Made by a program: the position numbers and the translations under genes
Assembly: GCF_900102375.1 (NCBI RefSeq)
Contig: NZ_FNBO01000004.1
Location: 124,001-188,000 of the forward strand
Direction of reading: 5' to 3'
Length of the DNA: 64,000 nt
DNA from: Halorubrum xinjiangense
Lineage (GTDB): Archaea; Halobacteriota; Halobacteria; Halobacteriales; Haloferacaceae
The notes under the pieces: generated by a model
The model's database searches: none
Told to the model about the DNA's origin: nothing
Seen by the model: the letters and a program-made list of their open reading frames with translations, nothing else
Shown here: positions 1 through 64,000 of the stretch, piece by piece
Position numbering within the stretch: position 1 is the first letter of the stretch
How the letters are laid out: each line of letters begins with the position of its first letter

Positions 1-293
1 CTCCCTTTCCCGGTGTAGAGGACGAACGGGAGGTCGGGGTACCGGTCGCGCACCGCGTCGAGCAGTTCGAGCCCGTCGCGGCCCGGCATCTCGAGGTCAC
101 TGATGACGCAGTGGAACGTCTCCGAGTCGAGCCGTTCGAGGGCCTCGTCGGGGTCCGTCGTCGTCGCGACGGTGACCGCCTCCAACTCCTCGTCGAGGAA
201 GGACTGCGTGAGGTCGAGAACCGCCGGATCGTCGTCGACATGGAGCACCTCGATCGGCGCAGACGAGGCTCGCTGTGGGTTTTCGATCGACAT
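1..293 (-). CDS. Response regulator receiver protein (3' part beyond window)
   Basis: The N-terminal receiver (REC) domain of a two-component regulator; the gene runs off the left edge. Visible: the acidic pocket VDDD at residues 19-22, phosphoacceptor Asp66 in ISDLEMPG, and the conserved Thr94 and Lys96 in YTGKG. The start ATG follows a TATA-like stretch (TATAAC). The output domain is not visible; haloarchaeal proteins of this kind often continue into PAS and histidine-kinase domains or a HalX domain, but that is inference. The REC call itself is secure. Confidence 0.9.
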   Translation of the reverse strand, partial: MSIENPQRASSAPIEVLHVDDDPAVLDLTQSFLDEELEAVTVATTTDPDEALERLDSETFHCVISDLEMPGRDGLELLDAVRDRYPDLPFVLYTGKG

Positions 294-422
294 TCGTTAT
301 ATCAGTCTTAACGGGCTCTACCGACTAAAAACACGGGATAGTGGTGATTCGAATCGGTCGGAACGGTCCCCGTGCGAGCGGCTGTCAGTCGCCGGGGCGG
401 CCGGTGCGTCGCGCCCGGGCTC

Positions 423-1913
423 TCAGTCGTCACCGGTCGTCGTCGTGTCGTCGCGATCCACGTTCCCGGACTCGGCGTTCGCATCGGCGTCGGGCCCGTC
501 GGTCAGGGCGCTGCCGCGCCAGCCGCCGCTCTCGAACCAGCCGGCCGCGACGACCGCCGCGACGACCCCGGAGACGGCGAAGGCGAACCAGATGCCCGTC
601 GGGTCGGGAGCGCCGAAGAACCACGCGTCCGTCGGGAGGACGCCCCGCGAGGCGACGTACGCGACCGGGAGCCGGATGAAGCCGAACAGCACGACCGCGA
701 TGGCGGCGGCGGTCAGCGTCTTCCCGGCGCCGCGGAACCCGCCGCTGTACGCGCGGAGCACGCCGACGAAGCCGAACGTCGGAGCGATCCACCGGAGGAA
801 CGACGCCCCCTCGGCGACGACGGCCGGCGAGTCGTCGAACACGGCGATGATGTCCGGGGCGAACGCGAAGGTGATGGCGCCGAGCAGCGACAGGAGGACG
901 AACGACGTCTTCGCCGCGAACCGGTTGGTCGCGACGACGCGGTCCTCGCGACCGGCGCCGATGTTCTGTCCGGTCATCGCCTCGACGCCGCGGTCGATGG
1001 CGATGGCGGGCATGAAGATCATCGAGAAGACGCGGACGCCGACGCCGAAGCCCGCGACGACCGGTGTCGAGAACAACGTCACGATGACCAACACGGCGTT
1101 GATCGATACCGCCCGGCCGGTGTTCTCGATCGACGCCGGGACGCCGATCCGGAGCAGCTTCCTGCTGTATCCGAGGTCCGGCACCATCTGTGCGAGGTGG
1201 ATCTGGATCCCGTGGGCGCCCCGGAGCATGATCCAGAGGCCGACGACCATCGCGGATCCCCGTGAGAAGACGGTCGCTATCGCCGCCCCCTCGACGCCGA
1301 GTTCGGGCAGCGGTCCGACGCCGAAGATCAGCAGGGGATCGAGGGCGACGTTGAGGACGACCGTGCCGAACATGACGAGCATGGGCGTGACGGTGTCGCC
1401 GGCGCCGCGCATCAGCGCGATGAAGACGGTGAAGCCGAAGAGGAACGGCAGTCCGAGGCTGATGACCTCCATGTACTCGGTCGCCAATCCCAACACCACC
1501 GGTTCCGCCTCGAAGACGTTCAGCAGGTCGGCGACGAACTGGAAGCCGAGGGCGCCGAGGCCGACGCCGGCCAACAGCGTGAACGCGACCGTCTGTGAGG
1601 CCGCGTACTCCGCGCGCTCGGACTGCTCCGCCCCAGTGTGTTGGGCGACCAGGACGCTCCCGGCGACCGTGAGGCCGAGCCCCAGCGAGATGAACAGGTA
1701 GACGAGCGGGAACCCGAGGCTGATCGCCGCCAGCGCTTCGGTGCTGTACCGACCGAGCCAGAACGTGTCCGCGAGATTGTAGCCGACTTGGAGGAGGTTG
1801 GTGATGACGATCGGCAGCGACAGGAAAAACAGCGAGCGAGGGATCGAGCCGTCGGTCAAATCGAGCTCCGACTGCGACTTGAACAGCCCCGCGAGGAGAC
1901 TGAGGAGGCTCAT
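423..1913 (-). CDS. MATE family efflux transporter
   Basis: A 496-residue multidrug/toxic-compound extrusion membrane protein, predicted to export organic cations or drugs using a Na+ or H+ gradient. About twelve hydrophobic segments fall in two MatE repeats: DGSIPRSLFFLSLPIVITNLLQ and NLADTFWLGRYSTEALAAI open the first, and IGVPASIENTGRAVSIN opens the second. The C-terminus is an acidic, Asp-rich tail. Length is normal for haloarchaeal MATE proteins. It is monocistronic on the minus strand. The substrate cannot be read from sequence. Confidence 0.93.
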   Translation of the reverse strand: MSLLSLLAGLFKSQSELDLTDGSIPRSLFFLSLPIVITNLLQVGYNLADTFWLGRYSTEALAAISLGFPLVYLFISLGLGLTVAGSVLVAQHTGAEQSERAEYAASQTVAFTLLAGVGLGALGFQFVADLLNVFEAEPVVLGLATEYMEVISLGLPFLFGFTVFIALMRGAGDTVTPMLVMFGTVVLNVALDPLLIFGVGPLPELGVEGAAIATVFSRGSAMVVGLWIMLRGAHGIQIHLAQMVPDLGYSRKLLRIGVPASIENTGRAVSINAVLVIVTLFSTPVVAGFGVGVRVFSMIFMPAIAIDRGVEAMTGQNIGAGREDRVVATNRFAAKTSFVLLSLLGAITFAFAPDIIAVFDDSPAVVAEGASFLRWIAPTFGFVGVLRAYSGGFRGAGKTLTAAAIAVVLFGFIRLPVAYVASRGVLPTDAWFFGAPDPTGIWFAFAVSGVVAAVVAAGWFESGGWRGSALTDGPDADANAESGNVDRDDTTTTGDD

Positions 1914-2185
1914 CGGTGGCCCCCAGCGCGGACGGCCGCCTGACGCCCGACGGCGCGACGGCGAGACGTGTGAGGAATCAACGACGATCTGTACGGTCGT
2001 GAGGCAATTAAATCGTGTCCTCGCTGAGAGCGACCCGCGACGGGGCCAGGGACGGGCGCGGACTCGGAGACCGACAAGTGGGAGACGAGTCGGGTGTCGA
2101 GAGGCGACGGGCGGCCGGATCAGGAGCAGGAATGAAAAATTAATTCTACCATCGGCCGCGCTTCGGGGCGAACGAAGCGAGACGA
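1914..2185. other. Intergenic region between MATE gene and IS element
   Basis: This stretch holds the upstream region of the MATE gene and the host flank of the IS200/IS605 element. AT-rich islands near 2006-2013 and 2136-2150 are candidate promoter elements. No convincing ORF is seen. If the adjoining TnpB is active, the host bases just left of 2186, read on the minus strand, would be the guide part of its omega RNA. Confidence 0.5.
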
Positions 2186-2186
2186 C

Positions 2187-2290
2187 TTGACCTCCTCCCG
2201 CGCCTGAAGACGCGGGAATCCCACCACGGGATTTCAGGCCGAGCGTGGCCTGGCGGTTTCAAGACGTATACGTTCCACGCGTCGCCTGCT
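2187..2290 (-). ncRNA. Predicted omega RNA (reRNA) scaffold of TnpB, element 1
   Basis: In IS200/IS605 elements the guide RNA of TnpB covers the 3' end of tnpB and the right end, and its guide begins just outside the element. Here that region holds the hairpin CCCGCG-loop-CGCGGG (about 2197-2216) and ends in GTCAAG. The guide would start with the host sequence TCGTCTCGCTTCGTTC. The 5' boundary is a guess, and no transcript evidence is available. Confidence 0.4.
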
Positions 2291-3497
2291 GGGTCTCAGC
2301 ATCGGCGTGGCTGTCTTGTGGGGCGGTCAAACGCCCCCCATCCTCAGCCGAGTCATCGCCATCCGTGTGTTCTCTTGAATGGCTCTCTCCGCTGAGGTAG
2401 CGGTCTGCGATGTTTATCGCCCCGTTCACATCCGCTTGATACTCATCCACCCAGCAGTCGTCGTTCGTACACGTAAACGTCGCCTGTTGTGGGCGGTATC
2501 CCACTTCACCGCAAGCGTGGCACTCCTTCGAGGTGTTGCGTGGGTGTACCGTCTCAACGGGGATCCCCTTCTCAACGGCCTTGTAGCGTATCTGCGCGTG
2601 GAGTTTGGCAAATCCCCACCCGTGGAGACGCCGGTTCATGTACTCGCCGTAGTCCATCGACTCCCGGATGTACGTCAGGTCTTCCAGAACCAGCACGGGA
2701 TTCTCGACGGACTCGGCGTACTCCACGACTTCGCGGGTGACCCGGTGGAACACGTCGTCTATCTGGTTCCACAGGTCGTCCCCGAACGACTCCGCGATAC
2801 GCTCGCTTTCCCGCGTCTGGAGTCGGCGCTTGGCGGTGAAGTAGGTCTTGCGCAGCCGACGAACGGTCTTTCCCTCGTCGGCCCACAGTTCTGGCGCGGT
2901 CGGGGAACCGTGATCGTCGCGGTGACACACCGTGACGAGTGACGCTTCCCCGATGTCCACTCCGATGGGCGTCCGTTCTTCGGCGGACGCCTCAGAGCGT
3001 TCCCCCACGTCGCGGGTGGCGGTGACGTGGAGATACCACGTTCCGTCTCGCGCGAACAGTCGACTCTCGCCCATCTCCGCGTCGCCAGCGTTCACCGCTT
3101 CGAGCCAGCCCCGTTGCTCAGGGTTCGACTGTGCTGGCATCCAGAGGTGGTAATCCTCGTGGTGCGGGATTTTGACGTACCACTCGATAGCGTTCTCTGG
3201 CTTGTGGGCGAGCCGTAGCCCCTCGTTGGTGAACCGAACAGGGTGGTCGTCGTGAAGTTCGCCCGCGTTGTACGTCGTCGTGAGTTGCGGGACGTATTTT
3301 TTGAGCGCGTTCTTCGCGTACCCACTCAGGTCGTAGTTGACCACCACATCGTTCGTTTCAGTCTGCGTGGTACATCTGGCGTCGAAGGCGTCATGAAGGG
3401 CCTGTTGGTACGCCTCTCGCGTCTCTCGGAGTTTTCTCCGCTTGTGAGCGTTCGGCTCTACCAATTTGAGTTCCAGCGTCTTCGTGAGTCCGGTCAC
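2259..3497 (-). CDS. tnpB: TnpB, RNA-guided endonuclease of IS200/IS605 family (canonical active site)
   Basis: A 412-residue TnpB (OrfB), the transposon-encoded RNA-guided nuclease related to Cas12. The RuvC triad is complete and in the usual places: Asp181 in GVDIGEAS, Glu272 in VLEDLTYIR, Asp356 in ADVNGAINIAD. A zinc ribbon lies between the last two (Cys326, Cys329, Cys343, Cys348). The start overlaps the stop of tnpA by 4 nt (ATGA), so the two are cotranslated. The tail after residue 370 is Asp/Glu/His rich and poorly conserved. Family knowledge: TnpB cuts the empty donor site and so helps keep the element. Confidence 0.95.
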   Translation of the reverse strand: MTGLTKTLELKLVEPNAHKRRKLRETREAYQQALHDAFDARCTTQTETNDVVVNYDLSGYAKNALKKYVPQLTTTYNAGELHDDHPVRFTNEGLRLAHKPENAIEWYVKIPHHEDYHLWMPAQSNPEQRGWLEAVNAGDAEMGESRLFARDGTWYLHVTATRDVGERSEASAEERTPIGVDIGEASLVTVCHRDDHGSPTAPELWADEGKTVRRLRKTYFTAKRRLQTRESERIAESFGDDLWNQIDDVFHRVTREVVEYAESVENPVLVLEDLTYIRESMDYGEYMNRRLHGWGFAKLHAQIRYKAVEKGIPVETVHPRNTSKECHACGEVGYRPQQATFTCTNDDCWVDEYQADVNGAINIADRYLSGESHSREHTDGDDSAEDGGRLTAPQDSHADAETQQATRGTYTS

Positions 3498-3883
3498 GAC
3501 TCATCCACCTCGTGACGCTGGATGTAGTTCTCGACAGTCTCACTCGAAACGTGCCCAGCGGTCCCTGCGTAGTAGCCTCTCGCCCATCCGATTTTCTCGC
3601 CGTCATGGTCGGCGTATCGGTGGTTGTACTTGCGCGAGGAGATACCCTTGAACCAGTTGGCGAGGAGCGCTGGTTCGTTCTTGGGCGGGCTACTGACGAA
3701 CAGGTGAACATGGTCCGGCTGTACGGTGAGATCGAGAATTTCGAGGCCCTTGTCGTCGGCAATTTCGTGGAGGATGGTTCGCACACGGTCAGCGACCTCG
3801 TTGACGAGTACCGAGTTGCGATACTTCGGCAACCACACTATGTGGTAGTTGAGGTTGTAAGTCGCGTGCCGTGTGGTCTTCAC
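3494..3883 (-). CDS. tnpA: TnpA, Y1 HUH transposase of IS200 type
   Basis: A 129-residue single-strand transposase of the HUH-Y1 class. Visible: the HUH pair His58/His60 in QPDHVHLFVS and the likely nucleophile Tyr120 in ETVENYIQRH. The N-terminus HATYNLNYHIVWLPKYR is typical of the Transposase_17 fold. These enzymes excise and insert one DNA strand by recognising end hairpins, without target duplication. The length is that of a complete protein. The stop overlaps the start of tnpB by 4 nt. Confidence 0.95.
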   Translation of the reverse strand: MKTTRHATYNLNYHIVWLPKYRNSVLVNEVADRVRTILHEIADDKGLEILDLTVQPDHVHLFVSSPPKNEPALLANWFKGISSRKYNHRYADHDGEKIGWARGYYAGTAGHVSSETVENYIQRHEVDES

Positions 3884-4043
3884 CTGCGTTACACACTATA
3901 GATCAAGGTGTCTTAATACTGTGGAGAATCGGCGGGAAATCCAGCCGTAGCGTCGTCGGTGGAGGTGTACGCTATTGTCCGCTTGACTCCCGCCTAAAGA
4001 CGGGGGTATGCGCTCGTAACTCTATCACGCGGCAATCCAAGAT

Positions 4044-4142
4044 ATGGGGACGATAGCCGTCGCGTACTTGGGCGTCGTCCTCCTCGGCGTCTCGACGTCC
4101 GTCACCGGGGTCGCGCTCATGTCGGCGGAAGAGGGAGACTGA
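4044..4142 (+). CDS. Predicted small membrane protein (32 aa)
   Basis: A short ORF, not recognised. It encodes a hydrophobic segment (IAVAYLGVVLLGVSTSVTGVALM) and an acidic end (SAEEGD), the pattern of many haloarchaeal single-pass microproteins. Its start lies about 35 nt from the left end of IS element 1, so the insertion may have replaced its promoter. An in-frame stop at 4017-4019 limits upstream extension. The call rests on composition only. Confidence 0.4.
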   Translation: MGTIAVAYLGVVLLGVSTSVTGVALMSAEEGD

Positions 4143-4308
4143 GACGAGCGAACACGGGTCGGTCTGAGGAGACGAATACGGGGGTCTCGTTGCTATCGGC
4201 ACGGAGGCGCCGTCCTTCGACGCACCGCCGACTCCGCCCCCGAGGCCGCTCGAAGCCGTTCCCGGCCTCGAGTTAGCTGAATCGCACCGAAAACCCCGCT
4301 GCCGACGG

Positions 4309-4983
4309 TCAGTACAGCAGTTCGTCGTCGTTCTCGATCATGTACAGCGACCGGGCGGCGATGTTGACCGCGTGGTCGCCGACGCGTTCGAGGTCGCGGA
4401 TCGTAAGGAGGAGCCGCGAGACGTTCCGCATCGTCGCCTCCACGTCCTCCTCCTCGCGGAGCTCGTCGCGCTCGATGAGGTCGCGGACGACGAGGTCGCT
4501 CGCGGCCTCGCAGGCGGCGTCGAGGTCGTCGTCCGCCTCGGCGACGGCGTGACAGCGCTCGGGGTCCGACTCCGCGTACGCGTCCATCGCCTCGTCGAGC
4601 ATCGCCAGCGTGTCGTCGCCGATACGCTGGACGTCGACGTCGGGGAACACCTCGCGGTCGGCCCGTTTCGCGTACTCGCCGAGGTTCGTCGCGAGGTCGG
4701 CGATCCGTTCGAGGTCGGTGATGATCTTGAACGACGCGGCGATGAACCGCAGGTCCCCGGCGACCGGCTGCTGGAGCGCGATCAGGTCCGTACACTGCCC
4801 CTCCAGTTCGAGATAGAGGTCGTTGATCTCGGCGTCGCCGGTTATCACTTCCTCGCCCAGCGCAGCGTCCTGCCGTTCGAGGGCGTCGAGCCCGGTGCGG
4901 AGCCGCTCCGCGACCAGTTCGCTCATGTAGAGCACGTCGTCGCGGAGGGCCTCCAGTTTTGTCTGGTACTGTTCGCGTGGCAT
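4309..4983 (-). CDS. phoU: PhoU-family phosphate signalling protein
   Basis: A 224-residue all-helical protein with two PhoU three-helix repeats (about residues 10-100 and 115-210). Markers: MPREQYQTKLEALRDDVLYM at the N-terminus, FIAASFKIITDLERIADLATNL in repeat 1 and LLLTIRDLERVGDHAVNIA in repeat 2; the E/DxxxD-type metal-binding motifs are present. PhoU proteins link Pst phosphate transport to signalling. The start at MPREQ is preferred over an ATG 17 codons upstream because family members begin there. No pst or pho gene lies beside it in this window. Confidence 0.93.
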   Translation of the reverse strand: MPREQYQTKLEALRDDVLYMSELVAERLRTGLDALERQDAALGEEVITGDAEINDLYLELEGQCTDLIALQQPVAGDLRFIAASFKIITDLERIADLATNLGEYAKRADREVFPDVDVQRIGDDTLAMLDEAMDAYAESDPERCHAVAEADDDLDAACEAASDLVVRDLIERDELREEEDVEATMRNVSRLLLTIRDLERVGDHAVNIAARSLYMIENDDELLY

Positions 4984-5096
4984 CTTGGCGTATTCGCCAC
5001 GCCGGACGCACAAAAACACGTCGGCGAAGTTCAACTACCGGAAACTATCACTGGTTATCCGACGTACGGTCGAACGCTGCCAGTGTGTCCGGAGAC

Positions 5097-5102
5097 TTAT
5101 AC
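5097..5102 (+). promoter_or_regulatory. TATA box of the solute-binding lipoprotein gene
   Basis: TTATAC lies 27 nt upstream of the ATG at 5124, the spacing expected for a leaderless haloarchaeal transcript. It supports that start over an in-frame ATG at 4959. Confidence 0.6.
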
Positions 5103-5123
5103 GTCGGGGAGAAACGGACAGCA

Positions 5124-6785
5124 ATGTCACGGAAACTCGACTCGTCGCGGCGGCGCGTGCTTCGCGGCGTCGCGACCGGGGTGACGGCAGGGGCGATCGC
5201 CGGGTGCGCCGGCCGCGGCGCCGACGGCGATGGGAACGGAACCACCGGCGGCGGAAGTGGCGGAAGCGACGACAACGGGGACGGAGGTGGTGACGAGCCG
5301 GTCAGCGGCGGGGAACTGGTTTACTCACAGCAGGTGTCGCCGATCGAGTTCGACCCGATCGTCGTCAACGACATCTACTCGCAGCAGGTGTGTTCGCAGG
5401 TGTTCGAGCCGCTGTACGCCTACGACGAGGCGACGAACCCGGTCCCGCACCTCGCCAGCGAGGAGCCGACCGTCGAGCGCGACGGGACGCGGTACGTCGT
5501 GGAGCTCCGCGACGGGCCGCGCTTCCAGAACGGCGATCCGGTCACCGCGTCGGACGTGCGGTACTCGCTGCTCGCCCCGGTCGAGGAGGAGACCGCCAAC
5601 GCGCCGGACGTCGAGATGATCGACACGATCGAGGTCGTCGACGAGCGGACCGTCCAGATCGACCTCCAGTACGGGTACGGCCCGTTCTACACGCTCGCGC
5701 TGACGCGGAACGTGGTTCCCGAGTCGGTCAGAGAGGCGGACAGGGATGCGTTCAACCTCGAATCGCCGGTCGGCTCCGGGCCCTTCGAGTTCGACGACTG
5801 GACCGAAGGGGAGTTCGTCGACCTGGTCCAGTGGGACGACTACTGGGGCGACTCGCTGCCGTACCTGAACCGACTCCGGTTCGAGCCGGTTGAGGAGAGC
5901 ACGACGCGCGTCGTCTCCTTAGAGACCGGCGAGTCGGACGTCGCCGACGGGATCACGCCCCAGACGTGGGAGACTGTCGAGAACGCCGACAACATGTCGC
6001 TCCAGTCGGAGCCCGGCATCTCCTACTACTACATCGCGTTCAACTGCAACGAGGGGCCGACGGCGGACCCGCAGGTCCGAGAGGCGATAGACTACGCCGT
6101 CTCGATGGACCAAGCCGTCTCGAACTTCATCGAGCCGGCCGGGGAGCGCAACTACGCGCCGGTGCCGCTCCCGGTCGCTGACTCGTGGGACTTCCCGGTG
6201 GACGACTGGGCGGACATCGGCCACGACCGCGACGTCGACCGCGCGGCAGAGCTGCTCGCGGACGCGGGCGTGCCCGAGGACTACAACTTCCGGATCATCG
6301 TCCCGCCGGACGACCTCCGCGAGCAGATTGGCATCTCGGTCTCGAACGGGCTGAACGAGGCCGGCTACGACGCGGAGGTGCGCCGGTACGACTGGGGCAC
6401 CTTCCTCGACACGTACGACACGGGCGACGAGGACGACTACAACATGTACGCGCTGGGGTGGCTCGGCGGGCCCGACCCGGACTCGTACGTGTACAACCTG
6501 TTCCACGACGGCCAGATCGGCGCCACGAACGGGACCTACTACGAGAACGACGACCTCATGGACGAGATCATCGAGGCGCGGCGCGCCAGCGACATCGACG
6601 AGCGGCGCGAGCTGTACGAGTCGATCATCCCGACGGTGCTCGAAGACCGGGTCCACCTCCCCAGCTACAGCCTGCGCGTCTCCATCGGCGTGCGCGACTA
6701 CGTCAACGACTTCGTCGCCCACCCGCGCTCGCAGTACAACCCCCGGATCGTGAGCGACTACAACAACGTGTGGCTCGACCAGTGA
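5124..6785 (+). CDS. ABC transporter substrate-binding lipoprotein, family 5 (peptide/nickel type)
   Basis: A 553-residue extracellular solute-binding protein. The N-terminus has a twin-arginine motif (SSRRRVLRG, residues 7-15) and a lipobox with Cys28 (AIAGCAG), so it is probably Tat-exported and lipid-anchored. A Gly/Asp linker follows (residues 29-55), then the SBP_bac_5 fold: NGDPVTASDVRYSL, SPVGSGPFEFDDW and VREAIDYAVSMDQAV are family hallmarks. Homologues bind oligopeptides, dipeptides or nickel for DppBCDF-type importers. No permease or ATPase gene is adjacent, so the partner must be elsewhere. Substrate unknown. Confidence 0.93.
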   Translation: MSRKLDSSRRRVLRGVATGVTAGAIAGCAGRGADGDGNGTTGGGSGGSDDNGDGGGDEPVSGGELVYSQQVSPIEFDPIVVNDIYSQQVCSQVFEPLYAYDEATNPVPHLASEEPTVERDGTRYVVELRDGPRFQNGDPVTASDVRYSLLAPVEEETANAPDVEMIDTIEVVDERTVQIDLQYGYGPFYTLALTRNVVPESVREADRDAFNLESPVGSGPFEFDDWTEGEFVDLVQWDDYWGDSLPYLNRLRFEPVEESTTRVVSLETGESDVADGITPQTWETVENADNMSLQSEPGISYYYIAFNCNEGPTADPQVREAIDYAVSMDQAVSNFIEPAGERNYAPVPLPVADSWDFPVDDWADIGHDRDVDRAAELLADAGVPEDYNFRIIVPPDDLREQIGISVSNGLNEAGYDAEVRRYDWGTFLDTYDTGDEDDYNMYALGWLGGPDPDSYVYNLFHDGQIGATNGTYYENDDLMDEIIEARRASDIDERRELYESIIPTVLEDRVHLPSYSLRVSIGVRDYVNDFVAHPRSQYNPRIVSDYNNVWLDQ

Positions 6786-6854
6786 CGGGCCGGCTCGACG
6801 AGTAGCGCGGGCTCGGTCGAAGCGTTCAAACCCCGCCGCGACGACGGCTCGGGT

Positions 6855-6989
6855 ATGCAGAACATAGAAGACCTCGTCCTCGACGAGAACGAGGAGGCGC
6901 TCGCGCCCGCGGTCGTGATCGCGACAATCGCGCTCCTCGCGGTGTTCGTCGTCGGAGTCCTGGTCTCCGTCGTCGGACTCGTCGCTTGA
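6855..6989 (+). CDS. Predicted small membrane protein (44 aa)
   Basis: A short protein with an acidic N-terminus (MQNIEDLVLDENEEALAP) followed by one strongly hydrophobic segment (VVIATIALLAVFVVGVLVS). This is a common architecture for haloarchaeal single-pass microproteins, probably N-terminus outside or cytoplasmic with a C-terminal anchor. It follows the binding-protein gene by 69 nt and may be cotranscribed or use the AT-rich stretch near 6822-6829. Function unknown. Confidence 0.55.
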   Translation: MQNIEDLVLDENEEALAPAVVIATIALLAVFVVGVLVSVVGLVA

Positions 6990-7020
6990 TCGGCCCCGTT
7001 CCGGCGACGACGGCCCGCCC

Positions 7021-7083
7021 GCTCTCCCGCTGCGAACTGCGCGCTCTCCCGCTGCGAACCGCGCTCCCGCTGCGAACTGCGCG
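7021..7083. repeat. Short tandem repeat, about 3 copies of 20-22 nt
   Basis: Three imperfect direct copies of a unit beginning GCTCTCCCGCTGCGAAC lie between the small membrane-protein gene and the carbonic anhydrase gene. Unit lengths are 22, 20 and 20 nt. It is non-coding as far as can be seen and resembles the other small tandem arrays in this window. Confidence 0.8.
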
Positions 7084-7142
7084 TCCAGACCACCCCCTCC
7101 GCGTCCACGGCGTTTTTTGTTCCTCCGACGGGTCGGACCGGT

Positions 7143-7931
7143 ATGGACCGCGGGATACTCGCCGACCTCCTTGACCGCAACGACGACCACGTCGCTGCGC
7201 TTCCGTCCGGCTCCTTCGACCGGCACCGCGACGGCCAGCGGCCAGGCGTGGTCTCCGTCTGCTGCTCCGACTCGCGCGTCTCCCAGGAGGGGATGTTCGC
7301 CGTCGACGAGCCGGGGTTCCTCTTCACCTCCGGCGCCATCGGCAACAGCGTGAGCGCCCTCGTCGACGGCGAGCGAGTTCTGGACGGCAGCGTGGCGTAC
7401 CCGCTCGGGCACACCCACACCGAGGTCCTCGCCGTGGTCGGTCACACGGGATGCGGCGCGGTCGAGGCCGCGCTCACGGCCGCCCGAACCGGCGAGTTCC
7501 CGTCGGAACCGGGTGTCCGCGCCGACGTCGAGGCGCTGTTACCGATCGTCGAGGAGGGGCTGAGCGACCCGGCCGTCGTCGGTGACGCGGCCGACGGCGA
7601 CGCGGCCGACGGCGACGCGGCCGACGCCGAGGTAGATGCCGACGAGATGGCCGGCGCGAACGACGCACAACCGGACGCTCGTACCGGTTCCTCGGTCCAC
7701 GACCGCCTCGTCGAGTACAACGTCCACGCACAGGTGGCGTTCGCTCGCGAGAGCGAGGAGGCGGCCAACGCGACGGTGTACGGGTTCGTCTACGACCTCC
7801 ACGGCGTCTACGGCGACCGCGACGGCGCCGCCTACCTCGTGAACGCTGACGGCGAGCGCGACCCCGCGGCGCTCCGTGAGCTCGTCGGCGAGGCGCACGC
7901 GGGCCACGTGGCGACGCTACTGGAGCGGTAG
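7143..7931 (+). CDS. Beta-class carbonic anhydrase
   Basis: A 262-residue zinc enzyme for reversible CO2 hydration. Zinc and catalytic residues of the beta class are visible: Cys41, Asp43 and Arg45 in CCSDSRVSQ, and His101 and Cys104 in VVGHTGCGAV; GAIGNSV is the usual core strand. Probably cytoplasmic, since no signal peptide is seen. An acidic insert at about residues 145-180 carries three exact repeats of GDAAD encoded by a 15-nt tandem repeat. The downstream C-terminal domain (VYGFVYDLHGVYGDRDG) is intact. Physiological role is not indicated by neighbours. Confidence 0.93.
   Translation: MDRGILADLLDRNDDHVAALPSGSFDRHRDGQRPGVVSVCCSDSRVSQEGMFAVDEPGFLFTSGAIGNSVSALVDGERVLDGSVAYPLGHTHTEVLAVVGHTGCGAVEAALTAARTGEFPSEPGVRADVEALLPIVEEGLSDPAVVGDAADGDAADGDAADAEVDADEMAGANDAQPDARTGSSVHDRLVEYNVHAQVAFARESEEAANATVYGFVYDLHGVYGDRDGAAYLVNADGERDPAALRELVGEAHAGHVATLLER
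7581..7625 (+). repeat. In-frame tandem repeat, 3 x 15 nt, in carbonic anhydrase gene
   Basis: Three copies of a 15-nt unit (GGYGACGCGGCCGAC, first copy with one T for C) encode GDAADGDAADGDAAD within an acidic loop. Copy number can change without shifting the reading frame. Confidence 0.9.
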
Positions 7932-8021
7932 CGGTCGCTTCCGGCCCGCTTTCCGGACCGGCGCAGACCGGAAGGGCCGCATCCGACAACCGTTTCACGG
8001 CGACGCCCGAAGGTGGTTCAA

Positions 8022-9284
8022 ATGGACCGACGCGTCCTGTTCGCGACGCTGATCTTGCTGGCGGGCGGCGCGACCGGCGTCGGCGTGGCGCTGTTCGCGT
8101 TCGTCGGCGTCGACGACGCCACCACGGAGGCCACGGTCGTCTGGGAGTCCGACCCGGCCGCGGGCGACGACGGCAGCGGCGCCGTGGTCGCGACCGTCGA
8201 CGGCGACCCGCTCCTCATCCGGCCCGCGGTCGAGAACGGGTCGCGGGTCGTCTCCGCGACGGTCGTCGGGACCGACGAGACCCCGTGGGCGGCCCCGGTC
8301 TCCGGGCCGGACGCGGAGCGCGGCGGCGGCGACGGGACGGGCGACGGGAACGACTCCGACGAAGCTGGCGGCGACCCTGTCGGCGTCAGCGCCCTCACCG
8401 CGGGCACGCTCGGCGGCGACCCGGTGGTCGCGCTCACGACGGCGTCGGGCGACCTCGTCGTCGTCGACGCGGCCGACGGGACGGAGCGGTTCGCGATCGA
8501 CCTCGGCGGCCCCTCCGGGCTTCGCCCCGCAGTCGGCGACCTCACCGGCGACGGGAGCCCGGAGGTCGCCGCGGTCACGACCGACGGGGAGGTTCGCGTC
8601 GTCAACGGCGAGGGCGACGCCGTCGCCGAGGCCTCGCTGCCGGGCGAGGTCGACCGCCGGCCGCTCGTCGTCGAGCCGGACGCGGACGCCGAGGTGCGGG
8701 GCGGGCTCGCGGTGCTGACGACCGCGGGCGACCCCGCGACGATCCACATGCTCGGCGCGGACGGCGAGATGCGCTGGACGACCGAGCCGAACGTGAACCC
8801 GCTGAGCTGGAACGCGGCGGACAGCCGCGACGGCCCCGTGTTGGCGCTCGGGGGGGCGAACGGGAACTTGGAGACCGTCGAGGCGAGCGACGGGTCGGAC
8901 CGGTACGAGGTCGGGCTTCAGGACCGCCCGGTCGCGATCGGCGACGCCGACCCCGGTCGGGTGTACGTCGGCGGCACCGGGAGCGTGTGGGCCGTCGACC
9001 TCCTCGACGGAGAGGTCGTCTGGAAACAGCAGTACGGCGCGTCGACCCGGGTCAACGAGCCGCGCATGGGCGACGTCGACGGCGACGGCGAGCGCGCGCC
9101 GGTCGTGGTCAACCGCGCCGGCGAGGTACTCGCGATGACCCAGAGCGGCGAAGTGATCACCCGGGGCGGCCCCGCCGAGGTCGTCGCCTACGGCGGCCCC
9201 CTGTTCGCCGACGTCACCGGCGACGGCGGCGAGGAGGTGATCGTGGTCGCGGACGACGGGACCGCGATCGCAGTGGAGACCTGA
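8022..9284 (+). CDS. Membrane-anchored beta-propeller protein (PQQ/FG-GAP-like)
   Basis: A 420-residue protein with an uncleaved N-terminal anchor (VLFATLILLAGGATGVGVALFAFV) followed by repeated blades. Several blades contain calcium-loop-like motifs: GDLTGDGSPEVAAV, GDVDGDGERAPVVV and ADVTGDGGEEVIVV match FG-GAP repeats, and VWAVDLLDGEVVWKQ matches PQQ-type blades. It is probably outside the cell. An alternative start 9 nt upstream exists. Such proteins are usually binding or scaffold proteins; no catalytic site is visible. It is convergent with ndk. Confidence 0.75.
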   Translation: MDRRVLFATLILLAGGATGVGVALFAFVGVDDATTEATVVWESDPAAGDDGSGAVVATVDGDPLLIRPAVENGSRVVSATVVGTDETPWAAPVSGPDAERGGGDGTGDGNDSDEAGGDPVGVSALTAGTLGGDPVVALTTASGDLVVVDAADGTERFAIDLGGPSGLRPAVGDLTGDGSPEVAAVTTDGEVRVVNGEGDAVAEASLPGEVDRRPLVVEPDADAEVRGGLAVLTTAGDPATIHMLGADGEMRWTTEPNVNPLSWNAADSRDGPVLALGGANGNLETVEASDGSDRYEVGLQDRPVAIGDADPGRVYVGGTGSVWAVDLLDGEVVWKQQYGASTRVNEPRMGDVDGDGERAPVVVNRAGEVLAMTQSGEVITRGGPAEVVAYGGPLFADVTGDGGEEVIVVADDGTAIAVET

Positions 9285-9320
9285 GCCGAGTGGGCTGTCG
9301 TAGCGATTTATAAATAGCGG

Positions 9321-9326
9321 TTTTTT
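9321..9326 (+). terminator. Poly-T terminator candidate
   Basis: A TTTTTT run lies 37 nt after the stop of the beta-propeller gene, in the gap between two convergent genes. Archaeal transcription commonly ends at such runs; there is no direct proof here. Confidence 0.35.
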
Positions 9327-9448
9327 CGAAAACGGTCGACAGCGAGAGGTTTTGGGGCGGGATTCACCGGAAACGCGGTGTGTCGACTGAGCGAGGACTA
9401 CGCGGCTGGCGGGCGGCGGTGAAAAGTGAAAGTCCGAGCGCGACCGCG

Positions 9449-9928
9449 TCAGTGGTCCTCTTCCTCGTACACCCAGGCGGCGGTGTCGAGGCCGTAGTCG
9501 ACGAGCTCCTCGTCGTCGAAGAACAGGTCGATCTCGCGTTCGTTGGCGCCCTCGTCCTCGTGGTCCGACGCGTGGATCACGTTGTGGCCGAGGTCTAAGC
9601 CGAAGTCGCCGCGGATCGTGCCCGGGGCGGACTCGGCGGGGTCGGTCTCGCCGACCATCGCGCGGACCTGTCGGGTCGCGTCCGCGCCCTCCCACACCAT
9701 CGCGAAGACGGGGCCGGAGGTGATGAAGTCGACGAGGCCGTCGAAGAACGGCTTGTCCTCGTGCTCGCCGTAGTGCTCGTGAGCGAGCGCCTCGTCGATC
9801 CGCATGAACTTGCCGCCGACGAGCTTGAGCCCTCGGTCCTCGAAGCGAGAGACGATCTCGCCGATGAGGCCGCGCTGGACGCCGTCGGGCTTCACCATCA
9901 CGAAGGTGCGCTCGTCGTGGTGGCTCAC
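9449..9928 (-). CDS. ndk: Nucleoside diphosphate kinase
   Basis: A 159-residue kinase that moves the terminal phosphate between nucleoside di- and triphosphates. The catalytic His119 lies in [22 protein letters not shown], the family signature, and [16 protein letters not shown] is the conserved N-terminus. GTG is chosen as start: it overlaps the TGA of the L24e gene (GTGA, 9925-9928), which implies translational coupling. It is the last gene of the operon L7Ae-S28e-L24e-ndk, an arrangement common in haloarchaea. Confidence 0.95.
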
Positions 9929-10119
9929 TGGTCGTCGCCTCCCGCGCGGTGGCCCTCCTCGGTCCACTCGACGTCGCGCGCCTCGCGGCCGAGGAAGTAG
10001 TTCTTCTCCGCCTTCGAGTCGACGAAGTGGAGGATCTGTCCGTCCTTTTTCACGTACATCGTGCCCGTGCCGGGCTCGATCTCCTCACCGCTGTAATCGC
10101 AGGTGCGTGTCTCGACCAT
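9925..10119 (-). CDS. rpl24e: 50S ribosomal protein L24e
   Basis: A 64-residue large-subunit ribosomal protein. The family core is clear: [20 protein letters not shown] then [20 protein letters not shown]. Many L24e proteins have a four-cysteine zinc ribbon; here only Cys7 remains (FVDSKAEK in place of the usual FCSSKC), so zinc binding is lost or altered. It ends with a 4-nt overlap with ndk and starts 3 nt after the S28e stop. Confidence 0.95.
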
Positions 10120-10122
10120 TGG

Positions 10123-10347
10123 TTATCGTCCTCCGATGGAGTCGGCGTCGCGCTGGGTCTCCCGCAGCTGGAGCACGTCGCCCAGACGGACGGGACCCAG
10201 GACGTTCCGGGTGATGATCCGGCCCTGGTTCGATCCCTCCTGGATGCGGCACTTGACCTGCATGGCCTCGCCGTGCATCCCGGTCTTGCCGACGACCTCG
10301 ATGACCTCCGCGGTCGTCGAGTCGCCGGTGCCCTCTTCTGCGCTCAT
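10123..10347 (-). CDS. rps28e: 30S ribosomal protein S28e
   Basis: A 74-residue small-subunit protein with an OB fold. Signature stretches are [20 protein letters not shown] and [20 protein letters not shown], ending in RETQRDAD. It sits second in the L7Ae-S28e-L24e-ndk operon with 6 nt before it and 3 nt after it. Length and sequence are normal for the archaeal family. Confidence 0.96.
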
Positions 10348-10353
10348 GGGAGG

Positions 10354-10716
10354 TTATCGGAGCTCCGCGACCTTCTCGCCGATGTCCTCGACGTCGTCGG
10401 CGGCGTCGCCGGCGTCGACGACGGCGGCGGCGGCCGAGCCGACCTCGAGGCCGGCGGCCTGCCCGACCTCGTCCTGCGTGTCGACGAAGGCGACCGGGAT
10501 CCCCTTCTCCTCGGCGAGTTCGGGGAGGTGCATCACGATCTCCTCGGGGGAGACGTCCTCGGCGACGATGACGAGGTCGGCGTTGCCGCGCTCGACGGCC
10601 TTGGTGGTCTCGTTGGTTCCTTTCTTCACGGTGCCGGTGTCTCGGGCGACCTCGAGCGCTTCGAGGGATCGCTCCGCGAGGTCCGCCGGGGTGTCGTAGT
10701 CTACGTAAACGGGCAT
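10354..10716 (-). CDS. rpl7ae: 50S ribosomal protein L7Ae (K-turn binding)
   Basis: A 120-residue kink-turn RNA-binding protein. In archaea it belongs to the ribosome, to box C/D and H/ACA RNPs and to RNase P. Visible family motifs: [32 protein letters not shown] (K-turn contact loop GTNETTK) and [21 protein letters not shown]. It is the first gene of the translation operon, and the 265-nt region upstream should hold the operon promoter. Confidence 0.96.
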
Positions 10717-10981
10717 ATGTTTCTCCTATCCTCCGTGCGGGCTCGCGTGTCCGTCCCGTGGTCGGTCCCTATCGGAACGGCACATCATCAACCCCACAGA
10801 GGCTGTGCCCCGTCGTAGTCCGGACATCCATAAAAGCGCTTTCAATGTCCCGCGCGTGTGCGAGCGGGGATCACGGGGCGGAACCGCGGGCGGAGCGGAG
10901 CCGACAGGAGCCCTACCGGTGTCGGGCGCGGACGGACTCCGCGCTTTTTAAACCCGACTCGCTCCTTCGGTCGCGTATCGA
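10717..10981. other. Divergent intergenic region upstream of rpl7ae and the metallophosphatase gene
   Basis: No gene is seen. A TTTTTAAA stretch near 10944-10951, about 31-38 nt before the ATG at 10982, is a likely TATA box for the plus-strand gene. The minus-strand operon promoter probably lies near 10790-10850 but no clear box was settled on. Confidence 0.5.
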
Positions 10982-12409
10982 ATGGTCCGTCTCGTTCACT
11001 ACTCCGACATCGAGAACGTCTTCGACGCCCCCGAGCGGGCGGCCCGCCTCGCCGGTCGGATCCGGGCGCTCTCCGGGGCCGACGCCGCGGTGGTCGCCAC
11101 CGGCGACACGACCGCGCCGGGCGTCCTCTCGCTGGTCGCGACCGGCAGGCAGGTCCTCGACTTCTACGAGGCGACCGACACCGTCCTCGACACGTTCGGC
11201 AACCACGAGTTCGACTACGGCCCCGACGCGATCCGCGAGCTCGTCGCCGACGCGCCCGCGACGTTCGTCTCCGCGAACGTCCGCGACGAAGCGGGCGAGC
11301 CGTTCGGCCGCGACGAGGGCGTCGTCCCGTGGGCGACCCGCGAGGTCGACGGCGAGACGGTCGGCTTCGTCGGCGTCACCGACCCCGCGACGGACTCGCT
11401 GAACCCGATGGCCGCCGACCTCTCGTTCGACGACCCGATCGCCGCCGCGCGCGACGCGCTCGCGGAGATGCGGACCGCGGTCGCCGAGCGGGGCGAGGGA
11501 GGGAATGTCGGCGCCGACCCCCTCGATCGCGTCGTCGTCCTCTCGCATCTCGGCGCGGGCGACGACGACCTCGCGCGCGAACTCGACGTCGACGCGGTCC
11601 TGGGCGGCCACGTCCACAGCCGCCGGAACGAGGTCGTCGACGGCACCCTGCTGGTCCGGCCCGGCGTCAACGGCGAGGCGGTGGCCGAGGTCGACCTCGA
11701 CGCGGATCCGCCGGCCGCGACGCTCCACGAGCCGGACGGGGCCGAGCCCGCGCCCGGCCTCGCGGACGCGCTCGCCGAGCGCATGGCCGCGGCCGACCTC
11801 GACGAGACCGTCGACGTCGTCGACGAGCCGATCGAGCGCGCCGGCGACGTGGTCCACGGCGGGGAGTGCCGCGTCGGCAACTTCGTCGCGGACGCGTTCC
11901 GGTGGGCCCACGACGCCGACGTGGGACTGTCGAACGCCGGCGGACTCCGGCAGGGCGACCCGTGGGCGGGCGACGTGACGAAAGCGGACCTGATATCCCT
12001 GATTCCGTTCGAGGAGCCGGTCGCGCTCGCCTCCGTCAGCGGCGCGGAGCTCCACGACGTGTTCCGCGAGATGGCCGCGCCCGACGTGGACTTCGGCGAG
12101 GACGACTGGTGGCACGGTCACGTCTCGAACGCCCGCGTCGTCTGGGACGACGACGCCGAGCTAGTCCTCGAGGCCACCGTCGGCGGCGAACCCATCGACG
12201 CCGACGCGCGCTACACGGTCGCCGTCTCGGAGTACCTGCTCCACTCCGAACACGAGTTCCCGACGCTCGCCCAGCGCCACCGGATCGACGAGGCCGACAT
12301 CCAGTACGAGGTGCTGGCCGCGTACGCACGCGAACACGGGATCGATCCCGATATCGAGGGCCGGATCGAGATCCGGAACCGCGCCGCCGCGACCGACGGA
12401 AGCCGGTGA
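10982..12409 (+). CDS. 5'-nucleotidase/UshA-family metallophosphatase, cytoplasmic
   Basis: A 475-residue two-domain protein: an N-terminal calcineurin-like metallophosphatase and a C-terminal 5_nucleotid_C domain (about residues 285-460, CRVGNFVADAFRW to YTVAVSEYLLH). Metal-site motifs: TGDTTAPG, FGNHEFDYG, VLSHLGAGDD and GGHVHSR. The first motif is DIEN where most relatives have DxH, so one metal ligand is changed to Glu. There is no signal peptide, unlike the secreted bacterial enzymes, so it should act on intracellular nucleotides or related phosphoesters. Confidence 0.88.
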   Translation: MVRLVHYSDIENVFDAPERAARLAGRIRALSGADAAVVATGDTTAPGVLSLVATGRQVLDFYEATDTVLDTFGNHEFDYGPDAIRELVADAPATFVSANVRDEAGEPFGRDEGVVPWATREVDGETVGFVGVTDPATDSLNPMAADLSFDDPIAAARDALAEMRTAVAERGEGGNVGADPLDRVVVLSHLGAGDDDLARELDVDAVLGGHVHSRRNEVVDGTLLVRPGVNGEAVAEVDLDADPPAATLHEPDGAEPAPGLADALAERMAAADLDETVDVVDEPIERAGDVVHGGECRVGNFVADAFRWAHDADVGLSNAGGLRQGDPWAGDVTKADLISLIPFEEPVALASVSGAELHDVFREMAAPDVDFGEDDWWHGHVSNARVVWDDDAELVLEATVGGEPIDADARYTVAVSEYLLHSEHEFPTLAQRHRIDEADIQYEVLAAYAREHGIDPDIEGRIEIRNRAAATDGSR

Positions 12410-12712
12410 GCGGCGACGGACGGTTCTAAGCGAACCGCGGAGCGAGGTACCGGATCGAGGCGATGGACTCGACGGACGGCGTCCCCGTTCCGTTCGGCGG
12501 GCCGCGGCCCCGCCGGCCTCGTTCGAGGTGTCTCGAGCGCGCCGAGACACCGTTGCGACCCGCGTCCGTCGACGACCGCATCCACGACGGAGCGTGGGAG
12601 GCCCGTCATCGGGGAGAGGTGACGGAGTCGTCGGGTTTAACGTCGACTACGGAAAGCGAACTCGCTCCGCGAAAAATCGGCGATTCCGACGTGTTCCGTG
12701 CTGCCGCGTCGG
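12410..12712. other. Intergenic region without recognisable genes
   Basis: About 300 nt between convergent genes. ORFs exist only as GC-rich open frames with no family resemblance. A GGGTTTAACG stretch near 12634 is AT-richer than its surroundings, with no gene start at the right distance. Confidence 0.5.
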
Positions 12713-13050
12713 TCAGCCGCTCGTCTCGTTGTCGGATTCCGTCTCGTTGTCGGTCCCAGTGCCGTTGCCTGTTCCGGTCTCGTTGTCTGTTCCTGTTTCG
12801 TTGTCAGAGTCCGTCTCGTTATCGGTCCCGGTCCCGTCGTCTGTTCCAGTCTCGTTATCGGAGTCCGTTTCGTTGTCGGTTCCGGTCTCGTCGTCGGTTC
12901 CGGTCTCGTCGTCGGTCCCGTCGTCTGTTTCGTCGTCTGTTCCGTCGTCAGTCCCGTCGTCTGTTCCGGTCTCGTCGTCTGTTCCGTCGTCAGTCCCGTC
13001 GTCTGTTCCAGTCCCGTCGTCTGTTCCGGTCTCGTCGTCAGTGCCGTTCA
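12713..13050 (-). repeat. Degenerate hexamer/nonamer repeat tract inside lipoprotein gene
   Basis: The coding strand is built from reiterated blocks such as GACGACGGGAC and GACAACGAGAC, which give the GTDD/DNET units. The blocks are all multiples of three, so gain or loss would keep the frame. Confidence 0.85.
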
Positions 13051-13159
13051 TATCCTCCGAAGGCGCGTCCGGTTCGTCCGCACAGCCGGCGAGGCCGATG
13101 ACGCCGGCCGCACCAACGACACTAACGAACGTTCGACGGTCGAGTTCTTTTCGTACCAT
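12713..13159 (-). CDS. Low-complexity Thr/Asp/Gly-rich lipoprotein
   Basis: A 148-residue protein with a lipobox (VIGLAGCADE, Cys26) after a short hydrophobic stretch, so it is probably membrane-anchored outside the cell. Nearly all of the mature chain (residues 35-145) is a repetitive acidic tract of units such as GTDDGTDDET and SDNETGTD. There is no folded domain. It may be a cell-surface spacer or an anion-rich coat protein; asparagines in NET contexts could be N-glycosylation sequons. Function unknown. Repeat copy number may vary between strains. Confidence 0.7.
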   Translation of the reverse strand: MVRKELDRRTFVSVVGAAGVIGLAGCADEPDAPSEDMNGTDDETGTDDGTGTDDGTDDGTDDETGTDDGTDDGTDDETDDGTDDETGTDDETGTDNETDSDNETGTDDGTGTDNETDSDNETGTDNETGTGNGTGTDNETESDNETSG

Positions 13160-13682
13160 AGATCGAACCTCGTCGACCGTGGGTGTTCCGTACCCATTGT
13201 TACGATTCGAGTACGGAAAGAATCGCGTTATTACTATGAAATGTTCGCATGGAAATTGAGAGATCGTGCGACAGCGACGTGGAAACGGACGGATAGGTTC
13301 TCTCGGCGAAACGCCGACAGGACGACGTTGAGGCCCCGAATAGACGGGACTGGTCGTCAGACCTGAACGGCTGAACTAACTGTCGACGCGACGAACGGCG
13401 ACGGGACCGGGGTGCTCTTCGAACGGCACGACGGCGGTCCCGACAGTCCAGTCCTACTCGAGACAGCGCGGTCGTACCGACCCGGCGCGAGGTCGGTAAC
13501 GAGGGCTTTTTCGACCGCGAGTTCGGATTTCGCACCGGCCCCTCTCGCGTCGGGAGACTACACGGTAGCACCGATCTGACGCCGCTCTTCAACCGGGTTC
13601 CAGTCGCCTACTCGTGGTAAGCTCGCCGAACCGGATACTGGTTCTTTTTGTATGAGGAGGTGTTCGGAGATGCGAAAGCACG
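13160..13682. other. 523-nt intergenic region between divergent exported-protein genes
   Basis: No ORF here resembles a known protein. It must contain the promoters of the lipoprotein gene (minus strand) and of the HExxH protein gene (plus strand). A TTCTTTTTGTA stretch near 13642-13652 is a plausible TATA region for the latter. A GGAGGTG at 13657-13663 resembles a Shine-Dalgarno sequence but lies too far from the ATG to act as one. Confidence 0.5.
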
Positions 13683-14561
13683 ATGCCGGACCAACCGCCG
13701 CCGGAAGACGAGACGGGAGTTCGGTCGCGGCGATCGCTGGTCCGCACCCTCGGCGGAATCGGCGCGGCACTGTTCGGCGGCGTCGGGAGCGCGGTCGCCG
13801 GCGGCATCGGAACACACCGACACGGCCGGACGTCCGCAAACGGCAGCGGAGACGGGATCGGGGACGGACTGAAGCGGTCAGAGACGTTTCACGAGCGACT
13901 CGTCGACCGCTTCGGCGCCGACTCGTTCGAGGGGCTGGAGGTCGGCCGACGGGACTTCCTCGTGGACGTGAGATACGTCGGCGACGCGACGGTGGACGAC
14001 TCCGTCAAGCGGAACCTGGAGGCGCTGTTCCGCGACAACGGCATCTACATGCAGTGGCTCGACCACCCGAACCGGATCAGTGAGCGACAGTTTCTCGAGG
14101 CGTACGGGAACGACGCCTACAGCATCCTCTGGGCCAGAGAGAGCTTCTACGCCCGTGAGATCGAGGACGACCTGAAAGACGTCGCTTTCCAGCTGATAGT
14201 CGTTCCCGGGAAGCGCGAACCGCCGCACGAGGGGCGCGTCTACTCCCACCTCTCCGACAACTTGCGCGATCGGTGGAACGACGGGTGGGTCAACGGGATG
14301 AACGCCGGGAACAGAGCCGTCGTCGGTCACCGCGAATCCCCCCGCGAGCAGCTGCGACTCGCCCTTCACGAGATATCCCACCTCGTTCTCTGCCACGACG
14401 ACGATCCCGCGAACTCCGGGGAGATGGGGACCCAGCAGCGACTGGATCTCACCGAGGCCGAATGGGCGGCGCTGCGGAACGGTCTCGACGCGGTCCGGGA
14501 CACGACCGGCTACGACGTCGCCTTCCGCCGGTGTTCCTGGTCGGAGTACGCGCCGCTTTGA
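13683..14561 (+). CDS. Putative Tat-exported zinc metalloprotease-like protein (HExxH)
   Basis: A 292-residue protein not assigned to a known family. A twin-arginine signal (VRSRRSLVRTLGG, residues 13-25) precedes a Gly/Ala-rich hydrophobic stretch, so Tat export is likely. Near the C-terminus LALHEISHLVLCHDD gives His229, Glu230 and His233 of an HExxH zinc site, with His238 five residues on and Met248 in SGEMG. That resembles the gluzincin/metzincin layout, although spacing differs from the metzincin HExxHxxGxxH. The middle domain (residues 70-215) has no recognised relatives. Activity and substrate are inference. Confidence 0.7.
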   Translation: MPDQPPPEDETGVRSRRSLVRTLGGIGAALFGGVGSAVAGGIGTHRHGRTSANGSGDGIGDGLKRSETFHERLVDRFGADSFEGLEVGRRDFLVDVRYVGDATVDDSVKRNLEALFRDNGIYMQWLDHPNRISERQFLEAYGNDAYSILWARESFYAREIEDDLKDVAFQLIVVPGKREPPHEGRVYSHLSDNLRDRWNDGWVNGMNAGNRAVVGHRESPREQLRLALHEISHLVLCHDDDPANSGEMGTQQRLDLTEAEWAALRNGLDAVRDTTGYDVAFRRCSWSEYAPL

Positions 14562-14656
14562 CTCCCTCGAGAGCGGTCTCTTGAGGGACGGAACGCGCCG
14601 AGCGGCCGAGGGCCGTCGCCGCGTCCGCGACGGAAAGTATCCGCCGCCGAGCCCCG

Positions 14657-15550
14657 TCAGTCCAACTCGATCTCGACGTCGTGCTGGCGGCCGGCCGCCT
14701 TCACCGTGTTGTAGAGGAGCATCGCGCGCGTCATCGGCCCGACGCCGCCGGGCACGGGTGTGATCGCCCCAGCAACATCCTTCGCCGACTCGTAGTCCAC
14801 GTCGCCCACCAGCTCGTACCCCTTCTCCGTGTCCGCGTCGACCCGATTGATCCCCACGTCGATAACCGTCGCGCCCGCCTTCAGCATCGAGCCGTCGACG
14901 AACTCCGGGATGCCCGCGGCCGCGACGACGATGTCCGCGCCCGCCAGTTTCGCCTCCAGGTCCTCGGTGCGCGAGTGACAGACCGTCGTGGTCGCGTTCC
15001 CGGTCGGCGACTTCTGGATCAGCAGGTTCGCCATCGGCTTCCCCACGATGTCGGAGCGGCCGACGACGACCGCGTCCGCGCCCTCGGTCTCCACGTCGTA
15101 GGCGTCGAGCAGCTTCTGGACGCCGTGAGGCGTACAGGGTTTAAATCGGGCGTCGCCCGCGACGAGACGGCCGACGTTCTCCGGGTGGAAGCCGTCCACG
15201 TCCTTCTCGGGGGCGATCCGTCGGAGGACCGTCCGCTTGTCGACGTGGTCCGGGAGGGGAAGCTGGACCAGAATCCCGTGGACGTCGTCGCGGTCGTTGA
15301 GGTCGTCTATCGTCTCGTACAGCTCGCTCGCGGGGGCGTCGGCGTCGATCTCGACGTGGAAGCTCTCGATGCCGACCTCCTCGCAGTCGCGCTGCTTCAT
15401 CGAGACGTACGTCTCGCTCGCCGGGTCGTCGCTCATCAGCACCGTGGCGAGCCCCGGCGCGACGCCGGCGTCGCCCAGCCGCGTCACCTCGCCGGCGACC
15501 GCGTCCCGCACGTCGGCCGCGACCGCCTCACCGTCGATGATCTCCGTCAT
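14657..15550 (-). CDS. folD: Bifunctional methylenetetrahydrofolate dehydrogenase/cyclohydrolase
   Basis: A 297-residue enzyme that oxidises 5,10-methylene-H4folate and hydrolyses the methenyl product to 10-formyl-H4folate, supplying one-carbon units. Catalytic region YVSMKQRDCEEVGI includes the conserved Tyr and Lys; the nucleotide-binding loop is VVVGRSDIVGKPMANLL; PVPGGVGPMTRAML is the C-terminal signature. Length is normal. A TATA element sits 27 nt upstream. It belongs to the same folate economy as ThyA/DHFR near 54-55 kb. Confidence 0.96.
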   Translation of the reverse strand: MTEIIDGEAVAADVRDAVAGEVTRLGDAGVAPGLATVLMSDDPASETYVSMKQRDCEEVGIESFHVEIDADAPASELYETIDDLNDRDDVHGILVQLPLPDHVDKRTVLRRIAPEKDVDGFHPENVGRLVAGDARFKPCTPHGVQKLLDAYDVETEGADAVVVGRSDIVGKPMANLLIQKSPTGNATTTVCHSRTEDLEAKLAGADIVVAAAGIPEFVDGSMLKAGATVIDVGINRVDADTEKGYELVGDVDYESAKDVAGAITPVPGGVGPMTRAMLLYNTVKAAGRQHDVEIELD

Positions 15551-15572
15551 GTACGGCCGTCGTCGCCCCCGC

Positions 15573-15580
15573 GATAAAAA
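15573..15580 (-). promoter_or_regulatory. TATA box of folD
   Basis: TTTTTATC on the minus strand, 23-30 nt before the ATG at 15550, fits a leaderless folD transcript. Confidence 0.6.
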
Positions 15581-15657
15581 TGACGCGGGATCGTGGTCAT
15601 CGAACGGTTGCTATCTGTAATTCGATCCGAGAACGTGGATCGACTTCTCCGAAACGG

Positions 15658-16467
15658 CTACTCGGGGAACAGCTCCTCCTCGCGCTCGACGCCGTCGATC
15701 GCGGCGACCTCCGACTCGGTCAGTTCGAGGTCGGCCGCCGCGAGGTTGGCGCGGAGGTGCGCCTCGCTCGACGCCTTCGGGATCGCGACCACGGGATCCT
15801 TCGCGGTCGCCCACGCGATCGCGACGGCCTCGGGCGTCGTCCCGTGCGCGTCCGCGACCTCGACGACGGCGTCGACCTCCCGCACGCGACCGCCGGCGAG
15901 CGGCGAGTAGGCGACGACCGGATACCCGTGTTTGCGGGCGTGATCGAGCAGCGTCGGTTTATAAAAGAGCGGATGAAGCTCGGTCTGGTGGGCCGCCGGG
16001 GGCCGGCCGAGGACGTCGATAGCGCGGTCGAGATCGTCGATCTCGAAGTTCGAGACGCCGACGTTCCGTACGAGGCCGTCGTCGACCATTCGGTCCAACG
16101 CCGGGAGCGTCGCCTCGGGATCGTAGTCGCCGCGCGGCCGGTGGACGTACAGCAGGTCGATCGCGTCGACGCCCAGCCGCTCCGCGCTCTCGCGGGCGGC
16201 GGGCGCGACGGCGTCGGCCGCGAGGTCGTCGATCCACAGCTTGGTCGCGACGGTGACGTCCGCGCGGTCGAGGTTCTCCGTGGCGTCCACGGCGTCGCCG
16301 ACGCCGGCGTCTCCGGCCAGCCCCGCGGCGAGCCCCTCGCCGACGACCGCCTCGTTGTCGTAGATCCGGGCGGTGTCGAGGTGGCGGTACCCGAGCGCGA
16401 GCGCGGTCGCGACCGATTCGGGGTCGTCGATCCCCATGGTGCCGAGGCCGACGGGCGGGAGTTCCAT
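15658..16467 (-). CDS. Aldo/keto reductase
   Basis: A 269-residue NAD(P)H-dependent oxidoreductase with a TIM-barrel fold. The catalytic tetrad is readable: Asp and Tyr in HLDTARIYDNE, Lys in ATKLWIDD and His in LLYVHRPRGDYD; PKASSEAHLRANL is the nucleotide-binding end. The start is MELPPVGLGTMG, because family proteins begin there, rather than an ATG nine codons upstream. It is close to the 2,5-diketo-gluconate reductase type. Substrate unknown. Confidence 0.92.
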   Translation of the reverse strand: MELPPVGLGTMGIDDPESVATALALGYRHLDTARIYDNEAVVGEGLAAGLAGDAGVGDAVDATENLDRADVTVATKLWIDDLAADAVAPAARESAERLGVDAIDLLYVHRPRGDYDPEATLPALDRMVDDGLVRNVGVSNFEIDDLDRAIDVLGRPPAAHQTELHPLFYKPTLLDHARKHGYPVVAYSPLAGGRVREVDAVVEVADAHGTTPEAVAIAWATAKDPVVAIPKASSEAHLRANLAAADLELTESEVAAIDGVEREEELFPE

Positions 16468-16602
16468 ACGGACGACTCGTTCGAGGCGGTCCAAAAGCGG
16501 ATCGGACCTGCTACCGCGACCGCGCTTCTCTCCTCTCCCCTCTCCTCCCTTCGCCGCGCCGCCGGGATCGTCCGCTCGGTTCGGCGGGAGTCGCGTCCGG
16601 GC

Positions 16603-17292
16603 TCACCGGCGGCGTCCGCAGATGCTCACGAGGTCGTGGAGGTCGTCGATCTCGTAGGTCGGGTGGCAGGCGAGCTCCGTCGACCGGCGGTGAGGGCGCC
16701 GGATGAACGCGGAGTCGATGCCAGCGTTGTCGGCCGCGCGGACGTCCGACTCGTTGTCGCCGACGAACAGCGCCGTCTCCGCGCCGAGGTCCTCGAGGGC
16801 GCGCTCGATGTAGTACGGGGAGGGCTTCTTGCGCGAGAGGCTGGCCACCGAGGGCTCGCGGCCGTACGCAACCTCGAAGCGGCCCGCGAGCCCGAAGTGG
16901 TCGAGCAGGGCGTCGACGGTCGCCTGCTGATTCGAGGAGACGACGCCGAGCGAGGCGTCCAGCGCGCGGAGGGCGTCGACGTCCTCGTACGGCGTCTTCC
17001 GTCCCTTCCGGGCCGCGTCGATCTGGGCCGCGGCCGCCGTCTCGTCTCTGACCCGCCAGAACTCCGCCGGCTCCACCCCGTAGCGCTCGCAGATGTCCGT
17101 CAGGGTCGCGGGATCGACGCCGACCGCGACGTCGTCGACGTGAGCGAGGTCCGGGTCCTCGACGCCGAGGCTCACGAACGCGTCCCACGCGGCCTCGCGG
17201 AGCGTGTCGAACGGCGTCCGTCCGATCAACACCCCGTCGTTGTCGAGGACGACGGCGTCGTACACGGCTCTCCGTGAGACGGTAACGGGCAA
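16603..17292 (-). CDS. HAD-superfamily phosphatase (phosphoglycolate phosphatase-like)
   Basis: A 229-residue haloacid dehalogenase-type hydrolase. Motif I DNDGVL, motif II VVSSNQQ, motif III lysine in SRKKPSPYYIERAL and motif IV LFVGDNESDVRAADNAG are all present, as is an alpha-helical cap between motifs I and II. Motif I reads DND instead of the more common DxD with Gly-Thr after it, but retains both aspartates. Predicted phosphomonoesterase acting on small metabolites; substrate cannot be assigned. Confidence 0.88.
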   Translation of the reverse strand: MPVTVSRRAVYDAVVLDNDGVLIGRTPFDTLREAAWDAFVSLGVEDPDLAHVDDVAVGVDPATLTDICERYGVEPAEFWRVRDETAAAAQIDAARKGRKTPYEDVDALRALDASLGVVSSNQQATVDALLDHFGLAGRFEVAYGREPSVASLSRKKPSPYYIERALEDLGAETALFVGDNESDVRAADNAGIDSAFIRRPHRRSTELACHPTYEIDDLHDLVSICGRRR

Positions 17293-17321
17293 AAAGGTTT
17301 CACACGCCGAACGGACGGCGC

Positions 17322-17378
17322 CTCAGATGCCGAGCGGCGCCTCAGATGCCGAGCGGCGCCTCAGATGCCGAGCGGGCG
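17322..17378. repeat. Tandem repeat, 3 x 19 nt
   Basis: Three direct copies of CTCAGATGCCGAGCGGCGC at 17322, 17341 and 17360, the third slightly diverged. The unit resembles the 3' end of the small minus-strand gene nearby (CTCAGACGCCGAACAGGCG at 17406), including its stop codon, so it may derive from that gene end. Confidence 0.9.
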
Positions 17379-17406
17379 GCGCTTCACGCGCGGACGGCAC
17401 GACAGC

Positions 17407-17547
17407 TCAGACGCCGAACAGGCGGAGGAAGAGCCCGGCTAGCAGCGCGAGCGTGCCGGCGATCACGCCGATAAACGGGATCGGAACCGGCAGCGGGATC
17501 ACGATCAGCGCGACGCCGAGCGCGATCAGCGCGGTCGAGAGTTTCAC
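17407..17547 (-). CDS. Predicted small membrane protein (46 aa)
   Basis: A GTG-initiated ORF for a 46-residue very hydrophobic protein (ALIALGVALIVIPLPVPIPFIG then VIAGTLALLAGLFLRLFGV). It looks like two membrane segments joined by a Pro-rich turn. Proteins of this size and type are frequent in haloarchaea and are often left unannotated. It lies upstream of the HAD gene on the same strand, with the 19-nt tandem repeat between them. Function unknown. Confidence 0.55.
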   Translation of the reverse strand: MKLSTALIALGVALIVIPLPVPIPFIGVIAGTLALLAGLFLRLFGV

Positions 17548-17673
17548 GAGACGACTTCGGCTCCGACGCCCAAATACCTTCAGGCGGATTTCGACGGTCG
17601 GACGAAACTCGCCGGCGGGCGCGACGACTCCCGCACTTTCAATACCCGGCCCGTCGAATCCTTAGATTGGACT

Positions 17674-18813
17674 ATGAACATCTCTGATATCGCAGTGCCG
17701 GAGTACGTCGAGGTCGACGTCGACGAGCGGCTCGCCAAGGTTCGTTCTATCTTCGAGCGAGAGAACCCGAAGGGCATCGTCGTCGTCGAGGACGGCGAGT
17801 ACGCGGGCGTCGTCGGTGAGAAACAGCTCATGCGCTCGCGAATGGAGGACGACACGAAGGTGTCTGCGGTGATGAAGCCGGCGCCCTCGGTCGACCGCCA
17901 CGAGGACGTCCGCGAGACCGCGCGGCTCCTCGTCGAGGGCGACGTGAAGATCGCCCCCGTCTACGAGGGGGAGAAGCTCTTCGGCATCGTCACGGTCGAC
18001 CAGATCCTCGAGGCCGTCCTCGACAGCCTCGACGCGATCACCGTCGGCCAGATCGCCACCGAGGACGTGATCGGAATCAACGACAAGGACAGCGTCGGCC
18101 GCGCGATTAACCTCCTCCGCGAGAACGGCGTCTCTCGGCTGCCGGCCCTCGACGAGAGCGGCGACCTTGTCGGCGTCGTCACCACGAACGACATCGTCGA
18201 GTTCGTCGTCCGCGACCAGGAGCGACAGGGCAGCGGCGACCGCGCCGGCGACATCGATCGGATGCTCGACATCCCCGTCTACGACATCATGTCGAGCCCC
18301 GTCGTCACGGCGGCGAACGACGAGACGGCGCAGGCGGTCGTCGAGCGCATGTTCGACAACGACGTCTCCGGGCTGGTCGTCACGCCCGAGGGCGCCGACA
18401 CCGTCGCGGGCATGGTGACGAAGACCGACGTGTTGCGCGCGCTCACGTTCACCGAGCAGGACTCGATGGACGTCCAGATCACGAACGTCGACCTGCTGGA
18501 CACGACCTCCCGCGAGCACATCGTCGAGTCCATCGAGCAGGTCGCGGACAAGTACGCGGACATGCACGTCATCCACGCGCACGTCCGGCTCCACGCGCAC
18601 AAGGAGAAGCTCCGCGGCACGCCCCTGATCCAGTGTCAGATCCGCCTCCGCACCAACGAGGGACAGGTCGGCGGCTCCGGCGAGGGGTACGGGGCCGAGC
18701 ACGCCTTCCACGTCGCGCTCGACAAGCTAGAGCGGAACGTCCTCGAGATCAAGGGCGTCAACGCCGACGAGGAGTACCGCGGTCAGCTCCTCCGCAAGCT
18801 CGGCGAGCTGTGA
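17674..18813 (+). CDS. Four-CBS-domain protein with C-terminal ribosome-hibernation-like domain
   Basis: A 379-residue cytoplasmic regulator. CBS domains (adenine-nucleotide sensors) occur at about residues 1-60, 62-120, 125-185 and 200-270, marked by GIVVVEDGEYAGVV, KIAPVYEGEKLFGIV, SRLPALDESGDLVGVV and SGLVVTPEGADTVAGMV. The last about 100 residues (VIHAHVRLHAHKEKLRGTPL to HVALDKLERNVLEIKG) resemble the S30AE/HPF fold, a ribosome-binding module. The pairing suggests control of ribosome dormancy by energy charge, which is inference. A CBS-only reading is certain; the C-terminal assignment is less so. Confidence 0.88.
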   Translation: MNISDIAVPEYVEVDVDERLAKVRSIFERENPKGIVVVEDGEYAGVVGEKQLMRSRMEDDTKVSAVMKPAPSVDRHEDVRETARLLVEGDVKIAPVYEGEKLFGIVTVDQILEAVLDSLDAITVGQIATEDVIGINDKDSVGRAINLLRENGVSRLPALDESGDLVGVVTTNDIVEFVVRDQERQGSGDRAGDIDRMLDIPVYDIMSSPVVTAANDETAQAVVERMFDNDVSGLVVTPEGADTVAGMVTKTDVLRALTFTEQDSMDVQITNVDLLDTTSREHIVESIEQVADKYADMHVIHAHVRLHAHKEKLRGTPLIQCQIRLRTNEGQVGGSGEGYGAEHAFHVALDKLERNVLEIKGVNADEEYRGQLLRKLGEL

Positions 18814-18941
18814 GCCGGTAGCGCCCGCGGTACCGGGCGCGACCGTCACGTCGCCGTCGACGGCTCTCGTCGTTTCGCCGCGAGAATTTCCGTCCTCGTC
18901 TTCGTCTCCTTCGCCGTCCGCTTCGATTCGTCTCTGGAAAC

Positions 18942-19649
18942 TCAGGCGTCGGTCCCCTCCGCGAGCCCGTCCCCGACGATCCGGAATGTCGCGGTGTCGC
19001 CGGCGGGCTTCGAGCGGTGCTTTTCGAGCGTCGCCCGGCGGTTCCCGCCGCGGAACCGGTCGACGCGAAGGATCGCGCCGGTCCAGTGGTTGAGGGTGTT
19101 GCCGCCGAGCGCGCGGTCGCGGTCGCCGTCGGGGTCGGTGAACACCTGGTTCGTGATCACGACGGCGACGTCGTGGCGCCGGGCGAGAGAGAGGAGGTGC
19201 GTCACCTGCTTGGCGACTTTCCGGAGCGACTCGCCGCCCTCGGTGTCGCCGGCGCGCTCCAGCCGGTAGAAGCCCGTGGCGGAGTCTAACACGATAAGCT
19301 CGACTTCCTCGGCGAGCTCCTCCGCGTCGCGGACCGCCTCGCGCTGGTCGTCGAAGTCGTACGCCTCCGAGATCACCAGCCGGGAGGCGAGCTCCTCGAG
19401 CGTGTCACCGCCGTCGGCTCGGTCGAGCCGCCCCTCGGCCAGCTGCTCGAAGCGGTCGATCGACAGCCCCTCGGTGTCGATGTAGAGGGCGCGGTCGCCG
19501 TCGGCCGCGACCCCGACCGACGCGGCGAGCGCGAGGTTCGTCTTCCCGGCGGCCGGCGGGCCGTACACCTGCGTGACGACGCCGCGCTCGAAGCCGCCGC
19601 CCAACAGCTCGTCGACCGGGCGACAGCCGGTCGGGATCGGATCGGTCAC
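18942..19649 (-). CDS. radB: DNA repair and recombination protein RadB
   Basis: A 235-residue RecA-family recombinase paralogue of archaea, with only the ATPase core and no N-terminal HhH domain. Walker A is VYGPPAAGKTNLAL and Walker B is VELIVLDSATGFYR; the start MTDPIPTGCRPVDELLGGGF is typical of RadB. It is thought to assist RadA in homologous recombination. GTG is the start, supported by a TATA element 25-32 nt upstream. It is monocistronic here. Confidence 0.95.
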   Translation of the reverse strand: MTDPIPTGCRPVDELLGGGFERGVVTQVYGPPAAGKTNLALAASVGVAADGDRALYIDTEGLSIDRFEQLAEGRLDRADGGDTLEELASRLVISEAYDFDDQREAVRDAEELAEEVELIVLDSATGFYRLERAGDTEGGESLRKVAKQVTHLLSLARRHDVAVVITNQVFTDPDGDRDRALGGNTLNHWTGAILRVDRFRGGNRRATLEKHRSKPAGDTATFRIVGDGLAEGTDA

Positions 19650-19673
19650 TGAGGAGGGATTCGCCCGCGCTCG

Positions 19674-19681
19674 TATTTAAA
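19674..19681 (-). promoter_or_regulatory. TATA box of radB
   Basis: TTTAAATA on the minus strand, 25-32 nt before the GTG at 19649. It supports the GTG start and a leaderless transcript. Confidence 0.65.
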
Positions 19682-19846
19682 CGGTCGATCGCGTCGCTCG
19701 TCGAACAGCGGCCGGTGCGTATCGGGGGACGGCCGTCGCTCGTCGGGATGTGATAAGTGTGAAAGAAACGGAGATGGCGCCGATCACGTGGAGCGACGGC
19801 CGAGATCCGGTAGTGCGTGCGGACGCGTCGTCCGCGGTGTGGGGGA

Positions 19847-20053
19847 TTAGTTGCGGACGAGGTTCGTCGCGCGGGGTCCCTTGGGGGACGATTCGATGTC
19901 GAATTCCACTTCCTGACCCTCCTCGAGGTCCGGGCCGCCGACGTCTTCCATGTGGAAGAACACGTCTTCGTCGTCGTCGAGGTCGCCGTCGTCAGTCGAG
20001 ATGAAACCGTAGCCGCCAGTGTCGTTGAAGAAATCAACCTTACCGTTTGCCAT
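19847..20053 (-). CDS. cspA: Cold-shock protein (CspA family)
   Basis: A 68-residue single-stranded nucleic-acid-binding protein with one cold-shock domain. RNP1 is GGYGFIS and RNP2 is DVFFHMEDV; the start MANGKVDFFNDTGGYGFI is diagnostic. The acidic loop DDGDLDDDED is a halophilic adaptation. It probably acts as an RNA chaperone. An in-frame open stretch upstream is not part of the gene, since the protein ends match the family exactly from this ATG. Confidence 0.96.
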   Translation of the reverse strand: MANGKVDFFNDTGGYGFISTDDGDLDDDEDVFFHMEDVGGPDLEEGQEVEFDIESSPKGPRATNLVRN

Positions 20054-20263
20054 TGCGAATAAACGTACAGCCCGCCTGGGGATAACCCTTGCGAGGGGCA
20101 CGGTACCACGGGGGTTCCGGACGTTCGTCCACCGGTAGAAGTTCAACGAGTAGCGACGGTTCACGACCACTGGAGCCGCTCTTCGGGCGCTCCGGGTCGT
20201 GTTCAGCGCGCGCCACCAGCCGCGGGGTTCATTTACGCGCGACCACGTAGGTCGGACAACGAC

Positions 20264-20959
20264 ATGGACCGCCGCCACTTCCTCCGCTCGCTCGCCGCGG
20301 CCGGCGCCGCCGCCGGCGCGACCGCCACGGCCGGCTGCGCCGGCGTTATCGGCGATTCCGGTCCCGAGGGAACGATCCTCGGCCCGCCCGAACAGAGCCG
20401 CGGGGATCCGGTCCACCCGATCCAAGGCGACGAGATGCCCGAGTTCACCGTCCCCGACCCGATCACGGGCGAGGAGATATCGACGGCGCAGTTCGAGGGC
20501 GAGCGCGCGTTCCTGTGGACGATGTTTTATACTAACTGCCCTGACGGCGTCTGTCCGGCGCTCATCCTCCGACTGCGGCGCGCACAGGAGGTCGCCGCGG
20601 AGGAGGGATTCGGAGACGAAGCGGCGTTCCTCCCCACCACGTTCGACCCTGAGCGTGACACCGAGGAGGCCCTCCGCGAGTACGCGAGCCAGCGCGGGGT
20701 TGACCTCGACGCCGGAAACTGGCACTTCCTCCGCCCAGAGACGTACGAGAGCGGACAGGAGCTGTTCGACGAGCAGTTCGGGCTCAAAATCCAGAAGTCG
20801 TTCGACAACGACTACGAGAGCCTAGAGTACACGTTCCCGCACTACGGACTCATCCTCCTCGTCAACAAGCGTGGGATTGTCGAGCGGGCGTACCCGCGCG
20901 GGCCGACCACCGACGTCGAACGGCTCGTGGACGACTTCCGACGGGTGGTCACGGCGTGA
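20264..20959 (+). CDS. SCO1/SenC-family protein, Tat lipoprotein-like
   Basis: A 231-residue exported thioredoxin-fold protein. It has a twin-arginine-like start (MDRRHFLRSLAAAG) and a lipobox (ATAGCAGVIG). The copper/redox motif reads NCPDGVCPAL, a CxxxxC with one residue more than the usual SCO CxxxC; the metal-ligand His is probably in FPHYGLILLVN. SCO proteins deliver copper to cytochrome oxidase or act as thiol reductants. The next gene overlaps by 4 nt and encodes a TlpA-like protein, followed by CcdA, so a redox cassette is likely. Confidence 0.85.
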   Translation: MDRRHFLRSLAAAGAAAGATATAGCAGVIGDSGPEGTILGPPEQSRGDPVHPIQGDEMPEFTVPDPITGEEISTAQFEGERAFLWTMFYTNCPDGVCPALILRLRRAQEVAAEEGFGDEAAFLPTTFDPERDTEEALREYASQRGVDLDAGNWHFLRPETYESGQELFDEQFGLKIQKSFDNDYESLEYTFPHYGLILLVNKRGIVERAYPRGPTTDVERLVDDFRRVVTA

Positions 20960-21564
20960 GGCGACGAGACCTGTTGGCCGGCCTCGCGAGCGTCGGGGTG
21001 CTCGGGGGGGCGGGCGCCGTCGCGACCGGGGGAGTCCCCAACTCGCTCGGTGGAAGCGTCCTCGACGGGGAATCCGACGAACTCGGCGAAAACGGCTCCG
21101 AAAGTAGCGACACCGACAGCGGCAGACCGGAGCCGATCGAGCCGGTGACGATCGACACTATCGAGGCGCCCGGTAGTCGCGACGGCGAGGTGACGATTCC
21201 GGCGCCGGATCGGCCGACGTTCGTCGACTTCTTCGGGACGTGGTGTCCTCCCTGCGCGGAGCAGATGCCAGCCCTCGCGGAGGCCCACGATCGGATCGGC
21301 GACGAGGTGCTGTTCGTCTCCGTGACGACGGAGCCAGTCGGCGAGAGAATTAGCGAGGACAAGGTGGTGGATTGGTGGCATAAACACGACGGTGACTGGC
21401 TTGTCGCCGCCGATGTCTCGGCCGAACTCGCGGCGCGGTTTCCGATCGGGAAATACCCGAGCGCCCGGGCCATCGACGCCTCCGGCCGGGTCCAGTGGGC
21501 GACCTCCGGAACCCACACGACCGAGGAGTTCGTCGCGGGCATCGAGCGCGCGCTCGACGGATGA
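20956..21564 (+). CDS. TlpA-like thioredoxin-fold protein, exported
   Basis: A 202-residue protein with GTG start overlapping the preceding TGA (GTGA). A short Tat/Sec-like N-terminus (RRRDLLAGLASVGVLGGAGAV) suggests export or anchoring. The redox centre is FFGTWCPPCAEQMPAL (CxxC), followed by the cis-Pro region GKYPSARAIDASG. It probably receives electrons from the adjacent CcdA across the membrane and reduces disulfides outside, perhaps on the SCO protein or apocytochromes. Confidence 0.9.
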   Translation: MRRRDLLAGLASVGVLGGAGAVATGGVPNSLGGSVLDGESDELGENGSESSDTDSGRPEPIEPVTIDTIEAPGSRDGEVTIPAPDRPTFVDFFGTWCPPCAEQMPALAEAHDRIGDEVLFVSVTTEPVGERISEDKVVDWWHKHDGDWLVAADVSAELAARFPIGKYPSARAIDASGRVQWATSGTHTTEEFVAGIERALDG

Positions 21565-21580
21565 CGGGGCTATCTGACCG

Positions 21581-22246
21581 ATGACCGACGTCTCGCTCGC
21601 GACGAACGTCCCGTTCGCCGTCACCGCCGGCGTCGCGACGTTCTTCTCGCCGTGCGCGTACCCCCTCCTGCCGGGGTACGTCGGCTTCTACGTGAACTCC
21701 GTCGAGGCCGACTCCGCGTCGGTCCTCGGCGCGGGGGTGCGCGGCGTCGCGGCCGCGCTGGGCGTGCTGGCGACGTTCGCGCTGCTCGCGGGCGCCACCG
21801 TCCGGGTCGGCTACTCGACGCTGTCGAACATCACCGTGTTCGAGACGCTCGTCGGCGCGCTGCTCATCCTCTTCGGGCTGCTCGTGGCGTCCGGGCGCAC
21901 GCCGTCGATATCGGTGCCGCTGCCCGAGCGGCGGTCGAGCGTGTTCGGGTTCGGGGTCTTCGGCGCGGGGTACGCGCTCGCCGGCGCGGGCTGTGTGGCG
22001 CCGGTGTTCCTCGGCGTCGTCGCCCGCGCGATCGCGCTCCCGTCGGAGGCGGCGCTCCTCGTCATCGCGGTCTACGCCGGCACCGTGGCCGTCCTGATGG
22101 CCGCGACCACCGTCGCGACCGGCGTCGGCCTCGTCAGCAACGCCAACCGGGTGATGACACACGCCGGACTCCTGAAGCGGATCGCGGGCGCCGTGATGGT
22201 CGTCGCGGGCGCCGGCCAGCTGTACCTCTCGCTGGTCGTGTACTGA
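21581..22246 (+). CDS. ccdA: CcdA-family transmembrane thiol electron carrier
   Basis: A 221-residue membrane protein with six predicted helices in two repeats. The paired cysteines are in FFSPCAYPLLPGYVGF and AGAGCVAPVFLGVV, matching DsbD/CcdA. It carries reducing equivalents from cytoplasmic thioredoxin to exported thioredoxin-like proteins. It starts 17 nt after the TlpA-like gene and completes the SCO-TlpA-CcdA operon. The exported partners are likely used in cytochrome oxidase or cytochrome c assembly. Confidence 0.92.
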   Translation: MTDVSLATNVPFAVTAGVATFFSPCAYPLLPGYVGFYVNSVEADSASVLGAGVRGVAAALGVLATFALLAGATVRVGYSTLSNITVFETLVGALLILFGLLVASGRTPSISVPLPERRSSVFGFGVFGAGYALAGAGCVAPVFLGVVARAIALPSEAALLVIAVYAGTVAVLMAATTVATGVGLVSNANRVMTHAGLLKRIAGAVMVVAGAGQLYLSLVVY

Positions 22247-22314
22247 GGCCGGAGCCGCGCGGCGAGACCCGAGCGGTCGTGCTGCGCGCCGTGAAAGCGC
22301 TCTTTGTCTCTCCC

Positions 22315-22420
22315 TTGACATCCTCCCCGCGCTGAAGCGCGAGGATTCCCACGGCACCGTGCCGCTGGGTTGGGATATTGTGGTTTACGACGTGACCCGT
22401 TCTTGAGGTGCGAATACACC
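22315..22420 (-). ncRNA. Predicted omega RNA (reRNA) scaffold of TnpB, element 2
   Basis: By analogy with other IS200/IS605 elements, the guide RNA spans the tnpB 3' end and right end. The region has a strong hairpin (CCTCGCGC-TTCA-GCGCGGGG) and ends in GTCAAG. The guide would begin in host DNA with GGAGAGACAAAGAGCG. The 5' limit is a guess. Confidence 0.4.
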
Positions 22421-23662
22421 AGCTTCCTTGTCAAACAGGAACGTCGATGGCTGTGCCAACCAGCCGTTACTCCTATTCACCGACAGATTCGGTGAACTCG
22501 GAGATACTTTCTGTCGGATGTTCTCAGCGCCGTTCACGTCAGCGTTCGCCACTGTACCGCAGTCGTCGCAGACGTACAACCCACGTTCAACACGGTTCGC
22601 GTCACGTTTGCGACCACAGCACGAGCACGACTTCGACGTGTCCTCCTCGGAGACTTCCTCGACGACAATACCTTCCATCTCCGCCTTGTATTCGAGGAGG
22701 TCGGTGAATCGGTCGAATGCCCACGAGTGTAAGTCGAGATTGCCGTGTTTTCCCCAGTTTTTCGACTCATCAGTGTCATCGTCTTCGCGAATCCCTGAGA
22801 GATCACCCACTACAATCGTTCCAACACCTTCCTCAACACACCGCTGGATGATGTGTTTCGAGAGCGTGTGGAAATAGTGGGTACGACGAGCCGACTTTTT
22901 CTGGTTCAGCCGGGTGGCCTGCTCGGAGTTCGAGTCATCACACCGGGCAATCCGCTTGCTGAAGTAGTAGTCGTCCTGCTTCAGACAGTTCAGCGGATAC
23001 AAATCGCTGTGACCGTCCTCGTAGGCGAGCGCGGCGAAGTTGTTGATCCCGAGATCAACGCCCACCGTCTTCTCACCGGGGGCTTCAGCCACGTCGATCT
23101 CGACCTTACAGACGAAGTGTAGTTTCCATTCCTCACCCGCCCAAACTGTCCGAACCTGTTGGACGTTCTCGACGGTGGAGAGATCAACGTCGGGGCGGGT
23201 TTGGTACTCACAGAGGATGAAGTCCGACCAATACTCCTTGAGGTTCGACCCCTTTGAGAGTCGAACGCGGTTGTACTGGGTATCGAGTTTGAAGCCAGCG
23301 GCTTTGAACGTCACCGTCGAACGCGGGTGCTCCTCGCCGTGTTTGCGGTAGCCGGGCGGGTTCGCTCTCGTATCTCCGTTGCGTCGTTTGCCGTACCAGC
23401 CGTTGAACGCCTCAGCGAGTTCTTGAAGGACTCGCTGACTTGACTGCGAATGTAAGTCATCATAGCGTTCGTGGGTTTTGAGGTACGTGGTGAGTTCGTT
23501 GTGGTTCGGGATATAATCGATTTTATCCCAAATCCGACTACATGTCCACCGTCCGACGTTCCAGAGTTTCGAGGCAGCGAACCCGAGCGAATCAAGGTCG
23601 TCTTGCACTCGAGACTGGTTCCGTATGGAAGCGGTGTAGGTGCGGGTGACGACCTGTTTCAC
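22385..23662 (-). CDS. tnpB: TnpB, RNA-guided nuclease with rearranged RuvC active site
   Basis: A 425-residue TnpB. Asp203 (GVDLGINNF) and Asp375 (NADVNGAENI) of the RuvC triad are present, but the position of the central glutamate is Gly286 (TIVVGDLSGIR). A substitute acidic residue, Glu339 in VSEEDTSKSC, stands where element 1 has Pro319. Such a relocated glutamate is known for Fanzors and a subset of TnpBs. The zinc ribbon CSCCG...CDDC is intact. No frameshift or stop is seen, so the protein should be made and may be active. There is no tnpA partner. Confidence 0.93.
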   Translation of the reverse strand: MKQVVTRTYTASIRNQSRVQDDLDSLGFAASKLWNVGRWTCSRIWDKIDYIPNHNELTTYLKTHERYDDLHSQSSQRVLQELAEAFNGWYGKRRNGDTRANPPGYRKHGEEHPRSTVTFKAAGFKLDTQYNRVRLSKGSNLKEYWSDFILCEYQTRPDVDLSTVENVQQVRTVWAGEEWKLHFVCKVEIDVAEAPGEKTVGVDLGINNFAALAYEDGHSDLYPLNCLKQDDYYFSKRIARCDDSNSEQATRLNQKKSARRTHYFHTLSKHIIQRCVEEGVGTIVVGDLSGIREDDDTDESKNWGKHGNLDLHSWAFDRFTDLLEYKAEMEGIVVEEVSEEDTSKSCSCCGRKRDANRVERGLYVCDDCGTVANADVNGAENIRQKVSPSSPNLSVNRSNGWLAQPSTFLFDKEAGVFAPQERVTS

Positions 23663-23846
23663 TATACGTAACCTATATAAATAAAATTACTTGAAGGCTT
23701 GGATTGGAGCAGCGTGGAATATCCAGCCGTGCCATCGACCGGTGGATTGTGGAGAGTAATGTCGGATTCATCCCCGCGCTAAAGCGCGAGGCTTTCTCCT
23801 TGATTCTCCGTAAGTTCTTAAGCGATACCGCGGAATCTCCGCACAG

Positions 23847-23864
23847 CCGAACCGACAGGTTCGG
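23847..23864. repeat. Inverted repeat upstream of the AIM24-like gene
   Basis: CCGAACC-GACA-GGTTCGG, 7-bp arms with a 4-nt loop, ends 10 nt before the ATG at 23875. It could be an operator or a leader hairpin. A TTCTTAAG stretch at 23814-23821 lies upstream. Confidence 0.6.
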
Positions 23865-23874
23865 TCCCCGTACT

Positions 23875-24531
23875 ATGAAGCTCGACGATTTCACCGCCGC
23901 GAACGCACCGACCGACAGCGCGGAACCGTTCCAGCGCGAGAACAGCTACACCCTAGACGTCGACGTCGACGGCACCGTCATGGCGAAGGCGGGCTCGATG
24001 GTGGCGTACACGGGCGACGTCTCCTTCACCGGGAAGGCCTCCGCCGAGGGCGGCATCACCGGCTTCCTCAAGGAGGCCGCCACCGGCGAGGGGACGCCGA
24101 TCATGGCCGTCGAGGGGCAGGGCCACGTCTACTTCGCAGACGACGGCAAGAAGGTCCAGGTGATCGAGCTTGGCGCCGGTGAGTCGATCACGGTCAACGG
24201 CGAGGACGTACTCGCCTTCGAGGAGTCGCTCTCCTACGAGATCAGCGCAATCGACAGCCTCGCCGGCGCGCTCGCCGGCGGCTTCAGCAACGTCTACCTC
24301 GAAGGCCCGGGCTACGTCGCGCTCACCACCCACGGCGACCCGATCGTCTTAGAACCGCCGGTTGCGACCGACCCGAGCGCGACCGTCGCGTGGGGCGGCA
24401 CCTCGCCGGACGTGGAGGTCAACCGGAGTCTCTCGGACATGATCGGCCAAGAGTCCGGCGAGCGATATCAGATGCGTTTCGACGGCGACAGCGGCTTCGT
24501 CGTGGTCCAGCCGCGGGAAGAACACGTCTGA
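23875..24531 (+). CDS. AIM24-family protein (TIGR00266 type)
   Basis: A 218-residue beta-rich protein of the AIM24 family, found in all domains; the yeast mitochondrial member supports respiratory complex assembly, but the prokaryotic role is unclear. Family features include ENSYTLDVDVDGTVMAKAGSMVAYTG near the start and the Gly-rich repeats GGITGFLKEAATGEGTPIMAVEG and GALAGGFSNVYLEGPGYVALTT. It is probably cytoplasmic. The start is the ATG at the conserved MKLDDF; longer upstream frames run into the IS element end. Confidence 0.88.
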   Translation: MKLDDFTAANAPTDSAEPFQRENSYTLDVDVDGTVMAKAGSMVAYTGDVSFTGKASAEGGITGFLKEAATGEGTPIMAVEGQGHVYFADDGKKVQVIELGAGESITVNGEDVLAFEESLSYEISAIDSLAGALAGGFSNVYLEGPGYVALTTHGDPIVLEPPVATDPSATVAWGGTSPDVEVNRSLSDMIGQESGERYQMRFDGDSGFVVVQPREEHV

Positions 24532-24565
24532 AGCGAGAGGAAGCCCGCAACCCCACAAGTCGGGC

Positions 24566-25921
24566 CTACCGCGCCGCCAGCCAGTCGGCGAAGTCGCCGG
24601 TGAGGAAGTCGACGTAGTCGACGATGCCGAGGTACAGCGAGACGATCACGACGATCACGATCGGGATCCGAACGGCCCAGATCCACGCGCCGTCGAGGTC
24701 GCCGACGTCCGCGATTCCTTTCCGGAGTTCCGCGCGGCCGACGTCGGGGATGACCCAGCCGACGAACAGCGCGAGCAGCAGCGACCCGAGAACGAGCAGG
24801 ATGCCGTCCGCGAGCAGGTCGTACAGGTTGAGGAACACCAGATCGAGCGTGACCGGCACGCCGAGCAGGAACACCGCCGCGCCCAGGGCGGCCGACGCCG
24901 GAACACGAGCGACGCCGAGTTCGTCGATCAGGTAGGAGACGAGCACTTCGAGGATGCTGATCGCGGAGGAGAGCGCGGCGATCCCGACCATCCCGAAGAA
25001 GACGATCCCGATGATCCGCCCGCCCGGGACGCTCGCGAACGCCGACGTGAGGCTCACGAAGATCGCGCCGGCACCGCCGGTCCCCGGTTCGATCCCGACC
25101 GTGAAGAGGACCGGAAAGACGACGAAACCAACGAGGACGGCGATGAGCGTGTCGATCGTCGCGATGATGCCGGCGTCGGCCGCGAGGTTCCGGTCCTCGC
25201 CGAGGTAGGAGGCGTAGGTGATCATCACGCCCATCCCGAGCGACAGGGTGAAGAACGCCTGCCCGGCGGCGGCCGGGAGGATCTCGGTCCAGTTCGCGGT
25301 GATCGTCCCGAAGTCGGGCGAGAGGTAGTAGCCGTACGCCGCGGCCGCGCCGTCGAGGGTGAACCCGTAGGCGGCCAACCCGACGAGCATCACGAGGATG
25401 GCGGGGACCATCACTTTCACGCTCAGTTCGATGCCGCGCCTGACGCCGGCGGCGATGATGCCGACGACGAGCAGCATGAAGACCGCGTGGAAGAGGAGCG
25501 TGTCGAGGCCGGTCGAAACCGTTCCGAACAGCGCGTTCGCCTCGGTCGGGTCCGTGAGGGTGTACCCCTCGGTGATCCCGATAAGCGTGTACCGGAGGAA
25601 CCAGCCCGCGACGACGCTGTAGTACGAGAGGATGATGAAACCGGTGACGACGAACAGCCAGCCGGCGTACGACCAGACGCCGCTCCCCAGTTCCCGCAGC
25701 GCGCCGACGGGGTTCCGGTCGGTCCGCCGCCCGATGACGAACTCGACGAGGATCGCCGGGAACCCGATCAGCGCGACGAACGCTAGGTAGGTGATCAGAA
25801 ACGACGATCCGCCGTACTGGCCGGTGATGAACGGGAACCGCCAGATGTTCCCGAGGCCGACCGCGCTGCCGACCGCGGCGAGGATGAACCCCATTCGGGT
25901 CGCCCATGTCTCGCGTGCCAT
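24566..25921 (-). CDS. Sodium-dependent transporter, NSS/SNF family
   Basis: A 451-residue membrane symporter of the LeuT fold with about eleven to twelve helices. TM1 holds the unwound Na+/substrate site (GFILAAVGSAVGLGNIWRFPF), and ITGQYGGSSFLITY follows in TM2. Members import amino acids or related osmolytes with Na+. The start MARETWATR is preferred: it matches family proteins and lies about 30 nt after a TATA element. It is convergent with the AIM24-like gene. Confidence 0.94.
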   Translation of the reverse strand: MARETWATRMGFILAAVGSAVGLGNIWRFPFITGQYGGSSFLITYLAFVALIGFPAILVEFVIGRRTDRNPVGALRELGSGVWSYAGWLFVVTGFIILSYYSVVAGWFLRYTLIGITEGYTLTDPTEANALFGTVSTGLDTLLFHAVFMLLVVGIIAAGVRRGIELSVKVMVPAILVMLVGLAAYGFTLDGAAAAYGYYLSPDFGTITANWTEILPAAAGQAFFTLSLGMGVMITYASYLGEDRNLAADAGIIATIDTLIAVLVGFVVFPVLFTVGIEPGTGGAGAIFVSLTSAFASVPGGRIIGIVFFGMVGIAALSSAISILEVLVSYLIDELGVARVPASAALGAAVFLLGVPVTLDLVFLNLYDLLADGILLVLGSLLLALFVGWVIPDVGRAELRKGIADVGDLDGAWIWAVRIPIVIVVIVSLYLGIVDYVDFLTGDFADWLAAR

Positions 25922-25946
25922 TGGTGTCGAAGAGAGATCCTGTACC

Positions 25947-25955
25947 GTGTATAAG
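25947..25955 (-). promoter_or_regulatory. TATA box of the NSS transporter gene
   Basis: CTTATACAC on the minus strand, 26-34 nt before the ATG at 25921. It decides the start against the ATG at 25987, which lies upstream of the box. Confidence 0.65.
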
Positions 25956-26086
25956 CGTGTCTCTCTGTCGCTCTTACCATCAATCATCGAAGATGATCAA
26001 TTGGGCACCCGGGTGGCGATGACGATCTGGCGCCGCGCGGCGCCTCCAAGCGATACCCGGGGATCGTCCGCATCGGGGACCGTGAA

Positions 26087-26093
26087 TTTAATA
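26087..26093 (+). promoter_or_regulatory. TATA box of the geranylgeranyl reductase-like gene
   Basis: TTTAATA lies 24-30 nt before the ATG at 26117, as expected for a leaderless transcript. Confidence 0.6.
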
Positions 26094-26116
26094 GCCGGAC
26101 AGGGACCTCACGAGGT

Positions 26117-27505
26117 ATGGAACGCGTAGATGTCGCGATCGTGGGCGGCGGGCCGGCCGGCTCGGCGGCGGCGCACGCGGCCGCGACCGGCGGGGCGGAC
26201 GCCCTGGTCCTCGAGAAGGGAGTCCCCCGGGCCGACCGCGACCGCCTCGGTCCGGATTCGACCGACGCCGCCGGGATCTTGGACTACTGGGTGGACATCA
26301 TGGGGATCCACCCCGACGAGTTCGACGACGGGGTCGTCCAGCGCGAGCTGAACCGCGCCGAGTTCCGCGGTCCCGACGAGTCCGCCACGCTCACTTCGAC
26401 CGGCATCGACTCCTCGTATGACACGTTCGGGTACACCTTCCAGCGCGCGCGCTTCGACGACTGGCTCCGCGACCGCGCCGAGGACGCCGGCGCGGAGTAC
26501 CGCGTCGGCACCTCCGTCCGCGGCGTCGACACCGACCTCTCGGCGGCGCCCGGCGACGGCGACCCGCGCCACAGTCTCGAACTCGCCGACGGGGGAATCG
26601 TCGGCGCCGACTTCGTCGTCCTCGCCGACGGCCCGCAGCGGACGGTGACGAACCGCGTCTTGGACGAGTACCTGCCCGCGGACGCGCAGGCCTCGGAGCG
26701 GCTGGCCTCCCGCACCGCGAACCACATCGCCTATCAGGAGTACCGGCGCGTCCCGGAGGCGGTGTTCGAGGAGGTCGATGACGCCCTCGTCTTCTGGTGG
26801 GGCGTGATGCCGGGCGAGACCGCATACCCGTGGATCTTCCCGAACGCGGACCGCGTCTGTCGGGTCGGGCTGACGATGCCGATCGGCCTCGACATCGACG
26901 AGGTCGACCGCGACGCGTACGCGCTGCTCGACGCGGACGACGAGTCGATCCCGCAGGGCGCCGAGTACATCCGGCGGCTCCTGGAGTGGCAGTACGGCGA
27001 CGAGTACGACATCGAGGAGGACTTCCCGCTCGTCGAGGACGCCGGCAAGCGGAACGGGACGGAGACGTATCCGATCTCGTCGACCCGGCCGATCGACTCG
27101 CCGGTGGACGCGGGGGTCGCGGTCGCGGGCGGCGCGATGGGGACCACGTCGGCGTTCCACGAGGGCGGCGACCACGTCGCGGTCCGCACCGGCGCCATCG
27201 CGGGCGAGCTCGCCGCCGAGGGCGACCTGGCTTCATACAACCGCCGCTGGAAGGAGGCGATCGGCGACGAGGTCGTCCGCAACGTGACGATGGCCGACAT
27301 GGTCGCCGACTACGAGCCGGACGACTGGGACCGGGTCATCGGCGCCGCGGACGCGATGCTCGCCGGCGAGGCGGGCGGGAGCCTGCTCTCGCAGCCGTAC
27401 CGCTCCGGCTGGGAGTCGGCGAAGCTGCTGCTCGGCTACAAGTGGAACAAGCGCCGGGTGAAAAAGGAGTACGTCGGCATCGACGAGAGCGAGTACGTGT
27501 ACTGA
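26117..27505 (+). CDS. FAD-dependent geranylgeranyl reductase-family oxidoreductase
   Basis: A 462-residue flavoprotein. The dinucleotide-binding motif is VAIVGGGPAGSAAAHAAA at the N-terminus, followed by LEKGVPRADRDRLGPDS. The central DSPVDAGVAVAGGAMGTTSAFHEGG corresponds to the second FAD contact. Members saturate isoprenoid chains of archaeal lipids, menaquinone or carotenoids. Haloarchaea have several paralogues, and which one this is cannot be decided. It is longer than the classical about 400-residue lipid reductases, so function is family-level only. Confidence 0.85.
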   Translation: MERVDVAIVGGGPAGSAAAHAAATGGADALVLEKGVPRADRDRLGPDSTDAAGILDYWVDIMGIHPDEFDDGVVQRELNRAEFRGPDESATLTSTGIDSSYDTFGYTFQRARFDDWLRDRAEDAGAEYRVGTSVRGVDTDLSAAPGDGDPRHSLELADGGIVGADFVVLADGPQRTVTNRVLDEYLPADAQASERLASRTANHIAYQEYRRVPEAVFEEVDDALVFWWGVMPGETAYPWIFPNADRVCRVGLTMPIGLDIDEVDRDAYALLDADDESIPQGAEYIRRLLEWQYGDEYDIEEDFPLVEDAGKRNGTETYPISSTRPIDSPVDAGVAVAGGAMGTTSAFHEGGDHVAVRTGAIAGELAAEGDLASYNRRWKEAIGDEVVRNVTMADMVADYEPDDWDRVIGAADAMLAGEAGGSLLSQPYRSGWESAKLLLGYKWNKRRVKKEYVGIDESEYVY

Positions 27506-27627
27506 CGTCAAGACGGATGCGACCCGTCCCGGCGACGATGAGCGAGTGCAAAACTCGAGGGCGACTTTACACCCTTTCACCGGCAAGCTAATCGCTTATT
27601 CGGCCGTCAGCTGTCCTCTCGGGTGGA

Positions 27628-27984
27628 ATGTCCCTATCAGACACCGCCTCGAAGATCGACGGCCTGAGCGACGAGCAGCGCGAGTGTGTGGAGAACTGTA
27701 CCGAGGCCGCGACGGTCTGTGAGTGGTGTGCCGACGAGTGCCTCGGCGACGCCGACATGGAGGAGTGCGCCCGGCTCTGCCGGGACGTCGCCGACCTCAC
27801 GTCGCTGCACGCGCGGCTGATGGCCCGGGGTTCGAGCTACAGCGCCCAGCTCGCGCAGACGTGTGCCGACGCCTGTGAGGAGTGCGCCGACGAGTGCGAG
27901 CGCCACGACGCCGACCACTGCCAGGCCTGCGCGGAGGTCCTCATACAGTGCGCCGAGAGCTGTCGCCGGATGGCGAGCGCGTAA
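27628..27984 (+). CDS. Cys-rich four-helix-bundle copper-binding protein (Csp/DUF326-like)
   Basis: A 118-residue cytoplasmic protein with 15 cysteines, many in CxxxC spacings: CVENCTEAATVCEWCADEC, CARLC, CADACEECADEC and CQACAEVLIQCAESC. This is the pattern of copper storage proteins, in which thiols line the core of a four-helix bundle and hold Cu(I). There is no signal peptide. A direct copper link is family knowledge; other soft metals are possible. It stands alone on its strand, 136 nt before an ion-channel gene. Confidence 0.88.
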   Translation: MSLSDTASKIDGLSDEQRECVENCTEAATVCEWCADECLGDADMEECARLCRDVADLTSLHARLMARGSSYSAQLAQTCADACEECADECERHDADHCQACAEVLIQCAESCRRMASA

Positions 27985-28120
27985 CCGAACGACCGACGAG
28001 GGCTCCTATTTTTCATCACCAACCCGCCCGCAGCCGCGGAGGATCGCCAGACGAGTCTCACCGGATGACAACCCGAGAGAGCCGATCCAACGCGGAGACC
28101 GGCCGTCGAGGGTGGACGGA

Positions 28121-29122
28121 ATGAATCCGATCTACCTCGTCGTCGGCGTTGCCTGTCTCCTGTCGGCCGTGATCGACATGCTCTGGACGACGCTGTGGGT
28201 CGACGGGAGGGCCGGTCCCCTCACTTCCCGGCTGATGTCCGGTACGTGGAAGCTGTTCAGGAGAGCGTTCGGTGAGCGCCCCCGCGTGCTCTCGCTTTCC
28301 GGCCCGGTACTTCTCGTCTTCGGGCTCGCGACGTGGATCGGACTGCTCTGGGGCGGCTGGACGTTCCTCTTCGCGGGCGGCGAGGAGAGTCTCCTCGACA
28401 CGCGAAACGCCGGTCCGATCTCCTGGGCTGAGCGGTTCTACTTCGTCGGGTACTCGATCTTCACGATGGGGAACGGGGATTTCACGCCGAACGGCGCGAT
28501 CTGGCAGGTCGCGACCGCGTTCACCACGGCCAGCGGGATGTTCTTCGTCACGCTCAGCGTCACGTACGTTCTCAACGTCCTCAGCGCCGTCACACAGAAG
28601 CGGTCGCTGGCGAGCAGCGTTCACGGGCTCGGTGAACGGAGTACGGATATCCTCGAAGCGAGCTGGGACGGCGACTCGTTCGAGGGACTGGACGTCCCGC
28701 TGAACCTGATCGCGACCCAGCTCGACACGCTGACGGCGAACCACAAGGCGTACCCCATCCTCCACTACTTCTTCACGCCGGAGACGTCGCAGGCGCCGGC
28801 GACCAACGTCGCCGTGTTAGACGAGACGCTCACGCTTCTCCGGTTCGGCGTCGATCCGGAGTGCCGTCCGAGTGAGCCGGCCGTCACGCAAGCCCGGTCG
28901 AGCGTTCGGACGTACCTCGATACGCTGGAGGACGGGTTCGTCGGACCGGCGTCGCAGCCCCCGCCCGCCCCGGATCTCGAACCGCTGCGCGACGGCGGGA
29001 TCCCAACCGTCTCGGACGGGGAATTTTCCGACTCGATCGCGGAGGTGGACGAACGGCGTCGGTTCCTGCTGGGCCTCGTCGAATCGGATGCGCGACGCTG
29101 GCCCGACACCGGCGGCCGGTAG
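28121..29122 (+). CDS. Two-pore-helix ion channel protein (K+ channel-like)
   Basis: A 333-residue membrane protein. Hydrophobic helices lie at about residues 4-24, 63-90 and 135-155, with a pore loop between the last two: FVGYSIFTMGNGDFTPNG. TMGNGD occupies the place of the K+ selectivity filter TVGYGD. The C-terminal about 170 residues are cytoplasmic and have no recognised ligand-binding domain. Ion selectivity is uncertain because the filter is non-standard. Start chosen at MNPIYLVVGV, the first membrane helix. Confidence 0.78.
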   Translation: MNPIYLVVGVACLLSAVIDMLWTTLWVDGRAGPLTSRLMSGTWKLFRRAFGERPRVLSLSGPVLLVFGLATWIGLLWGGWTFLFAGGEESLLDTRNAGPISWAERFYFVGYSIFTMGNGDFTPNGAIWQVATAFTTASGMFFVTLSVTYVLNVLSAVTQKRSLASSVHGLGERSTDILEASWDGDSFEGLDVPLNLIATQLDTLTANHKAYPILHYFFTPETSQAPATNVAVLDETLTLLRFGVDPECRPSEPAVTQARSSVRTYLDTLEDGFVGPASQPPPAPDLEPLRDGGIPTVSDGEFSDSIAEVDERRRFLLGLVESDARRWPDTGGR

Positions 29123-29221
29123 GAAGCCACCCGCGGGCCGTGCCCCGAGCAGCACGGCTCACCCGTACGTATCGATCTGCGCCGAATCGGAGCCGGTTTC
29201 CGCGGTTCGACAGCGCCTCTC

Positions 29222-30391
29222 CTACCGAATCACGGGCGCCGCTAACTCGACGGGCTCGGCGTCGATGCCCGCGACGTCGACCGGCTCGACCTCGTGGGTC
29301 GGCCACCGGCCCGTCTTCGTGAGCCGCTCAGTCAGATCGGACGTGACGAGGTGCGTGTCCTCGCTTTTCGTTCCGTGAACCGTCGGATTCCACGCGTATC
29401 CCATCGGCCGCCGAACCGGCTCGTCGCCGTCCGGGGTCGCGAACCACTCCCGTCCCGCGAACCCGGCGGCGCCGCCCTGGTGGTGACTCTCCCACTCGTC
29501 GGCGAAGCCGACCGCGTCGTACGCCCGTTGGATGGCCTCGAAGACGTCGCCGGCGGTGTCGGGGGCGGCGTCGCTGGGATCGGCGGCGCTGGGATCGGCG
29601 GCGTCCGCGGCGTCGCCGGCTCGCGAGAGCGTCCCGGCCGCGGCGGCCTCGGTGGCGCGGACCGCGGTCGCCGCGACGCGCGCCGCGGCGCGGTGGCGCT
29701 CCTCGAACCAGTCGGGGGCGTCGAAGGCGACGGTGCGCGTCATCGAGGCGTACAGCCCGGCGCGTTCGGCGGTGACCGACACGAGCGCGTAGTCGCCGAG
29801 CGCCGCGTCGGTCGGCGTGTAGTGGCGGTACGCCTGCGCGCGCTCCGCGCCGCCGACGAGGACCACCGGCGTGTCCACGTCGCGGGAGGCGAGCGAGATG
29901 TCGATCCCGGCCGCGACCTCGTACTCCGGGTCCTCGGGTTCGAGGTTCCGGCAGACGGTCTCGACGGCGGCCGTGACCTCGCGGCCCAGCTCGCGGTACC
30001 GCGCGACGTCGTCGTCGGTGAGCGGCTGGCGGAGGCTGCTCCCGTCGACGGCCTCGAAGCCGGGCACGTCGAAGTCGGCGGCCGCGGGGGCGGGCGAGCG
30101 CTCGGCGACCGCGTCGGCGAGCGAGTCGGCGTACCACGGGAACGACTCGACCGCGAACGCGTCCGGGAGCTCCTCGTCGGTGAGCCGGTCCGCCTCGATA
30201 CCGTCGGTGATCACGCGGAGGTCGCCGTCGTAGCCGGCGGCGGCGACGCCCGTCGGCGCGTCTCCGTCGACGACGTTATCGCCGCCGGTGAGCCACGCGA
30301 AGCCGTTCGGGCGCGCGAACCAGACCGCTTCGAGCCCGCGCTCGTCGAGGTACGCGTCGAGCCTCTCCGTGCGGGCGACAAGGTCGACCAT
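29222..30391 (-). CDS. M24-fold protein (Xaa-Pro peptidase/creatinase-like), metal site degenerate
   Basis: A 389-residue protein with an N-terminal creatinase-type domain (residues 1-120) and a C-terminal pita-bread fold. In active M24 peptidases the aspartate ligands occur in a DxG...SDxTRT context; here the segment reads LVSVTAERAGLYASMTRTVAF, with neither aspartate. His in SHHQGGAAGF and Glu in HGTKSEDTHL remain. It is therefore probably not a dinuclear metallopeptidase. Creatinase-like metal-free chemistry or a binding role is possible. A Pro/Ala/Asp-rich insert (residues 255-285) also interrupts the fold. Confidence 0.82.
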   Translation of the reverse strand: MVDLVARTERLDAYLDERGLEAVWFARPNGFAWLTGGDNVVDGDAPTGVAAAGYDGDLRVITDGIEADRLTDEELPDAFAVESFPWYADSLADAVAERSPAPAAADFDVPGFEAVDGSSLRQPLTDDDVARYRELGREVTAAVETVCRNLEPEDPEYEVAAGIDISLASRDVDTPVVLVGGAERAQAYRHYTPTDAALGDYALVSVTAERAGLYASMTRTVAFDAPDWFEERHRAAARVAATAVRATEAAAAGTLSRAGDAADAADPSAADPSDAAPDTAGDVFEAIQRAYDAVGFADEWESHHQGGAAGFAGREWFATPDGDEPVRRPMGYAWNPTVHGTKSEDTHLVTSDLTERLTKTGRWPTHEVEPVDVAGIDAEPVELAAPVIR

Positions 30392-30609
30392 ACGGACGGA
30401 CTCTCGTCGAACGGGTAAAACCGGTCGAAACCCGTCGGCGCGCGGACGCCGGTCCGTGCGGGATCAGTCGCCCGCGACCGCGAGAGACGCGGGTATCGTC
30501 GCCGCGCCGTCTCCCGATCGGTTTCCAAGAACAGCCCCGGCGGGAGGCTCGAAACGAAAGGTTCAATTACGTCCCACGGAAACGACGAGATGCGTCAGTA
30601 AGCCCCTGC

Positions 30610-30684
30610 GGGTTGGTAGTCTAGTCCGGTTATGACACCTCCTTGACATGGAGGAGGCCGGCAGTTCAAATCTGCCCCAACCCA
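30610..30684 (+). tRNA. tRNA-Val (anticodon GAC)
   Basis: A complete cloverleaf of 75 nt: acceptor GGGTTGG paired with CCAACCC, anticodon stem CCTCC/GGAGG around loop TTGACAT (anticodon GAC), and T arm GGCAG-TTCAAAT-CTGCC. The discriminator base is A and CCA is not encoded. There is no intron. The anticodon reads GUC and GUU valine codons. Confidence 0.97.
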
Positions 30685-30798
30685 CTCACTTATAAGCGAA
30701 AACCGCACGACGGCGAGCCGCGGCTTCCGCTCCGAACCGTCGGTTTCAGCGCGCCGGCGGACGCTAACCGATATGCCGACAGCCGATGGTATCAGATC

Positions 30799-31040
30799 AT
30801 GGAGGATCGGACCCGGAGAGACATCGTTAGGGTCGGATCGACCGGACTGGTCACCGGCGTGGCCGGCTGTAGCGGAGCCGTTCCGGGCGACGCCTCACGA
30901 CCGGCGGCGTGCCCCGCGACCGACTGGGCTCCGAGCGGCCGGAGCCGGTCGAACTAGAGGTCCACGAGGAGTTCACCGACTACGAGTGGACGACCCACGA
31001 CGATACCGCGGTCATCAGGCGGTACGTCGAGGAGTTCTAG
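30799..31040 (+). pseudogene. Frameshifted small lipoprotein gene
   Basis: The ATG frame begins like a lipoprotein (MEDRTRRDIVRVGSTGLVTG, then VAGCSG with a lipobox Cys) and stops at 30957. A second frame from about 30909 to the TAG at 31040 encodes a compositionally normal acidic haloarchaeal peptide (VELEVHEEFTDYEWTTHDDT then AVIRRYVEEF). A 1-nt loss or 2-nt gain between about 30885 and 30932 would join them into a protein of about 80 residues. It could be a decayed gene or a base-call error. Confidence 0.55.
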
Positions 31041-31126
31041 GTCCCTGGGAGCGCGGTGCTGACGGCGTCGGTCGCGGGGTGACCAATGCGAAGTTTCTTT
31101 TAGCTCACCCCGGAGGATACCGGTAG

Positions 31127-31843
31127 ATGAGAGACCGAGGCGGTCGAGAGCCGGACGGGGGCGAATCGGCGGATTCGAGCGGTGAAACGGCTGATTCTCT
31201 CGCTCCGACGGCGTCTGAGCCGGCCGCCACGGTCGCCGGCGACGAGGCGCCGACCGGGCGGCTGGTCGTCGTCTGCGGGCTCCCCGGCGTCGGCAAGACG
31301 ACCGTCGCCGAGCGGGTCGCCGCCCACGTCGACGGGCGGATCCGCCGGACCGACGTGATACGGAAGGAGCTGTTCGACGACCCCGAGTACACCGACGCGG
31401 AGACCGAGGCCGTCTACGCCGAACTCCTCTCGCGCGCCCGCGACGACGTCGACGCCGGCGACGCCGTCGTCCTCGACGCGACGTTCGCGGACGCCCGGTT
31501 CCGGGCGGACGCCCGCGAGACGGCCGCCGAGGCCGGAGTCGAGTTCGAACTCGTCGAAGTGGCCTGCGACGAGACCGTCGTCGAACGACGGATCGAGCGC
31601 CGCGACGGGATCAGCGACGCCGACTTCGAGATCCACCTCCACTTCAAGGAGCTGTTCGACGAGGTGGCGACCGACCACGTCGTCGTCGACAACTCCGGGA
31701 CGGAGCCGGAGACGTTCGCGCAGGTCGACGCCGCGTTCGGCGGGGACGCGTTCGGCCAGGAGGCCGCGGGCGAGGAGACCGCGGGCGAGAACGCCTCTGT
31801 CGACCGCGGCGACCGGTCCGCCGCGGTCACCGACGCCGAGTAG
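31127..31843 (+). CDS. P-loop kinase (AAA_33/zeta-toxin-like)
   Basis: A 238-residue nucleotide-binding protein. Walker A is [17 protein letters not shown] (residues about 47-63); Asp in [11 protein letters not shown] and VVLDATFAD follow, as in small-molecule kinases of the gluconate/zeta-toxin type. [15 protein letters not shown] is the lid. The N-terminal 40 and C-terminal 40 residues are acidic, low-complexity extensions. Predicted to phosphorylate a small metabolite or nucleotide; substrate unknown. It lies upstream of the aIF1A gene, which has its own TATA box. Confidence 0.85.
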
Positions 31844-31914
31844 TCGGCGTCGGCCCCGACGCCGGTGTCGTGCGAACAGATCGCATGACGGGGGCGCACA
31901 CGCGTCTCCCACCA

Positions 31915-31920
31915 CTTATA
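31915..31920 (+). promoter_or_regulatory. TATA box of the aIF1A gene
   Basis: CTTATA, 24-29 nt before the ATG at 31944, fits a leaderless transcript. Confidence 0.65.
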
Positions 31921-31943
31921 CGGGCGAGCGCACTACGGATGGT

Positions 31944-32228
31944 ATGAGCGAAGAATCCGGGCGGAAGAACCTCCGCATGCCCAACGACGACGAAGTGTTC
32001 GCCGTGGTGACGGAACACCTCGGCGGCAACCACGTTCAGCTGCGCTGCGCCGACGGCGAGGAGCGGCTCGGCCGGATCCCCGGCCGCATGAAGTACCGAA
32101 CGTGGATCAGCGAGGGTGACGTGGTCCTCGCCGAGCCGTGGGACTGGCAGGACGAGAAGGCGAACGTCGAGTGGCGGTACTCGGACGAGGACGCCGACCA
32201 GCTCCGCCGCGAAGGTCACATCCAATAA
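31944..32228 (+). CDS. eif1A: Translation initiation factor aIF1A
   Basis: A 94-residue OB-fold protein that binds the ribosomal A site during initiation. Hallmarks: [40 protein letters not shown] and [26 protein letters not shown]. Length is normal for the archaeal factor. It is transcribed from its own TATA box after the P-loop kinase gene. Confidence 0.97.
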
Positions 32229-32467
32229 TCGACGAACGGCGCGACCGCGCCGCGTCGCCGTCAACCGTCTCCCTGCGGTCTCTTTCCGCTCCGACGCGGT
32301 CCGTTCGGGCGCCTGCTTGCCGGATCGGTGCGGAGTTTTCGAACGCCGATAGCGACCGCACCGGCCCGTATCGCGGCGTAGCCGGACGGAGGTCGCCTGT
32401 CTGCTCTATCGTAGTATTGTGAACACTATCCAAAACCATTATTACCGCGAGGCGCGTAGGTGTGGGT

Positions 32468-32809
32468 ATGAGTTCGACAGAAGCCGCTCCCGCGGAACCG
32501 ATCCAGCTGACCGACGCCGCCGCGTTCGACACGCACGTCACCGATAACGACGTGGTCCTCGTCGACTTCTACGCCGACTGGTGCGGCCCCTGTCAGATGA
32601 TGGAGCCCGCGGTCGAGGCAGTCGCGGAAGACACCGACGCGGCGGTGCTGAAGGTCGACGTCGACGTCCACCAGGCGCTGGCCGGCGAGTACGGCGTTCA
32701 GGGTATCCCGACGCTGCTCGTGTTCGCGGACGGCGAGCCCGTCGAGCGCATGGTCGGCGCGCAGACCGAGCAGGCGCTGGCCGACGCGATCGGCGAGCAC
32801 ACCGCCTGA
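32468..32809 (+). CDS. trxA: Thioredoxin
   Basis: A 113-residue cytoplasmic thioredoxin with the active site DFYADWCGPCQMMEPAV and cis-proline in VQGIPTLLVFADGE. It reduces protein disulfides and can feed the CcdA system elsewhere in this window. The ATG (MSSTEAAP) is preferred; a GTG 6 nt upstream is also open. An AT-rich element around 32436-32443 (TTATTAC) lies about 30 nt before the start. Confidence 0.95.
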   Translation: MSSTEAAPAEPIQLTDAAAFDTHVTDNDVVLVDFYADWCGPCQMMEPAVEAVAEDTDAAVLKVDVDVHQALAGEYGVQGIPTLLVFADGEPVERMVGAQTEQALADAIGEHTA

Positions 32810-32896
32810 AACGCTCCCGAAGACGTCTCACACCGAACAATCCGGGACGCGGTCGTCGGCCGACCCGTCGCGGCCCGAGTCGCCGAAACCGACACC

Positions 32897-34039
32897 ATGA
32901 GAACGATTCAACTCGACGACGACGGTATGACCCCGAGAGAGCTTCGCGCGGACGTCCCGGCACTCGGCGACGCGGCGTACTTCAACTTCGGCGCGCACGG
33001 ACCGAGCCCCGAGTACGTCGTGGAGGCGGCCGCGTCGTTCGTCGAGGACCACGAGTACGGCTCCGCGACGACCGACCCGTACGAGTACGCGTTCGAGACG
33101 TACGACCGGGTGCGCGAGCGGATCGCAGCGTTCGTCGGCGCCGATCCCGAAGAGATCGCGCTGACAGAGAGTACGACCGACGGCATAAACCGCGTCGCCG
33201 GCGCGATCGACTGGGAGCCGGGCGACGTGGTCGTGCGGACCGACCTCGAACACCCGGCCGGCGTCCTCCCGTGGAAGCGCCTCGAACGGGAGGGCGTCGA
33301 GGTTCGCGTCCTCGAGACCGAGGAGGGCCGCGTCGACCGCGACGAGTACGCCGAGGCGGTCGCGGACGCCCGGCTCGTCTGTTTCAGCGCGATCACGTGG
33401 ACCCACGGCACCCGCCTCCCGGTCGCCGACCTCGTCGAGATCGCGTCCGACGCCGGCGCGTTCACCCTCGTCGACGCGGTCCAGTCGCCCGGGCAGGTGC
33501 CGATGGACGTGCACGAGTGGGGCGCCGACGCAGTCGCGGCCGCCGGCCACAAGTGGACGCTCGGCCCGTGGGGCGCCGGCTTCCTCTACGTCGACCGCGA
33601 CGCCGCAGCCGACCTCGCCCCACGCGCGGTCGGCTACCGGGGCGTCGAGGACCCGACCGGCGACGAGATCGAGTTCAAGCCCGCCGCGGGGCGCTTCGAG
33701 ATCGGGACGACGACGGCCGCGGCCCACGTGGGCCTCGTCGAGGCGCTCGACGCGATCGACGCCGTCGGCCTCGATGCGATCGAGTCGCGGATCGCGTCGC
33801 TCACCGATCGCCTCAAAGACGGCGTCCCCGAGGACCGGCTCCACAGCCCGCGATCCCACGAGTCCGGGCTCGTGACGATCGACGTCGACGACCCGGAGGC
33901 GACCGTCGAGCGGCTCGGCGCGGAGGATATCGTCGTCCGGTCGCTGCCGCACCCGAACGGGATCCGGGCGTCGGTCCACGCAGTCTCGACCGAGGCCGAG
34001 GTCGACCGGCTGGTCGAGGCGCTGGAGCTGGAGTGGTGA
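32897..34039 (+). CDS. Class V aminotransferase-fold PLP enzyme (isopenicillin-N-epimerase/CsdA-like)
   Basis: A 380-residue PLP enzyme of fold type I. The PLP lysine is in AAGHKWTLGPWGAGFLYVD, preceded by TLVDAVQSPGQVPMDV, where Asp binds the pyridine nitrogen. The N-terminal AYFNFGAHGPSPEYVVEAA is typical of the group. The C-terminal cysteine loop of true cysteine desulfurases (RxGxHCA) is replaced by GIRASVHAVS without cysteine, so sulfur release is unlikely. Substrate unknown. Confidence 0.86.
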   Translation: MRTIQLDDDGMTPRELRADVPALGDAAYFNFGAHGPSPEYVVEAAASFVEDHEYGSATTDPYEYAFETYDRVRERIAAFVGADPEEIALTESTTDGINRVAGAIDWEPGDVVVRTDLEHPAGVLPWKRLEREGVEVRVLETEEGRVDRDEYAEAVADARLVCFSAITWTHGTRLPVADLVEIASDAGAFTLVDAVQSPGQVPMDVHEWGADAVAAAGHKWTLGPWGAGFLYVDRDAAADLAPRAVGYRGVEDPTGDEIEFKPAAGRFEIGTTTAAAHVGLVEALDAIDAVGLDAIESRIASLTDRLKDGVPEDRLHSPRSHESGLVTIDVDDPEATVERLGAEDIVVRSLPHPNGIRASVHAVSTEAEVDRLVEALELEW

Positions 34040-34129
34040 ACCGCGGGCGGGGTCGCTCAGTCCCGAGCCGGGGGCGGCCACGCGCCGCGCGACCGGACGC
34101 GTTTTAGCGCTCGGCGCGCAAGACCGGGC

Positions 34130-34690
34130 ATGGGATTTCATACGTTCGACGCCGACGGCGCCGATCGATTGGAGCGACCGGCGGTGCGGTATCGCTGGGT
34201 CTCCGCCGAGGAGGTCGTCGGTCCGTTCGCGGCCGACGCGTTCGGCGTTCTCGCCGACCTCGGGAGCGGCACCGGCTTCTACACCGACGACGTCGCCGAA
34301 CACGCCGAGACCGTCTACGGCGTCGACGTCCAGTCCGAGATGCACGAGTACTACCGCGAGAAGGGCGTCCCCGAGAACGTCGACCTCGTCGCGAGCGACG
34401 TGTCGGACCTCCCCTTCGCGGACGGCGAGCTCGACGGCGCGTTCTCGACGATGACGTACCACGAGTTTGCGAGCCCGGACGCGATCGAGGAGGTCGCCCG
34501 CGTCCTCCGCTCGGACGGCCGGTTCGTCGTCTTCGACTGGTCGGCCGAGGGCGACGGCGAGCACGGGCCGCCGGTCGACGAGCGGTTCGCGGTGGACGAC
34601 GCGCGCGACGCGCTCGCCGACGCCGGGTTCGACGTCGAGCGCGCCGAGGCGCGGACAGAGACGTTCGGCGTCGTCGCGCGGTCGCCGTAA
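34130..34690 (+). CDS. Class I SAM-dependent methyltransferase
   Basis: A 186-residue methyltransferase with motif I VLADLGSGTGFYTDDVAE, acidic loop VYGVDVQSEM (motif II) and DVSDLPFADGELDGAFST (motif III/post). The fold matches Methyltransf_11. It is cytoplasmic. The downstream region holds a perfect 11-bp inverted repeat before the DoxD gene. The acceptor is unknown. Confidence 0.9.
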   Translation: MGFHTFDADGADRLERPAVRYRWVSAEEVVGPFAADAFGVLADLGSGTGFYTDDVAEHAETVYGVDVQSEMHEYYREKGVPENVDLVASDVSDLPFADGELDGAFSTMTYHEFASPDAIEEVARVLRSDGRFVVFDWSAEGDGEHGPPVDERFAVDDARDALADAGFDVERAEARTETFGVVARSP

Positions 34691-34708
34691 TCGCTCGGCG
34701 TCTGGCGC

Positions 34709-34740
34709 TTCGAAACCGCCGTCTCAGTCGCGGTTTCGAA
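34709..34740. repeat. Perfect 11-bp inverted repeat upstream of the DoxD/DoxX gene
   Basis: TTCGAAACCGC (34709-34719) and GCGGTTTCGAA (34730-34740) are exact reverse complements separated by 10 nt. They lie 18-79 nt... that is, between the methyltransferase stop (34690) and the DoxD ATG (34788), just before an AT-rich AAATACC stretch. One helical turn between half-site centres suits a dimeric regulator; a terminator hairpin is the alternative. Confidence 0.7.
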
Positions 34741-34787
34741 CGTTCATGAAGAAATACCGTTAGGTGCGTTCGGCCCATAGACGAGGT

Positions 34788-35888
34788 ATGTCCGTTCGTC
34801 ACCGATCGGTCGCGGTCGCCGCGTTCGCCCTGCTCGCGACGCTCGCCGCCCGGCCGGTCGCGGCCCACGTGGACTACGTCACCGAGGACTCGGGCGATCC
34901 GCTCGACGCGGTGGCGTTCGTCGCGGAGGTGCTCTCCGACCCGTTCAACGCGGCGCTTTTCGCCGGGTCCGGGCTCGTCGCGGTCGCCGGACTGGCCCTC
35001 TACCTCTGGATACGCCCCACCATCGTCGACATCGTCGTCCTGCGCGAGACGCTCGCCGGCTACGGCGACCTCGTCCCGTGGATGCTGCGGCTGGCCGTCG
35101 GGCTCCCCCTCGTCGGCGCCGGCTTCCAGGGGTACCTGTTCGCGCCGACGCTCGCGTTCGACCCAGGCGCGAGCCCCCTCCTCCGCGTGCTCTTCATCGG
35201 GCTCGGCTTCGCCGTCCTCTTCGGGCTCGCGACGCGGATCGCGTCGGTCGTTGGCCTCCTGGCCTACGCGTGGGTGTTCCTGGCCGTCGACCCGCTCGTC
35301 GTCCTCGCGGTCGAGTATGTCCCCGTGTTCATCGCGCTGGCGATCCTCGGCGGCGGACGGCCAAGCGCCGACGACATGCTGCTGGCGGTCGCGAGCACGC
35401 CGGACTCGTACTACGGCCGGATCGACCCGGTTCACCGGCTGAAGTCGTCCCTCGACGAGGCGAGCGGCTCGCTGCGGCGCTACGTCCCCACAGTGCTTCG
35501 GGTGGGGATGGGCGTCTCGTTCGTCTACCTCGGGCTGATCCAGAAGCTCGCCGACCCCGCCAGCGCGCTACAGGTCGTCGAGAAGTACGACCTCACCGCC
35601 GTGGTGCCGGTCGACCCGGGGCTGTGGGTCGTCGGCGCCGGCGTGACCGAGGTCGCCGTCGGCCTCGCGCTGATCGCGGGCTTTTTCACCCGCGGCGCGG
35701 CCGCGCTCTCGTTCGTGCTGTTCACGACGACGCTGTTCGGCCTCCCGGACGACCCGGTCCTCGCTCACGTGGCGCTTTTCGGCCTCGCGTCGGCCGTCTT
35801 CACGCTCGGGTCCGGACCGCTCGCGTTCGACCGCTGGTTCGGGCGACCCGCGCTCAACGACGAGGAGCCGGTGGCGGCGGCCGACTGA
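34788..35888 (+). CDS. DoxD/DoxX-family membrane protein with N-terminal signal
   Basis: A 366-residue protein with an export signal or anchor (SVAVAAFALLATLAARPVAAH) and about eight further helices. The second half (YVPTVLRVGMGVSFVYLGLIQKLADP to GVTEVAVGLALIAGFFTRGAA) matches the DoxX four-helix unit; the first half looks like a diverged copy. DoxX/DoxD proteins are linked to thiosulfate:quinone or other redox systems, but many have unknown function. The start is taken at MSVRHRS, giving a proper signal. Confidence 0.8.
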   Translation: MSVRHRSVAVAAFALLATLAARPVAAHVDYVTEDSGDPLDAVAFVAEVLSDPFNAALFAGSGLVAVAGLALYLWIRPTIVDIVVLRETLAGYGDLVPWMLRLAVGLPLVGAGFQGYLFAPTLAFDPGASPLLRVLFIGLGFAVLFGLATRIASVVGLLAYAWVFLAVDPLVVLAVEYVPVFIALAILGGGRPSADDMLLAVASTPDSYYGRIDPVHRLKSSLDEASGSLRRYVPTVLRVGMGVSFVYLGLIQKLADPASALQVVEKYDLTAVVPVDPGLWVVGAGVTEVAVGLALIAGFFTRGAAALSFVLFTTTLFGLPDDPVLAHVALFGLASAVFTLGSGPLAFDRWFGRPALNDEEPVAAAD

Positions 35889-35910
35889 CGACCCCCGGCT
35901 CGGTCGGCGG

Positions 35911-35917
35911 TTTTTAA
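35911..35917 (+). promoter_or_regulatory. TATA box of pgi
   Basis: TTTTTAA lies 26-32 nt before the ATG at 35943, fitting a leaderless transcript. Confidence 0.55.
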
Positions 35918-35942
35918 GTCGCTCTCGCGCGGTGAGGGTAGT

Positions 35943-37229
35943 ATGCGCGTGGACCTCGGCAACGCCCTGGAGACGACCCCCGGGCTCACGACGGCAACGC
36001 TGGACAGGCTCGACGACCGCGTCGCGGCCGCCCACGAGCGGATCGCGGCCGGGATGGCGGACGACGAGTTCGGGTACGCCGCCCTGAATCTCCCCGAGAC
36101 CGCGGACCCGGACGCAATCTACGCCGCGGTCGACGAGTTCGACCGCCCCGAGGCGGTGCTGACGGTGGGTATCGGCGGGAGCGCGCTCGGCGCGGCGACG
36201 CTGTCGAACGCCCTGTCGGGCGACGTGGACGCGTACGTCCTCGACAACGTCGACCCCGACGACGCGCGGGCGCTGCTCGACGACCTCCCCCTCAACGACA
36301 CCGTGATCAACGTGGTCTCGAAGTCGGGGACGACCGCGGAGACGCTCGCGAACTTCCTCGTCGTCCGCGAGGCGATGGCCGACGCGGGCGTCGATTGGAC
36401 CGAGCGCACCCTCGTCACCACGGGCGAGGCGGGGAATCTCCGGCAGCTGGCCGACCGCCACGACCTCCCCTCGCTGCCGGTCCCGGACGGCGTTCCGGGG
36501 CGCTTCTCCGTGCTGTCGACGGTCGGCCTCGCGGTCGCCGCGCTCCAGGGCCACGACGTCGAGGCGGTCCTCGCGGGCGGCCGCGACGGGATGGCCGCGC
36601 TCTCGGGGTCGCTGTACGAGTCGCCCGCGTACGCCTACGGGGCGGCGACGTACGCGCTCGCGGAGCGCGGCGCGCTCACCAACGCCGTCATGCCGTACGC
36701 GGAGTCGCTGGAGACGTTCGCGGAGTGGTTCGCCCAGCTGTGGGCCGAGAGCCTCGGGAAGGACGGGCTGGGGCAGACCCCGGCGCGTGCGCTCGGCGCG
36801 ACCGACCAGCACTCCCAGCTCCAGTTGTACCGCGCCGGCCCGCCGGACAAGCTGGTGACGCTCGTGCGCCCGATCGAGCGCGAAGAGGTGCCGATCCCGG
36901 AGACCGATCTGGACGGCCTCGCGTACCTCGGCGGCTCGTCGCTTGGCGGGCTCCTCGACGCCGAGTTCGAGGCGACCGAGGCGAGCCTCGCGGCTGCCGA
37001 CGTCCCGAACGTGCGCGTCGAGATCGACCGCGTCGACGAGCGGGCGCTCGGCGAGCTGCTGTTCGGCATGGAGGCGGCCTGCGTCCTGTACGGCGAGCTC
37101 GCGAGCGTCTCGACGTTCACGCAGCCCGCGGTCGAGTGGGGGAAGAAGGCGGCCCGCGGACTGCTCGGCGGCGGCGACTTCGCGGAGGCCGACGCGGTCG
37201 ACGAGAAGCGCGAGCTGCGGATCGACTGA
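35943..37229 (+). CDS. pgi: Glucose-6-phosphate isomerase
   Basis: A 428-residue PGI of the bacterial-like superfamily, interconverting glucose-6-phosphate and fructose-6-phosphate. Sugar-phosphate motifs are clear: LTVGIGGSALGAATL, VVSKSGTTAETLAN (the SIS phosphate loop) and the catalytic region ALGATDQHSQLQLYRAG. The signature near the C-terminus, PAVEWGKKAARGLL, contains the catalytic lysine region. In haloarchaea it serves mainly gluconeogenesis. The CPBP gene follows at 80 nt. Confidence 0.96.
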   Translation: MRVDLGNALETTPGLTTATLDRLDDRVAAAHERIAAGMADDEFGYAALNLPETADPDAIYAAVDEFDRPEAVLTVGIGGSALGAATLSNALSGDVDAYVLDNVDPDDARALLDDLPLNDTVINVVSKSGTTAETLANFLVVREAMADAGVDWTERTLVTTGEAGNLRQLADRHDLPSLPVPDGVPGRFSVLSTVGLAVAALQGHDVEAVLAGGRDGMAALSGSLYESPAYAYGAATYALAERGALTNAVMPYAESLETFAEWFAQLWAESLGKDGLGQTPARALGATDQHSQLQLYRAGPPDKLVTLVRPIEREEVPIPETDLDGLAYLGGSSLGGLLDAEFEATEASLAAADVPNVRVEIDRVDERALGELLFGMEAACVLYGELASVSTFTQPAVEWGKKAARGLLGGGDFAEADAVDEKRELRID

Positions 37230-37308
37230 AACCCGAACCGCGAGTCGGCATCGACGCCGACGATCCCCTTCCGGTGCGTCTAAAGCCCCGCGAGCCGTGT
37301 CCCCGGCA

Positions 37309-38043
37309 ATGAGCGACGACCTCTCGGCCTCGGCGGTCGGCGAGCGGGTGTTCCGGGTCGCGAGCGCGCTGTTCGCGATCGTGTTCGCGCTCCTCGTCGC
37401 GAGCGCGATCACCGCGCCGGGCGCGGACCTCGCGGCCTCCCTCGGGCTGGTGTCAGAGGGCACGACCGGCTACCAGCTGCTTCAGACGCTGCTCCAGTTC
37501 GGCGGGTTCGCGCTCGCGGTCGCCGGCTACCTCGCGATCACCGGTGAGTGGGGACTCGCGCGGGTCTCCCGCCCGGACGCTCGCGAGGCGGCGATCATCG
37601 TCGGCGGGGGGATCGTCCTCTTCGCGTTCCAGTACGGCGCGCTGTTCGCGCTCGATCAGGTCGGGCTCTCGACCGGCCAGAACCGAGCGGTCGTCCCGGC
37701 GGGCGACCCCGTGGCCTACTACCTCGCGATGATCGCCGTGTCACTCGCGGTGGTCGGCCCGGTCGAGGAGCTGCTGTTCCGCGGCGTCGTCCAGGGCGGC
37801 GTTCGGCGCGCGTTCGACGCCGTCCCCGCGGTGCTCATCGCGAGCCTCGCGTTCGGGCTGATCCACCTTCCCTCGGTCTCCGGAACGCCGGTCGAGCAGT
37901 GGGCGTACGTCGGCGTCGTCGTCGTCCTCGGGTCGGTCCTCGGCGCGCTCTACGAGTGGACGGACAACGTGGTGGTGCCGGGACTGGTCCACGGCATCTA
38001 CAACGCGATCACCTACGCGTTGCTGTTGGCGGAGACGCTCTGA
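37309..38043 (+). CDS. CPBP-family intramembrane metalloprotease
   Basis: A 244-residue membrane protein with about seven helices. The ABI/CAAX-type motifs are VVGPVEELLFRGVVQGG (EExxxR), FGLIHLPS (first His) and GLVHGIYNAI (second His). Members cleave prenylated or membrane proteins; some are bacteriocin-immunity factors. The target is unknown. ATG is at MSDDLSASAV. It ends just before the structured repeat element at 38,090. Confidence 0.9.
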   Translation: MSDDLSASAVGERVFRVASALFAIVFALLVASAITAPGADLAASLGLVSEGTTGYQLLQTLLQFGGFALAVAGYLAITGEWGLARVSRPDAREAAIIVGGGIVLFAFQYGALFALDQVGLSTGQNRAVVPAGDPVAYYLAMIAVSLAVVGPVEELLFRGVVQGGVRRAFDAVPAVLIASLAFGLIHLPSVSGTPVEQWAYVGVVVVLGSVLGALYEWTDNVVVPGLVHGIYNAITYALLLAETL

Positions 38044-38224
38044 GGGCGGACGCGACTGTTCTGAAACGCGATCATTCCGATAGAATCTCTGCGGTGGCGC
38101 GTGCCTGCGAGCGGCCGACAGGCCGCGAGCAGCACGCGCGAGGGACGCGGCGACCGCAGGGAGCCGCGAGGCTGGGGAGGCGTGCGGTGCGGTCGCGGTG
38201 CTGTACGGGGGGGACTCAAAGGGG

Positions 38225-38320
38225 CAGCCGCGCGGCCGCCGCAGACGACGCAAGCACCGCAGTGAGTGAGCGAAGCGAACGAACGAGGAGCGCAGCGAGT
38301 GTGCGGCGGCCGCGCGGCTG
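38225..38320. repeat. Perfect 19-bp inverted repeat with 58-nt loop
   Basis: CAGCCGCGCGGCCGCCGCA at 38,225-38,243 and its exact reverse complement at 38,302-38,320. The GC-rich stem would be very stable as RNA or as a cruciform. The loop holds purine-rich GCGAAGCGAACGAACGAGG. Confidence 0.92.
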
Positions 38321-38427
38321 GGGCTTTGGAGGTGTTTTCTGTCGATTCGCTATCAACCATTTATAACTAAGCGGCTGGGGCTTTGGAGGTGTTTTCTGTC
38401 GATTCGCTATCAACCATTTATAACTAA
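38314..38427 (-). repeat. Two identical 57-nt tandem units
   Basis: Units at 38,314-38,370 and 38,371-38,427 are identical; a third (38,428-38,483) keeps the first 23 nt and a TTTATAA near its end. Minus-strand TATA-like boxes are at 38,357-38,366, 38,414-38,423 and 38,471-38,480. Confidence 0.92.
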
Positions 38428-38549
38428 GCGGCTGGGGCTTTGGAGGTGTTCTCCGCCGAACCGGAATGGGTGGTTTATAAGCAGCGGCTGGGGGTACAGA
38501 AGTCCGAAACGACGGTACTGGCAGCTAGTTACGTATAATCGATGGCAGC

Positions 38550-39848
38550 TCAGTACGTCTCCTTCCCCCATCGCAGGTCGTCGTAGGTGGCCTGCTGGTC
38601 GCTGCCGAGGCGCTCCTCGAACTTCCGGCGGAGCGCCGCCTTCTCGGTCGCGGAGATCCGCGCCAGCTCGTCCGCCTTCGCGACCGGCTCCGGCGGGCCG
38701 CGGGTCGCCGCCACCTCCGCGAGGACCTGCCGGGTGAGCCGCTCGCGGGTCGCCGCGTCGCAGGTGAACGCGTACGGCGCCTCCAGCTTGTACGTCACGT
38801 CGGTCCGGGGGTCGTAGACGACGGTGAACGTGGGCTCGTACAGCTCGGGGTCGAGCTCGCGCTCGACGCCGAGCGCGTCGCCGTCGGCGGCCATCGGCGC
38901 GTCCGCGCCGCCGCGGCTGCGGAACCACGTGGTGAAGGTGAGGTCGTCGTCGAGGCGGGCGCCGCGGTCGGCGGCCGGATCGTCGTCGGTGAACGTCCCA
39001 CCGGTATCGGCGCCGCCGTCCGGCTCGCGCCGCTCTAACAGCCGGGTAAAAAGCGCCGTGTCGTCGGGCCACGGCGACTCGACGCCGGCGCGCGAGAGCG
39101 CTCGGACCGCGGCCCCGCTCGCGGGGTTCTTCACGAAGCCGGCCAGCGGCACGTCGCGCTCGACGAACCGCTCGACGAGGCGAACGTACTTCTCTATCAC
39201 CGCGCGGGGCTTCGCCTCGCGGGCGAGCACGCCGAGTTCGGGGTCGCGGTCGGCCCACGTGAACAGCTCCTTCGGGTAGATGGGGCCGTCGAGGACGAGG
39301 AGCTCGTCGACCGCGTCGGCGTGGTCGAGCGCGTGGGTCCCCTCGGCGAGGTACAAGGCGAGCGCGTGGACGACCCGCTCCGCGTAGCGGTTCACCCGCG
39401 GGACGTGGAGCACGCGCTGGCGGGTGTGGCCCTCGTCGCGGCGGGTCCACTCGCTGTCGAAGCCCGCGGTCGAGTCGCCGGCGTGGACGGTGGCGACGAT
39501 GGTGCGGTCGCGGTGGAGGTCGAGGTCCGTGGGCGAGCTCGCCATCGCCGCGTGCGCGACGTCGACGACGAGTCCGTTTTTGAACGTCGTCGGGTTGATC
39601 GTTCCCGAGTCGAGGCCGTGGACCGTCTCGAACGGGCGCTCGGTGAGCGCCACGTCGTCGATGGCGGCCCGGCGGCGCTCGTGGTCGCCGAGCGCCTCGA
39701 TCACGACGCGGCCGTCGCGGCGCAGTTCGGGGAGCCACTCGCGCCACACGCGCTCGGCGAGGTCGTCGTGGTCCGTCGCGTCCACGTCGCCGCCGATGCC
39801 GTACGCGAGTTGGGCGATGTTCTCGACGTGGATCGGATCGAGCGTCAC
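38550..39848 (-). CDS. nurA: NurA-domain nuclease
   Basis: A 432-residue protein of the NurA family, the 5'-3' nuclease that works with HerA, Mre11 and Rad50 in DNA-end resection. The N-terminal catalytic segment contains VHGLDSGTINPTTFKNGLVV (Asp motif I); LLVLDGPIYPKEL is the second acidic motif, and LAGFVKNPASG corresponds to the conserved lysine region. Start is GTG, supported by a TATA element 23-30 nt upstream. HerA and Rad50 are not adjacent, unlike in many archaea. The family call is fairly strong. Confidence 0.82.
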   Translation of the reverse strand: MTLDPIHVENIAQLAYGIGGDVDATDHDDLAERVWREWLPELRRDGRVVIEALGDHERRRAAIDDVALTERPFETVHGLDSGTINPTTFKNGLVVDVAHAAMASSPTDLDLHRDRTIVATVHAGDSTAGFDSEWTRRDEGHTRQRVLHVPRVNRYAERVVHALALYLAEGTHALDHADAVDELLVLDGPIYPKELFTWADRDPELGVLAREAKPRAVIEKYVRLVERFVERDVPLAGFVKNPASGAAVRALSRAGVESPWPDDTALFTRLLERREPDGGADTGGTFTDDDPAADRGARLDDDLTFTTWFRSRGGADAPMAADGDALGVERELDPELYEPTFTVVYDPRTDVTYKLEAPYAFTCDAATRERLTRQVLAEVAATRGPPEPVAKADELARISATEKAALRRKFEERLGSDQQATYDDLRWGKETY

Positions 39849-39870
39849 GGGCGTACCGCGGACCGGACGG

Positions 39871-39878
39871 ATATAAAA
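39871..39878 (-). promoter_or_regulatory. TATA box of nurA
   Basis: TTTTATAT on the minus strand, 23-30 nt before the GTG at 39848. It rules out the upstream in-frame ATG at 39992. Confidence 0.7.
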
Positions 39879-40092
39879 CTCGTCGGCCGCGCGGTCGGCG
39901 CTGCGACCCCTCCGACGGTCACGGACGGAGGGGAGGGACACTCCGGGTCGGCCACTGAACTGATTCGGCCTCCGTAAAAAGAAGCAAAGCACGTGGGATA
40001 CCGAAAGTGTTGGCCAGAGATTGTGTTCAACATATTATCACTTATCGACCCACCGTACGGCGATATCAGCGATAATACTTGGAGGCGATGGG

Positions 40093-40100
40093 TTTTTAAA
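40093..40100 (+). promoter_or_regulatory. TATA box of the chemoreceptor gene
   Basis: TTTTTAAA overlaps the first in-frame ATG (40100) and lies 21-28 nt before the second (40121). A leaderless transcript would start at the second, so that ATG is chosen. Confidence 0.7.
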
Positions 40101-40120
40101 TGATACGACAACCGTCGCGT

Positions 40121-42028
40121 ATGGCAGAGACTGCGACCGAGACTGGCTCGGGGGTATCGGGCGGGCTGACCGCGAGCGTCCGGGAGGTGATCCGCTACAT
40201 CCCCGACGGCACCTCGATGCCGGAAGAGATGTGGAAGCCGCGCCACAGGAACATTCTGATCGTCATCGCGGTCCAGCTCCCGTTTCTGATCGGCCTCGGC
40301 CTCTATCAGGGGACGGAACCGATCAGCGGCGCGCAGATCCCGGCGACGCCGCTCTGGATGCTCGGGGCGATCGTCGCGATAATCGGCGGATTCGGGCTGC
40401 TCGCCGCCTGGCCGCGGTTCGACCGCCGGACTCGGACCCTGCTCGCGACGTTCAGCGGGCTGACGGTCTCGATGGCGCTCGTGAAGCTCTCGGGCGGCTA
40501 CATCGAGGCGCACATCCACTTCTTCGTGTTCATCGCCGTGGTGGCGGTGTACGAGGACTGGCTCCCGTTCGCGCTCGGGATGACGTACGTCGCGGGCGGT
40601 CACGCGGCCTTCGGGCTGATCGACGCCAGCCTCGTCTACAACCACTCGGCCGCGATCGAGAACCCGATCGTCTGGGGCGGGATCCACGCGGCGTTCATCA
40701 CCGCGCTGGCGGGCGCACTGATGATCAACTGGTACTCGATCGAGAAGTCGCGCGAGGCGGCGCGCGAGCAGCTCGAACTGGCGGAGCAGAAGCAGTCGGA
40801 GATACAGGACGTCGAGGCGGCGAAAGCGGAGGTCGAGGAGCGGCGCGAGGAGGTCGAGCGGCTGAACAGCCACCTGGAGACGAAGGCGGACGAGTTCAGC
40901 GCCGCGATGGACCGGGCGGCCGACGGCGACCTCACCGTCCGGCTCGACGCGGCAAGCGAGAGCGAGGCGATGGCCCAGATCGGCGAGGCGTTCAACGGCA
41001 TGATGGACGACATCGACGAGGCGATGGGCGAGGTCCGGTCGTTCGCGCAGGACGTGTCGGCCGCGAGCGCGAACACGGTCGAGGGCGTCGAGACCGCGGC
41101 CGACCGGAGCGAGACCGTCAGCCGGTCCGTCACGGAGATCGCCGAGGGCGCCGACGAGCAGCGCGAGATGCTCCGGCAGGTGTCCGACGAGATGAACGAC
41201 CTCTCGGCGACGATCGAGGAGGTCGCCTCCTCGACGCAGACCGTCGTCGAGGTCGCCGAGCAGACGGCCGACATCGCAGACGACGGCGAGGAGACCGCCG
41301 AGGCCGCGATCGAGCGCGTCGAGGAGTCCCGCGAGGCACTCGACTCCGCCGCGGGAACCGTTCAAGAACTCGACGAGCGGATGGAGGACATCGGCGAGAT
41401 CGTCGACCTCATCGGCGACATCGCCGAGCAGACGAACCTGCTCGCGCTGAACGCGAACATCGAGGCCGCCCGCGCCGGCGGGAACGGCGGCGGGAGCGAC
41501 GGCTTCGCGGTCGTCGCTGACGAGGTGAAACAGCTCGCCGAGGAGACCCAAGACGCCGCCACGGAGATCGAGGAGCTCATCGGCGCCACGCAGTCGCAGA
41601 CCGACGGGACGGTGAAGGCGGTCCGGAGCGCCGAGGAGAACATCGCCGCGGGCGCCGAAGCGGTCGACGACGCCGCGGACGCGTTCGCGCGGGTGTCCGA
41701 CAACGCCGGGGAGGCCGGCGAGGGGATCCGCGAGATCAGCCGCGCGACGGACGACCAGGCGGCCAGCACGGAGGAGACCGTCTCGATGGCCGAGGAGGTC
41801 GCGGAGATCAGTCAGACGACCGCCGACGAGGCCGACGCGGTCGCCGATGCCGCCGACGAGCAGCTGACCGCGATGAACGAATCGACCGTGGAGGCCGGCT
41901 CGCTCGCGGAGCAGGCGGAGCGGCTCGGCGCGCTCGTCCGCGACTTCGACGTCACCGACGAGGGGGTCGACACTGGCGGCTCGCCCGGTCCCAACGTCGC
42001 GGTCGGCGACGGCGGCCAGCCCGAGTAG
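40121..42028 (+). CDS. Methyl-accepting chemotaxis protein (Htr-type) with membrane-embedded N-terminal domain
   Basis: A 635-residue transducer. The N-terminal about 215 residues contain about six helices and no large external domain; [21 protein letters not shown] in the middle is a motif seen in other membrane sensor proteins. A HAMP-like segment ([14 protein letters not shown]) and coiled coil follow. The signalling hairpin tip is [25 protein letters not shown], then [15 protein letters not shown]. It should couple to CheA/CheW. The stimulus may be sensed within the membrane, such as redox or membrane state; this is inference. No che genes are nearby. Confidence 0.92.
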
Positions 42029-42078
42029 TCGACGCCGCGCGACGCGGACTCTTTTCGTGAACCGGCGCCGGCCGTCGG

Positions 42079-42501
42079 CTACTCGTCGTCCGACGCGTTT
42101 CGGACCGCGGTGAGGACCGGCAGCGCGCGTTTCACCTGCGCGCCGTCTTCGACGAACACCAGCGTGCGCGGCGGGTGGACCGTCTTCGGTCGAACGCGGA
42201 GGTCGACCTCACCCGCCGCCGTTGCGGCCGCGTCCGGGGCCGCGATCGCCTCGATCCGCGCGCGGTCCGGCTGGACGTACACCTCGGCGACGGGTTCGGC
42301 GGACTCGTCTCCGCCGAATTCGTCCGCCGAGTCGCCGCGCTCGCGGACGATCCGGTAGGCCAGCTCGCCGTCCGCCGTCGGCTCGACGTCGGGGTCGGCG
42401 TCGGCGACCGTCAGCCCGCGGAGGTCGCTCTCGTTGCCGGTCACCTCGGAGGCGAGCAGCTGGGCGATCCGGACGCCGTCGGTGAGACGGTCCGTGACCA
42501 T
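42079..42501 (-). CDS. Conserved haloarchaeal hypothetical protein
   Basis: A 140-residue soluble acidic protein, not recognised. It has an alpha-beta start (MVTDRLTDGVRIAQLLASEV), an acidic middle, and a strand-rich end with EVDLRVRPKTVHPPRTLVFV and GAQVKRALPVLTAVR. It starts 1 nt from the stop of the DUF2240 gene, so the two are probably cotranslated and may act together. No motif suggests an enzyme. Confidence 0.75.
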   Translation of the reverse strand: MVTDRLTDGVRIAQLLASEVTGNESDLRGLTVADADPDVEPTADGELAYRIVRERGDSADEFGGDESAEPVAEVYVQPDRARIEAIAAPDAAATAAGEVDLRVRPKTVHPPRTLVFVEDGAQVKRALPVLTAVRNASDDE

Positions 42502-42502
42502 C

Positions 42503-43003
42503 TCAGACCCCCTCCGAGTCGTCGGCGGCGCTCTGAACTCCCGTTCCGTCGACCGCGTCTGCGGCGAGCTCCTCTCGCACGTCGGCCGCGAGCCGGTCGA
42601 CCGCGGCGCCCTGCTCGCGGGCGTAGAGGACCGCGGCCGCCTCGATGGTGACCGCCAGCGCGCGCTGGCGCTCGTTGATCGCGGCGACCGCCCGCTGCTT
42701 CTCGACGCCCGCGGCGACGATGGCGTCGAGCGCGCTCTCGAAGGTTGACTGCTCGCGGAGGACGGACTCGTCCGGGGTGAACCCCTCCGGGACGGTCACC
42801 TCGGCCGGGTCGAACTGCGGGACCAGGTCGCCGTCCTCGGACGCGAGCAGCCCGCGACCGACCGCGACGTCGACGAGCCGCTTCGCCTGGTCGGGCGAGA
42901 ACCACTCCCGCTCCAGCGACAGCGCGACGACGAACTCCCCCTGCCCGAGCCGGTCCTGCGCTCGGGTCTTGAACGGGGCGGCGACGGCGACCTCCAGACT
43001 CAT
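42503..43003 (-). CDS. DUF2240-family protein
   Basis: A 166-residue archaeal protein. The N-terminal part MSLEVAVAAPFKTRAQDRLG and WFSPDQAKRLVDVAVGRGLL look like a winged-helix-type domain; FDPAEVTVPEGFTPDES follows, then a long helix-rich region (residues 90-150) that may form a coiled coil. Function is unknown; nucleic-acid binding is a guess. It is the first gene of a two-gene operon with the 140-residue protein. NhaC lies upstream with 66 nt between them. Confidence 0.8.
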   Translation of the reverse strand: MSLEVAVAAPFKTRAQDRLGQGEFVVALSLEREWFSPDQAKRLVDVAVGRGLLASEDGDLVPQFDPAEVTVPEGFTPDESVLREQSTFESALDAIVAAGVEKQRAVAAINERQRALAVTIEAAAVLYAREQGAAVDRLAADVREELAADAVDGTGVQSAADDSEGV

Positions 43004-43069
43004 GTGGAACGGACGGCCCGGCGGGCGCGTAAACGTGTCGAACGCGGGCTCGCCCGGACCGCACGGGCC

Positions 43070-44542
43070 TCAGTCGTCGCTGCCGGGCGCGGCGGCGGCG
43101 CCCTCGCTCGCCTCGGCGCCGCCGTCGGCTGGGACCGGGTTCGCGTCGATCGTGTACCCGGTCGCGGCCATGGCGAAGAGCACGAGCGGCGAGAGGAACG
43201 CGAACAGGTAGTAGGGCGCGTACTCTACGGTCGGCACGCCGGTGGCGCTCGCCATGAAGACCGCGCCCGCGTGCCACGGGAACAGCGCGCCGGTCGGCGT
43301 CCCGGCGGCCTCGACGGCGCGGGAGAGCTGGTCGGTGTCGAGTCCGAACTCGTCGTAGGTGTTCCGCAGCGTGACGCCCGGGAGAACGATGCTCATGTAC
43401 TGCTGGGAGGTGAGCGCGTTGATGAGGATCGCTGAGACGCCGGTCCCCGCGACGAGCGCGCCCGAACTCTTCACCGACGACGTGAACGCGTGGGCGATCA
43501 CCGCGAGGACGCCCGTGCGCTCCAGAATGCCCCCGAGCGACAGGGCGGCGACGACGACCGTGATCGTCCACGCGGAGCCGGTGAGCCCGCCGGTCGCGAG
43601 GAGATCGTTCACCGTCGTGGAGGACGACTCCGGCGCGGTCCCGGACATGAATATCTCCCACGCGGCGACGAAGCCGGTCCCCTGGAGGAGGATCGTCGTG
43701 AACGCGCCGGCGAACACGCCGGCGACGAGCGTCGGGAGCGCCGCGTAGCCGCGCAGCGCCAGCCCGAAGGTGACGACGAGCGGGACGAAGGCGAGGACCG
43801 TGATCGCGTATGTCTCCGTGAGCCCGCCCTGGATCTCGGCGATCCGGCCCGCCGGAATGGTCCCGCTCGTGCGCAGGCCGAGCGCGGCGAAGCCGAGGAC
43901 CGCGAGGCCGAAGGCGATCGCGGTGCCGGTCCGCATCCGGCGGATGTGGCCGTACAGGTCGGTGTTGGTGACGCCGGCCGCGAGGTTCGTGGTGTCGGAG
44001 AGCGGCGACTGCTTGTCGCCGGCGTACGCCCCCGAGAGGACAGCCCCGACCGTCATCGGCGCGGGGACGCCGAGTCCGGCGCCGATGCCGACGAAGGCGA
44101 CGCCGAGCGTCCCCACCGTGGTCCACGAGGAGCCGATGGCGAACGCGACGACGGCCGCGAGGACGGCGGCCGCCGGGAGGAACGTCGTCGGCGAGAGGAT
44201 CTCCAGCCCGTAGTACATCAGGCTCGGAATGGTGCCGGCGCTGACCCACGTCGCGATCAGCCCGTAGATGGTGAAGATGATGAGGATCGCCTGTAGTCCC
44301 ATCACGAGTCCGTTCGCGATGCCGTCGAACAGCTCGTCCCAGTCGTAGCCGAGCCACAGGCCGAACGCGCCGACGAAGGCGATACTCCAGAGCAGCGGCG
44401 GGTGCGGGTCTAAGCCGAGGACGGCCGAGCCGATACCGAGGAACGCCACGACGGCGAGGACCGGGACCAGCGCCGCCGCGAGGCTCGGGCGACGGTCCGG
44501 GTCGAGGTCGTCGTACGCCGTGGGCGTGAACGAGCGTGCCAT
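43070..44542 (-). CDS. nhaC: Na+/H+ antiporter, NhaC family
   Basis: A 490-residue membrane antiporter with about eleven to thirteen helices. Family motifs: IGSSWTTVGTLGVAFVGIG, GAVLSGAYAGDKQSPLSDTT (the conserved GAYFGDKxSPLSDTT-type motif) and SGALVAGTGVSAILINALTS. It exchanges Na+ for H+, or carries out related exchange, for pH and salt balance in halophiles. The C-terminus is acidic. It is upstream of the DUF2240 pair and divergent from the GTPase gene. Confidence 0.93.
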   Translation of the reverse strand: MARSFTPTAYDDLDPDRRPSLAAALVPVLAVVAFLGIGSAVLGLDPHPPLLWSIAFVGAFGLWLGYDWDELFDGIANGLVMGLQAILIIFTIYGLIATWVSAGTIPSLMYYGLEILSPTTFLPAAAVLAAVVAFAIGSSWTTVGTLGVAFVGIGAGLGVPAPMTVGAVLSGAYAGDKQSPLSDTTNLAAGVTNTDLYGHIRRMRTGTAIAFGLAVLGFAALGLRTSGTIPAGRIAEIQGGLTETYAITVLAFVPLVVTFGLALRGYAALPTLVAGVFAGAFTTILLQGTGFVAAWEIFMSGTAPESSSTTVNDLLATGGLTGSAWTITVVVAALSLGGILERTGVLAVIAHAFTSSVKSSGALVAGTGVSAILINALTSQQYMSIVLPGVTLRNTYDEFGLDTDQLSRAVEAAGTPTGALFPWHAGAVFMASATGVPTVEYAPYYLFAFLSPLVLFAMAATGYTIDANPVPADGGAEASEGAAAAPGSDD

Positions 44543-44712
44543 GCGCCGCTGTATTCCTTTGAAGCATAAGAACGTCTCGAAATATGAGCGAAGAAGATAA
44601 CGATCGTTCGTCTATCTTTCCGGTCGACGGCGCCGGCGGGCCTCCGTCATTCCGGCACCCGGCGCGTCCGCCCGTGTGCCGCCGTGTCGCGGCGGTCCGC
44701 GAACGGACGCTC

Positions 44713-44717
44713 TTATA
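44713..44717 (+). promoter_or_regulatory. TATA box of the NOG1-type GTPase gene
   Basis: TTATA 27-31 nt before the ATG at 44744; the in-frame ATG at 44684 lies upstream of this box and is rejected. Confidence 0.6.
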
Positions 44718-44743
44718 CGCGTCGGCGGCGAAGCCGAGGTAAC

Positions 44744-45727
44744 ATGATATTTGAGGGCCTCCCGACGACGCCCCGCGCGGAGGAACTCGTCGACAAGGCG
44801 TTCTCGCGGGCGGCGCGGGCCGGGCGCGCGAAGCGCGGCCACGAGGCGCAAGAGTCGATGCTCCGGACCGCCGGCAACGTGCTCTCGGACAACTTGGAGA
44901 ACGTCGTCACCTCGTGGCCCGACTTCGGCTTCGACGTCGACCCGTTCTACTACGAGCTCGCGGACGCCATCGTCGACGTCGACCGGCTCCGGCAGGCGCT
45001 CTCGCAGGTGATGTGGGCCAGCCGCCAGATCGAGGACCTCCGCGACGAGTACACGACGAAGATCCGCAACTCGGACGTCGACACCGCCCGCAAGCACCGC
45101 AAACAGGCGTTCGCCCGCATGGCGGACGTGATGGACCAGATCGAAGACGACCTGCGCTACATCGGCGACTCGCGGGACCAGCTGAAGGTCCTCCCGGACG
45201 TGAAGACGGACGAGCCCGCAATCGTCGTCGCCGGCTACCCGAACGTCGGGAAGTCTTCGTTTGTCAACCGGGTCACCCGCGCGTCCAACCGGATCGCGGA
45301 GTACCCGTTCACCACGAAGGACGTCCAGATCGGTCACTTCGACCGGAACCACGTCCGCTACCAGATCGTCGACACCCCCGGCCTCCTCGACCGGCCGGAA
45401 GACGAGCGCAACGACATCGAGCGACAGGCGGTGAGCGCCCTCGAACACCTCGCGGACGCCGTCGTCTTCGTCATCGACCCCTCCGGCGACTGCGGCTACC
45501 CCCTCGACGTCCAGCTGGAGCTCCGCGAGGAGGTCCGCGAGCTGTTCGGCGCGGACGTGCCGCTGCTCACCGTGGCGAACAAACACGACCGCTTCGAGGC
45601 GGTCAAAGCGGAGTCCGTCGATGCGACGATGAGCGTCACGGAAGACGAGAACGTCGAGGACGTCCTCGATATGGCGGTCGACGCCGTCGGCTACGAACCC
45701 GACCTCCCCACGCGCGACGGGGAGTAG
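44744..45727 (+). CDS. NOG1-family GTP-binding protein
   Basis: A 327-residue OBG-class GTPase related to eukaryotic nucleolar NOG1, a large-subunit assembly factor. The N-terminal helical domain (residues 1-160) is followed by G1 VAGYPNVGKSSFVNRVT, switch I/G2 EYPFTTKD, G3 QIVDTPGLLDRPED and G4 LLTVANKHDRFE. Probably acts in archaeal ribosome biogenesis. The protein begins at MIFEGLPTTPRAEELVDKAF, the conserved start. Confidence 0.94.
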   Translation: MIFEGLPTTPRAEELVDKAFSRAARAGRAKRGHEAQESMLRTAGNVLSDNLENVVTSWPDFGFDVDPFYYELADAIVDVDRLRQALSQVMWASRQIEDLRDEYTTKIRNSDVDTARKHRKQAFARMADVMDQIEDDLRYIGDSRDQLKVLPDVKTDEPAIVVAGYPNVGKSSFVNRVTRASNRIAEYPFTTKDVQIGHFDRNHVRYQIVDTPGLLDRPEDERNDIERQAVSALEHLADAVVFVIDPSGDCGYPLDVQLELREEVRELFGADVPLLTVANKHDRFEAVKAESVDATMSVTEDENVEDVLDMAVDAVGYEPDLPTRDGE

Positions 45728-45766
45728 TCAGGCTGCGCGGTCGGCGCACGTACGCTGAAAAACGGG

Positions 45767-45813
45767 TTCTCTCGCGGCGCTACGCCTACTGATTCTCTCG
45801 CGGCGCTACGCCT
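45767..45813. repeat. 21-nt direct repeat spanning the stop codon of the SIMPL gene
   Basis: TTCTCTCGCGGCGCTACGCCT at 45,767-45,787 and again at 45,793-45,813, offset 26 nt. The right copy covers the TAG of the minus-strand gene; the left copy is a duplicate of that gene end. Confidence 0.93.
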
Positions 45814-46552
45814 GAACCGCCTCGTACACGACGTTGACCGAGACACGCACGCTGACGTCGCCGGTCTCAACGGCGGTCGAGGCGCCCGCGTCGCCGCCGT
45901 CGCCGGCCGCGTCGTAGCTCTCGGTGACGTACGGCCGCGACCCCGACTGCGTCGTCGACACCTCGTAGACCCCGGAGACCTCCAGCCCGCTGGCGTTGGC
46001 GAGCGCCGCCGCGTCGTCGTCCGCGTTCGACATGGCCTGCGCGATCGCCTCCTCGCGGACCTCGCGTTCGGTCTCCTCGCTCAGGCCGAACTCGATCCGC
46101 TGGACCTGGTCTGCGCCTGCGTCGATCGCGACGTCGATCACCTCGCCGACGGCGTCGACGTCGTCGAGCTCGATCGCGTACTGGTGGACGCCCTCGTACC
46201 GAGTCCGGTTCGGGTCCTCGCGGGTCTCGTAGCTCTCGCGGACGTCGTACCGCTCAGTCCGGATCGCGTCGTCGCCGAGCCCCCAGTCGGTCAGCGCCGT
46301 CCGGAGCGCCTCCTCGTCGGCGGCCAGCTCGTCGCGCACGGCCGCCGCGTCGTCGCCGGTCGCGGTGACCGCCACGCGGAGAGTGGCGCGGTCCGGCGCC
46401 GAGGTCGCCTCGCCCGTCGCCGTCACGTCGATGCTCCGTTCCAGTTGCGCCTCGTCGCCGTCGGTCGGCGTCGCGGTGCCCGCGAAACCGGAGCAGCCGG
46501 CCAGCGCGACGAGCGCCGCGATACCGATGAGTGCCGTCAGTCGCCTGTTCAT
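45806..46552 (-). CDS. SIMPL-domain (DUF541) lipoprotein
   Basis: A 248-residue secreted lipoprotein: lipobox ALAGCSG with Cys20 after a hydrophobic start, then a Thr/Asp linker. The SIMPL domain covers about residues 40-245: SIDVTATGEATSAPDRATLRVAVTAT, IRTERYDVRESYE and VSVRVSVNVVYEAVQA. Members form oligomeric cages outside membranes; the function is mostly unknown. It is 60 nt downstream of the FNT-Usp gene on the same strand and may be cotranscribed. Its stop codon lies in a duplicated 21-nt segment. Confidence 0.9.
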   Translation of the reverse strand: MNRRLTALIGIAALVALAGCSGFAGTATPTDGDEAQLERSIDVTATGEATSAPDRATLRVAVTATGDDAAAVRDELAADEEALRTALTDWGLGDDAIRTERYDVRESYETREDPNRTRYEGVHQYAIELDDVDAVGEVIDVAIDAGADQVQRIEFGLSEETEREVREEAIAQAMSNADDDAAALANASGLEVSGVYEVSTTQSGSRPYVTESYDAAGDGGDAGASTAVETGDVSVRVSVNVVYEAVQA

Positions 46553-46612
46553 ACGCGCACCGTCGCTCCGGACCCACGTATAAGTCGCCGATAGCACAAA
46601 GAGCCGTTTTCG

Positions 46613-48877
46613 CTATCGGCCGTCGTCGTCCGCTTCATCGTCGCCCGCCTCGTCGTCGCCCGCCTCGTCGTTGCCCGCCTCGTCGTCCGCTTCGTCGGCG
46701 GCCTCGTCGTCCGCTTCGTCGGCGGCCTCCTCGTCCGCGACGTCGTGATCCACGACGTACGTGTCGTCGAGGTGAGGCTGCTCGTCCTCGGGGCGGTCGT
46801 CGACGTCCCCGGCCGTCTCGTCGTCGTCGGCCTCCTCGCTGTCGTCGAGGGCGGCGTCGACGGCGGCGTCCGCGGCGTCGGTTCTGCCGTTCGAGGCCTT
46901 GCCGTCGTCGCTCCCGGCGTCCTCGAGGGGGGCGCCGTCGAGGGGAGCGTCGTCGCTACCGGGATCGCGGTTCTCGACCGCCCGCACGTCGGTGCCTTCC
47001 GACCGTTCCGGGTCGCGCTCGACGCCGCCCGACATGTCGGTGGCGCGGCGACCGGATCCGAACAGCCGCTCGCGAAGCGATCGGGTGCTGGGGCGCTCCG
47101 TGAGCAGGACCGAGGCGTCAACGTCGTGAATGACATCGAGATGCAGGGAGTTCGAGACGAGCCGCGAGAGCAGCCCCTTCTCCGTGGCGCCGATGATGAC
47201 GAGGGTCTTGTCGCCGGCGGCCCGGCAGATCCCATCCTCCACGTCGCCGCCGTCGTCGACGACGAGCTCCGCGCCCTCGAGACCGTGTTCCGCCGCCCAG
47301 TTGGCGAGGAACGCCTCGCCTCGGCCCTTGTCCTCCGGCCCGTCGACCACGTGGAGCAGCGTCACCTCCGCGTCGGCGGTGTCGGCGAGCACCTTCGCGA
47401 CCTCCGCGCTCAGGTCCGAGTCGGGACCGCCGGAGGTCGGGATGAGGATCCGCGAGGTGTCGAGCTCGTGCTCGTTCAGGATGAGGAAGTCGCAGGGGAG
47501 CTGGTTGGTGAGCTCGTCGATGGGGCGCTCGGCGCGGGCGGCGCTCCACAGCTGGTCGTCGCCCCAGCCCATCAGCACGGCGTCCGGGCGGGTCCGGCGG
47601 GCCATGTTGAACACCTCCTCGAACGAGCGGTGCGAGACGACCGTGGAGGTCGACACCTCGACGTCGTAGTCGGTCGCGGTCGACCGGAGGTTCGCCATCC
47701 CCTCCGCGGAGACGTCGGCGATCCGCTGTCCCGCGTCCCCGGAGGACAGCGACATGCGCTCGGGCGCCTGAACGACGTGGACGATGTGGACGACCCCCTC
47801 GTCGTGGCTGCTCGCGAGCCGCGCCGCGAGCTCGACTATCGGCTCGTCCGTCCGGGGGTTCGTGATCGGCACCATGACCCGGTATCCCTCGCCCGCGAAC
47901 AGCGTCGCCTCGGTGGCGTCCAGAATCGGGACGTACGAGCGACCGGCCGCGCGGCCGAAGGCCCACTCGGGGACCGTGAGGCGGCGGCTCACGCCCTCGA
48001 AGCGCGCCTCTTCGAGGCGCTCCTCGCTGGTCTGGAAGTAGTTGACGAGCGTGACCAACACGACTCCGCCGATGGTGTTCCCGAGCAACACCGGGATCAC
48101 GAAGCCGACGATCCCGGAGTAGAGGCTGATCTCCGCGCCGTACAGCGGAATGCTGTGCTGGAAGAAGAGGTACAACACCTCGGTGAAGGAGACGACGACG
48201 TGGAACAGGTTTCCGAGCGGGATCGCGAGGAAGGCGAGGTAGACGACGAGCATCCGCGTCACGGAGTCGGTGGAGGCGAACCCGACCCAGACGACGCCGG
48301 CGACGATGAGGCCCGCCATCGCGGCCTTGAAGAACAGCGGGACGAAGTCGACCGCGAACCCCCCCTCGGAGATGTACCGCGCCGCGTCGACGGTGTCGCC
48401 CGTGAAGACGCCGCCGTACGACAGCACGAGCGCGCCGATCCCGCCGCCGACGAAGTTGCCCGCGAGCACGATCGTCCAGTGGCGGAGGAGCGTCGGGAGG
48501 CTCGCCAGCCGTTCGAGCGTGAGCGCCACCGGCGGCAGCGTGTTCTCGGTGTACAGCTGGTAGCCGCCGATGATGATGTAGATGAACCCGAGCGGGTACA
48601 GCAGCACGCTCAGTATGGGATGCGAGTCGGTCGCCGCGGTCAGCGACGCGTACAGCATGAACGTGATCGTGATCGCCAGCCCGGCGGCGAGCCCGCTGAA
48701 GAAGAGCTCGCGGCTCCCCGAGGTCACCTCCTCGTCCGCGGCCGCGATAATCCGCTGGAATACCTCGTCGGAGGAGAAGCGGTCCCGGACGGCCTCGCCG
48801 ACCGCCGGGGCGCCGCTCCGGGACCGCTCGACGACCTCCCGCATGGAATCGTCGTCGGGTTGCTCTGAGTCCGTCAC
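46613..48877 (-). CDS. Formate/nitrite transporter (FNT) fused to two UspA domains and an acidic tail
   Basis: A 754-residue fusion. Residues about 45-285 form an FNT channel (six helices; GNFVGGGIGALVLSY and GLIVAGVVWVGFAS are family segments), which would pass formate, nitrite or similar weak acids. Two universal stress domains follow: about 325-465 (YRVMVPITNPRTDEPIVELA) and 470-600 (SRILIPTSGGPDSDLSAEVA, VIIGATEKGLLSRLVSN). The last about 130 residues are Asp/Glu/Ala repeats. Usp domains may gate the channel in response to nucleotides, which is inference. FNT proteins are usually about 280 residues. Confidence 0.88.
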   Translation of the reverse strand: MTDSEQPDDDSMREVVERSRSGAPAVGEAVRDRFSSDEVFQRIIAAADEEVTSGSRELFFSGLAAGLAITITFMLYASLTAATDSHPILSVLLYPLGFIYIIIGGYQLYTENTLPPVALTLERLASLPTLLRHWTIVLAGNFVGGGIGALVLSYGGVFTGDTVDAARYISEGGFAVDFVPLFFKAAMAGLIVAGVVWVGFASTDSVTRMLVVYLAFLAIPLGNLFHVVVSFTEVLYLFFQHSIPLYGAEISLYSGIVGFVIPVLLGNTIGGVVLVTLVNYFQTSEERLEEARFEGVSRRLTVPEWAFGRAAGRSYVPILDATEATLFAGEGYRVMVPITNPRTDEPIVELAARLASSHDEGVVHIVHVVQAPERMSLSSGDAGQRIADVSAEGMANLRSTATDYDVEVSTSTVVSHRSFEEVFNMARRTRPDAVLMGWGDDQLWSAARAERPIDELTNQLPCDFLILNEHELDTSRILIPTSGGPDSDLSAEVAKVLADTADAEVTLLHVVDGPEDKGRGEAFLANWAAEHGLEGAELVVDDGGDVEDGICRAAGDKTLVIIGATEKGLLSRLVSNSLHLDVIHDVDASVLLTERPSTRSLRERLFGSGRRATDMSGGVERDPERSEGTDVRAVENRDPGSDDAPLDGAPLEDAGSDDGKASNGRTDAADAAVDAALDDSEEADDDETAGDVDDRPEDEQPHLDDTYVVDHDVADEEAADEADDEAADEADDEAGNDEAGDDEAGDDEADDDGR

Positions 48878-49076
48878 TGTGCTATGGCACTGGGGCCGCG
48901 TTAAAAAGTACTTCCACTTTCGTCATGCGCCGTAAAAACCGACGATACCAAAGTTCTGGCGCGGCAGGAACGGTTCATTTTCACGTTTATCGGAGAAACA
49001 ATAGAGATCAGTCGGTCGTTGTTCACGCCGAGGGCAGAGACGCGTTCTGTCGCTGTCCGGCGCGTTCGATCGTCGG

Positions 49077-50369
49077 TTAGGAGCGACTGACCGCCACGAG
49101 CCGGACCTCCACCTGTACGTCCTCGTCGATCGTCGTCTCGATCCGACGGTCGAGGGCCCGGGCGATTTCCTCCGCACCGATGCCCGGGGGCGCCCCGACG
49201 GTAACCACCACGCGTTCGGTGTTGCGAGGCGGTAGCGTCCCCTCGCGCTCGACCTCGAGTTCGATCAGCTCCGTCCCGAAACCCATCGCGTCTAGCTCGT
49301 CGTTAACGGCGGTCCGGATATCGGCCTCGGTCGTCGAGGCGACGTACGAGTCGTACGTGACCCCGCCGAGGAACACCGACAGCACGGCGATTGCGACGAA
49401 GAGGGTCGCGGCGCGCTTCACGAATGCCGAACGCGCGTCGTCCTCGCGAAACCACCGCTGGGGTCGGTACCCCTCGTACCACAGCATCACCAGCGCGGAG
49501 AGGTTGATCGAGAGAGTGTTCACCGCGACGATCACGCTCGCACCGACCACGAGCTGCGGGATCACGAAAGCGATCCCGATGCCGACGGCGGCCGCCGGCG
49601 GAATGAGCGCCACCGCGATCATCACGCCGACTATCGCCTCGGAGACGCCTGTCATCAGCGAGACGATCCCGGCGACGCCGGCGCCGATCGCCACGACGAG
49701 GACGAGGACGTTCGGGGCGAGCCGCTCGGAGACCTCGGCGAGCGCGAGCGGGTCGATCCCGGGGGGAACCAGCGCGAGGGTCCGTATCGCGAACGCGAAC
49801 ACCGTTGCGGCGGCGATCGCGACGACGACCCCGATCACCTGCATCCGCACGCCGCGCCGGAACATCTCCTCGTCGTCGACGACGGTTCCGATCGCGGCCG
49901 ACATCGCGGGGCCGATCAGCGGCGCGATCACCATCGACCCGACCACGGTCGCCGGCGAGTCGAGCAGGAGCCCGGCGGTCGCGATCACGGCCGAAATGAC
50001 GGTCATCAGCACGTACGTCCGGAGCCCCGACGCGAGGTCGTCGGCCTTCGCCTGCAGCTCCTCCCGGGAGATGTAGTTGCCCGCGTGATCGGCCTCCTCC
50101 TCGTACTCGTCTTCGAGCGCCTCGAACCGTCGGGAGATGACCGTCTCGGCCGCGACGATAACGGTGTAGGTACTCTCGTCGATCCCCGCCTCTCGGAGCC
50201 GTTCGAGGACGGGCTCGACGGCGGCGGTCGGCAGCGGGAACGTCGCGACCGCGGTGTACTCCCGGCCGCTCGTCTCGTCGGTGACGACGTAGTCGACGCC
50301 CTCGTCGTCGAGCGCGCGGACGACCGCCGCCCGCTTGCCCGCCGGAATCATGACCTGAACGAGTCGCAC
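49077..50369 (-). CDS. DUF389 (TIGR00341-type) membrane protein
   Basis: A 430-residue protein with a cytoplasmic N-terminal domain (residues 1-110, VRLVQVMIPAGKRAAVVRAL) and about nine helices. Family motifs: ISREELQAKADDLASGLRTY, DSPATVVGSMVIAPLIGPAM and GVSEAIVGVMIAVALIPPAAAVG. A C-terminal soluble part (TYDSYVASTTEADIRTAV and onward) follows. Function of the family is unknown. GTG start is supported by the TATA element 25-30 nt upstream. Confidence 0.92.
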   Translation of the reverse strand: MRLVQVMIPAGKRAAVVRALDDEGVDYVVTDETSGREYTAVATFPLPTAAVEPVLERLREAGIDESTYTVIVAAETVISRRFEALEDEYEEEADHAGNYISREELQAKADDLASGLRTYVLMTVISAVIATAGLLLDSPATVVGSMVIAPLIGPAMSAAIGTVVDDEEMFRRGVRMQVIGVVVAIAAATVFAFAIRTLALVPPGIDPLALAEVSERLAPNVLVLVVAIGAGVAGIVSLMTGVSEAIVGVMIAVALIPPAAAVGIGIAFVIPQLVVGASVIVAVNTLSINLSALVMLWYEGYRPQRWFREDDARSAFVKRAATLFVAIAVLSVFLGGVTYDSYVASTTEADIRTAVNDELDAMGFGTELIELEVEREGTLPPRNTERVVVTVGAPPGIGAEEIARALDRRIETTIDEDVQVEVRLVAVSRS

Positions 50370-50393
50370 GGTCCACGGTCGCACCGACGACTC

Positions 50394-50399
50394 TTATAA
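50394..50399 (-). promoter_or_regulatory. TATA box of the DUF389 gene
   Basis: TTATAA on the minus strand, 25-30 nt before the GTG at 50369. It favours the GTG over the ATG at 50384. Confidence 0.6.
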
Positions 50400-50476
50400 G
50401 ATCGGCACGCGGCGGACCGCCCGGGCCGCGAGAAACGGAACTTTAATGCGCGAATCGCTCGCACCTCCAGCCAAGA

Positions 50477-50728
50477 ATGATCTCGCCGCTGGTCATCGAC
50501 ACGTTCCTGCTCGACTACCACCTCGGGCACGTCATACTGTTCGGGCTCGTCGTCTCGCTTCTGGGCGCCGCACCGCTGAAGTCCCAGAAGATCATCGCGT
50601 CGATCTTGGCCGGGTTTGGGGTCATCTTCCTGATGGCGCCGTACACGGCGATGCCGCCGACGTTCATCCTCCTCGGCATCCCGCTGGTCCTCGTCGGCGC
50701 GCTGCTGTGGACGATGGCCGGCCGCTGA
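50477..50728 (+). CDS. Small membrane protein (83 aa)
   Basis: An 83-residue hydrophobic protein with about three membrane segments: HVILFGLVVSLLGAAPL, IIASILAGFGVIFLMAP and TFILLGIPLVLVGALLWTM. This is a conserved-looking haloarchaeal type; no function is known. An AT-rich TTTAATG near 50,441 is a candidate promoter. It precedes homoserine kinase by 130 nt. Confidence 0.7.
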   Translation: MISPLVIDTFLLDYHLGHVILFGLVVSLLGAAPLKSQKIIASILAGFGVIFLMAPYTAMPPTFILLGIPLVLVGALLWTMAGR

Positions 50729-50858
50729 GGTCGACACCAGGAAACCGCCCGCCTCTCCCTTTCTCTCTCCGCTCCGCCCCGTCGGACGACCGCGACCGCG
50801 TCCGCCGTCGCGCTGTTCGATCCCGCTCCTTTTTGCCCCCCGAGGGACACTCCCCGCC

Positions 50859-51740
50859 ATGGTAACGGTACGGGCCCCCGCGACGAGCGCGAACCTCGGG
50901 AGCGGCTTCGACGTGTTCGGGGCGGCCCTCTCGCGGCCGGCGGACGTCGTCACGGTCGAGAAGGCGGCCGAGACGACGATCGAGGTCACGGGCGTCGGCG
51001 CGCAGTACATCCCGGAGGACCCCGAGAAGAACACGGTCGGCGCCGTGGTCGAGGCGCTCGACGCGCCCGCGCGCATACACATCGATAAGGGCGTGCGCCC
51101 GGCGTCGGGGCTCGGTTCCTCGGCCGCGAGCGCCGCCGGCGCCGCCGTCGCGCTCAACCGGCTGTACGACCGCGGGCTCTCCCGCGAGGAACTGGTCCCG
51201 ATCGCCGCGGAGGGCGAGGCCGTCGTCTCCGGCGTCGCGCACGCCGACAACGTCGCCCCCTCGATCCTCGGCGGGTTCACCGTGACGACCGCCGAGGGGA
51301 CCCGGTCGGTCGACGCCGCGATCCCCCTCGTCGTCTGCCTCCCCGACGTGGCGGTCTCGACCCGCGACGCGCGCCGGGTCGTCCCCGAGACCGCCTCGAT
51401 GGAGGAGCTGGTCGAGACCGTGGGGAACGCGGCGACGCTCGCGATCGGGATGTGCCGCTCGGACCCGGACCTCGTCGGCCTCGGCATGAGCGACCCCGTG
51501 GTCACGCCCGAGCGCGCCCGCCTGATCACCGGCTACGACGACGTCCGCGAGCGCGCCTTCGACGCGGGCGCGACCGGCGTCACCGTCAGCGGCGCCGGAC
51601 CGGCGGTGATCGCGGCCTGCCGCGAGCGCGACCGCCGCGAGGTCGCCGCCGGGATGCTCGACGCCTTCGCCGGCGCCGGGATCGAGGCGCGCGCGTACCA
51701 GACGCAGATCGGCCGCGGGTCGACCGTTCTAGAGGAGTAG
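50859..51740 (+). CDS. thrB: Homoserine kinase
   Basis: A 293-residue GHMP-family kinase that phosphorylates homoserine for threonine synthesis. It has the start VTVRAPATSANLGSGFDVFGAAL, the ATP loop RPASGLGSSAASAAGAAVALN and the C-terminal signature GVTVSGAGPAVIAACRE. Length is normal. No other thr gene adjoins. A 25-nt tandem repeat begins 10 nt after the stop. Confidence 0.95.
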   Translation: MVTVRAPATSANLGSGFDVFGAALSRPADVVTVEKAAETTIEVTGVGAQYIPEDPEKNTVGAVVEALDAPARIHIDKGVRPASGLGSSAASAAGAAVALNRLYDRGLSREELVPIAAEGEAVVSGVAHADNVAPSILGGFTVTTAEGTRSVDAAIPLVVCLPDVAVSTRDARRVVPETASMEELVETVGNAATLAIGMCRSDPDLVGLGMSDPVVTPERARLITGYDDVRERAFDAGATGVTVSGAGPAVIAACRERDRREVAAGMLDAFAGAGIEARAYQTQIGRGSTVLEE

Positions 51741-51750
51741 GCGTCCGACG

Positions 51751-51850
51751 AGCGCGCGGCGACGGCGAAACAGCGAGCGCGCGGTGACGGCGAAACGGCG
51801 AGCGCGCGGTGACGGCGAAACGGCGAGCGCGTGGCGACAGGGAATCGGCG
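51751..51850. repeat. Tandem repeat, 4 x 25 nt
   Basis: Four direct copies of a 25-nt unit beginning AGCGCGCGGTGACGGCGAAA; copies 2 and 3 are identical, 1 and 4 diverged. It fills the gap between the thrB stop and the stop of the convergent HTTM gene. Confidence 0.92.
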
Positions 51851-51862
51851 ACCGCGCGGCGC

Positions 51863-53542
51863 TCACTCGTTCTGGACGAACTCACCCGAACAGTCGTACT
51901 CGACGAGTTCGAACTCGTTCGCGGCCCGGACGCTCCCGTTGTAGGGGTCGGTCCGCTCGTACAGCTGGTAGACGGTGACGGTCTCGACGTCGGTCGCGTG
52001 CGTTCGGTTCCACTCCGCACAGAGGTAGTTCGCGAGGTACGAGCGGTGGTTCTCGTTGTCCCCGGAGTAGACGTTCGAGAGGTACTTCCGCCAGCGTGCG
52101 GTGGGGTACGTCGCGTCGACGTCCGGCGGCCGATCCATGGAGACGTCGCCGTCATGGAGCACGTCCCGCTCGCTCCCGTTTTCGAGGACCCCGGGAGCGA
52201 CGAACCACCGCGTCGTGCGGACGGGTTCGGGCGCGAACATCTGCCAGTGCTGGTCCATCTCGACGGTCTCTAAGACCTCCTCGCCCGGGTCCGGAACCTC
52301 GCCGTAGCCGACCGACTGCGCGCTCGAGAGGACGATCAACACGACGAAGAAGACGGGGATGACCGTCGAGAAAAGCAGGCGGCCACGTTCGACTCCCGCG
52401 GTGACGCCGTCCGTGAGGCCGGCGAGGCGGTCAGTCGGTGTCGGTCGCGGAGCCGACGCGTCGAGCGAAGCGATCGCTCTCCCCGCGGATTCGAACCCCG
52501 CACGCCATCGATCGAGGGCTTCAGTCGGCCCGAACCGGTCGACAGCGCGTGCCGCGGCGTCCCAGACCGGCGTCTGGTAGAACGGGATGAAGCCGACGAC
52601 GGCGATGACGGGGAACAGGTCGATCCGCATCGTAACCGCCATCCCGAGGTGCATGCCGACGAACAGCGAGGCCACCACTGCCCGGGAGTACCCAGTCGAG
52701 AGGATCAAAAGCGGCGAGGCGAAAAGCAGCGCGACCCACACGTACGTGGCCGCGCGCAGCAGGGTCGGGAACGCGGCGATGTGGTCGCCGAGGAGGTAGG
52801 TGAAGTGGTCCGCCTGCATGACGTACGCGACCGCCTCGCCACCCATCCAGAGGTCCCCCTCCAGCTTGTGGACGCCGTTCGTCACGTACATCACCAGCAT
52901 CTGGAGGAGCACGCCCAGGGAGGCGACCGTCGCGATAGCGGCGGCGTGCGGGCCCCCCGGCGAGGGAGCGGTTTCCGACGCCGCGTCGTCCTCAACGCCG
53001 TCGGCGGCGTCGGCTATCGCGTCGTCCTCAGGGTTTGCGGCCGCCGCTCGCCGGATCGCGTCGACCGACCAGCGCGCGCCGAGCGGGAGGAAGACGCCCC
53101 AGAAGAGCAGCATCGCCAGGAGAGCGTCGCCCGCGTTCAACACCATCGGGTTCCGGGCCTGGAGGAAGAGCAACAGCAGCCACGAGACGGCCGTCGCGAG
53201 CCGCGTCCGGTACCCGACGGCCAGCGCGAGGGCGACGGCGCCCGCGACCGCGAACAGCGACGCGACGGCCCACGGCTCGCCGGAGAGCGCGTGGAGTGAG
53301 TACGTCCCCGAGTAGTCGGCGAACAGCGCGCGTCGCGGGAGCACGCCGGCATCCGTGTAGAACGCCGTCAGCGAGCGCGAGCGACGGAGCAGGTCGGCGA
53401 TCAGCAGCGTCCCGAGCCCGATCCGGAAGGCGGCGAGCGCGCGCGGGTCGACCGCGCTCCGCGCGGCGACCGCCGCTGAGAGCCGTCGAACGACGGCCGA
53501 GAACCGCGACCGGACGGTCGCGACAGAGAGACTCCGAGGCAT
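51863..53542 (-). CDS. HTTM-domain membrane protein (vitamin K gamma-carboxylase-like)
   Basis: A 559-residue membrane protein with about eight to ten helices. The N-terminal HTTM domain covers residues about 30-330: DPRALAAFRIGLGTLLIADLL, AFYTDAGVLPRRALF and FLQARNPMVLNAGDALLAML are typical, with the catalytic-lysine-like region YVTNGVHKLEGDLW. The C-terminal exported part has YKYLSNVYSGDNEN-like beta strands. It is divergent from a DCC1-family gene, a partner often found with HTTM. Biochemical role unknown. The start follows from the conserved MPRSL, not the long upstream frame. Confidence 0.85.
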   Translation of the reverse strand: MPRSLSVATVRSRFSAVVRRLSAAVAARSAVDPRALAAFRIGLGTLLIADLLRRSRSLTAFYTDAGVLPRRALFADYSGTYSLHALSGEPWAVASLFAVAGAVALALAVGYRTRLATAVSWLLLLFLQARNPMVLNAGDALLAMLLFWGVFLPLGARWSVDAIRRAAAANPEDDAIADAADGVEDDAASETAPSPGGPHAAAIATVASLGVLLQMLVMYVTNGVHKLEGDLWMGGEAVAYVMQADHFTYLLGDHIAAFPTLLRAATYVWVALLFASPLLILSTGYSRAVVASLFVGMHLGMAVTMRIDLFPVIAVVGFIPFYQTPVWDAAARAVDRFGPTEALDRWRAGFESAGRAIASLDASAPRPTPTDRLAGLTDGVTAGVERGRLLFSTVIPVFFVVLIVLSSAQSVGYGEVPDPGEEVLETVEMDQHWQMFAPEPVRTTRWFVAPGVLENGSERDVLHDGDVSMDRPPDVDATYPTARWRKYLSNVYSGDNENHRSYLANYLCAEWNRTHATDVETVTVYQLYERTDPYNGSVRAANEFELVEYDCSGEFVQNE

Positions 53543-53696
53543 GGTGGTGTGATCCAACTTGTGGGAGACACAGAGGGACCGATATAAGTTTTCCGTGCGA
53601 CGGCACCGGCGTCTCCGTCTCGCGGTCGCCGGGAAGAGGCTCGGTCCGGTCCCACCGGAATCCTGAACTGCGGCGGCCGTGTACACACGAGAGGAG

Positions 53697-54113
53697 ATGG
53701 ACGAGGATATCCCCGAGGACGCTGCGATCGTACTCTTCGACGGCGTCTGTAACCTCTGTAGCGGGTTCGTACAGTTCATTCTCCCCCGCGACCCGGAGGG
53801 GAAGTACCGGTTCGCCTCGCTCCAGTCCGACGTGGGACGGGCCCTCTTGGCCGAACACGGCCTCGCGACCGAGGAACTGGACTCGATCGTTCTGATCGAG
53901 GACGGCGAGAGCTACGTGAAGTCGGCGGCCGTCATCCGGATCGCGACGGGGCTCGGCGGCCGCTATCGGCTGCTCTCGCCGTTCCGCTACGTGCCCAAGG
54001 CGGTCCGCGACCGCGTGTACGACTTCGTCGCCGACAACCGGTACCGCTGGTTCGGAAAGAAGGACCGGTGCGTGAGGCCGTCCGAGGACGTCGAGTCGCG
54101 ATTTCTGGGGTGA
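53697..54113 (+). CDS. DCC1-like thiol-disulfide oxidoreductase family protein (DUF393)
   Basis: A 138-residue thioredoxin-fold protein. The hallmark VLFDGVCNLCSGFVQFIL contains the DxxCxxC motif, and YRFASLQSDVGRALL and GGRYRLLSPFRYVPKAVRD follow. Such proteins pair with HTTM proteins, as here, where the genes are divergent and 154 nt apart. A GTG 18 nt upstream is an alternative start. It probably mediates thiol redox chemistry. Confidence 0.88.
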   Translation: MDEDIPEDAAIVLFDGVCNLCSGFVQFILPRDPEGKYRFASLQSDVGRALLAEHGLATEELDSIVLIEDGESYVKSAAVIRIATGLGGRYRLLSPFRYVPKAVRDRVYDFVADNRYRWFGKKDRCVRPSEDVESRFLG

Positions 54114-54153
54114 GCTGCGGGATGTCGAGGAGGGGCCCGCCTCCCGGCGCCGC

Positions 54154-54705
54154 TCAGTCCGCGTCGCGCCGCTCGTAGGTGACGAACGCGAGCTCGCCCT
54201 CGGTCTCGCGGTCGCGTTCGACCCACACCCCGGGATCCCGCTCGGGGAACCGGGTATCGCCCTCGGGACGGCCGGGGACTTCGGTGATCACCAGCCGGTC
54301 CGCGCGGTCGAGGTACGCGTCGTAGACGGCGGCGCCGCCGATGACGTAGACGGCGTCGACTCCGCGGTCGGCGGCGTCCGCCGCGGCGCGCTCGACCGCG
54401 GCGTCCGGGTCGCTCGCCACGACGGCGCCATCCGCGAGTTCGTCGTCGGCAATCTGACGGGTCGTCAACACCACGCTGGTCCGGTCGGGCAGCGGGCCGC
54501 CGAGTCGGTCGACGATGCTCTCGTACGTCTTCCGGCCGACGATCACCGGGTGACCGGTCGTGAGCCGCTTGAAGTGCGCCAGGTCCGCGGGGTAGTGCCA
54601 CGGCATCCCGCCGTCGTCGCCGATCACGCGGTTCTCGGCGACGGCGGCGACGAGGACGAGGTCGGGAGGGGCGCGTTCCCCCCCGGGAGCGTCGGCGCCC
54701 GCCAT
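54154..54705 (-). CDS. folA: Dihydrofolate reductase
   Basis: A 183-residue DHFR that regenerates tetrahydrofolate for thymidylate synthase. Substrate motif DDGGMPWHYPADLAHFKRLT and NADPH motif VIVGRKTYESI are present, plus VYVIGGAAVYDAYL. The ATG overlaps the TGA of thyA (TGATG), so the pair is coupled. The first about 17 residues are a Gly/Pro-rich extension. Confidence 0.95.
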   Translation of the reverse strand: MAGADAPGGERAPPDLVLVAAVAENRVIGDDGGMPWHYPADLAHFKRLTTGHPVIVGRKTYESIVDRLGGPLPDRTSVVLTTRQIADDELADGAVVASDPDAAVERAAADAADRGVDAVYVIGGAAVYDAYLDRADRLVITEVPGRPEGDTRFPERDPGVWVERDRETEGELAFVTYERRDAD

Positions 54706-55733
54706 CACTCCGCGACCGCGAACGAGATGCCGTCCGCGGAGTCGTAGTCGACGACCTCGACGTCGTCGTACGTCAGCTCGTCGAGCGGCTTGTCCGCGAT
54801 CTCGATCCGCGGGCGGTCGCGCGGGGTCCGCGAGAGCTGTTCGAGGAGGCCGGGAACGTGGTCGTACCCCTCCTGGCCGTTCGGCTCGTCGGGGGCGGTG
54901 CGCTCGACCCAACTTTTCACGTCGAGGTAGTCGCTCTTGCGCTCGACGTTCGCGAGCCGCTCCTGGACGTAGCGGAGGTTGTTCGCGTACCACTTCCCGC
55001 GGTCGCCGCGGCCGCAGTAGACGTGCGCGTCGACGACGGTGTGGCCGAACTCCCCGACATCGAAGCCGGTCCGCTGGGCGAGCGCGTTCGCGAGCAGCGC
55101 GTACGCCGCGATGTTGAACGGGACGCCGAGCGCGATGTCGCCCGACCGCTGCGTCAGGTGGAGGTTGAGCCGACCGTCCTGAACGTTGACGACGAAGGTG
55201 TAGTGGCAGGGCGGCAGCGTCGAGACGGCGGCGTTCGCCGGGTGCCACGCGTTCACGACCATCCGGCGCGAGTGGGGGTTCTCCGCCAGCGTGTCGAGGA
55301 CGTACCCGATCTGGTCGAACGTGCGCCGCGTCGTCCCGTCTTCGTCCTCCTCGACGGTGACCCAGCGGTTCGCGTCGTCGGGCCACGTCTCGCCGGGGAG
55401 TTCGGCGTGCGACTCCGGTACCGGGTAGCGGCGCCAGAACCGGCCGTACGCGGTGTCGAGCTTCCCCTCCTCGTCGGCCCACGCGTCCCAGATCTTCGTC
55501 TCCTCGCGGAGGTTCCGGATGTGCTCCTCGCCGGAGAGGTACCACAGCACCTCGTGGATGAGCGAGTTCCACCGGTAGCCGTCCATCTTCTTCGTCGTCA
55601 GGAGGGGGAACCCCTCGGCGAGGTCGACGGTGTACTGGCCGCTGAACGTCGCGATCGTGTCGACGCCGGTTCGGTTCGGTTTGTACGTGCCGGTCGAGAG
55701 CGCGTCGTCGACGAGGTCGAGGTACTGTTGCAT
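54705..55733 (-). CDS. thyA: Thymidylate synthase (ThyA)
   Basis: A 342-residue ThyA that methylates dUMP to dTMP with methylene-H4folate, producing dihydrofolate for the next gene. The catalytic cysteine is in TLPPCHYTFVVNVQ, the dUMP site LTQRSGDIALGVPFNIAAYALL and the phosphate-binding region KPNRTGVDTIATFSGQY. The last about 80 residues are a bit longer than the bacterial average. It is the first gene of the thyA-folA operon. Confidence 0.96.
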   Translation of the reverse strand: MQQYLDLVDDALSTGTYKPNRTGVDTIATFSGQYTVDLAEGFPLLTTKKMDGYRWNSLIHEVLWYLSGEEHIRNLREETKIWDAWADEEGKLDTAYGRFWRRYPVPESHAELPGETWPDDANRWVTVEEDEDGTTRRTFDQIGYVLDTLAENPHSRRMVVNAWHPANAAVSTLPPCHYTFVVNVQDGRLNLHLTQRSGDIALGVPFNIAAYALLANALAQRTGFDVGEFGHTVVDAHVYCGRGDRGKWYANNLRYVQERLANVERKSDYLDVKSWVERTAPDEPNGQEGYDHVPGLLEQLSRTPRDRPRIEIADKPLDELTYDDVEVVDYDSADGISFAVAE

Positions 55734-55829
55734 GGTGGGTTCGGCGCGCCGGGACCGGCGGTCACCGGCACGGACTGTTATCGGATGAAACGAGTGGGGG
55801 CACCTAATAACGTTGATCGGCCGTCGCGA

Positions 55830-56429
55830 TCACCGGTATCGGTCCGGGAGGTACGGGTCGGCCGCCGCCGGGAGAAGCGGGATCACGGCCGCCGCGATCT
55901 CCGCGAGGCGCCGGCGGAGGAGGGTGTACACGGCCGCGACGACCAGCGTCCCGATCACGATCTGTCGGAGGGGGCCGTCGACGAGGAGCAGGAGGGGGAC
56001 GCCCAGTCCGACCGAGAGCGCCAGGTCCTCGACGGCGCCGTCGTACCGGACGCCCCGCCGCGGTGCGACCCAGTTCCCGCGGTAGTGGTCGTACACCGCG
56101 CGGTCGGAGTTCCCCTCCCACGGTCGCAGCTCCAGCCCGCCGCCGTACATGTCGGCGACGCTGTGGAGGGCCGCGCCGAGGAGGAACAGCGCGACGCCGA
56201 CCGTGAGCGCCGAGGGCGCGACCACGGCCGCGAAGAGCGCCGGGAGGGACAGGACCGAGTAGTAGACGGGGTAGTGGAGCGTCCGCCGGTGGCCGGTGTA
56301 CATGTCGAGGTCGGGGGCGAGCCCGCCGAGGAACCCGGCCGCGAACCCCACCGGCGCCAGTTCCGGCGCCGCGCGCACCAGCGGGGCCGCGAGCAGCATC
56401 CCCGCCAGCACGTGGGTCGGAAGCATCAT
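55830..56429 (-). CDS. DUF457-type membrane-bound metal-dependent hydrolase family protein
   Basis: A 199-residue protein with about five helices. The family signature is LPTHVLAGMLLAA, then GLAPDLDMYTGHRRTLHYPV and LHSVADMYGGGLE, where His and Asp residues could bind a metal at the membrane face. It resembles YdjM/LexA-regulated membrane proteins; activity is unproven. The start MMLPTHV is used, as families begin shortly before LPTH. Confidence 0.85.
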   Translation of the reverse strand: MMLPTHVLAGMLLAAPLVRAAPELAPVGFAAGFLGGLAPDLDMYTGHRRTLHYPVYYSVLSLPALFAAVVAPSALTVGVALFLLGAALHSVADMYGGGLELRPWEGNSDRAVYDHYRGNWVAPRRGVRYDGAVEDLALSVGLGVPLLLLVDGPLRQIVIGTLVVAAVYTLLRRRLAEIAAAVIPLLPAAADPYLPDRYR

Positions 56430-56539
56430 CGTACCGGGACGCAAGCGACAGAAACATATGAGCGTGTCGGCACCGCGACCGCGGTCGACCCCCGCGCAGC
56501 GACCTCCTGTGGGGCCTCGACGGCCTCCTTCGCGGTTCG

Positions 56540-56547
56540 TTTATATA
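56540..56547 (+). promoter_or_regulatory. TATA box of the class V aminotransferase gene
   Basis: TTTATATA, 22-29 nt before the ATG at 56569, a clear haloarchaeal TATA box. It rejects longer upstream starts. Confidence 0.75.
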
Positions 56548-56568
56548 CCGCCGGCCGAACCGGGGCGT

Positions 56569-57669
56569 ATGCTCATGACGCCGGGACCGACCGCGGTCCC
56601 AGAGCCGGTGCGCGAGGCGATGTCCCGCGAGCTTATCAACCCCGACGTCGACCCGCGGTTCCGGGAGCTATACGGCCGACTCACGGAGCGGCTAGCGACG
56701 GCCTACGGGGTCGATCCGGACGACGACGGGGTCGCGGACGGCTCCGACGACGCCGCCCGCGACGTCGTCGCCCTCGGCGGCGAGGGCATCCTCGGGCTCG
56801 AGGCCGCGGTCGCCTCGCTCGTCGAGCCCGGCACCGAGGTGCTGTGTCTGTCGAACGGGCTCTACGGCGAGGGGTTCGCCGACTTCGTCGAGTCGTACGG
56901 GGGCGATCCGACCCTCGTCGCGGCCGAGCACGACGAGCCGCTCCCGCTCGACGCGCTCGACGACGCGCTGGCGGCCGACGACGCCGACTTCGACCTCGCG
57001 ACGATGGTCCACTGCGAGACGCCCACGGGGACGCTCAACGACATCGGGAGCGCGCTCGACCGCTTGGAGGCGGCGGACTCGGAGATACTCACGGTCGTCG
57101 ACGCCGTCTCCTCGCTCGGCGCCGTCCCGGTGCCGACCGACCGGATCGACGTCTGTCTCGGCGCCTCCCAGAAGTGCTTCAGCGCGCCGCCGGGCCTCGC
57201 GACCGCCGCGGTGAGCGATCGAGCCTGGGCCGCGATGGACGAACGGGATCCGCACTCGCTGTACGCGAACTTCCTGCCGTTCCGCGACGTGAGCGACGGG
57301 TTCCCGTACACCCACCTCACGACCGAGGTGGTCGCGCTCGACGCGGCGCTCGGCCTCCTGCTCGACGAGGGGCTCGACGCGGTCCGAAAGCGACACGAGG
57401 CGGCCGCGGCGCGGTGTCGCGAGCGCGGCGCGGAGCTGGGACTAGAGACGGTCCCGGGCCCCGAGCGGAGCTCGCCGACGGTGACCGCCTTCGAGGTGCC
57501 CGGGCGAGCGTCGGAGATTCAGGAGCGGCTGCGGGAGGACCACGACGTGATCCTCGCGACCGGGCTGGGCGAGGGCGCCGGGGACGTGCTTCGGGTGGGC
57601 CACATGGGCCACAACGCGCGCGTCGACCGCGTCGAGGAGACGATGGACGCGCTCGCGGCCGTGCTGTGA
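56569..57669 (+). CDS. Class V aminotransferase (alanine/serine-glyoxylate type)
   Basis: A 366-residue PLP enzyme. It begins MLMTPGPTAVPEPVREAM, the hallmark of the AGT/SPT group; VVDAVSSLGAVPVPTDRIDV holds the Asp for the PLP ring and LGASQKCFSAPPGLA the PLP lysine. GLGEGAGDVLRVGHMGHNA is the substrate-arginine region. It could serve glyoxylate, serine or phosphonate metabolism. An 'alanine-glyoxylate aminotransferase' label is family-level. Confidence 0.9.
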   Translation: MLMTPGPTAVPEPVREAMSRELINPDVDPRFRELYGRLTERLATAYGVDPDDDGVADGSDDAARDVVALGGEGILGLEAAVASLVEPGTEVLCLSNGLYGEGFADFVESYGGDPTLVAAEHDEPLPLDALDDALAADDADFDLATMVHCETPTGTLNDIGSALDRLEAADSEILTVVDAVSSLGAVPVPTDRIDVCLGASQKCFSAPPGLATAAVSDRAWAAMDERDPHSLYANFLPFRDVSDGFPYTHLTTEVVALDAALGLLLDEGLDAVRKRHEAAAARCRERGAELGLETVPGPERSSPTVTAFEVPGRASEIQERLREDHDVILATGLGEGAGDVLRVGHMGHNARVDRVEETMDALAAVL

Positions 57670-57735
57670 GCGCGGATTGAGAACGAGGCACAACCCGGCG
57701 GAATCTTCAACCGGCACGCGATGAGACGCTTCGCT

Positions 57736-58128
57736 ATGGCTTCGCCGCGCGAAGTGATGCGGGAACGCGGGTGGACGGTCGAACACGTCCCTCACGAGGA
57801 GATAGCGAGGTACAACGCCTGCTACCGCGTCGAGTACGACGGGAAGCTGATCCACCCGCCCGCGGCCGACGACTTGGGGATCCCGAGGAACGAGATCTGG
57901 GTCTCGGAGAAGTGGTCGAAGTACGACCGGTTCATCCTGTACCACGAACTCAGGGAGATCGAACACCGAGCCGACGGCCACGACGTGACCACGGCGCACG
58001 AACTCGCCGAGCGCGACGAGCGCTCCCTCTGGCGGGACAACCCCCGCTGGCGGGTGATGAACGCCGAGTGGGACGAGGGGCGGGCGCACCTCCCGTTCCC
58101 GCACGAGTGGCGCCGCCGGACCGTTTGA
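57736..58128 (+). CDS. Conserved hypothetical protein with HExxE/H-like motif
   Basis: A 130-residue soluble protein, not recognised. It contains RFILYHELREIEHRADGHDV and TTAHELAERDERSLWRDN; the HELREIEHR stretch is reminiscent of metal-binding helices but lacks the HExxH spacing. The ATG at MASPREVM is chosen; an ATG five codons upstream is also open. It lies between the aminotransferase and the aldo/keto reductase genes, same strand, 66 and 49 nt apart. Confidence 0.7.
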   Translation: MASPREVMRERGWTVEHVPHEEIARYNACYRVEYDGKLIHPPAADDLGIPRNEIWVSEKWSKYDRFILYHELREIEHRADGHDVTTAHELAERDERSLWRDNPRWRVMNAEWDEGRAHLPFPHEWRRRTV

Positions 58129-58177
58129 CCCCGCCTTCGGAACGCCCTTGGGTTCGCCCGAACAACGTCCGGCCGAC

Positions 58178-59164
58178 ATGAACCACCGCGAACTCGGCGA
58201 GGTCGGTGCGGTCAGCGAGGTCGGCTACGGCGCCTGGCAGATCGGCGGCGACTGGGGCGAGGTGACGGAGGACGAGGCGGTCGCGGCGGTCGAGGCCGCC
58301 CGCGACGCCGGCGTCGACTTCTTCGACACGGCGGACGTGTACGGCGACGGCCGCTCGGAGCGGATCGTCGGCGAGGTCCTCGCGGAGGACGTCGCCGCGG
58401 GCGACGTGACCGTCGCGACGAAGGCCGGCCGCCGGCTTGACCCGCACGAGGCGGACGGCTACACGGAGGCGAACCTCCGGCGGTTCGTCGACCGCTCGCG
58501 GGAGAACCTCGGGATGGACACACTAGACCTGGTCCAGCTCCACTGCCCGCCGACGGACGTCTACTACCGGCCGGAGACGTTCGACGCGCTGGCGACGCTC
58601 GAAGACGAGGGACGGATCGCGAGCTACGGCGTCAGCGTCGAGCGCGTCGAGGAGGGGCTGAAGGCGATGGCGTACCCCGGCGTCGAGACGGTCCAGATCA
58701 TCTTCAACCCCTTCCGCCAGCGGCCCGCCGAGCTCTTCTTGGAGGAGGCCGCCGCGCGCGACGTGGGCGTGATCTGCCGGGTGCCGCTCGCCTCGGGCCT
58801 CCTCACGGGCGCGCTCTCGCGCGATACGGCGTTCCCCGAGGACGACCACCGCAACTACAACCGCGAGGGCGACGCGTTCGACGTCGGCGAGACGTTCGCG
58901 GGCGTCCCCTTCGAGGCCGGGCTCGACGCGGTCGACGCCCTCGACGAGCGCCTGCCGGACGACCGCCCGCTGCCCGAGTTCGCGCTGCGCTGGATCCTCG
59001 ACCACGACGCCGTCTCGACGGTGATCCCGGGCTCGACGACGCCCGACCACGTCCGCGCGAACGCGGCCGCGAGCGAGGCGCCCCCGCTCTCAGACGCCGA
59101 GCGCGAGGCCGCGAGCGAGGTCTACGCCGAGCACGTGCGCGAACACGTCCACCAGCGCTGGTGA
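58178..59164 (+). CDS. Aldo/keto reductase
   Basis: A 328-residue NAD(P)H-dependent oxidoreductase. The start MNHRELGEVGAVSEVGYGAW is diagnostic. Catalytic residues: Asp and Tyr in FFDTADVYGDGRSE, Lys in VATKAGRR, and His in VQLHCPPTDVYY. VSTVIPGSTTPDHVRANAAA binds the cofactor. It is the YajO/Gfo-like AKR subgroup, not the shorter type at 15.7 kb. Substrate unknown. Confidence 0.94.
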   Translation: MNHRELGEVGAVSEVGYGAWQIGGDWGEVTEDEAVAAVEAARDAGVDFFDTADVYGDGRSERIVGEVLAEDVAAGDVTVATKAGRRLDPHEADGYTEANLRRFVDRSRENLGMDTLDLVQLHCPPTDVYYRPETFDALATLEDEGRIASYGVSVERVEEGLKAMAYPGVETVQIIFNPFRQRPAELFLEEAAARDVGVICRVPLASGLLTGALSRDTAFPEDDHRNYNREGDAFDVGETFAGVPFEAGLDAVDALDERLPDDRPLPEFALRWILDHDAVSTVIPGSTTPDHVRANAAASEAPPLSDAEREAASEVYAEHVREHVHQRW

Positions 59165-59173
59165 GGCGAGCGG

Positions 59174-59255
59174 GCGGCGCGCGACGATCTGGGGGCGAGG
59201 CGCGCGACCGGCTGGGAGCGAGGCGCGCGACGGGCCGGGAGCGAGGCGCCCGTCG
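59174..59255. repeat. Tandem repeat, about 3.5 x 23 nt
   Basis: Imperfect direct copies of a 23-nt unit (GAGGCGCGCGACCGGCTGGG and 3 more nt) at 59,174, 59,197, 59,220 and a partial at 59,243. It lies between the stops of two convergent genes. Confidence 0.88.
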
Positions 59256-59260
59256 ACGCC

Positions 59261-62200
59261 TCAGTCGTCGAGCGCCGCCGCCAGCTTCTCGATCGGGTGC
59301 GGGGGCGTCTCGGCGCCCTCGCGGTCGCCGAGCTGCGACCGGCAGGAGGCGCCGGGCGCCGTCACCGCGTCGCCGTCGCTGTCGGCGACCTGCCCAAAGA
59401 GGATCCGCCCGATCGCCTGCGACAGGTCGTAGTGTTCGCTCTCGTAGCCGAACGAGCCGGCCATGCCGCAACAGGAGGAGTCGAGCGGGTCGACGCTGTA
59501 GCCGGCGCGCCGGAGCACGCCGACCGCGTGGTGGTCCTTGTTCGTCGCCTTCTGATTACAGTGGCCGTGGTAGGTGAGCGTCTCCGCCGGCGCGTCCAAG
59601 GACAGTCGCTCGTCGACCCGGCGGGCGTCGAGGTACTCGCAGACGCCCGCCGCGGCCGCCGACACCGCCTCGACGTCGTCGCCGTCGAGGAGGTCCAGGT
59701 ACTCGTCCTGGAACATCACCGCGTCGGAGGGCTCGACGAAGAGGACGGACTGCCCCTCGCGAACGCGGGGCGCGAGCGCCGCGACGTTGTCAGCCGCGCG
59801 CTCTCGGGCCGCGTTGAGGAACCCCGTCGAGAAGGCGGCGCGGCCGGAGGGCGCGAGGCCGTCGGGCACCTCCACGCGGACGTCGGCGGCCTCCAGCACG
59901 CGCACCGCCGCCTTCCCGGCCGCCGGGTAGCTGTAGTTGGTGTAGGTGTCGGGAAACAGCGCGACTGTGTCGACCGCGTCGCGCTCGTCGACCGCGGGGC
60001 CGCCGCGGGCCGCGAACCACGCCTCGAAGCTCGTCGACCGGAACGTCGGTAGCTCGCGCTCGGGAGCGATCCCGGCGAGCGCGTCCATCGCCTTGCGGGC
60101 CCCGGGGAGCTTCGCCGCCGCGTTCGACAGCGGCGCGAGCCTGCTCCCGAGCGCCGAGAGCCGGTCGATGTCGCGGAAGAGCCGCTCGCGCAGTCCCGCT
60201 CCCTCCCGCTCGTGGTGGTCGTGTTTCACCTCCGCCTTCAGCTTCGCGAGGTCGACGCCGGTCGGACAGTCGCTCTTACACCCCTTACAGCCGACACAGA
60301 GGTCGAGCACCTCCGCCTGGAACCGGTCGGAGTGGATCTCCTCGTCGTCGAGCTCACCGCTTATCGCCGCTCGGAGCATGTTCGCCCGCCCGCGGGTCGT
60401 CTGGATCTCCTCGCCGGAGGCGCGGTAGGTCGGACACATCGTCCCGGAGTCAGTCTCGCGGCAGGTGCCGCAGCCGTTACACAGCTCGACGAGCTCGGAG
60501 AACCCGCCCTCGTCGGCGAAGTCCAGCGTCGTCTGCGGCTCGATCGACTGATACGTCGGCCCGTACCTGAGGTTCTCGCGCATGTCGGTGTCGGCGGCGG
60601 CCTCCGGGTAGCCGCGCTCGGCGGCGGTGTCGCCGTCGACGTAGACGACCTTCCCGGGGTTCATCCGCCACTCGGGGTCGAACGCGGACTTCAGCTCCTG
60701 GAACGCCGTCCAGAGATCCTCGCCGTACATCTTCGGGTTGAACTCCGTGCGCGCGAGCCCGTCGCCGTGCTCGCCGGAGAAGGCGCCGTGGTGTTCCAAG
60801 ACCAGGTCGGTGACGTCGTCGGCGATCGAGTGCATCGTCTCGACCCCCTCGGACTCCTTCAGCGAGAGGATCGGCCGAATGTGGAGGGTACCGACCCCAG
60901 CGTGCGCGAAGTACGCGGCCGAGGTGCCGTGGTCGTCGAGGACCTCCTCGAAGGCGGCGACGTAGTCGGCGAGCTCCGCTGGCGGTACCGACGCGTCCTC
61001 GATGAAGGGGTACGGCTTCGCGTCGCCGTCCATGCTCATCAGGAGCGGGATCGCCGCCTTCCGGAGGTTCCAGAGGTCCGTTTGGGTCTCGGCGTCGTAC
61101 GCCTCGATGACGTCGAACGCGTCGCGGTCGCCGTCGCCGAGGAAGCGGTCGTTCGCGTCGGCGACCGCCGCCTCGAACTCGTCGACCAGCTCAGAGTCCC
61201 ACTCCAGCATGAGCGCGGCCGCGGCCCGGTCCGGGATCGGCTCCGCGTACTCGGCGTACTCCGGCGACCCCGCCGCCAGCTCGACGACCGCGTCGTCCAT
61301 CAGCTCGACCGCGCTCACGGGGAACTCCAGCGCCTCGGGGACCGCGCGCATGGCCGCGTCGAGCGAGTCGAAGGCGTACAGCGCCAGCGCGGTCTCCTCG
61401 GGTCGGGTGACGAGCGAGAGCGTGGCCTCCACGACGACGCCGAGCGTCCCCTCCGCGCCGACGAACAGCTTCGAGAGGTTGATCACCGCCTCGCCGTCGT
61501 CGTTTTCGGAGATCACCTTGTGGAGGTTGTACCCGGAGACCGACCGCTTGAGCGTCGGGTATCGGTCCTCGATCTCGTCGGCGTTCCCCTCGACGAGCGC
61601 GCGGACCGTCTCGTACAACGCGGCCTCGCGCTCGCCGCCCGCCTCGCCCGCGACGATCGCCTCGTACTCCGGCGAGTCGAGGACGACGTCGCGGGTGTGG
61701 ATCAGCGAGCCGTCCGCCAGCACCACGCGCAGCTCCTCGGTGTAGGCGTCGGTGATCCCGTACCGCACCGAGTGCGCCCCGGTGGAGTTGTTGCCGATGC
61801 CGCCGCCCACCGTCGCGCGCGCCGAGGAGGCGGGGTCGGGCGCGAACTTCAGGCCGTCCTCGGCGAGCCGGTCGTCGAGGTCGTCCTGGACGACGCCGGG
61901 CTGGACCGTGGCGCGGCGCGCGTCGGGGTCGACCGACAGGATCGAGTCCATGTGTCGCGAGCAGTCGAGGACGACGCAGCCGGGACCGACGGTCTGCCCC
62001 GCGAGCGACGACCCCGCGCCGCGCGGCAACACGGGGACGCCGTGGTCGGCCGCGACCCGCATCGCCGCCCGCACGTCGTCGACTCCGCGGGGGTACACCA
62101 CGCCTGCTGGTCGCGCCTGATAGACGCTCCCGTCCGTGGCGTACAGCACCTGCGCGTACTCGTCGAACTCGACGCCGCCCGCGACCGCGTCGCGCAGGTC

Positions 62201-62455
62201 GGCCGCGAGCGACCGGTACGCCTCGACGTCCGGCCGGTCGTGGCCCAGCGCGGCCGCCGAGACGGCGGACCGGTCCGGATCTGGCCCGGACGATTCCGCC
62301 GCCGTCGACCCGTCCGACACGGATCCGTCCGTCGCGGCCCCGACGCCCTCAGCGGCGACTCCGCCGTCCGACGCTACTCGTCGGGGTCGGTCTCCCTCGT
62401 CGCTTCCGTGCGATGCTCTCGGGTCCCCCTGGCCGGCCGGGCCTCCTCCGTCCAT
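59261..62455 (-). CDS. FAD-linked oxidase/Fe-S fusion protein (D-lactate/D-2-hydroxyacid dehydrogenase type)
   Basis: A 1,064-residue membrane-associated enzyme. After an acidic Ser/Gly-rich leader of about 60 residues, an FAD_binding_4 domain runs to about 300 (VLPRGAGSSLAGQTVGPGCV is the FAD loop) and the FAD-oxidase C-terminal domain to about 560. Two ferredoxin clusters follow (CNGCGTCRETDSGTMCP and CVGCKGCKSDCPTG), then a CCG domain with DSSCCGMAGSFGYE. It should oxidise D-lactate or glycolate and pass electrons to quinone. The start is set by the TATA box. Confidence 0.92.
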   Translation of the reverse strand: MDGGGPAGQGDPRASHGSDEGDRPRRVASDGGVAAEGVGAATDGSVSDGSTAAESSGPDPDRSAVSAAALGHDRPDVEAYRSLAADLRDAVAGGVEFDEYAQVLYATDGSVYQARPAGVVYPRGVDDVRAAMRVAADHGVPVLPRGAGSSLAGQTVGPGCVVLDCSRHMDSILSVDPDARRATVQPGVVQDDLDDRLAEDGLKFAPDPASSARATVGGGIGNNSTGAHSVRYGITDAYTEELRVVLADGSLIHTRDVVLDSPEYEAIVAGEAGGEREAALYETVRALVEGNADEIEDRYPTLKRSVSGYNLHKVISENDDGEAVINLSKLFVGAEGTLGVVVEATLSLVTRPEETALALYAFDSLDAAMRAVPEALEFPVSAVELMDDAVVELAAGSPEYAEYAEPIPDRAAAALMLEWDSELVDEFEAAVADANDRFLGDGDRDAFDVIEAYDAETQTDLWNLRKAAIPLLMSMDGDAKPYPFIEDASVPPAELADYVAAFEEVLDDHGTSAAYFAHAGVGTLHIRPILSLKESEGVETMHSIADDVTDLVLEHHGAFSGEHGDGLARTEFNPKMYGEDLWTAFQELKSAFDPEWRMNPGKVVYVDGDTAAERGYPEAAADTDMRENLRYGPTYQSIEPQTTLDFADEGGFSELVELCNGCGTCRETDSGTMCPTYRASGEEIQTTRGRANMLRAAISGELDDEEIHSDRFQAEVLDLCVGCKGCKSDCPTGVDLAKLKAEVKHDHHEREGAGLRERLFRDIDRLSALGSRLAPLSNAAAKLPGARKAMDALAGIAPERELPTFRSTSFEAWFAARGGPAVDERDAVDTVALFPDTYTNYSYPAAGKAAVRVLEAADVRVEVPDGLAPSGRAAFSTGFLNAARERAADNVAALAPRVREGQSVLFVEPSDAVMFQDEYLDLLDGDDVEAVSAAAAGVCEYLDARRVDERLSLDAPAETLTYHGHCNQKATNKDHHAVGVLRRAGYSVDPLDSSCCGMAGSFGYESEHYDLSQAIGRILFGQVADSDGDAVTAPGASCRSQLGDREGAETPPHPIEKLAAALDD

Positions 62456-62479
62456 AGGAAAGGTGGGTAGGATAAGCGG

Positions 62480-62485
62480 CATAAA
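62480..62485 (-). promoter_or_regulatory. TATA-like box of the FAD/Fe-S dehydrogenase gene
   Basis: TTTATG on the minus strand, 25-30 nt before the ATG at 62455. It supports that start over the ATGs at 62482 and 62512. Confidence 0.55.
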
Positions 62486-62575
62486 TCCTTTGTGAACGAT
62501 AATTATATTCATTTAGGGCGGCCGCGAAGCGCGCCGCTTTTTCGGCGGGACCGCGACCGATCGACGGAGACGACC

Positions 62576-64000
62576 GTGGGACACGAACGCGACGAGGACG
62601 CGGGGAAGTTCGACGACGACAGCCGCGAGAGCGGCGGACCGTCCGAAGATGTCGTCGACTGCGACCGCGACGCGATCCCCGAGGACGAGCGCGAGGCGCT
62701 GGAGACGATCGCGCACGGCGCGGTGCTCACCTCGGGCGGGGTCGCGGCCCAGCGCGCGCTCATCGCGGCGACCGAGTTCGCGCTGACCCGCGGGCTCGGC
62801 CCGACCGCGTACGGGGTGTACGCGCTGGCGTGGCGGATCGCCCAGTTGTGCTCGCGGCTCGTGACGTTCGGCAGCGTCCCCGCCATCCAGCGGTACCTCC
62901 CGGAGTACGCGGCGGATCCGGACCGGCAGGGGGCGATCGCCGGCCTCGCGTACGCGACGACGATCGGATTCGGGGTCGCGATCGCGGTCGCCGTTTGGTT
63001 CGCGGCGCCGGCGATAAACGCGCGCACCGTCACCGAGCCGGCGTTCGCGGGAACGATGCGCGCGTTCGGGGGACTCGTCGGACTGCTGGGGGTCGTGATG
63101 GTCGCGTCCGCGCTCTTCCGCGCGGTCGGGTCGGCCCGGGGCGAGATCCTGTTCAACAAGCTGTTGCGCCCGGGCGTCAGGCTCGTCGCCGCCGTCGGCG
63201 CGCTCGGGCTCGGCTACTCCGTCGTCGGCGTCGCCGGGGCGATCGTCGCCGCGACCGCGGTCCTCGCCGCGGCCGCGGTCCCGCTCTCCGCGTCCGTCAC
63301 GGGCGTTCGACCGACGCTCCGGGGCGCCCGCGCCGAGGCGCGCCGCTTCTACGACCACGCGGCCCCGGTCGCGATGAGCAGCCTCGGGAAGGTGTTCCAG
63401 AACCGCGTCGACGTGCTGCTCGTCGGCGCGCTGCTGACGGCGACCGCGGCCGGCGTGTACAACGTCGTCCTCGTCGTGATCGCGGTCTCGTGGATCCCGC
63501 TCCTCTCTTTCAACCAACTGCTCCCGCCGGTCGCCTCGGAGCTGTACGCGAACGACCGGACGGCGACGCTCAACGCGGTGTACGGCTCCGTCACGCGGCA
63601 GATCGTCACCGCGGTCGTCCCGATCCTCGCCGTGCTGGCGGTGTACGGCCGTGAGGTCCTCAGCCTGTTCGGCGCGGCGTACGTCGACGGCTACCTCCCG
63701 CTCGTCGTCTACCTCGGCGGCGTCTTCGTCGGGAGCGCGGTCGGCGCGACCGGCTGGCTCCTGATGATGACCGACCACCAGTACGCGCGGATGGCGCTCG
63801 ATTGGCTGCTCGCGGTCCTCAACGTGGGGCTCACGTACGTGTTCGTCGTCCGGTACGGGCTCGTCGGCGCCGCGCTCGGCACGTCGCTCGCGATCGCGGT
63901 CCAGAACGGGGTCCAGGTCGTCCTCCTCCGTCACTTCGAGGGGCTGTGGCCGTACGACCGGAGCTTCCTCACGCCGCTCGCGGCCGGCGGCGTCGCCGTC
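62576..64000 (+). CDS. Polysaccharide flippase (MATE/MOP superfamily), 3' end beyond window
   Basis: A membrane protein that continues past the right edge (475 codons seen). GTG start; residues 1-45 are acidic. Helices begin at IAHGAVLTSGGVAAQRALIAATEFALTRGLG, typical of oligosaccharide flippases (Wzx/AglR-like). FYDHAAPVAMSSLGKVFQNRVDVLLVGALL and FNQLLPPVASELYANDR are MOP-type segments. It should move lipid-linked glycans across the membrane, perhaps for S-layer glycosylation. No glycosyltransferase is visible within the window. Confidence 0.88.
   Translation, partial: MGHERDEDAGKFDDDSRESGGPSEDVVDCDRDAIPEDEREALETIAHGAVLTSGGVAAQRALIAATEFALTRGLGPTAYGVYALAWRIAQLCSRLVTFGSVPAIQRYLPEYAADPDRQGAIAGLAYATTIGFGVAIAVAVWFAAPAINARTVTEPAFAGTMRAFGGLVGLLGVVMVASALFRAVGSARGEILFNKLLRPGVRLVAAVGALGLGYSVVGVAGAIVAATAVLAAAAVPLSASVTGVRPTLRGARAEARRFYDHAAPVAMSSLGKVFQNRVDVLLVGALLTATAAGVYNVVLVVIAVSWIPLLSFNQLLPPVASELYANDRTATLNAVYGSVTRQIVTAVVPILAVLAVYGREVLSLFGAAYVDGYLPLVVYLGGVFVGSAVGATGWLLMMTDHQYARMALDWLLAVLNVGLTYVFVVRYGLVGAALGTSLAIAVQNGVQVVLLRHFEGLWPYDRSFLTPLAAGGVAV

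What the first reader, a model, noticed from the sequence alone, without database searches (positions are those of the whole stretch)
22385..23662. Solo TnpB with relocated RuvC glutamate
The central catalytic position, Glu272 in the element-1 TnpB (VLEDL), is Gly286 (VVGDL) here, while both aspartates stay. Glu339 in VSEEDTSKSC occupies the site of Pro319 in element 1 (VHPRNTSKEC). A relocated glutamate is reported for Fanzor proteins and a subset of TnpBs. The alternative is a nuclease-dead TnpB acting as a repressor. Having both arrangements within 20 kb allows a controlled comparison in one host.
Basis: partly seen in the sequence, partly recalled or inferred. Interest (0 to 1): 0.6.

Follow-up and report, generated by a model that had tools for sequence, protein, structure and literature searches.

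The report
Haloarchaeal TnpB with shifted catalytic glutamate
This is a small transposon-borne RNA-guided DNA-cutting protein in a salt-loving archaeon whose catalytic glutamate sits at an alternative position, an arrangement already described for TnpB relatives and Fanzors and shared by its whole widespread haloarchaeal family, so it is a well-defined but ordinary member of a known group.

Summary
G286 fills the usual RuvC-II glutamate position, E339 lies six residues before the zinc ribbon, and D203 and D375 are kept. This is not local decay. In its haloarchaeal family 120 of 126 reading frames have G286+E339, one S+E, and five are fragments without those columns. In 53 diverse TnpBs every protein has exactly one of the two glutamates. 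Among 13 alternative-E proteins the only acidic invariant columns are D203, E339 and D375. dN/dS is 0.06-0.19. The AlphaFold model (pLDDT 64) puts E339 directly after the fifth RuvC strand, where Fanzor's metal-binding glutamate sits. The element is a 1,495-bp solo IS1341-type transposon: TTAC left end, GTCAA right end, subterminal hairpins, an Rfam sot0042 (omega) RNA and a clean empty site in a sister species. A nuclease-dead repressor is disfavoured. The glutamate rearrangement (PMC10711439, PMC10278001), haloarchaeal solo IS1341 elements (PMC3119063) and sot RNAs (PMC12558985) are all published; what is added is their assignment to one another. No cleavage was tested.

The parts
22315..23809 (-). 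Whole element (1,495 bp), solo IS1341-type member of the IS200/IS605 group
   Evidence: Sharp conservation limits across relatives; clean empty site in sister-species locus L181
23810..23813 (-). TTAC target tetranucleotide next to the left end; presumed TAM
   Evidence: Of 109 distinct family loci the left end was located by pattern in 72: TTAC 45, TTAT 24, other 3; 37 not located. Empty site in L181 reads CTAC. TAM role inferred
23772..23791 (-). Left-end subterminal hairpin CCTCGCGC-TTTA-GCGCGGGG
   Evidence: Sequence; hairpin kept in relatives, with changes on both arms seen by eye
22385..23662 (-). tnpB gene, 425 aa, GTG start
   Evidence: Pfam OrfB_IS605 and Cas12f1-like_TNB
23054..23056 (-). 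Codon of Asp203 (RuvC-I)
   Evidence: invariant in A2 and A3
22805..22807 (-). Codon of Gly286, at the position of the canonical RuvC-II glutamate
22646..22648 (-). Codon of Glu339, alternative RuvC-II glutamate
   Evidence: just after strand 333-338 of the AlphaFold model
22538..22540 (-). Codon of Asp375 (RuvC-III, NADVN)
22324..22509 (-). sot0042 (sense overlapping transcript / omega RNA) overlapping the 3' end of tnpB; scaffold presumably runs on to the right end at 22315
   Evidence: Rfam RF02656, 165 bits against a gathering score of 88, E 1.4e-45; folds better than 200 of 200 shuffles, z -5.5
22322..22344 (-). Right-end subterminal hairpin, followed by ATGTCAA
   Evidence: right-end motif found in 102 of 109 family loci: GTCAA 101, GTCAC 1
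22295..22314 (-). Presumed guide (GGGAGAGACAAAGAGCGCTT), host DNA immediately after the right end
   Evidence: First 49 bases after the right end equal the sequence after CTAC in the empty site of L181. Guide role inferred from IS200/IS605 TnpB
2259..3497 (-). Comparator: element 1 TnpB with canonical Glu272
3515..3862 (-). TnpA (Y1 transposase) of element 1, candidate to move the solo element in trans
   Evidence: PF01797 match G000:C4:127515-127862; element 1 shares a TTAC left flank and a GTCAA right end with a near-identical hairpin. Trans-mobilisation inferred

Best explanation
The element is a solo (IS1341-type) IS200/IS605 transposon whose only gene encodes an RNA-guided DNA endonuclease of the alternative-glutamate TnpB group (D-phi-G motif plus Ealt). 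TnpB binds the sot0042/omega RNA made from its own 3' end. The RNA carries about 20 nt of adjacent host DNA as guide, and the complex recognises TTAC followed by that sequence, that is, the empty site left when the element is excised or present on a sister chromosome or plasmid. It cuts there with a RuvC site made of D203, E339 and D375, so that repair copies the element back. Movement is probably by Y1 TnpA acting in trans from other elements. Shown here: residues, conservation, element ends, RNA family, empty site. Inferred: metal binding by E339, cleavage, TAM, homing and trans-mobilisation.
For: Residues and published Ealt pattern met. G286/E339 in 120 of 126 family frames, S/E in 1, gaps in 5; D-E-D complete in 119. 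Among 155 distinct TnpB frames: 140 Ealt only, 13 Ecan only, none with both, none with neither, 2 fragments. Among 53 diverse TnpBs: 36 Ealt only, 17 Ecan only. The only acidic invariant columns in 13 distant Ealt proteins are D203, E339, D375. dN/dS over 340 codons against 10 relatives 0.06-0.19 by NG86. AlphaFold: strands 199-203, 282-287 and 333-338, so G286 and E339 lie at the ends of two RuvC strands; the RuvC part fits Cas12 structures at about 3 A. In Fanzor the catalytic glutamate lies on the loop between the fifth strand and the TNB domain (PMC11423790 passage), and SpuFz1 E541 binds Mg2+ (PMC10432273 passage). Rfam sot0042 in this copy and in all 6 own-genome family loci searched, and in none of the 14 other loci. 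Clean empty site. Three copies of a relative (L006-L008) with identical match scores point to recent movement. One rearranged RII-r5 TnpB cut dsDNA (PMC10278001 section).
Against: No activity data. In no family-1 locus examined (0 of 89) is a TnpA gene near, so mobility rests on help in trans. Only one empty site is clean to the base. The family alignment is dominated by close relatives, so sequence counts are not independent events. The RII-r5 ortholog shown active may not carry this exact rearrangement (the classification paper is not held).
Confidence: 0.88

Rival explanations
1. A nuclease-dead TnpB (TldR-like) that binds RNA-guided targets and represses transcription.
For: The canonical glutamate is missing; an intactness check by ISDra2 positions, as used in PMC13418256 (passage), would flag it as dead. 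No TnpA is nearby.
Against: E339 replaces it and is invariant with both aspartates. Intact transposon ends and omega RNA. Guides differ between copies because they are flanking DNA. The 18-nt guide has one exact genome match, its own flank, none with 1-2 mismatches, and five with 3 mismatches, none preceded by TTAC or TTAT.
Confidence: 0.05
2. A decaying, non-functional copy of a transposon whose lost glutamate is ordinary pseudogene drift.
For: The genome's next most similar copy is a contig-end pair at 88-90% identity, so this copy is single; other haloarchaeal IS1341 genes are often pseudogenes (Haloquadratum, PMC3119063 passages).
Against: The frame is open, dN/dS is low, and the same G/E pair is fixed throughout the family.
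Confidence: 0.03
3. An RNA-guided nickase or RNA processor: the shifted glutamate keeps RuvC chemistry for omega RNA processing or single-strand cutting but not for dsDNA breaks.
For: Several TnpBs process their RNA yet showed no dsDNA cutting in a cell-free screen (PMC10278001 section).
Against: Fanzors, with the same kind of glutamate position, are RNA-guided DNA endonucleases (PMC10432273 abstract); an RII-r5 TnpB cuts dsDNA.
Confidence: 0.04

Closest known systems
Alternative-E (Ealt), D-phi-G group of TnpBs (PMC10711439)
   Same: Glutamate six residues before the zinc ribbon, no canonical glutamate, non-proline RuvC-I motif (DLG), four-cysteine ribbon, third aspartate
   Different: No difference found in the defining features; this is the haloarchaeal sot0042-bearing branch. 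The word archaea does not occur in that paper's main text
Haloarchaeal IS1341-type / sotRNA (RF02656) elements, as in Halobacterium salinarum (PMC12558985) and Natronomonas/Haloquadratum (PMC3119063)
   Same: Solo tnpB, omega RNA of the same Rfam family, subterminal palindromes, no target duplication
   Different: Nothing found; the active-site arrangement is not discussed in PMC12558985 (RuvC and catalytic: 0 occurrences)
Fanzor and cyanobacterial pro-Fanzor TnpBs
   Same: Same alternative glutamate position relative to the zinc ribbon
   Different: They carry DPG in RuvC-I and pro-Fanzors go with an IS607 serine TnpA (PMC10711439); here DLG and IS200/IS605-type ends
Canonical TnpB, such as element 1 of this window
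   Same: RuvC plus zinc ribbon, IS200/IS605-type ends
   Different: Canonical glutamate (E272 in element 1) with P319 at the alternative site; no sot0042 match in its locus L015
TldR nuclease-dead repressors
   Same: Canonical glutamate absent by position
   Different: Alternative glutamate and both aspartates kept; still a transposon with self-flank guides

Membership tests
Ealt D-phi-G TnpB | Glutamate 6 residues before the first CxxC and third Asp after the ribbon (regular expression of PMC10711439) | tested here: met
   Pattern matched from D203 to D375; 9 of 9 own loci L001-L009 match, fragment L010 and the other 13 own loci do not
Ealt D-phi-G TnpB | No glutamate at the canonical RuvC-II position | tested here: met
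   G286; G in 120 and S in 1 of the 121 family frames covering the column
Ealt D-phi-G TnpB | RuvC-I DxG with x not proline | tested here: met
   D203-L204-G205
Ealt D-phi-G TnpB | Alternative glutamate sits in the metal site | tested here: inconclusive
   Correct strand-end topology in a pLDDT 64 model; coordinates not available
Ealt D-phi-G TnpB | RNA-guided DNA cleavage | not testable with these tools
   Needs bench work
Fanzor / pro-Fanzor | DPG motif in RuvC-I | tested here: not met
   DLG
IS1341-type IS200/IS605 element | tnpB without tnpA | tested here: met
   No Y1 TnpA adjacent in the own genome; 0 of 89 family-1 loci with a TnpA-like gene in the stretch held
IS1341-type IS200/IS605 element | Subterminal hairpins, insertion 3' of a short target, no target duplication | tested here: met
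   Ends; empty site
sot0042 omega RNA (RF02656) | Covariance-model score over the gathering threshold | tested here: met
   165 against 88 bits
TldR | Inactivated RuvC site | tested here: not met
   D203, E339, D375 conserved; read as intact, not assayed
TldR | Guide aimed at another genomic site beside a suitable TAM | tested here: not met
   No second match with up to 2 mismatches; five at 3 mismatches lack TTAC/TTAT; the genome is 25 contigs
RII-r3 / RII-r5 clades of the 2023 TnpB/Cas12 classification | Clade placement in that tree | not testable with these tools
   Paper not held; names known from PMC10278001

The most novel reading that the evidence does not exclude
The sot0042 TnpBs are a TnpA-less lineage of alternative-glutamate nucleases that persists by TnpB-driven homing while borrowing the Y1 transposase of canonical-glutamate elements with matching TTAC/GTCAA ends, so that one haloarchaeal cell keeps both RuvC designs on one shared transposition machinery, possibly because the alternative site does less collateral ssDNA cutting.
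Probability: 0.25. Interest if true: 0.5.

Novelty: new member of a known kind. Interest (0 to 1): 0.3.

Why it matters
It ties three published but separately reported things to one another: haloarchaeal solo IS1341 elements, their sot0042 RNAs, and the alternative-glutamate RuvC site known from Fanzors. It also warns that calling TnpBs 'dead' by canonical positions alone would misjudge a group found in 134 of 194 sampled haloarchaeal genomes. The genome holds both designs on elements with similar ends, which makes a controlled comparison of collateral cutting feasible.

Tried and rejected
Nuclease-dead repressor: rejected as the leading reading. Pseudogene drift: rejected.

Structure: AlphaFold with 37 family rows gave pLDDT 64; no coordinate file is laid in the Python box, so the distance from E339 to D203/D375 could not be measured. 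Sequence searches of the PDB were meant to show an alignment to mimivirus Fanzor2 (9b0l); it was matched but never among the alignments printed (two, five each).

I first thought that Sulfolobus islandicus TnpB7 (PMC11043419), proven active, might be an Ealt protein like the one in Sulfolobus virus SMV1 (L213). Its right end TTCAC (section read) differs from the SMV1 element's end, so I dropped the link.

Many second-family matches with one in-frame TAG looked odd. In the 12 loci fetched the late stop lies near the C-terminal end of the query, that is, an ordinary stop.

Element 1 had no relatives in viral contigs. RNA pseudoknots and a covariance model of my own were not pursued because Rfam already matched. 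VIA-align rows do not list every family; absences there mean nothing. Seed L166 was read on the wrong strand and added nothing; the seeds L164, L165 and L167 carried that test. In one search, 37 of 109 left ends and 7 of 109 right ends were not found by my patterns and are counted as misses; 8 duplicate loci were dropped before that count and 1 of 118 could not be oriented.

Full report
What is there. The window lies at G000:C4:124001-188000 of a 3.26-Mb, 25-contig haloarchaeal genome; the closest named relatives of this protein are mostly from Halorubrum. The ORF at 22385-23662 is on the minus strand, 425 aa with a GTG start, and matches Pfam OrfB_IS605 and Cas12f1-like_TNB.

Is the shift real or decay? 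In 126 family frames from the loci then held, 120 have G at 286 and E at 339, one has S and E, five are fragments without these columns; D-E-D is complete in 119. Among 155 distinct TnpB frames in all loci held, 140 have the alternative glutamate only, 13 the canonical one only, none both, none neither, and 2 are fragments. These counts are dominated by relatives. I therefore took 53 more varied proteins: 16 own-genome types, 13 and 8 members of two haloarchaeal families, and 16 plasmid or phage hits that I picked by hand from the 100 rows listed. Exclusivity held in all 53: 36 alternative, 17 canonical; of the 16 picked hits 9 were alternative and 7 canonical. On a maximum-likelihood tree built without the two columns, the two states need one change, at a branch with support 79/80, so a single split is favoured but not strongly. 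That agrees with the 'clear separation' reported in PMC10711439 (section read).

Evidence for catalysis. In an alignment of 13 alternative-E proteins at 24-56% identity to the window protein, the invariant columns are P103, D203, G205, E339, D375 and P405. dN/dS over the first 340 codons is 0.06-0.19 against ten relatives by NG86; the YN00 method failed for three of the ten and gave 0.06-0.12 for the other seven. The AlphaFold model (37 rows, pLDDT 64.1, pTM 0.56) has strands at 199-203, 208-213, 219-223, 282-287 and 333-338; D203 ends the first, G286 is in the fourth, and E339 follows the fifth. Mean pLDDT of the ten-residue blocks holding these residues and D375 is 71-79. The RuvC part superposes on Cas12 structures at about 3 A. 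In Fanzor structures the catalytic glutamate lies on the loop between the fifth strand and the TNB domain (PMC11423790, passage), and SpuFz1 E541 helps to hold Mg2+ (PMC10432273, passage). The same topology here makes the metal-site role likely, but distance was not measured.

The element. Conservation with relatives stops sharply at both ends. The left end follows TTAC (45) or TTAT (24) in 69 of the 72 loci where my pattern found it, out of 109 distinct loci; 3 were other and 37 were not found. The right end was found in 102 of 109 (GTCAA 101, GTCAC 1). Both ends carry a subterminal hairpin. In 52 same-genus genomes searched with the left flank, 48 had a match, the own genome included. Of the 29 loci fetched besides the own one, 28 held both flanks less than 1 kb apart, so none of these 28 carries the 1.5-kb element. 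In L181 the join is clean to the base: the left flank, CTAC, then 49 bases identical to those after the window's right end. No bases are lost or duplicated, as expected of Y1 transposition. The 18 bases after the right end occur once exactly in the genome, never with 1-2 mismatches and five times with 3, none after TTAC or TTAT.

The RNA. Rfam RF02656 (sot0042) matches 22509-22324 minus at 165 bits, gathering score 88. In 20 loci searched, the model matched all six family-1 loci (L002, L003, L004, L005, L006, L009) and none of the other 14: eleven canonical-E loci and three loci of the second alternative-E family. So this omega RNA family travels with this protein family. PMC12558985 treats these sot RNAs as omega RNAs and reports circular forms in Halobacterium and other haloarchaea (passages and one section).

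Mobility. A TnpA-like gene was found in 0 of 89 family-1 loci; a second alternative-E family has one in 7 of 31, canonical own loci in 4 of 11, and two archaeal-virus loci with alternative-E TnpB (SMV1, HAV2) in 2 of 2. So alternative-E TnpBs also ride in complete TnpA+TnpB elements. The relative L006-L008 occurs as three copies with identical match scores at contig ends, a sign of recent spread. Element 1 has TTAC beside its left end and a right end GGGAGGAGGTCAA close to that of family-1 copies; its TnpA at 3515-3862 is a plausible helper in trans. This last step is inference.

Distribution. Family 1: 134 of 194 class-level genomes and 50 of 65 genera at E up to 1e-100. Second family: 92 of 145 genomes. 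One relative in viral contigs.

How novel. The alternative glutamate, its D-phi-G subgroup, and clades with rearranged RuvC-II are published (PMC10711439; PMC10278001, where one RII-r5 ortholog was active: sections). Solo IS1341 elements in haloarchaea were described in 2011 (PMC3119063, passages). My searches for TnpB with haloarchaea, with Halobacteria and RuvC (0 papers), with IS1341 and archaea, and with Fanzor and RuvC (listings, and passages of those papers I opened) showed me no paper that states the active-site type of the sot0042 family, but the main classification paper is not held and may well include it. Hence: a new member of a known kind, interest 0.3.

Noticed in passing
L011 (G000:C2:266570-267892) and L134-L163: A second haloarchaeal TnpB family, about 30% identical, also has G at the canonical site and E at the alternative one, but L011 has a shortened zinc ribbon (CxC in place of the second CxxC) and the three loci tested have no sot0042 match.
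   Followed up: partly
L006, L007, L008 (G000 C4, C5, C14 contig ends): Three copies of a 60%-identical relative with identical match scores sit at contig ends, two of the contigs ending exactly at the right end; the assembly breaks on this repeat.
   Followed up: partly
L222-L231: Recurrent in-frame TAG in second-family matches proved to be the ordinary C-terminal stop; sequence stays similar past it, which may reflect the overlapping omega RNA.
   Followed up: yes
L213 (Sulfolobus virus SMV1), 2096-2124: The right end of this crenarchaeal virus element (CCTCGCCCTTTAGGGCGGGGAGGAAGTCA) resembles the haloarchaeal right end closely, and its TnpB is also of the alternative-glutamate type.
   Followed up: partly
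L206 (Halobacterium sp. BOL4-2 plasmid): A relative of L009 with VSWPED at the canonical site, and alternative E kept, lies directly upstream of a type B DNA polymerase gene.
   Followed up: no
window 23673-23686: An A/T-rich TATA-like stretch about 10-25 bases before the GTG start suggests a leaderless transcript; not tested.
   Followed up: no

Follow-up and report, generated by a model that had tools for sequence, protein, structure and literature searches.

A dispersed, structured, non-coding repeat between convergent CPBP and NurA genes in Halorubrum xinjiangense

The element at the CPBP/NurA junction

In the window, a stretch of 64,000 nucleotides of the Halorubrum xinjiangense genome, two genes point toward each other: a CPBP/Rce1-like protease (PF02517; 37309–38043, plus strand) and a NurA-domain protein (PF09376; 38550–39848, minus strand). 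Inspection of the sequence revealed that positions 38090–38484 between them hold three hairpins and three 57-nt tandem units. The left end of the element and motif A (TGCGGTGGCGCGTGCC) occupy 38090–38105 on the plus strand, with GTGG immediately 5' to the P1 foot; bases 7–10, 12 and 14–16 of the motif show no variation among 75 copies from the host's own genome. P1 (38097–38139, plus strand) consists of an outer helix (GCGCGTGC/GCACGCGC), a 3-bp variable helix (here TGC/GCA), a GA/GA tandem mismatch and an inner CGGCC hairpin, and its arms covary between copies. Hairpin P2 (38146–38168, plus strand) is formed by CGCGGC/GCCGCG, for which many alternative complementary arms exist elsewhere, and leads into motif B (GAGGCTGGGGAGG; 38168–38180, plus strand), the most widely conserved block, present also in Halorussus, Haloparvum and others. 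A G-rich linker of variable length follows (38181–38214, plus strand; the distance from motif B to motif C is 37–57 nt in the 75 copies).

Hairpin P4 (38215–38332, plus strand) contains a perfect 19-bp inverted repeat, CAGCCGCGCGGCCGCCGCA at 38225–38243 and TGCGGCGGCCGCGCGGCTG at 38302–38320, enclosing a long GA-rich loop of exactly 58 nt; the stem is prolonged outward via a GGG/GGG internal loop into CTCAAAG/CTTTGGAG. Motif D (CTGGGGCTTTGGAGG; 38318–38332, plus strand) is the closing end of P4. Unit 1 (38314–38370) comprises motif D and an AT box, TTTATAA, at 38360 (D+42), unit 2 (38371–38427; AT box at 38417) is its identical duplicate, and unit 3 (38428–38484; AT box at 38474) is 72% identical. 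The 19-bp inverted repeat, the stems to its left and the 57-nt units to its right had all been described in a sequence-only reading of this DNA, and each was found where that reading had placed it; on the minus strand units 1 and 2 read TTATAAATGG...ACACCTCCAAAGCCCCAGCC, again as reported.

Architecture of the family

The 75 host-genome copies follow one order: motif A opening P1, P2, motif B, the G-rich linker, motif C (CTCAAAGGGGCAG), with which the long hairpin P4 starts, P4 itself, and motif D. P1 begins 7–8 nt from the left end, P4 stands before the right-hand units, and the core is about 250–420 nt long. P4 is followed by 0–4 further D units per copy, D-to-D being 57 nt in 77 of 90 cases, and this range backs the local amplification of tandem units that had been proposed. 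ORFs do run mechanically across the element, but none is kept across copies. No reading frame is conserved across copies of the unit region, which excludes a coding tandem array (57 = 3 x 19). Terminal inverted repeats are absent from the aligned Halorubrum copies, the left end (GCGGTGGCGCGTGCC) not recurring in inverted form at the right.

Two inserted modules of about 50–70 nt were recognized, both with two hairpins, fixed internal sites, a single orientation and near identity between loci. Module B (GTGGTTCGAGA-hairpin-TCTCGTCATC-hairpin-CGACAGC) has a single fixed site in the P4 loop and was found at L057, L061, L078, L086, L097, L103, L105, L108, L117, L149, L158, L171, L174 and L196, the last being a copy of the Halorussus type described below. 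Module C (TCGCCGGCG..CGCCGGCTGCCAGAG-hairpin-CTCGCTG) mostly lies between P1 and P2 after GCGCGAGG; it was found at L055, L056, L060, L071, L072, L075, L107, L151, L158 and L171 and is near-identical in several host loci.

Copy number and distribution

A core pattern of 21 bases, with up to two mismatches allowed, gave 171 matches in the host genome (3.26 Mb) and none for the reversed pattern used as control, a result well outside chance. The family therein has at least 171 copies, or one per approximately 19 kb. With the 405-bp query, some 40 copies were scored in the host's own genome at 75–85% identity, many of them full length. Even spacing of copies, considered as a sign of a structural role in the chromosome, was rejected as a reading; an incomplete list from one contig gives a CV of 0.64. 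An apparent plus orientation of every copy in genome G019 is probably an artefact of listing order.

All 29 Halorubrum genomes of the first search contain the element. Among 194 haloarchaeal genomes sampled, the count is 16–195 in every Halorubrum and 50 in one genus belonging to the same family, whereas occurrence is uneven within a genus from a different family (0, 6, 8, 26 and 102 copies); from named records, Haloparvum, Halorussus, Halosimplex and Halobellus join the carriers. Recurrence in Halorubrum, which the sequence-only reading had offered with a BLASTN search as the check, is therefore correct, the search having scored further copies in the host and every Halorubrum tested being positive. 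Copies of the Halorussus type have the 5' half (P1, P2 and motif B) in common with the others, their 3' half being another hairpin, and they are often whole inverted pairs, which indicates modularity of the family on a larger scale as well.

Searches of phage sequences with the element gave zero matches, and a phage origin was rejected. Matches to plasmids are partial only, and the two compared with annotation both lie between annotated genes. An origin from an SRP or Alu-like RNA, which GCGGTGGCGCGTGCCTG with its presumed resemblance to human 7SL might bring to mind, was rejected, the SRP covariance model matching a single place in the host, the SRP gene itself. No published description of the repeat family was found in a literature search whose scope left out many subscription papers. 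We are nearly certain that the element is a structured non-coding repeat with dispersed copies.

Secondary structure and the strand whose fold is kept

The 3-bp P1 helix takes the forms TCC/GGA, GAC/GTC, TGC/GCA, GGT/ACC and GAT/ATC. Its paired fraction is 0.87 as against 0.51 with shuffled arms, a value reached in none of 1000 shuffles, kinship and module exchange being uncorrected. P2, with alternative complementary arms such as GTCGGT/ACCGAC, GTCAGT/ACTGAC and CGCCGC/GCGGCG among others, and P4 likewise exceeded all 1000 shuffles with the same two effects uncorrected, and RNAalifold of 18 copies revealed six pairs in which both sides had changed, again uncorrected for kinship and module exchange. 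The covariance analysis suggested by the sequence-only reading, carried out by arm shuffling and with RNAalifold, thus shows compensatory stem changes in the hairpin arms. Two-by-two internal loops are of the GA/GA type in 64 of 71 cases in P1 and 20 of 22 in P2 (together 84/93), and the GGG/GGG loop of P4 was seen in 63 cases.

In all 66 copies compared, the plus strand folds more stably than the minus strand, whether RNA or DNA parameters are used, and among the isolated mismatches of P1 and P2, read on the plus strand, 25 are G-T and four A-C. Because of the better folding and the excess of G-T over A-C, the fold that has been kept is that of the plus strand, in the form of either DNA or RNA. 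Terminal loops of the form GNA or GNNA closed by C-G, which are especially stable in DNA, are many and hint at a single-stranded DNA fold; single-stranded DNA and plus-strand RNA predict identical fold statistics.

History of the loci

The site at a single locus varies between species in both presence and orientation. At the CPBP/NurA junction the element is plus-oriented in the host and its near relatives and reversed in other species, and some relatives have no element there, with 17–55 bp between the two stops. At the same junction in genome G187 (locus L175) a decayed copy carries two small inserted ORFs which by eye resemble a toxin-antitoxin pair (SpoVT/AbrB-like and MazF/PemK-like) and are flanked by a GGCTCTGTTGAAA-like repeat. 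Over a stretch syntenic with genome G027, approximately 9 of 11 testable copies are, by our reading, common to both genomes, from which it follows that copies are lost and gained slowly. Neither a clean empty site nor a target could be recovered, the empty sites in G027 being too diverged for exact borders. One orthologous copy in that genome (G027:C1, ~1847000–1848500) is truncated by an insert which includes a gene that looks, by eye, like a helix-turn-helix regulator.

The best identity between any two host copies is 92% and the median best 87%, and the lack of any pair above 92% speaks against a recent burst. At seven shared loci, host paralogues often match as closely as the orthologous copy does (in one example 51 of 65 paralogues are as close or closer). 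Together with the recurrence of the near-identical modules B and C at fixed sites, this fits a trade of hairpin modules between copies by recombination. Such exchange would cause arms to change together while copies stay alike. One shared copy (G000:C4:190326 and G027:C1:1873389) is essentially 100% identical within flanks of 92–95%, which suggests a recent exchange between species.

Position between genes

In the host, whose genes were called with a home-made codon-usage caller, 105 of 105 copies are intergenic, overlapping no called gene, and in other genomes one of 121 copies overlaps one. Convergent junctions hold 36% of the host copies versus 22% of all junctions and divergent junctions 11% versus 22%; elsewhere the convergent share is 44% against 16% (P = 1e-9). 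Between tandem genes the strand of the copies is unbiased (24 versus 31), which argues against a strand-specific role in 3' UTRs.

These figures invite a functional reading, in which the hairpin block would end or insulate converging transcription, or mark a topological boundary, as BIMEs of E. coli do, and would be kept by selection. The convergent excess seen in both data sets, the slow loss across species and the even strand split between tandem genes, which a DNA function independent of orientation would produce, are all consistent with it. Set against these are the relatives which lack the element at the very same convergent pair, the half of the host copies that lie between tandem genes, and a bias that selection against insertions into promoters would explain without any function, and we consider such a boundary role quite unlikely. 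The wider proposal, that haloarchaea in general possess orientation-independent multi-hairpin elements with strictly spaced TATA arrays which would serve as transcriptional or topological boundaries between convergent genes and owe their similarity to module exchange and not to a transposase, is likewise unlikely, if a little less so.

AT boxes and the question of a small RNA

Upstream of host genes the motif RAACG-TTTAT stands most often 29–31 nt before the start codon, and the AT boxes of the units agree with its TATA core. Of the 62 copies with a first box at most 45 nt from motif D, 58 have it exactly 42 nt away, and the distance from the box to the next D is 15 nt in 72 of 75. The spacing fits a start at GAACACCTCC in the minus direction and the same spot in the plus direction. 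The sequence-only reading had pointed to a TATA-like box upstream of an ACACC start; the distance between them is fixed and equals the host TATA-to-start distance of 29–31 nt.

These features would suit a family of minus-strand small RNAs, each unit supplying a promoter and a start at GAACACCTCC and transcription running through P4, P2 and P1 to give RNAs of approximately 200–300 nt. The position of the box is moreover held although the spacer between D and the box is just 59% identical among copies. Counting against such RNAs, the host BRE is missing upstream of the boxes (mean -1.72 bits in the minus direction and -0.31 in the plus direction), starts in the plus direction fit the same spacing equally well, the minus strand is the poorer folder in every copy compared, the bias toward G-T mismatches favours the plus strand, and other species place the box less strictly (at 42 nt in 16 of about 38 box-bearing copies). 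We therefore regard a small RNA family of this kind as doubtful, and of the two possibilities first raised, a small RNA or a mobile repeat, it is the non-coding mobile repeat that is favoured. The AT boxes themselves may possibly act as promoters.

Enzymes that could mobilize the element

No protein in 52 Halorubrum genomes scores over the NF047646 cut-off for RAYT, which one control genome passes. Y1 transposases of any type are absent from seven of eight Halorubrum genomes tested and present in one, and the tested genomes with an element count carry 79–195 copies each. With these numbers RAYT and Y1 transposases were rejected as present mobilizers. The Y1 proteins of the host are of the IS200 type. 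Element ends are not shared by its 29 IS605-type loci (25 TnpB and 4 TnpA), near which lie only three separate copies, roughly what copy density would predict, and a relation to IS605 ends was rejected. Within the window there are an IS200-type Y1 transposase gene (~3515–3862, minus strand) and a match to the sense overlapping transcript family sot0042 (Rfam RF02656; 22324–22509, minus strand), the latter adjoined by a TnpB-type gene at ~22517–22717.

An archaeal REP/BIME family spread by RAYT would account for numerous intergenic copies and for GTGG at the P1 foot in 69 of 75 host copies (GT[AG]G 0–2 nt 5' of a hairpin foot being the criterion used), as at the foot of REP hairpins (PMC6006769), but with RAYT missing from all 52 genomes and with copies of the Halorussus type, judged by eye, not keeping the GTGG, it is largely refuted for present genomes and most improbable.

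Interpretation

The element at the CPBP/NurA junction has the character of an old mobile repeat that lacks a transposase, and not that of a single small-RNA gene. Our preferred reading, to which we give a probability of roughly 0.55, is that it is one copy of a high-copy, modular, non-coding interspersed repeat which is PATE-like, transposase-free and multi-hairpin and which is now for the most part inherited vertically. It would have spread as a transposase-free element recognized as folded single-stranded DNA, in the manner of PATEs; spread as single-stranded hairpin DNA is possible, falling somewhat short of an even chance. At present ectopic recombination would swap hairpin modules between copies which otherwise descend mostly vertically. 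Copies would build up between convergent genes because insertions there do least harm to promoters, and a further cause may be that a multi-hairpin block separates converging transcription. The AT boxes, at their fixed spacing, may serve as putative weak starts of short non-coding transcripts.

Should this reading hold, a structured element without annotation is present in the known Halorubrum genomes in anything from tens to almost two hundred copies. The empty, reversed and decayed alleles at one gene pair would then be natural replicates for studying how transposase-free palindromic repeats spread and persist, the tandem-GA hairpins would be a test case for whether archaea handle them as single-stranded DNA, and the family would offer a handle on how transcription is brought to an end where archaeal genes converge.

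Comparison with known repeat classes

The element resembles the families of Rfam in being conserved, structured and non-coding, but none of them matches it at the gathering cut-off or even at E 5. It is not a MITE, because the Halorubrum copies lack terminal inverted repeats. With the REP, BIME and REPIN sequences that accompany RAYT (PMC6006769, PMC3116915) it has in common high copy number, intergenic position, a GTGG-footed hairpin and, in copies of the Halorussus type, an inverted-pair arrangement; it is much longer (~250–420 nt) and, since its genus is without RAYT, is not assigned to that class. Modules B and C lie inside a larger palindromic element as SMR-A of Haloquadratum does in PATEs, but SMR-A are 110-bp repeats with inverted ends (PMC3119063) whereas B and C are two-hairpin units of about 50–70 nt.

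The closest likeness is to the palindrome-associated transposable elements (PATEs) of Haloquadratum walsbyi (PMC3119063). Both are haloarchaeal and transposase-free, have many heterogeneous copies and deletion derivatives, carry palindromes near their ends (here P1 and P4), and are too short for a transposase, with a core of ~250–420 nt here and a unit region without conserved frame. Neither has terminal inverted repeats, a statement which here applies to the Halorubrum copies, some of the Halorussus type being inverted pairs. Opposite orientation at one position, known in Haloquadratum as 'SwitchRepeats' (PMC3119063), and invasion by smaller repeats are likewise found in both. The present element differs in its three hairpins with GA/GA tandems and its promoter-like tandem array, in palindromes unrelated to the IS605-type loci of the host, in the lack of any Y1 transposase in most of the Halorubrum genomes tested, and in being genus-wide and present in several other genera. 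It is not filed as a PATE because kinship with IS605 ends fails and the empty sites are too diverged to show whether, as in PATEs, insertion leaves the target unduplicated. In Haloquadratum such elements were inserted though nearly all genes of the IS200 type are broken (PMC3119063), and the Halorubrum element, with no enzyme that can be linked to it, presents the same puzzle.
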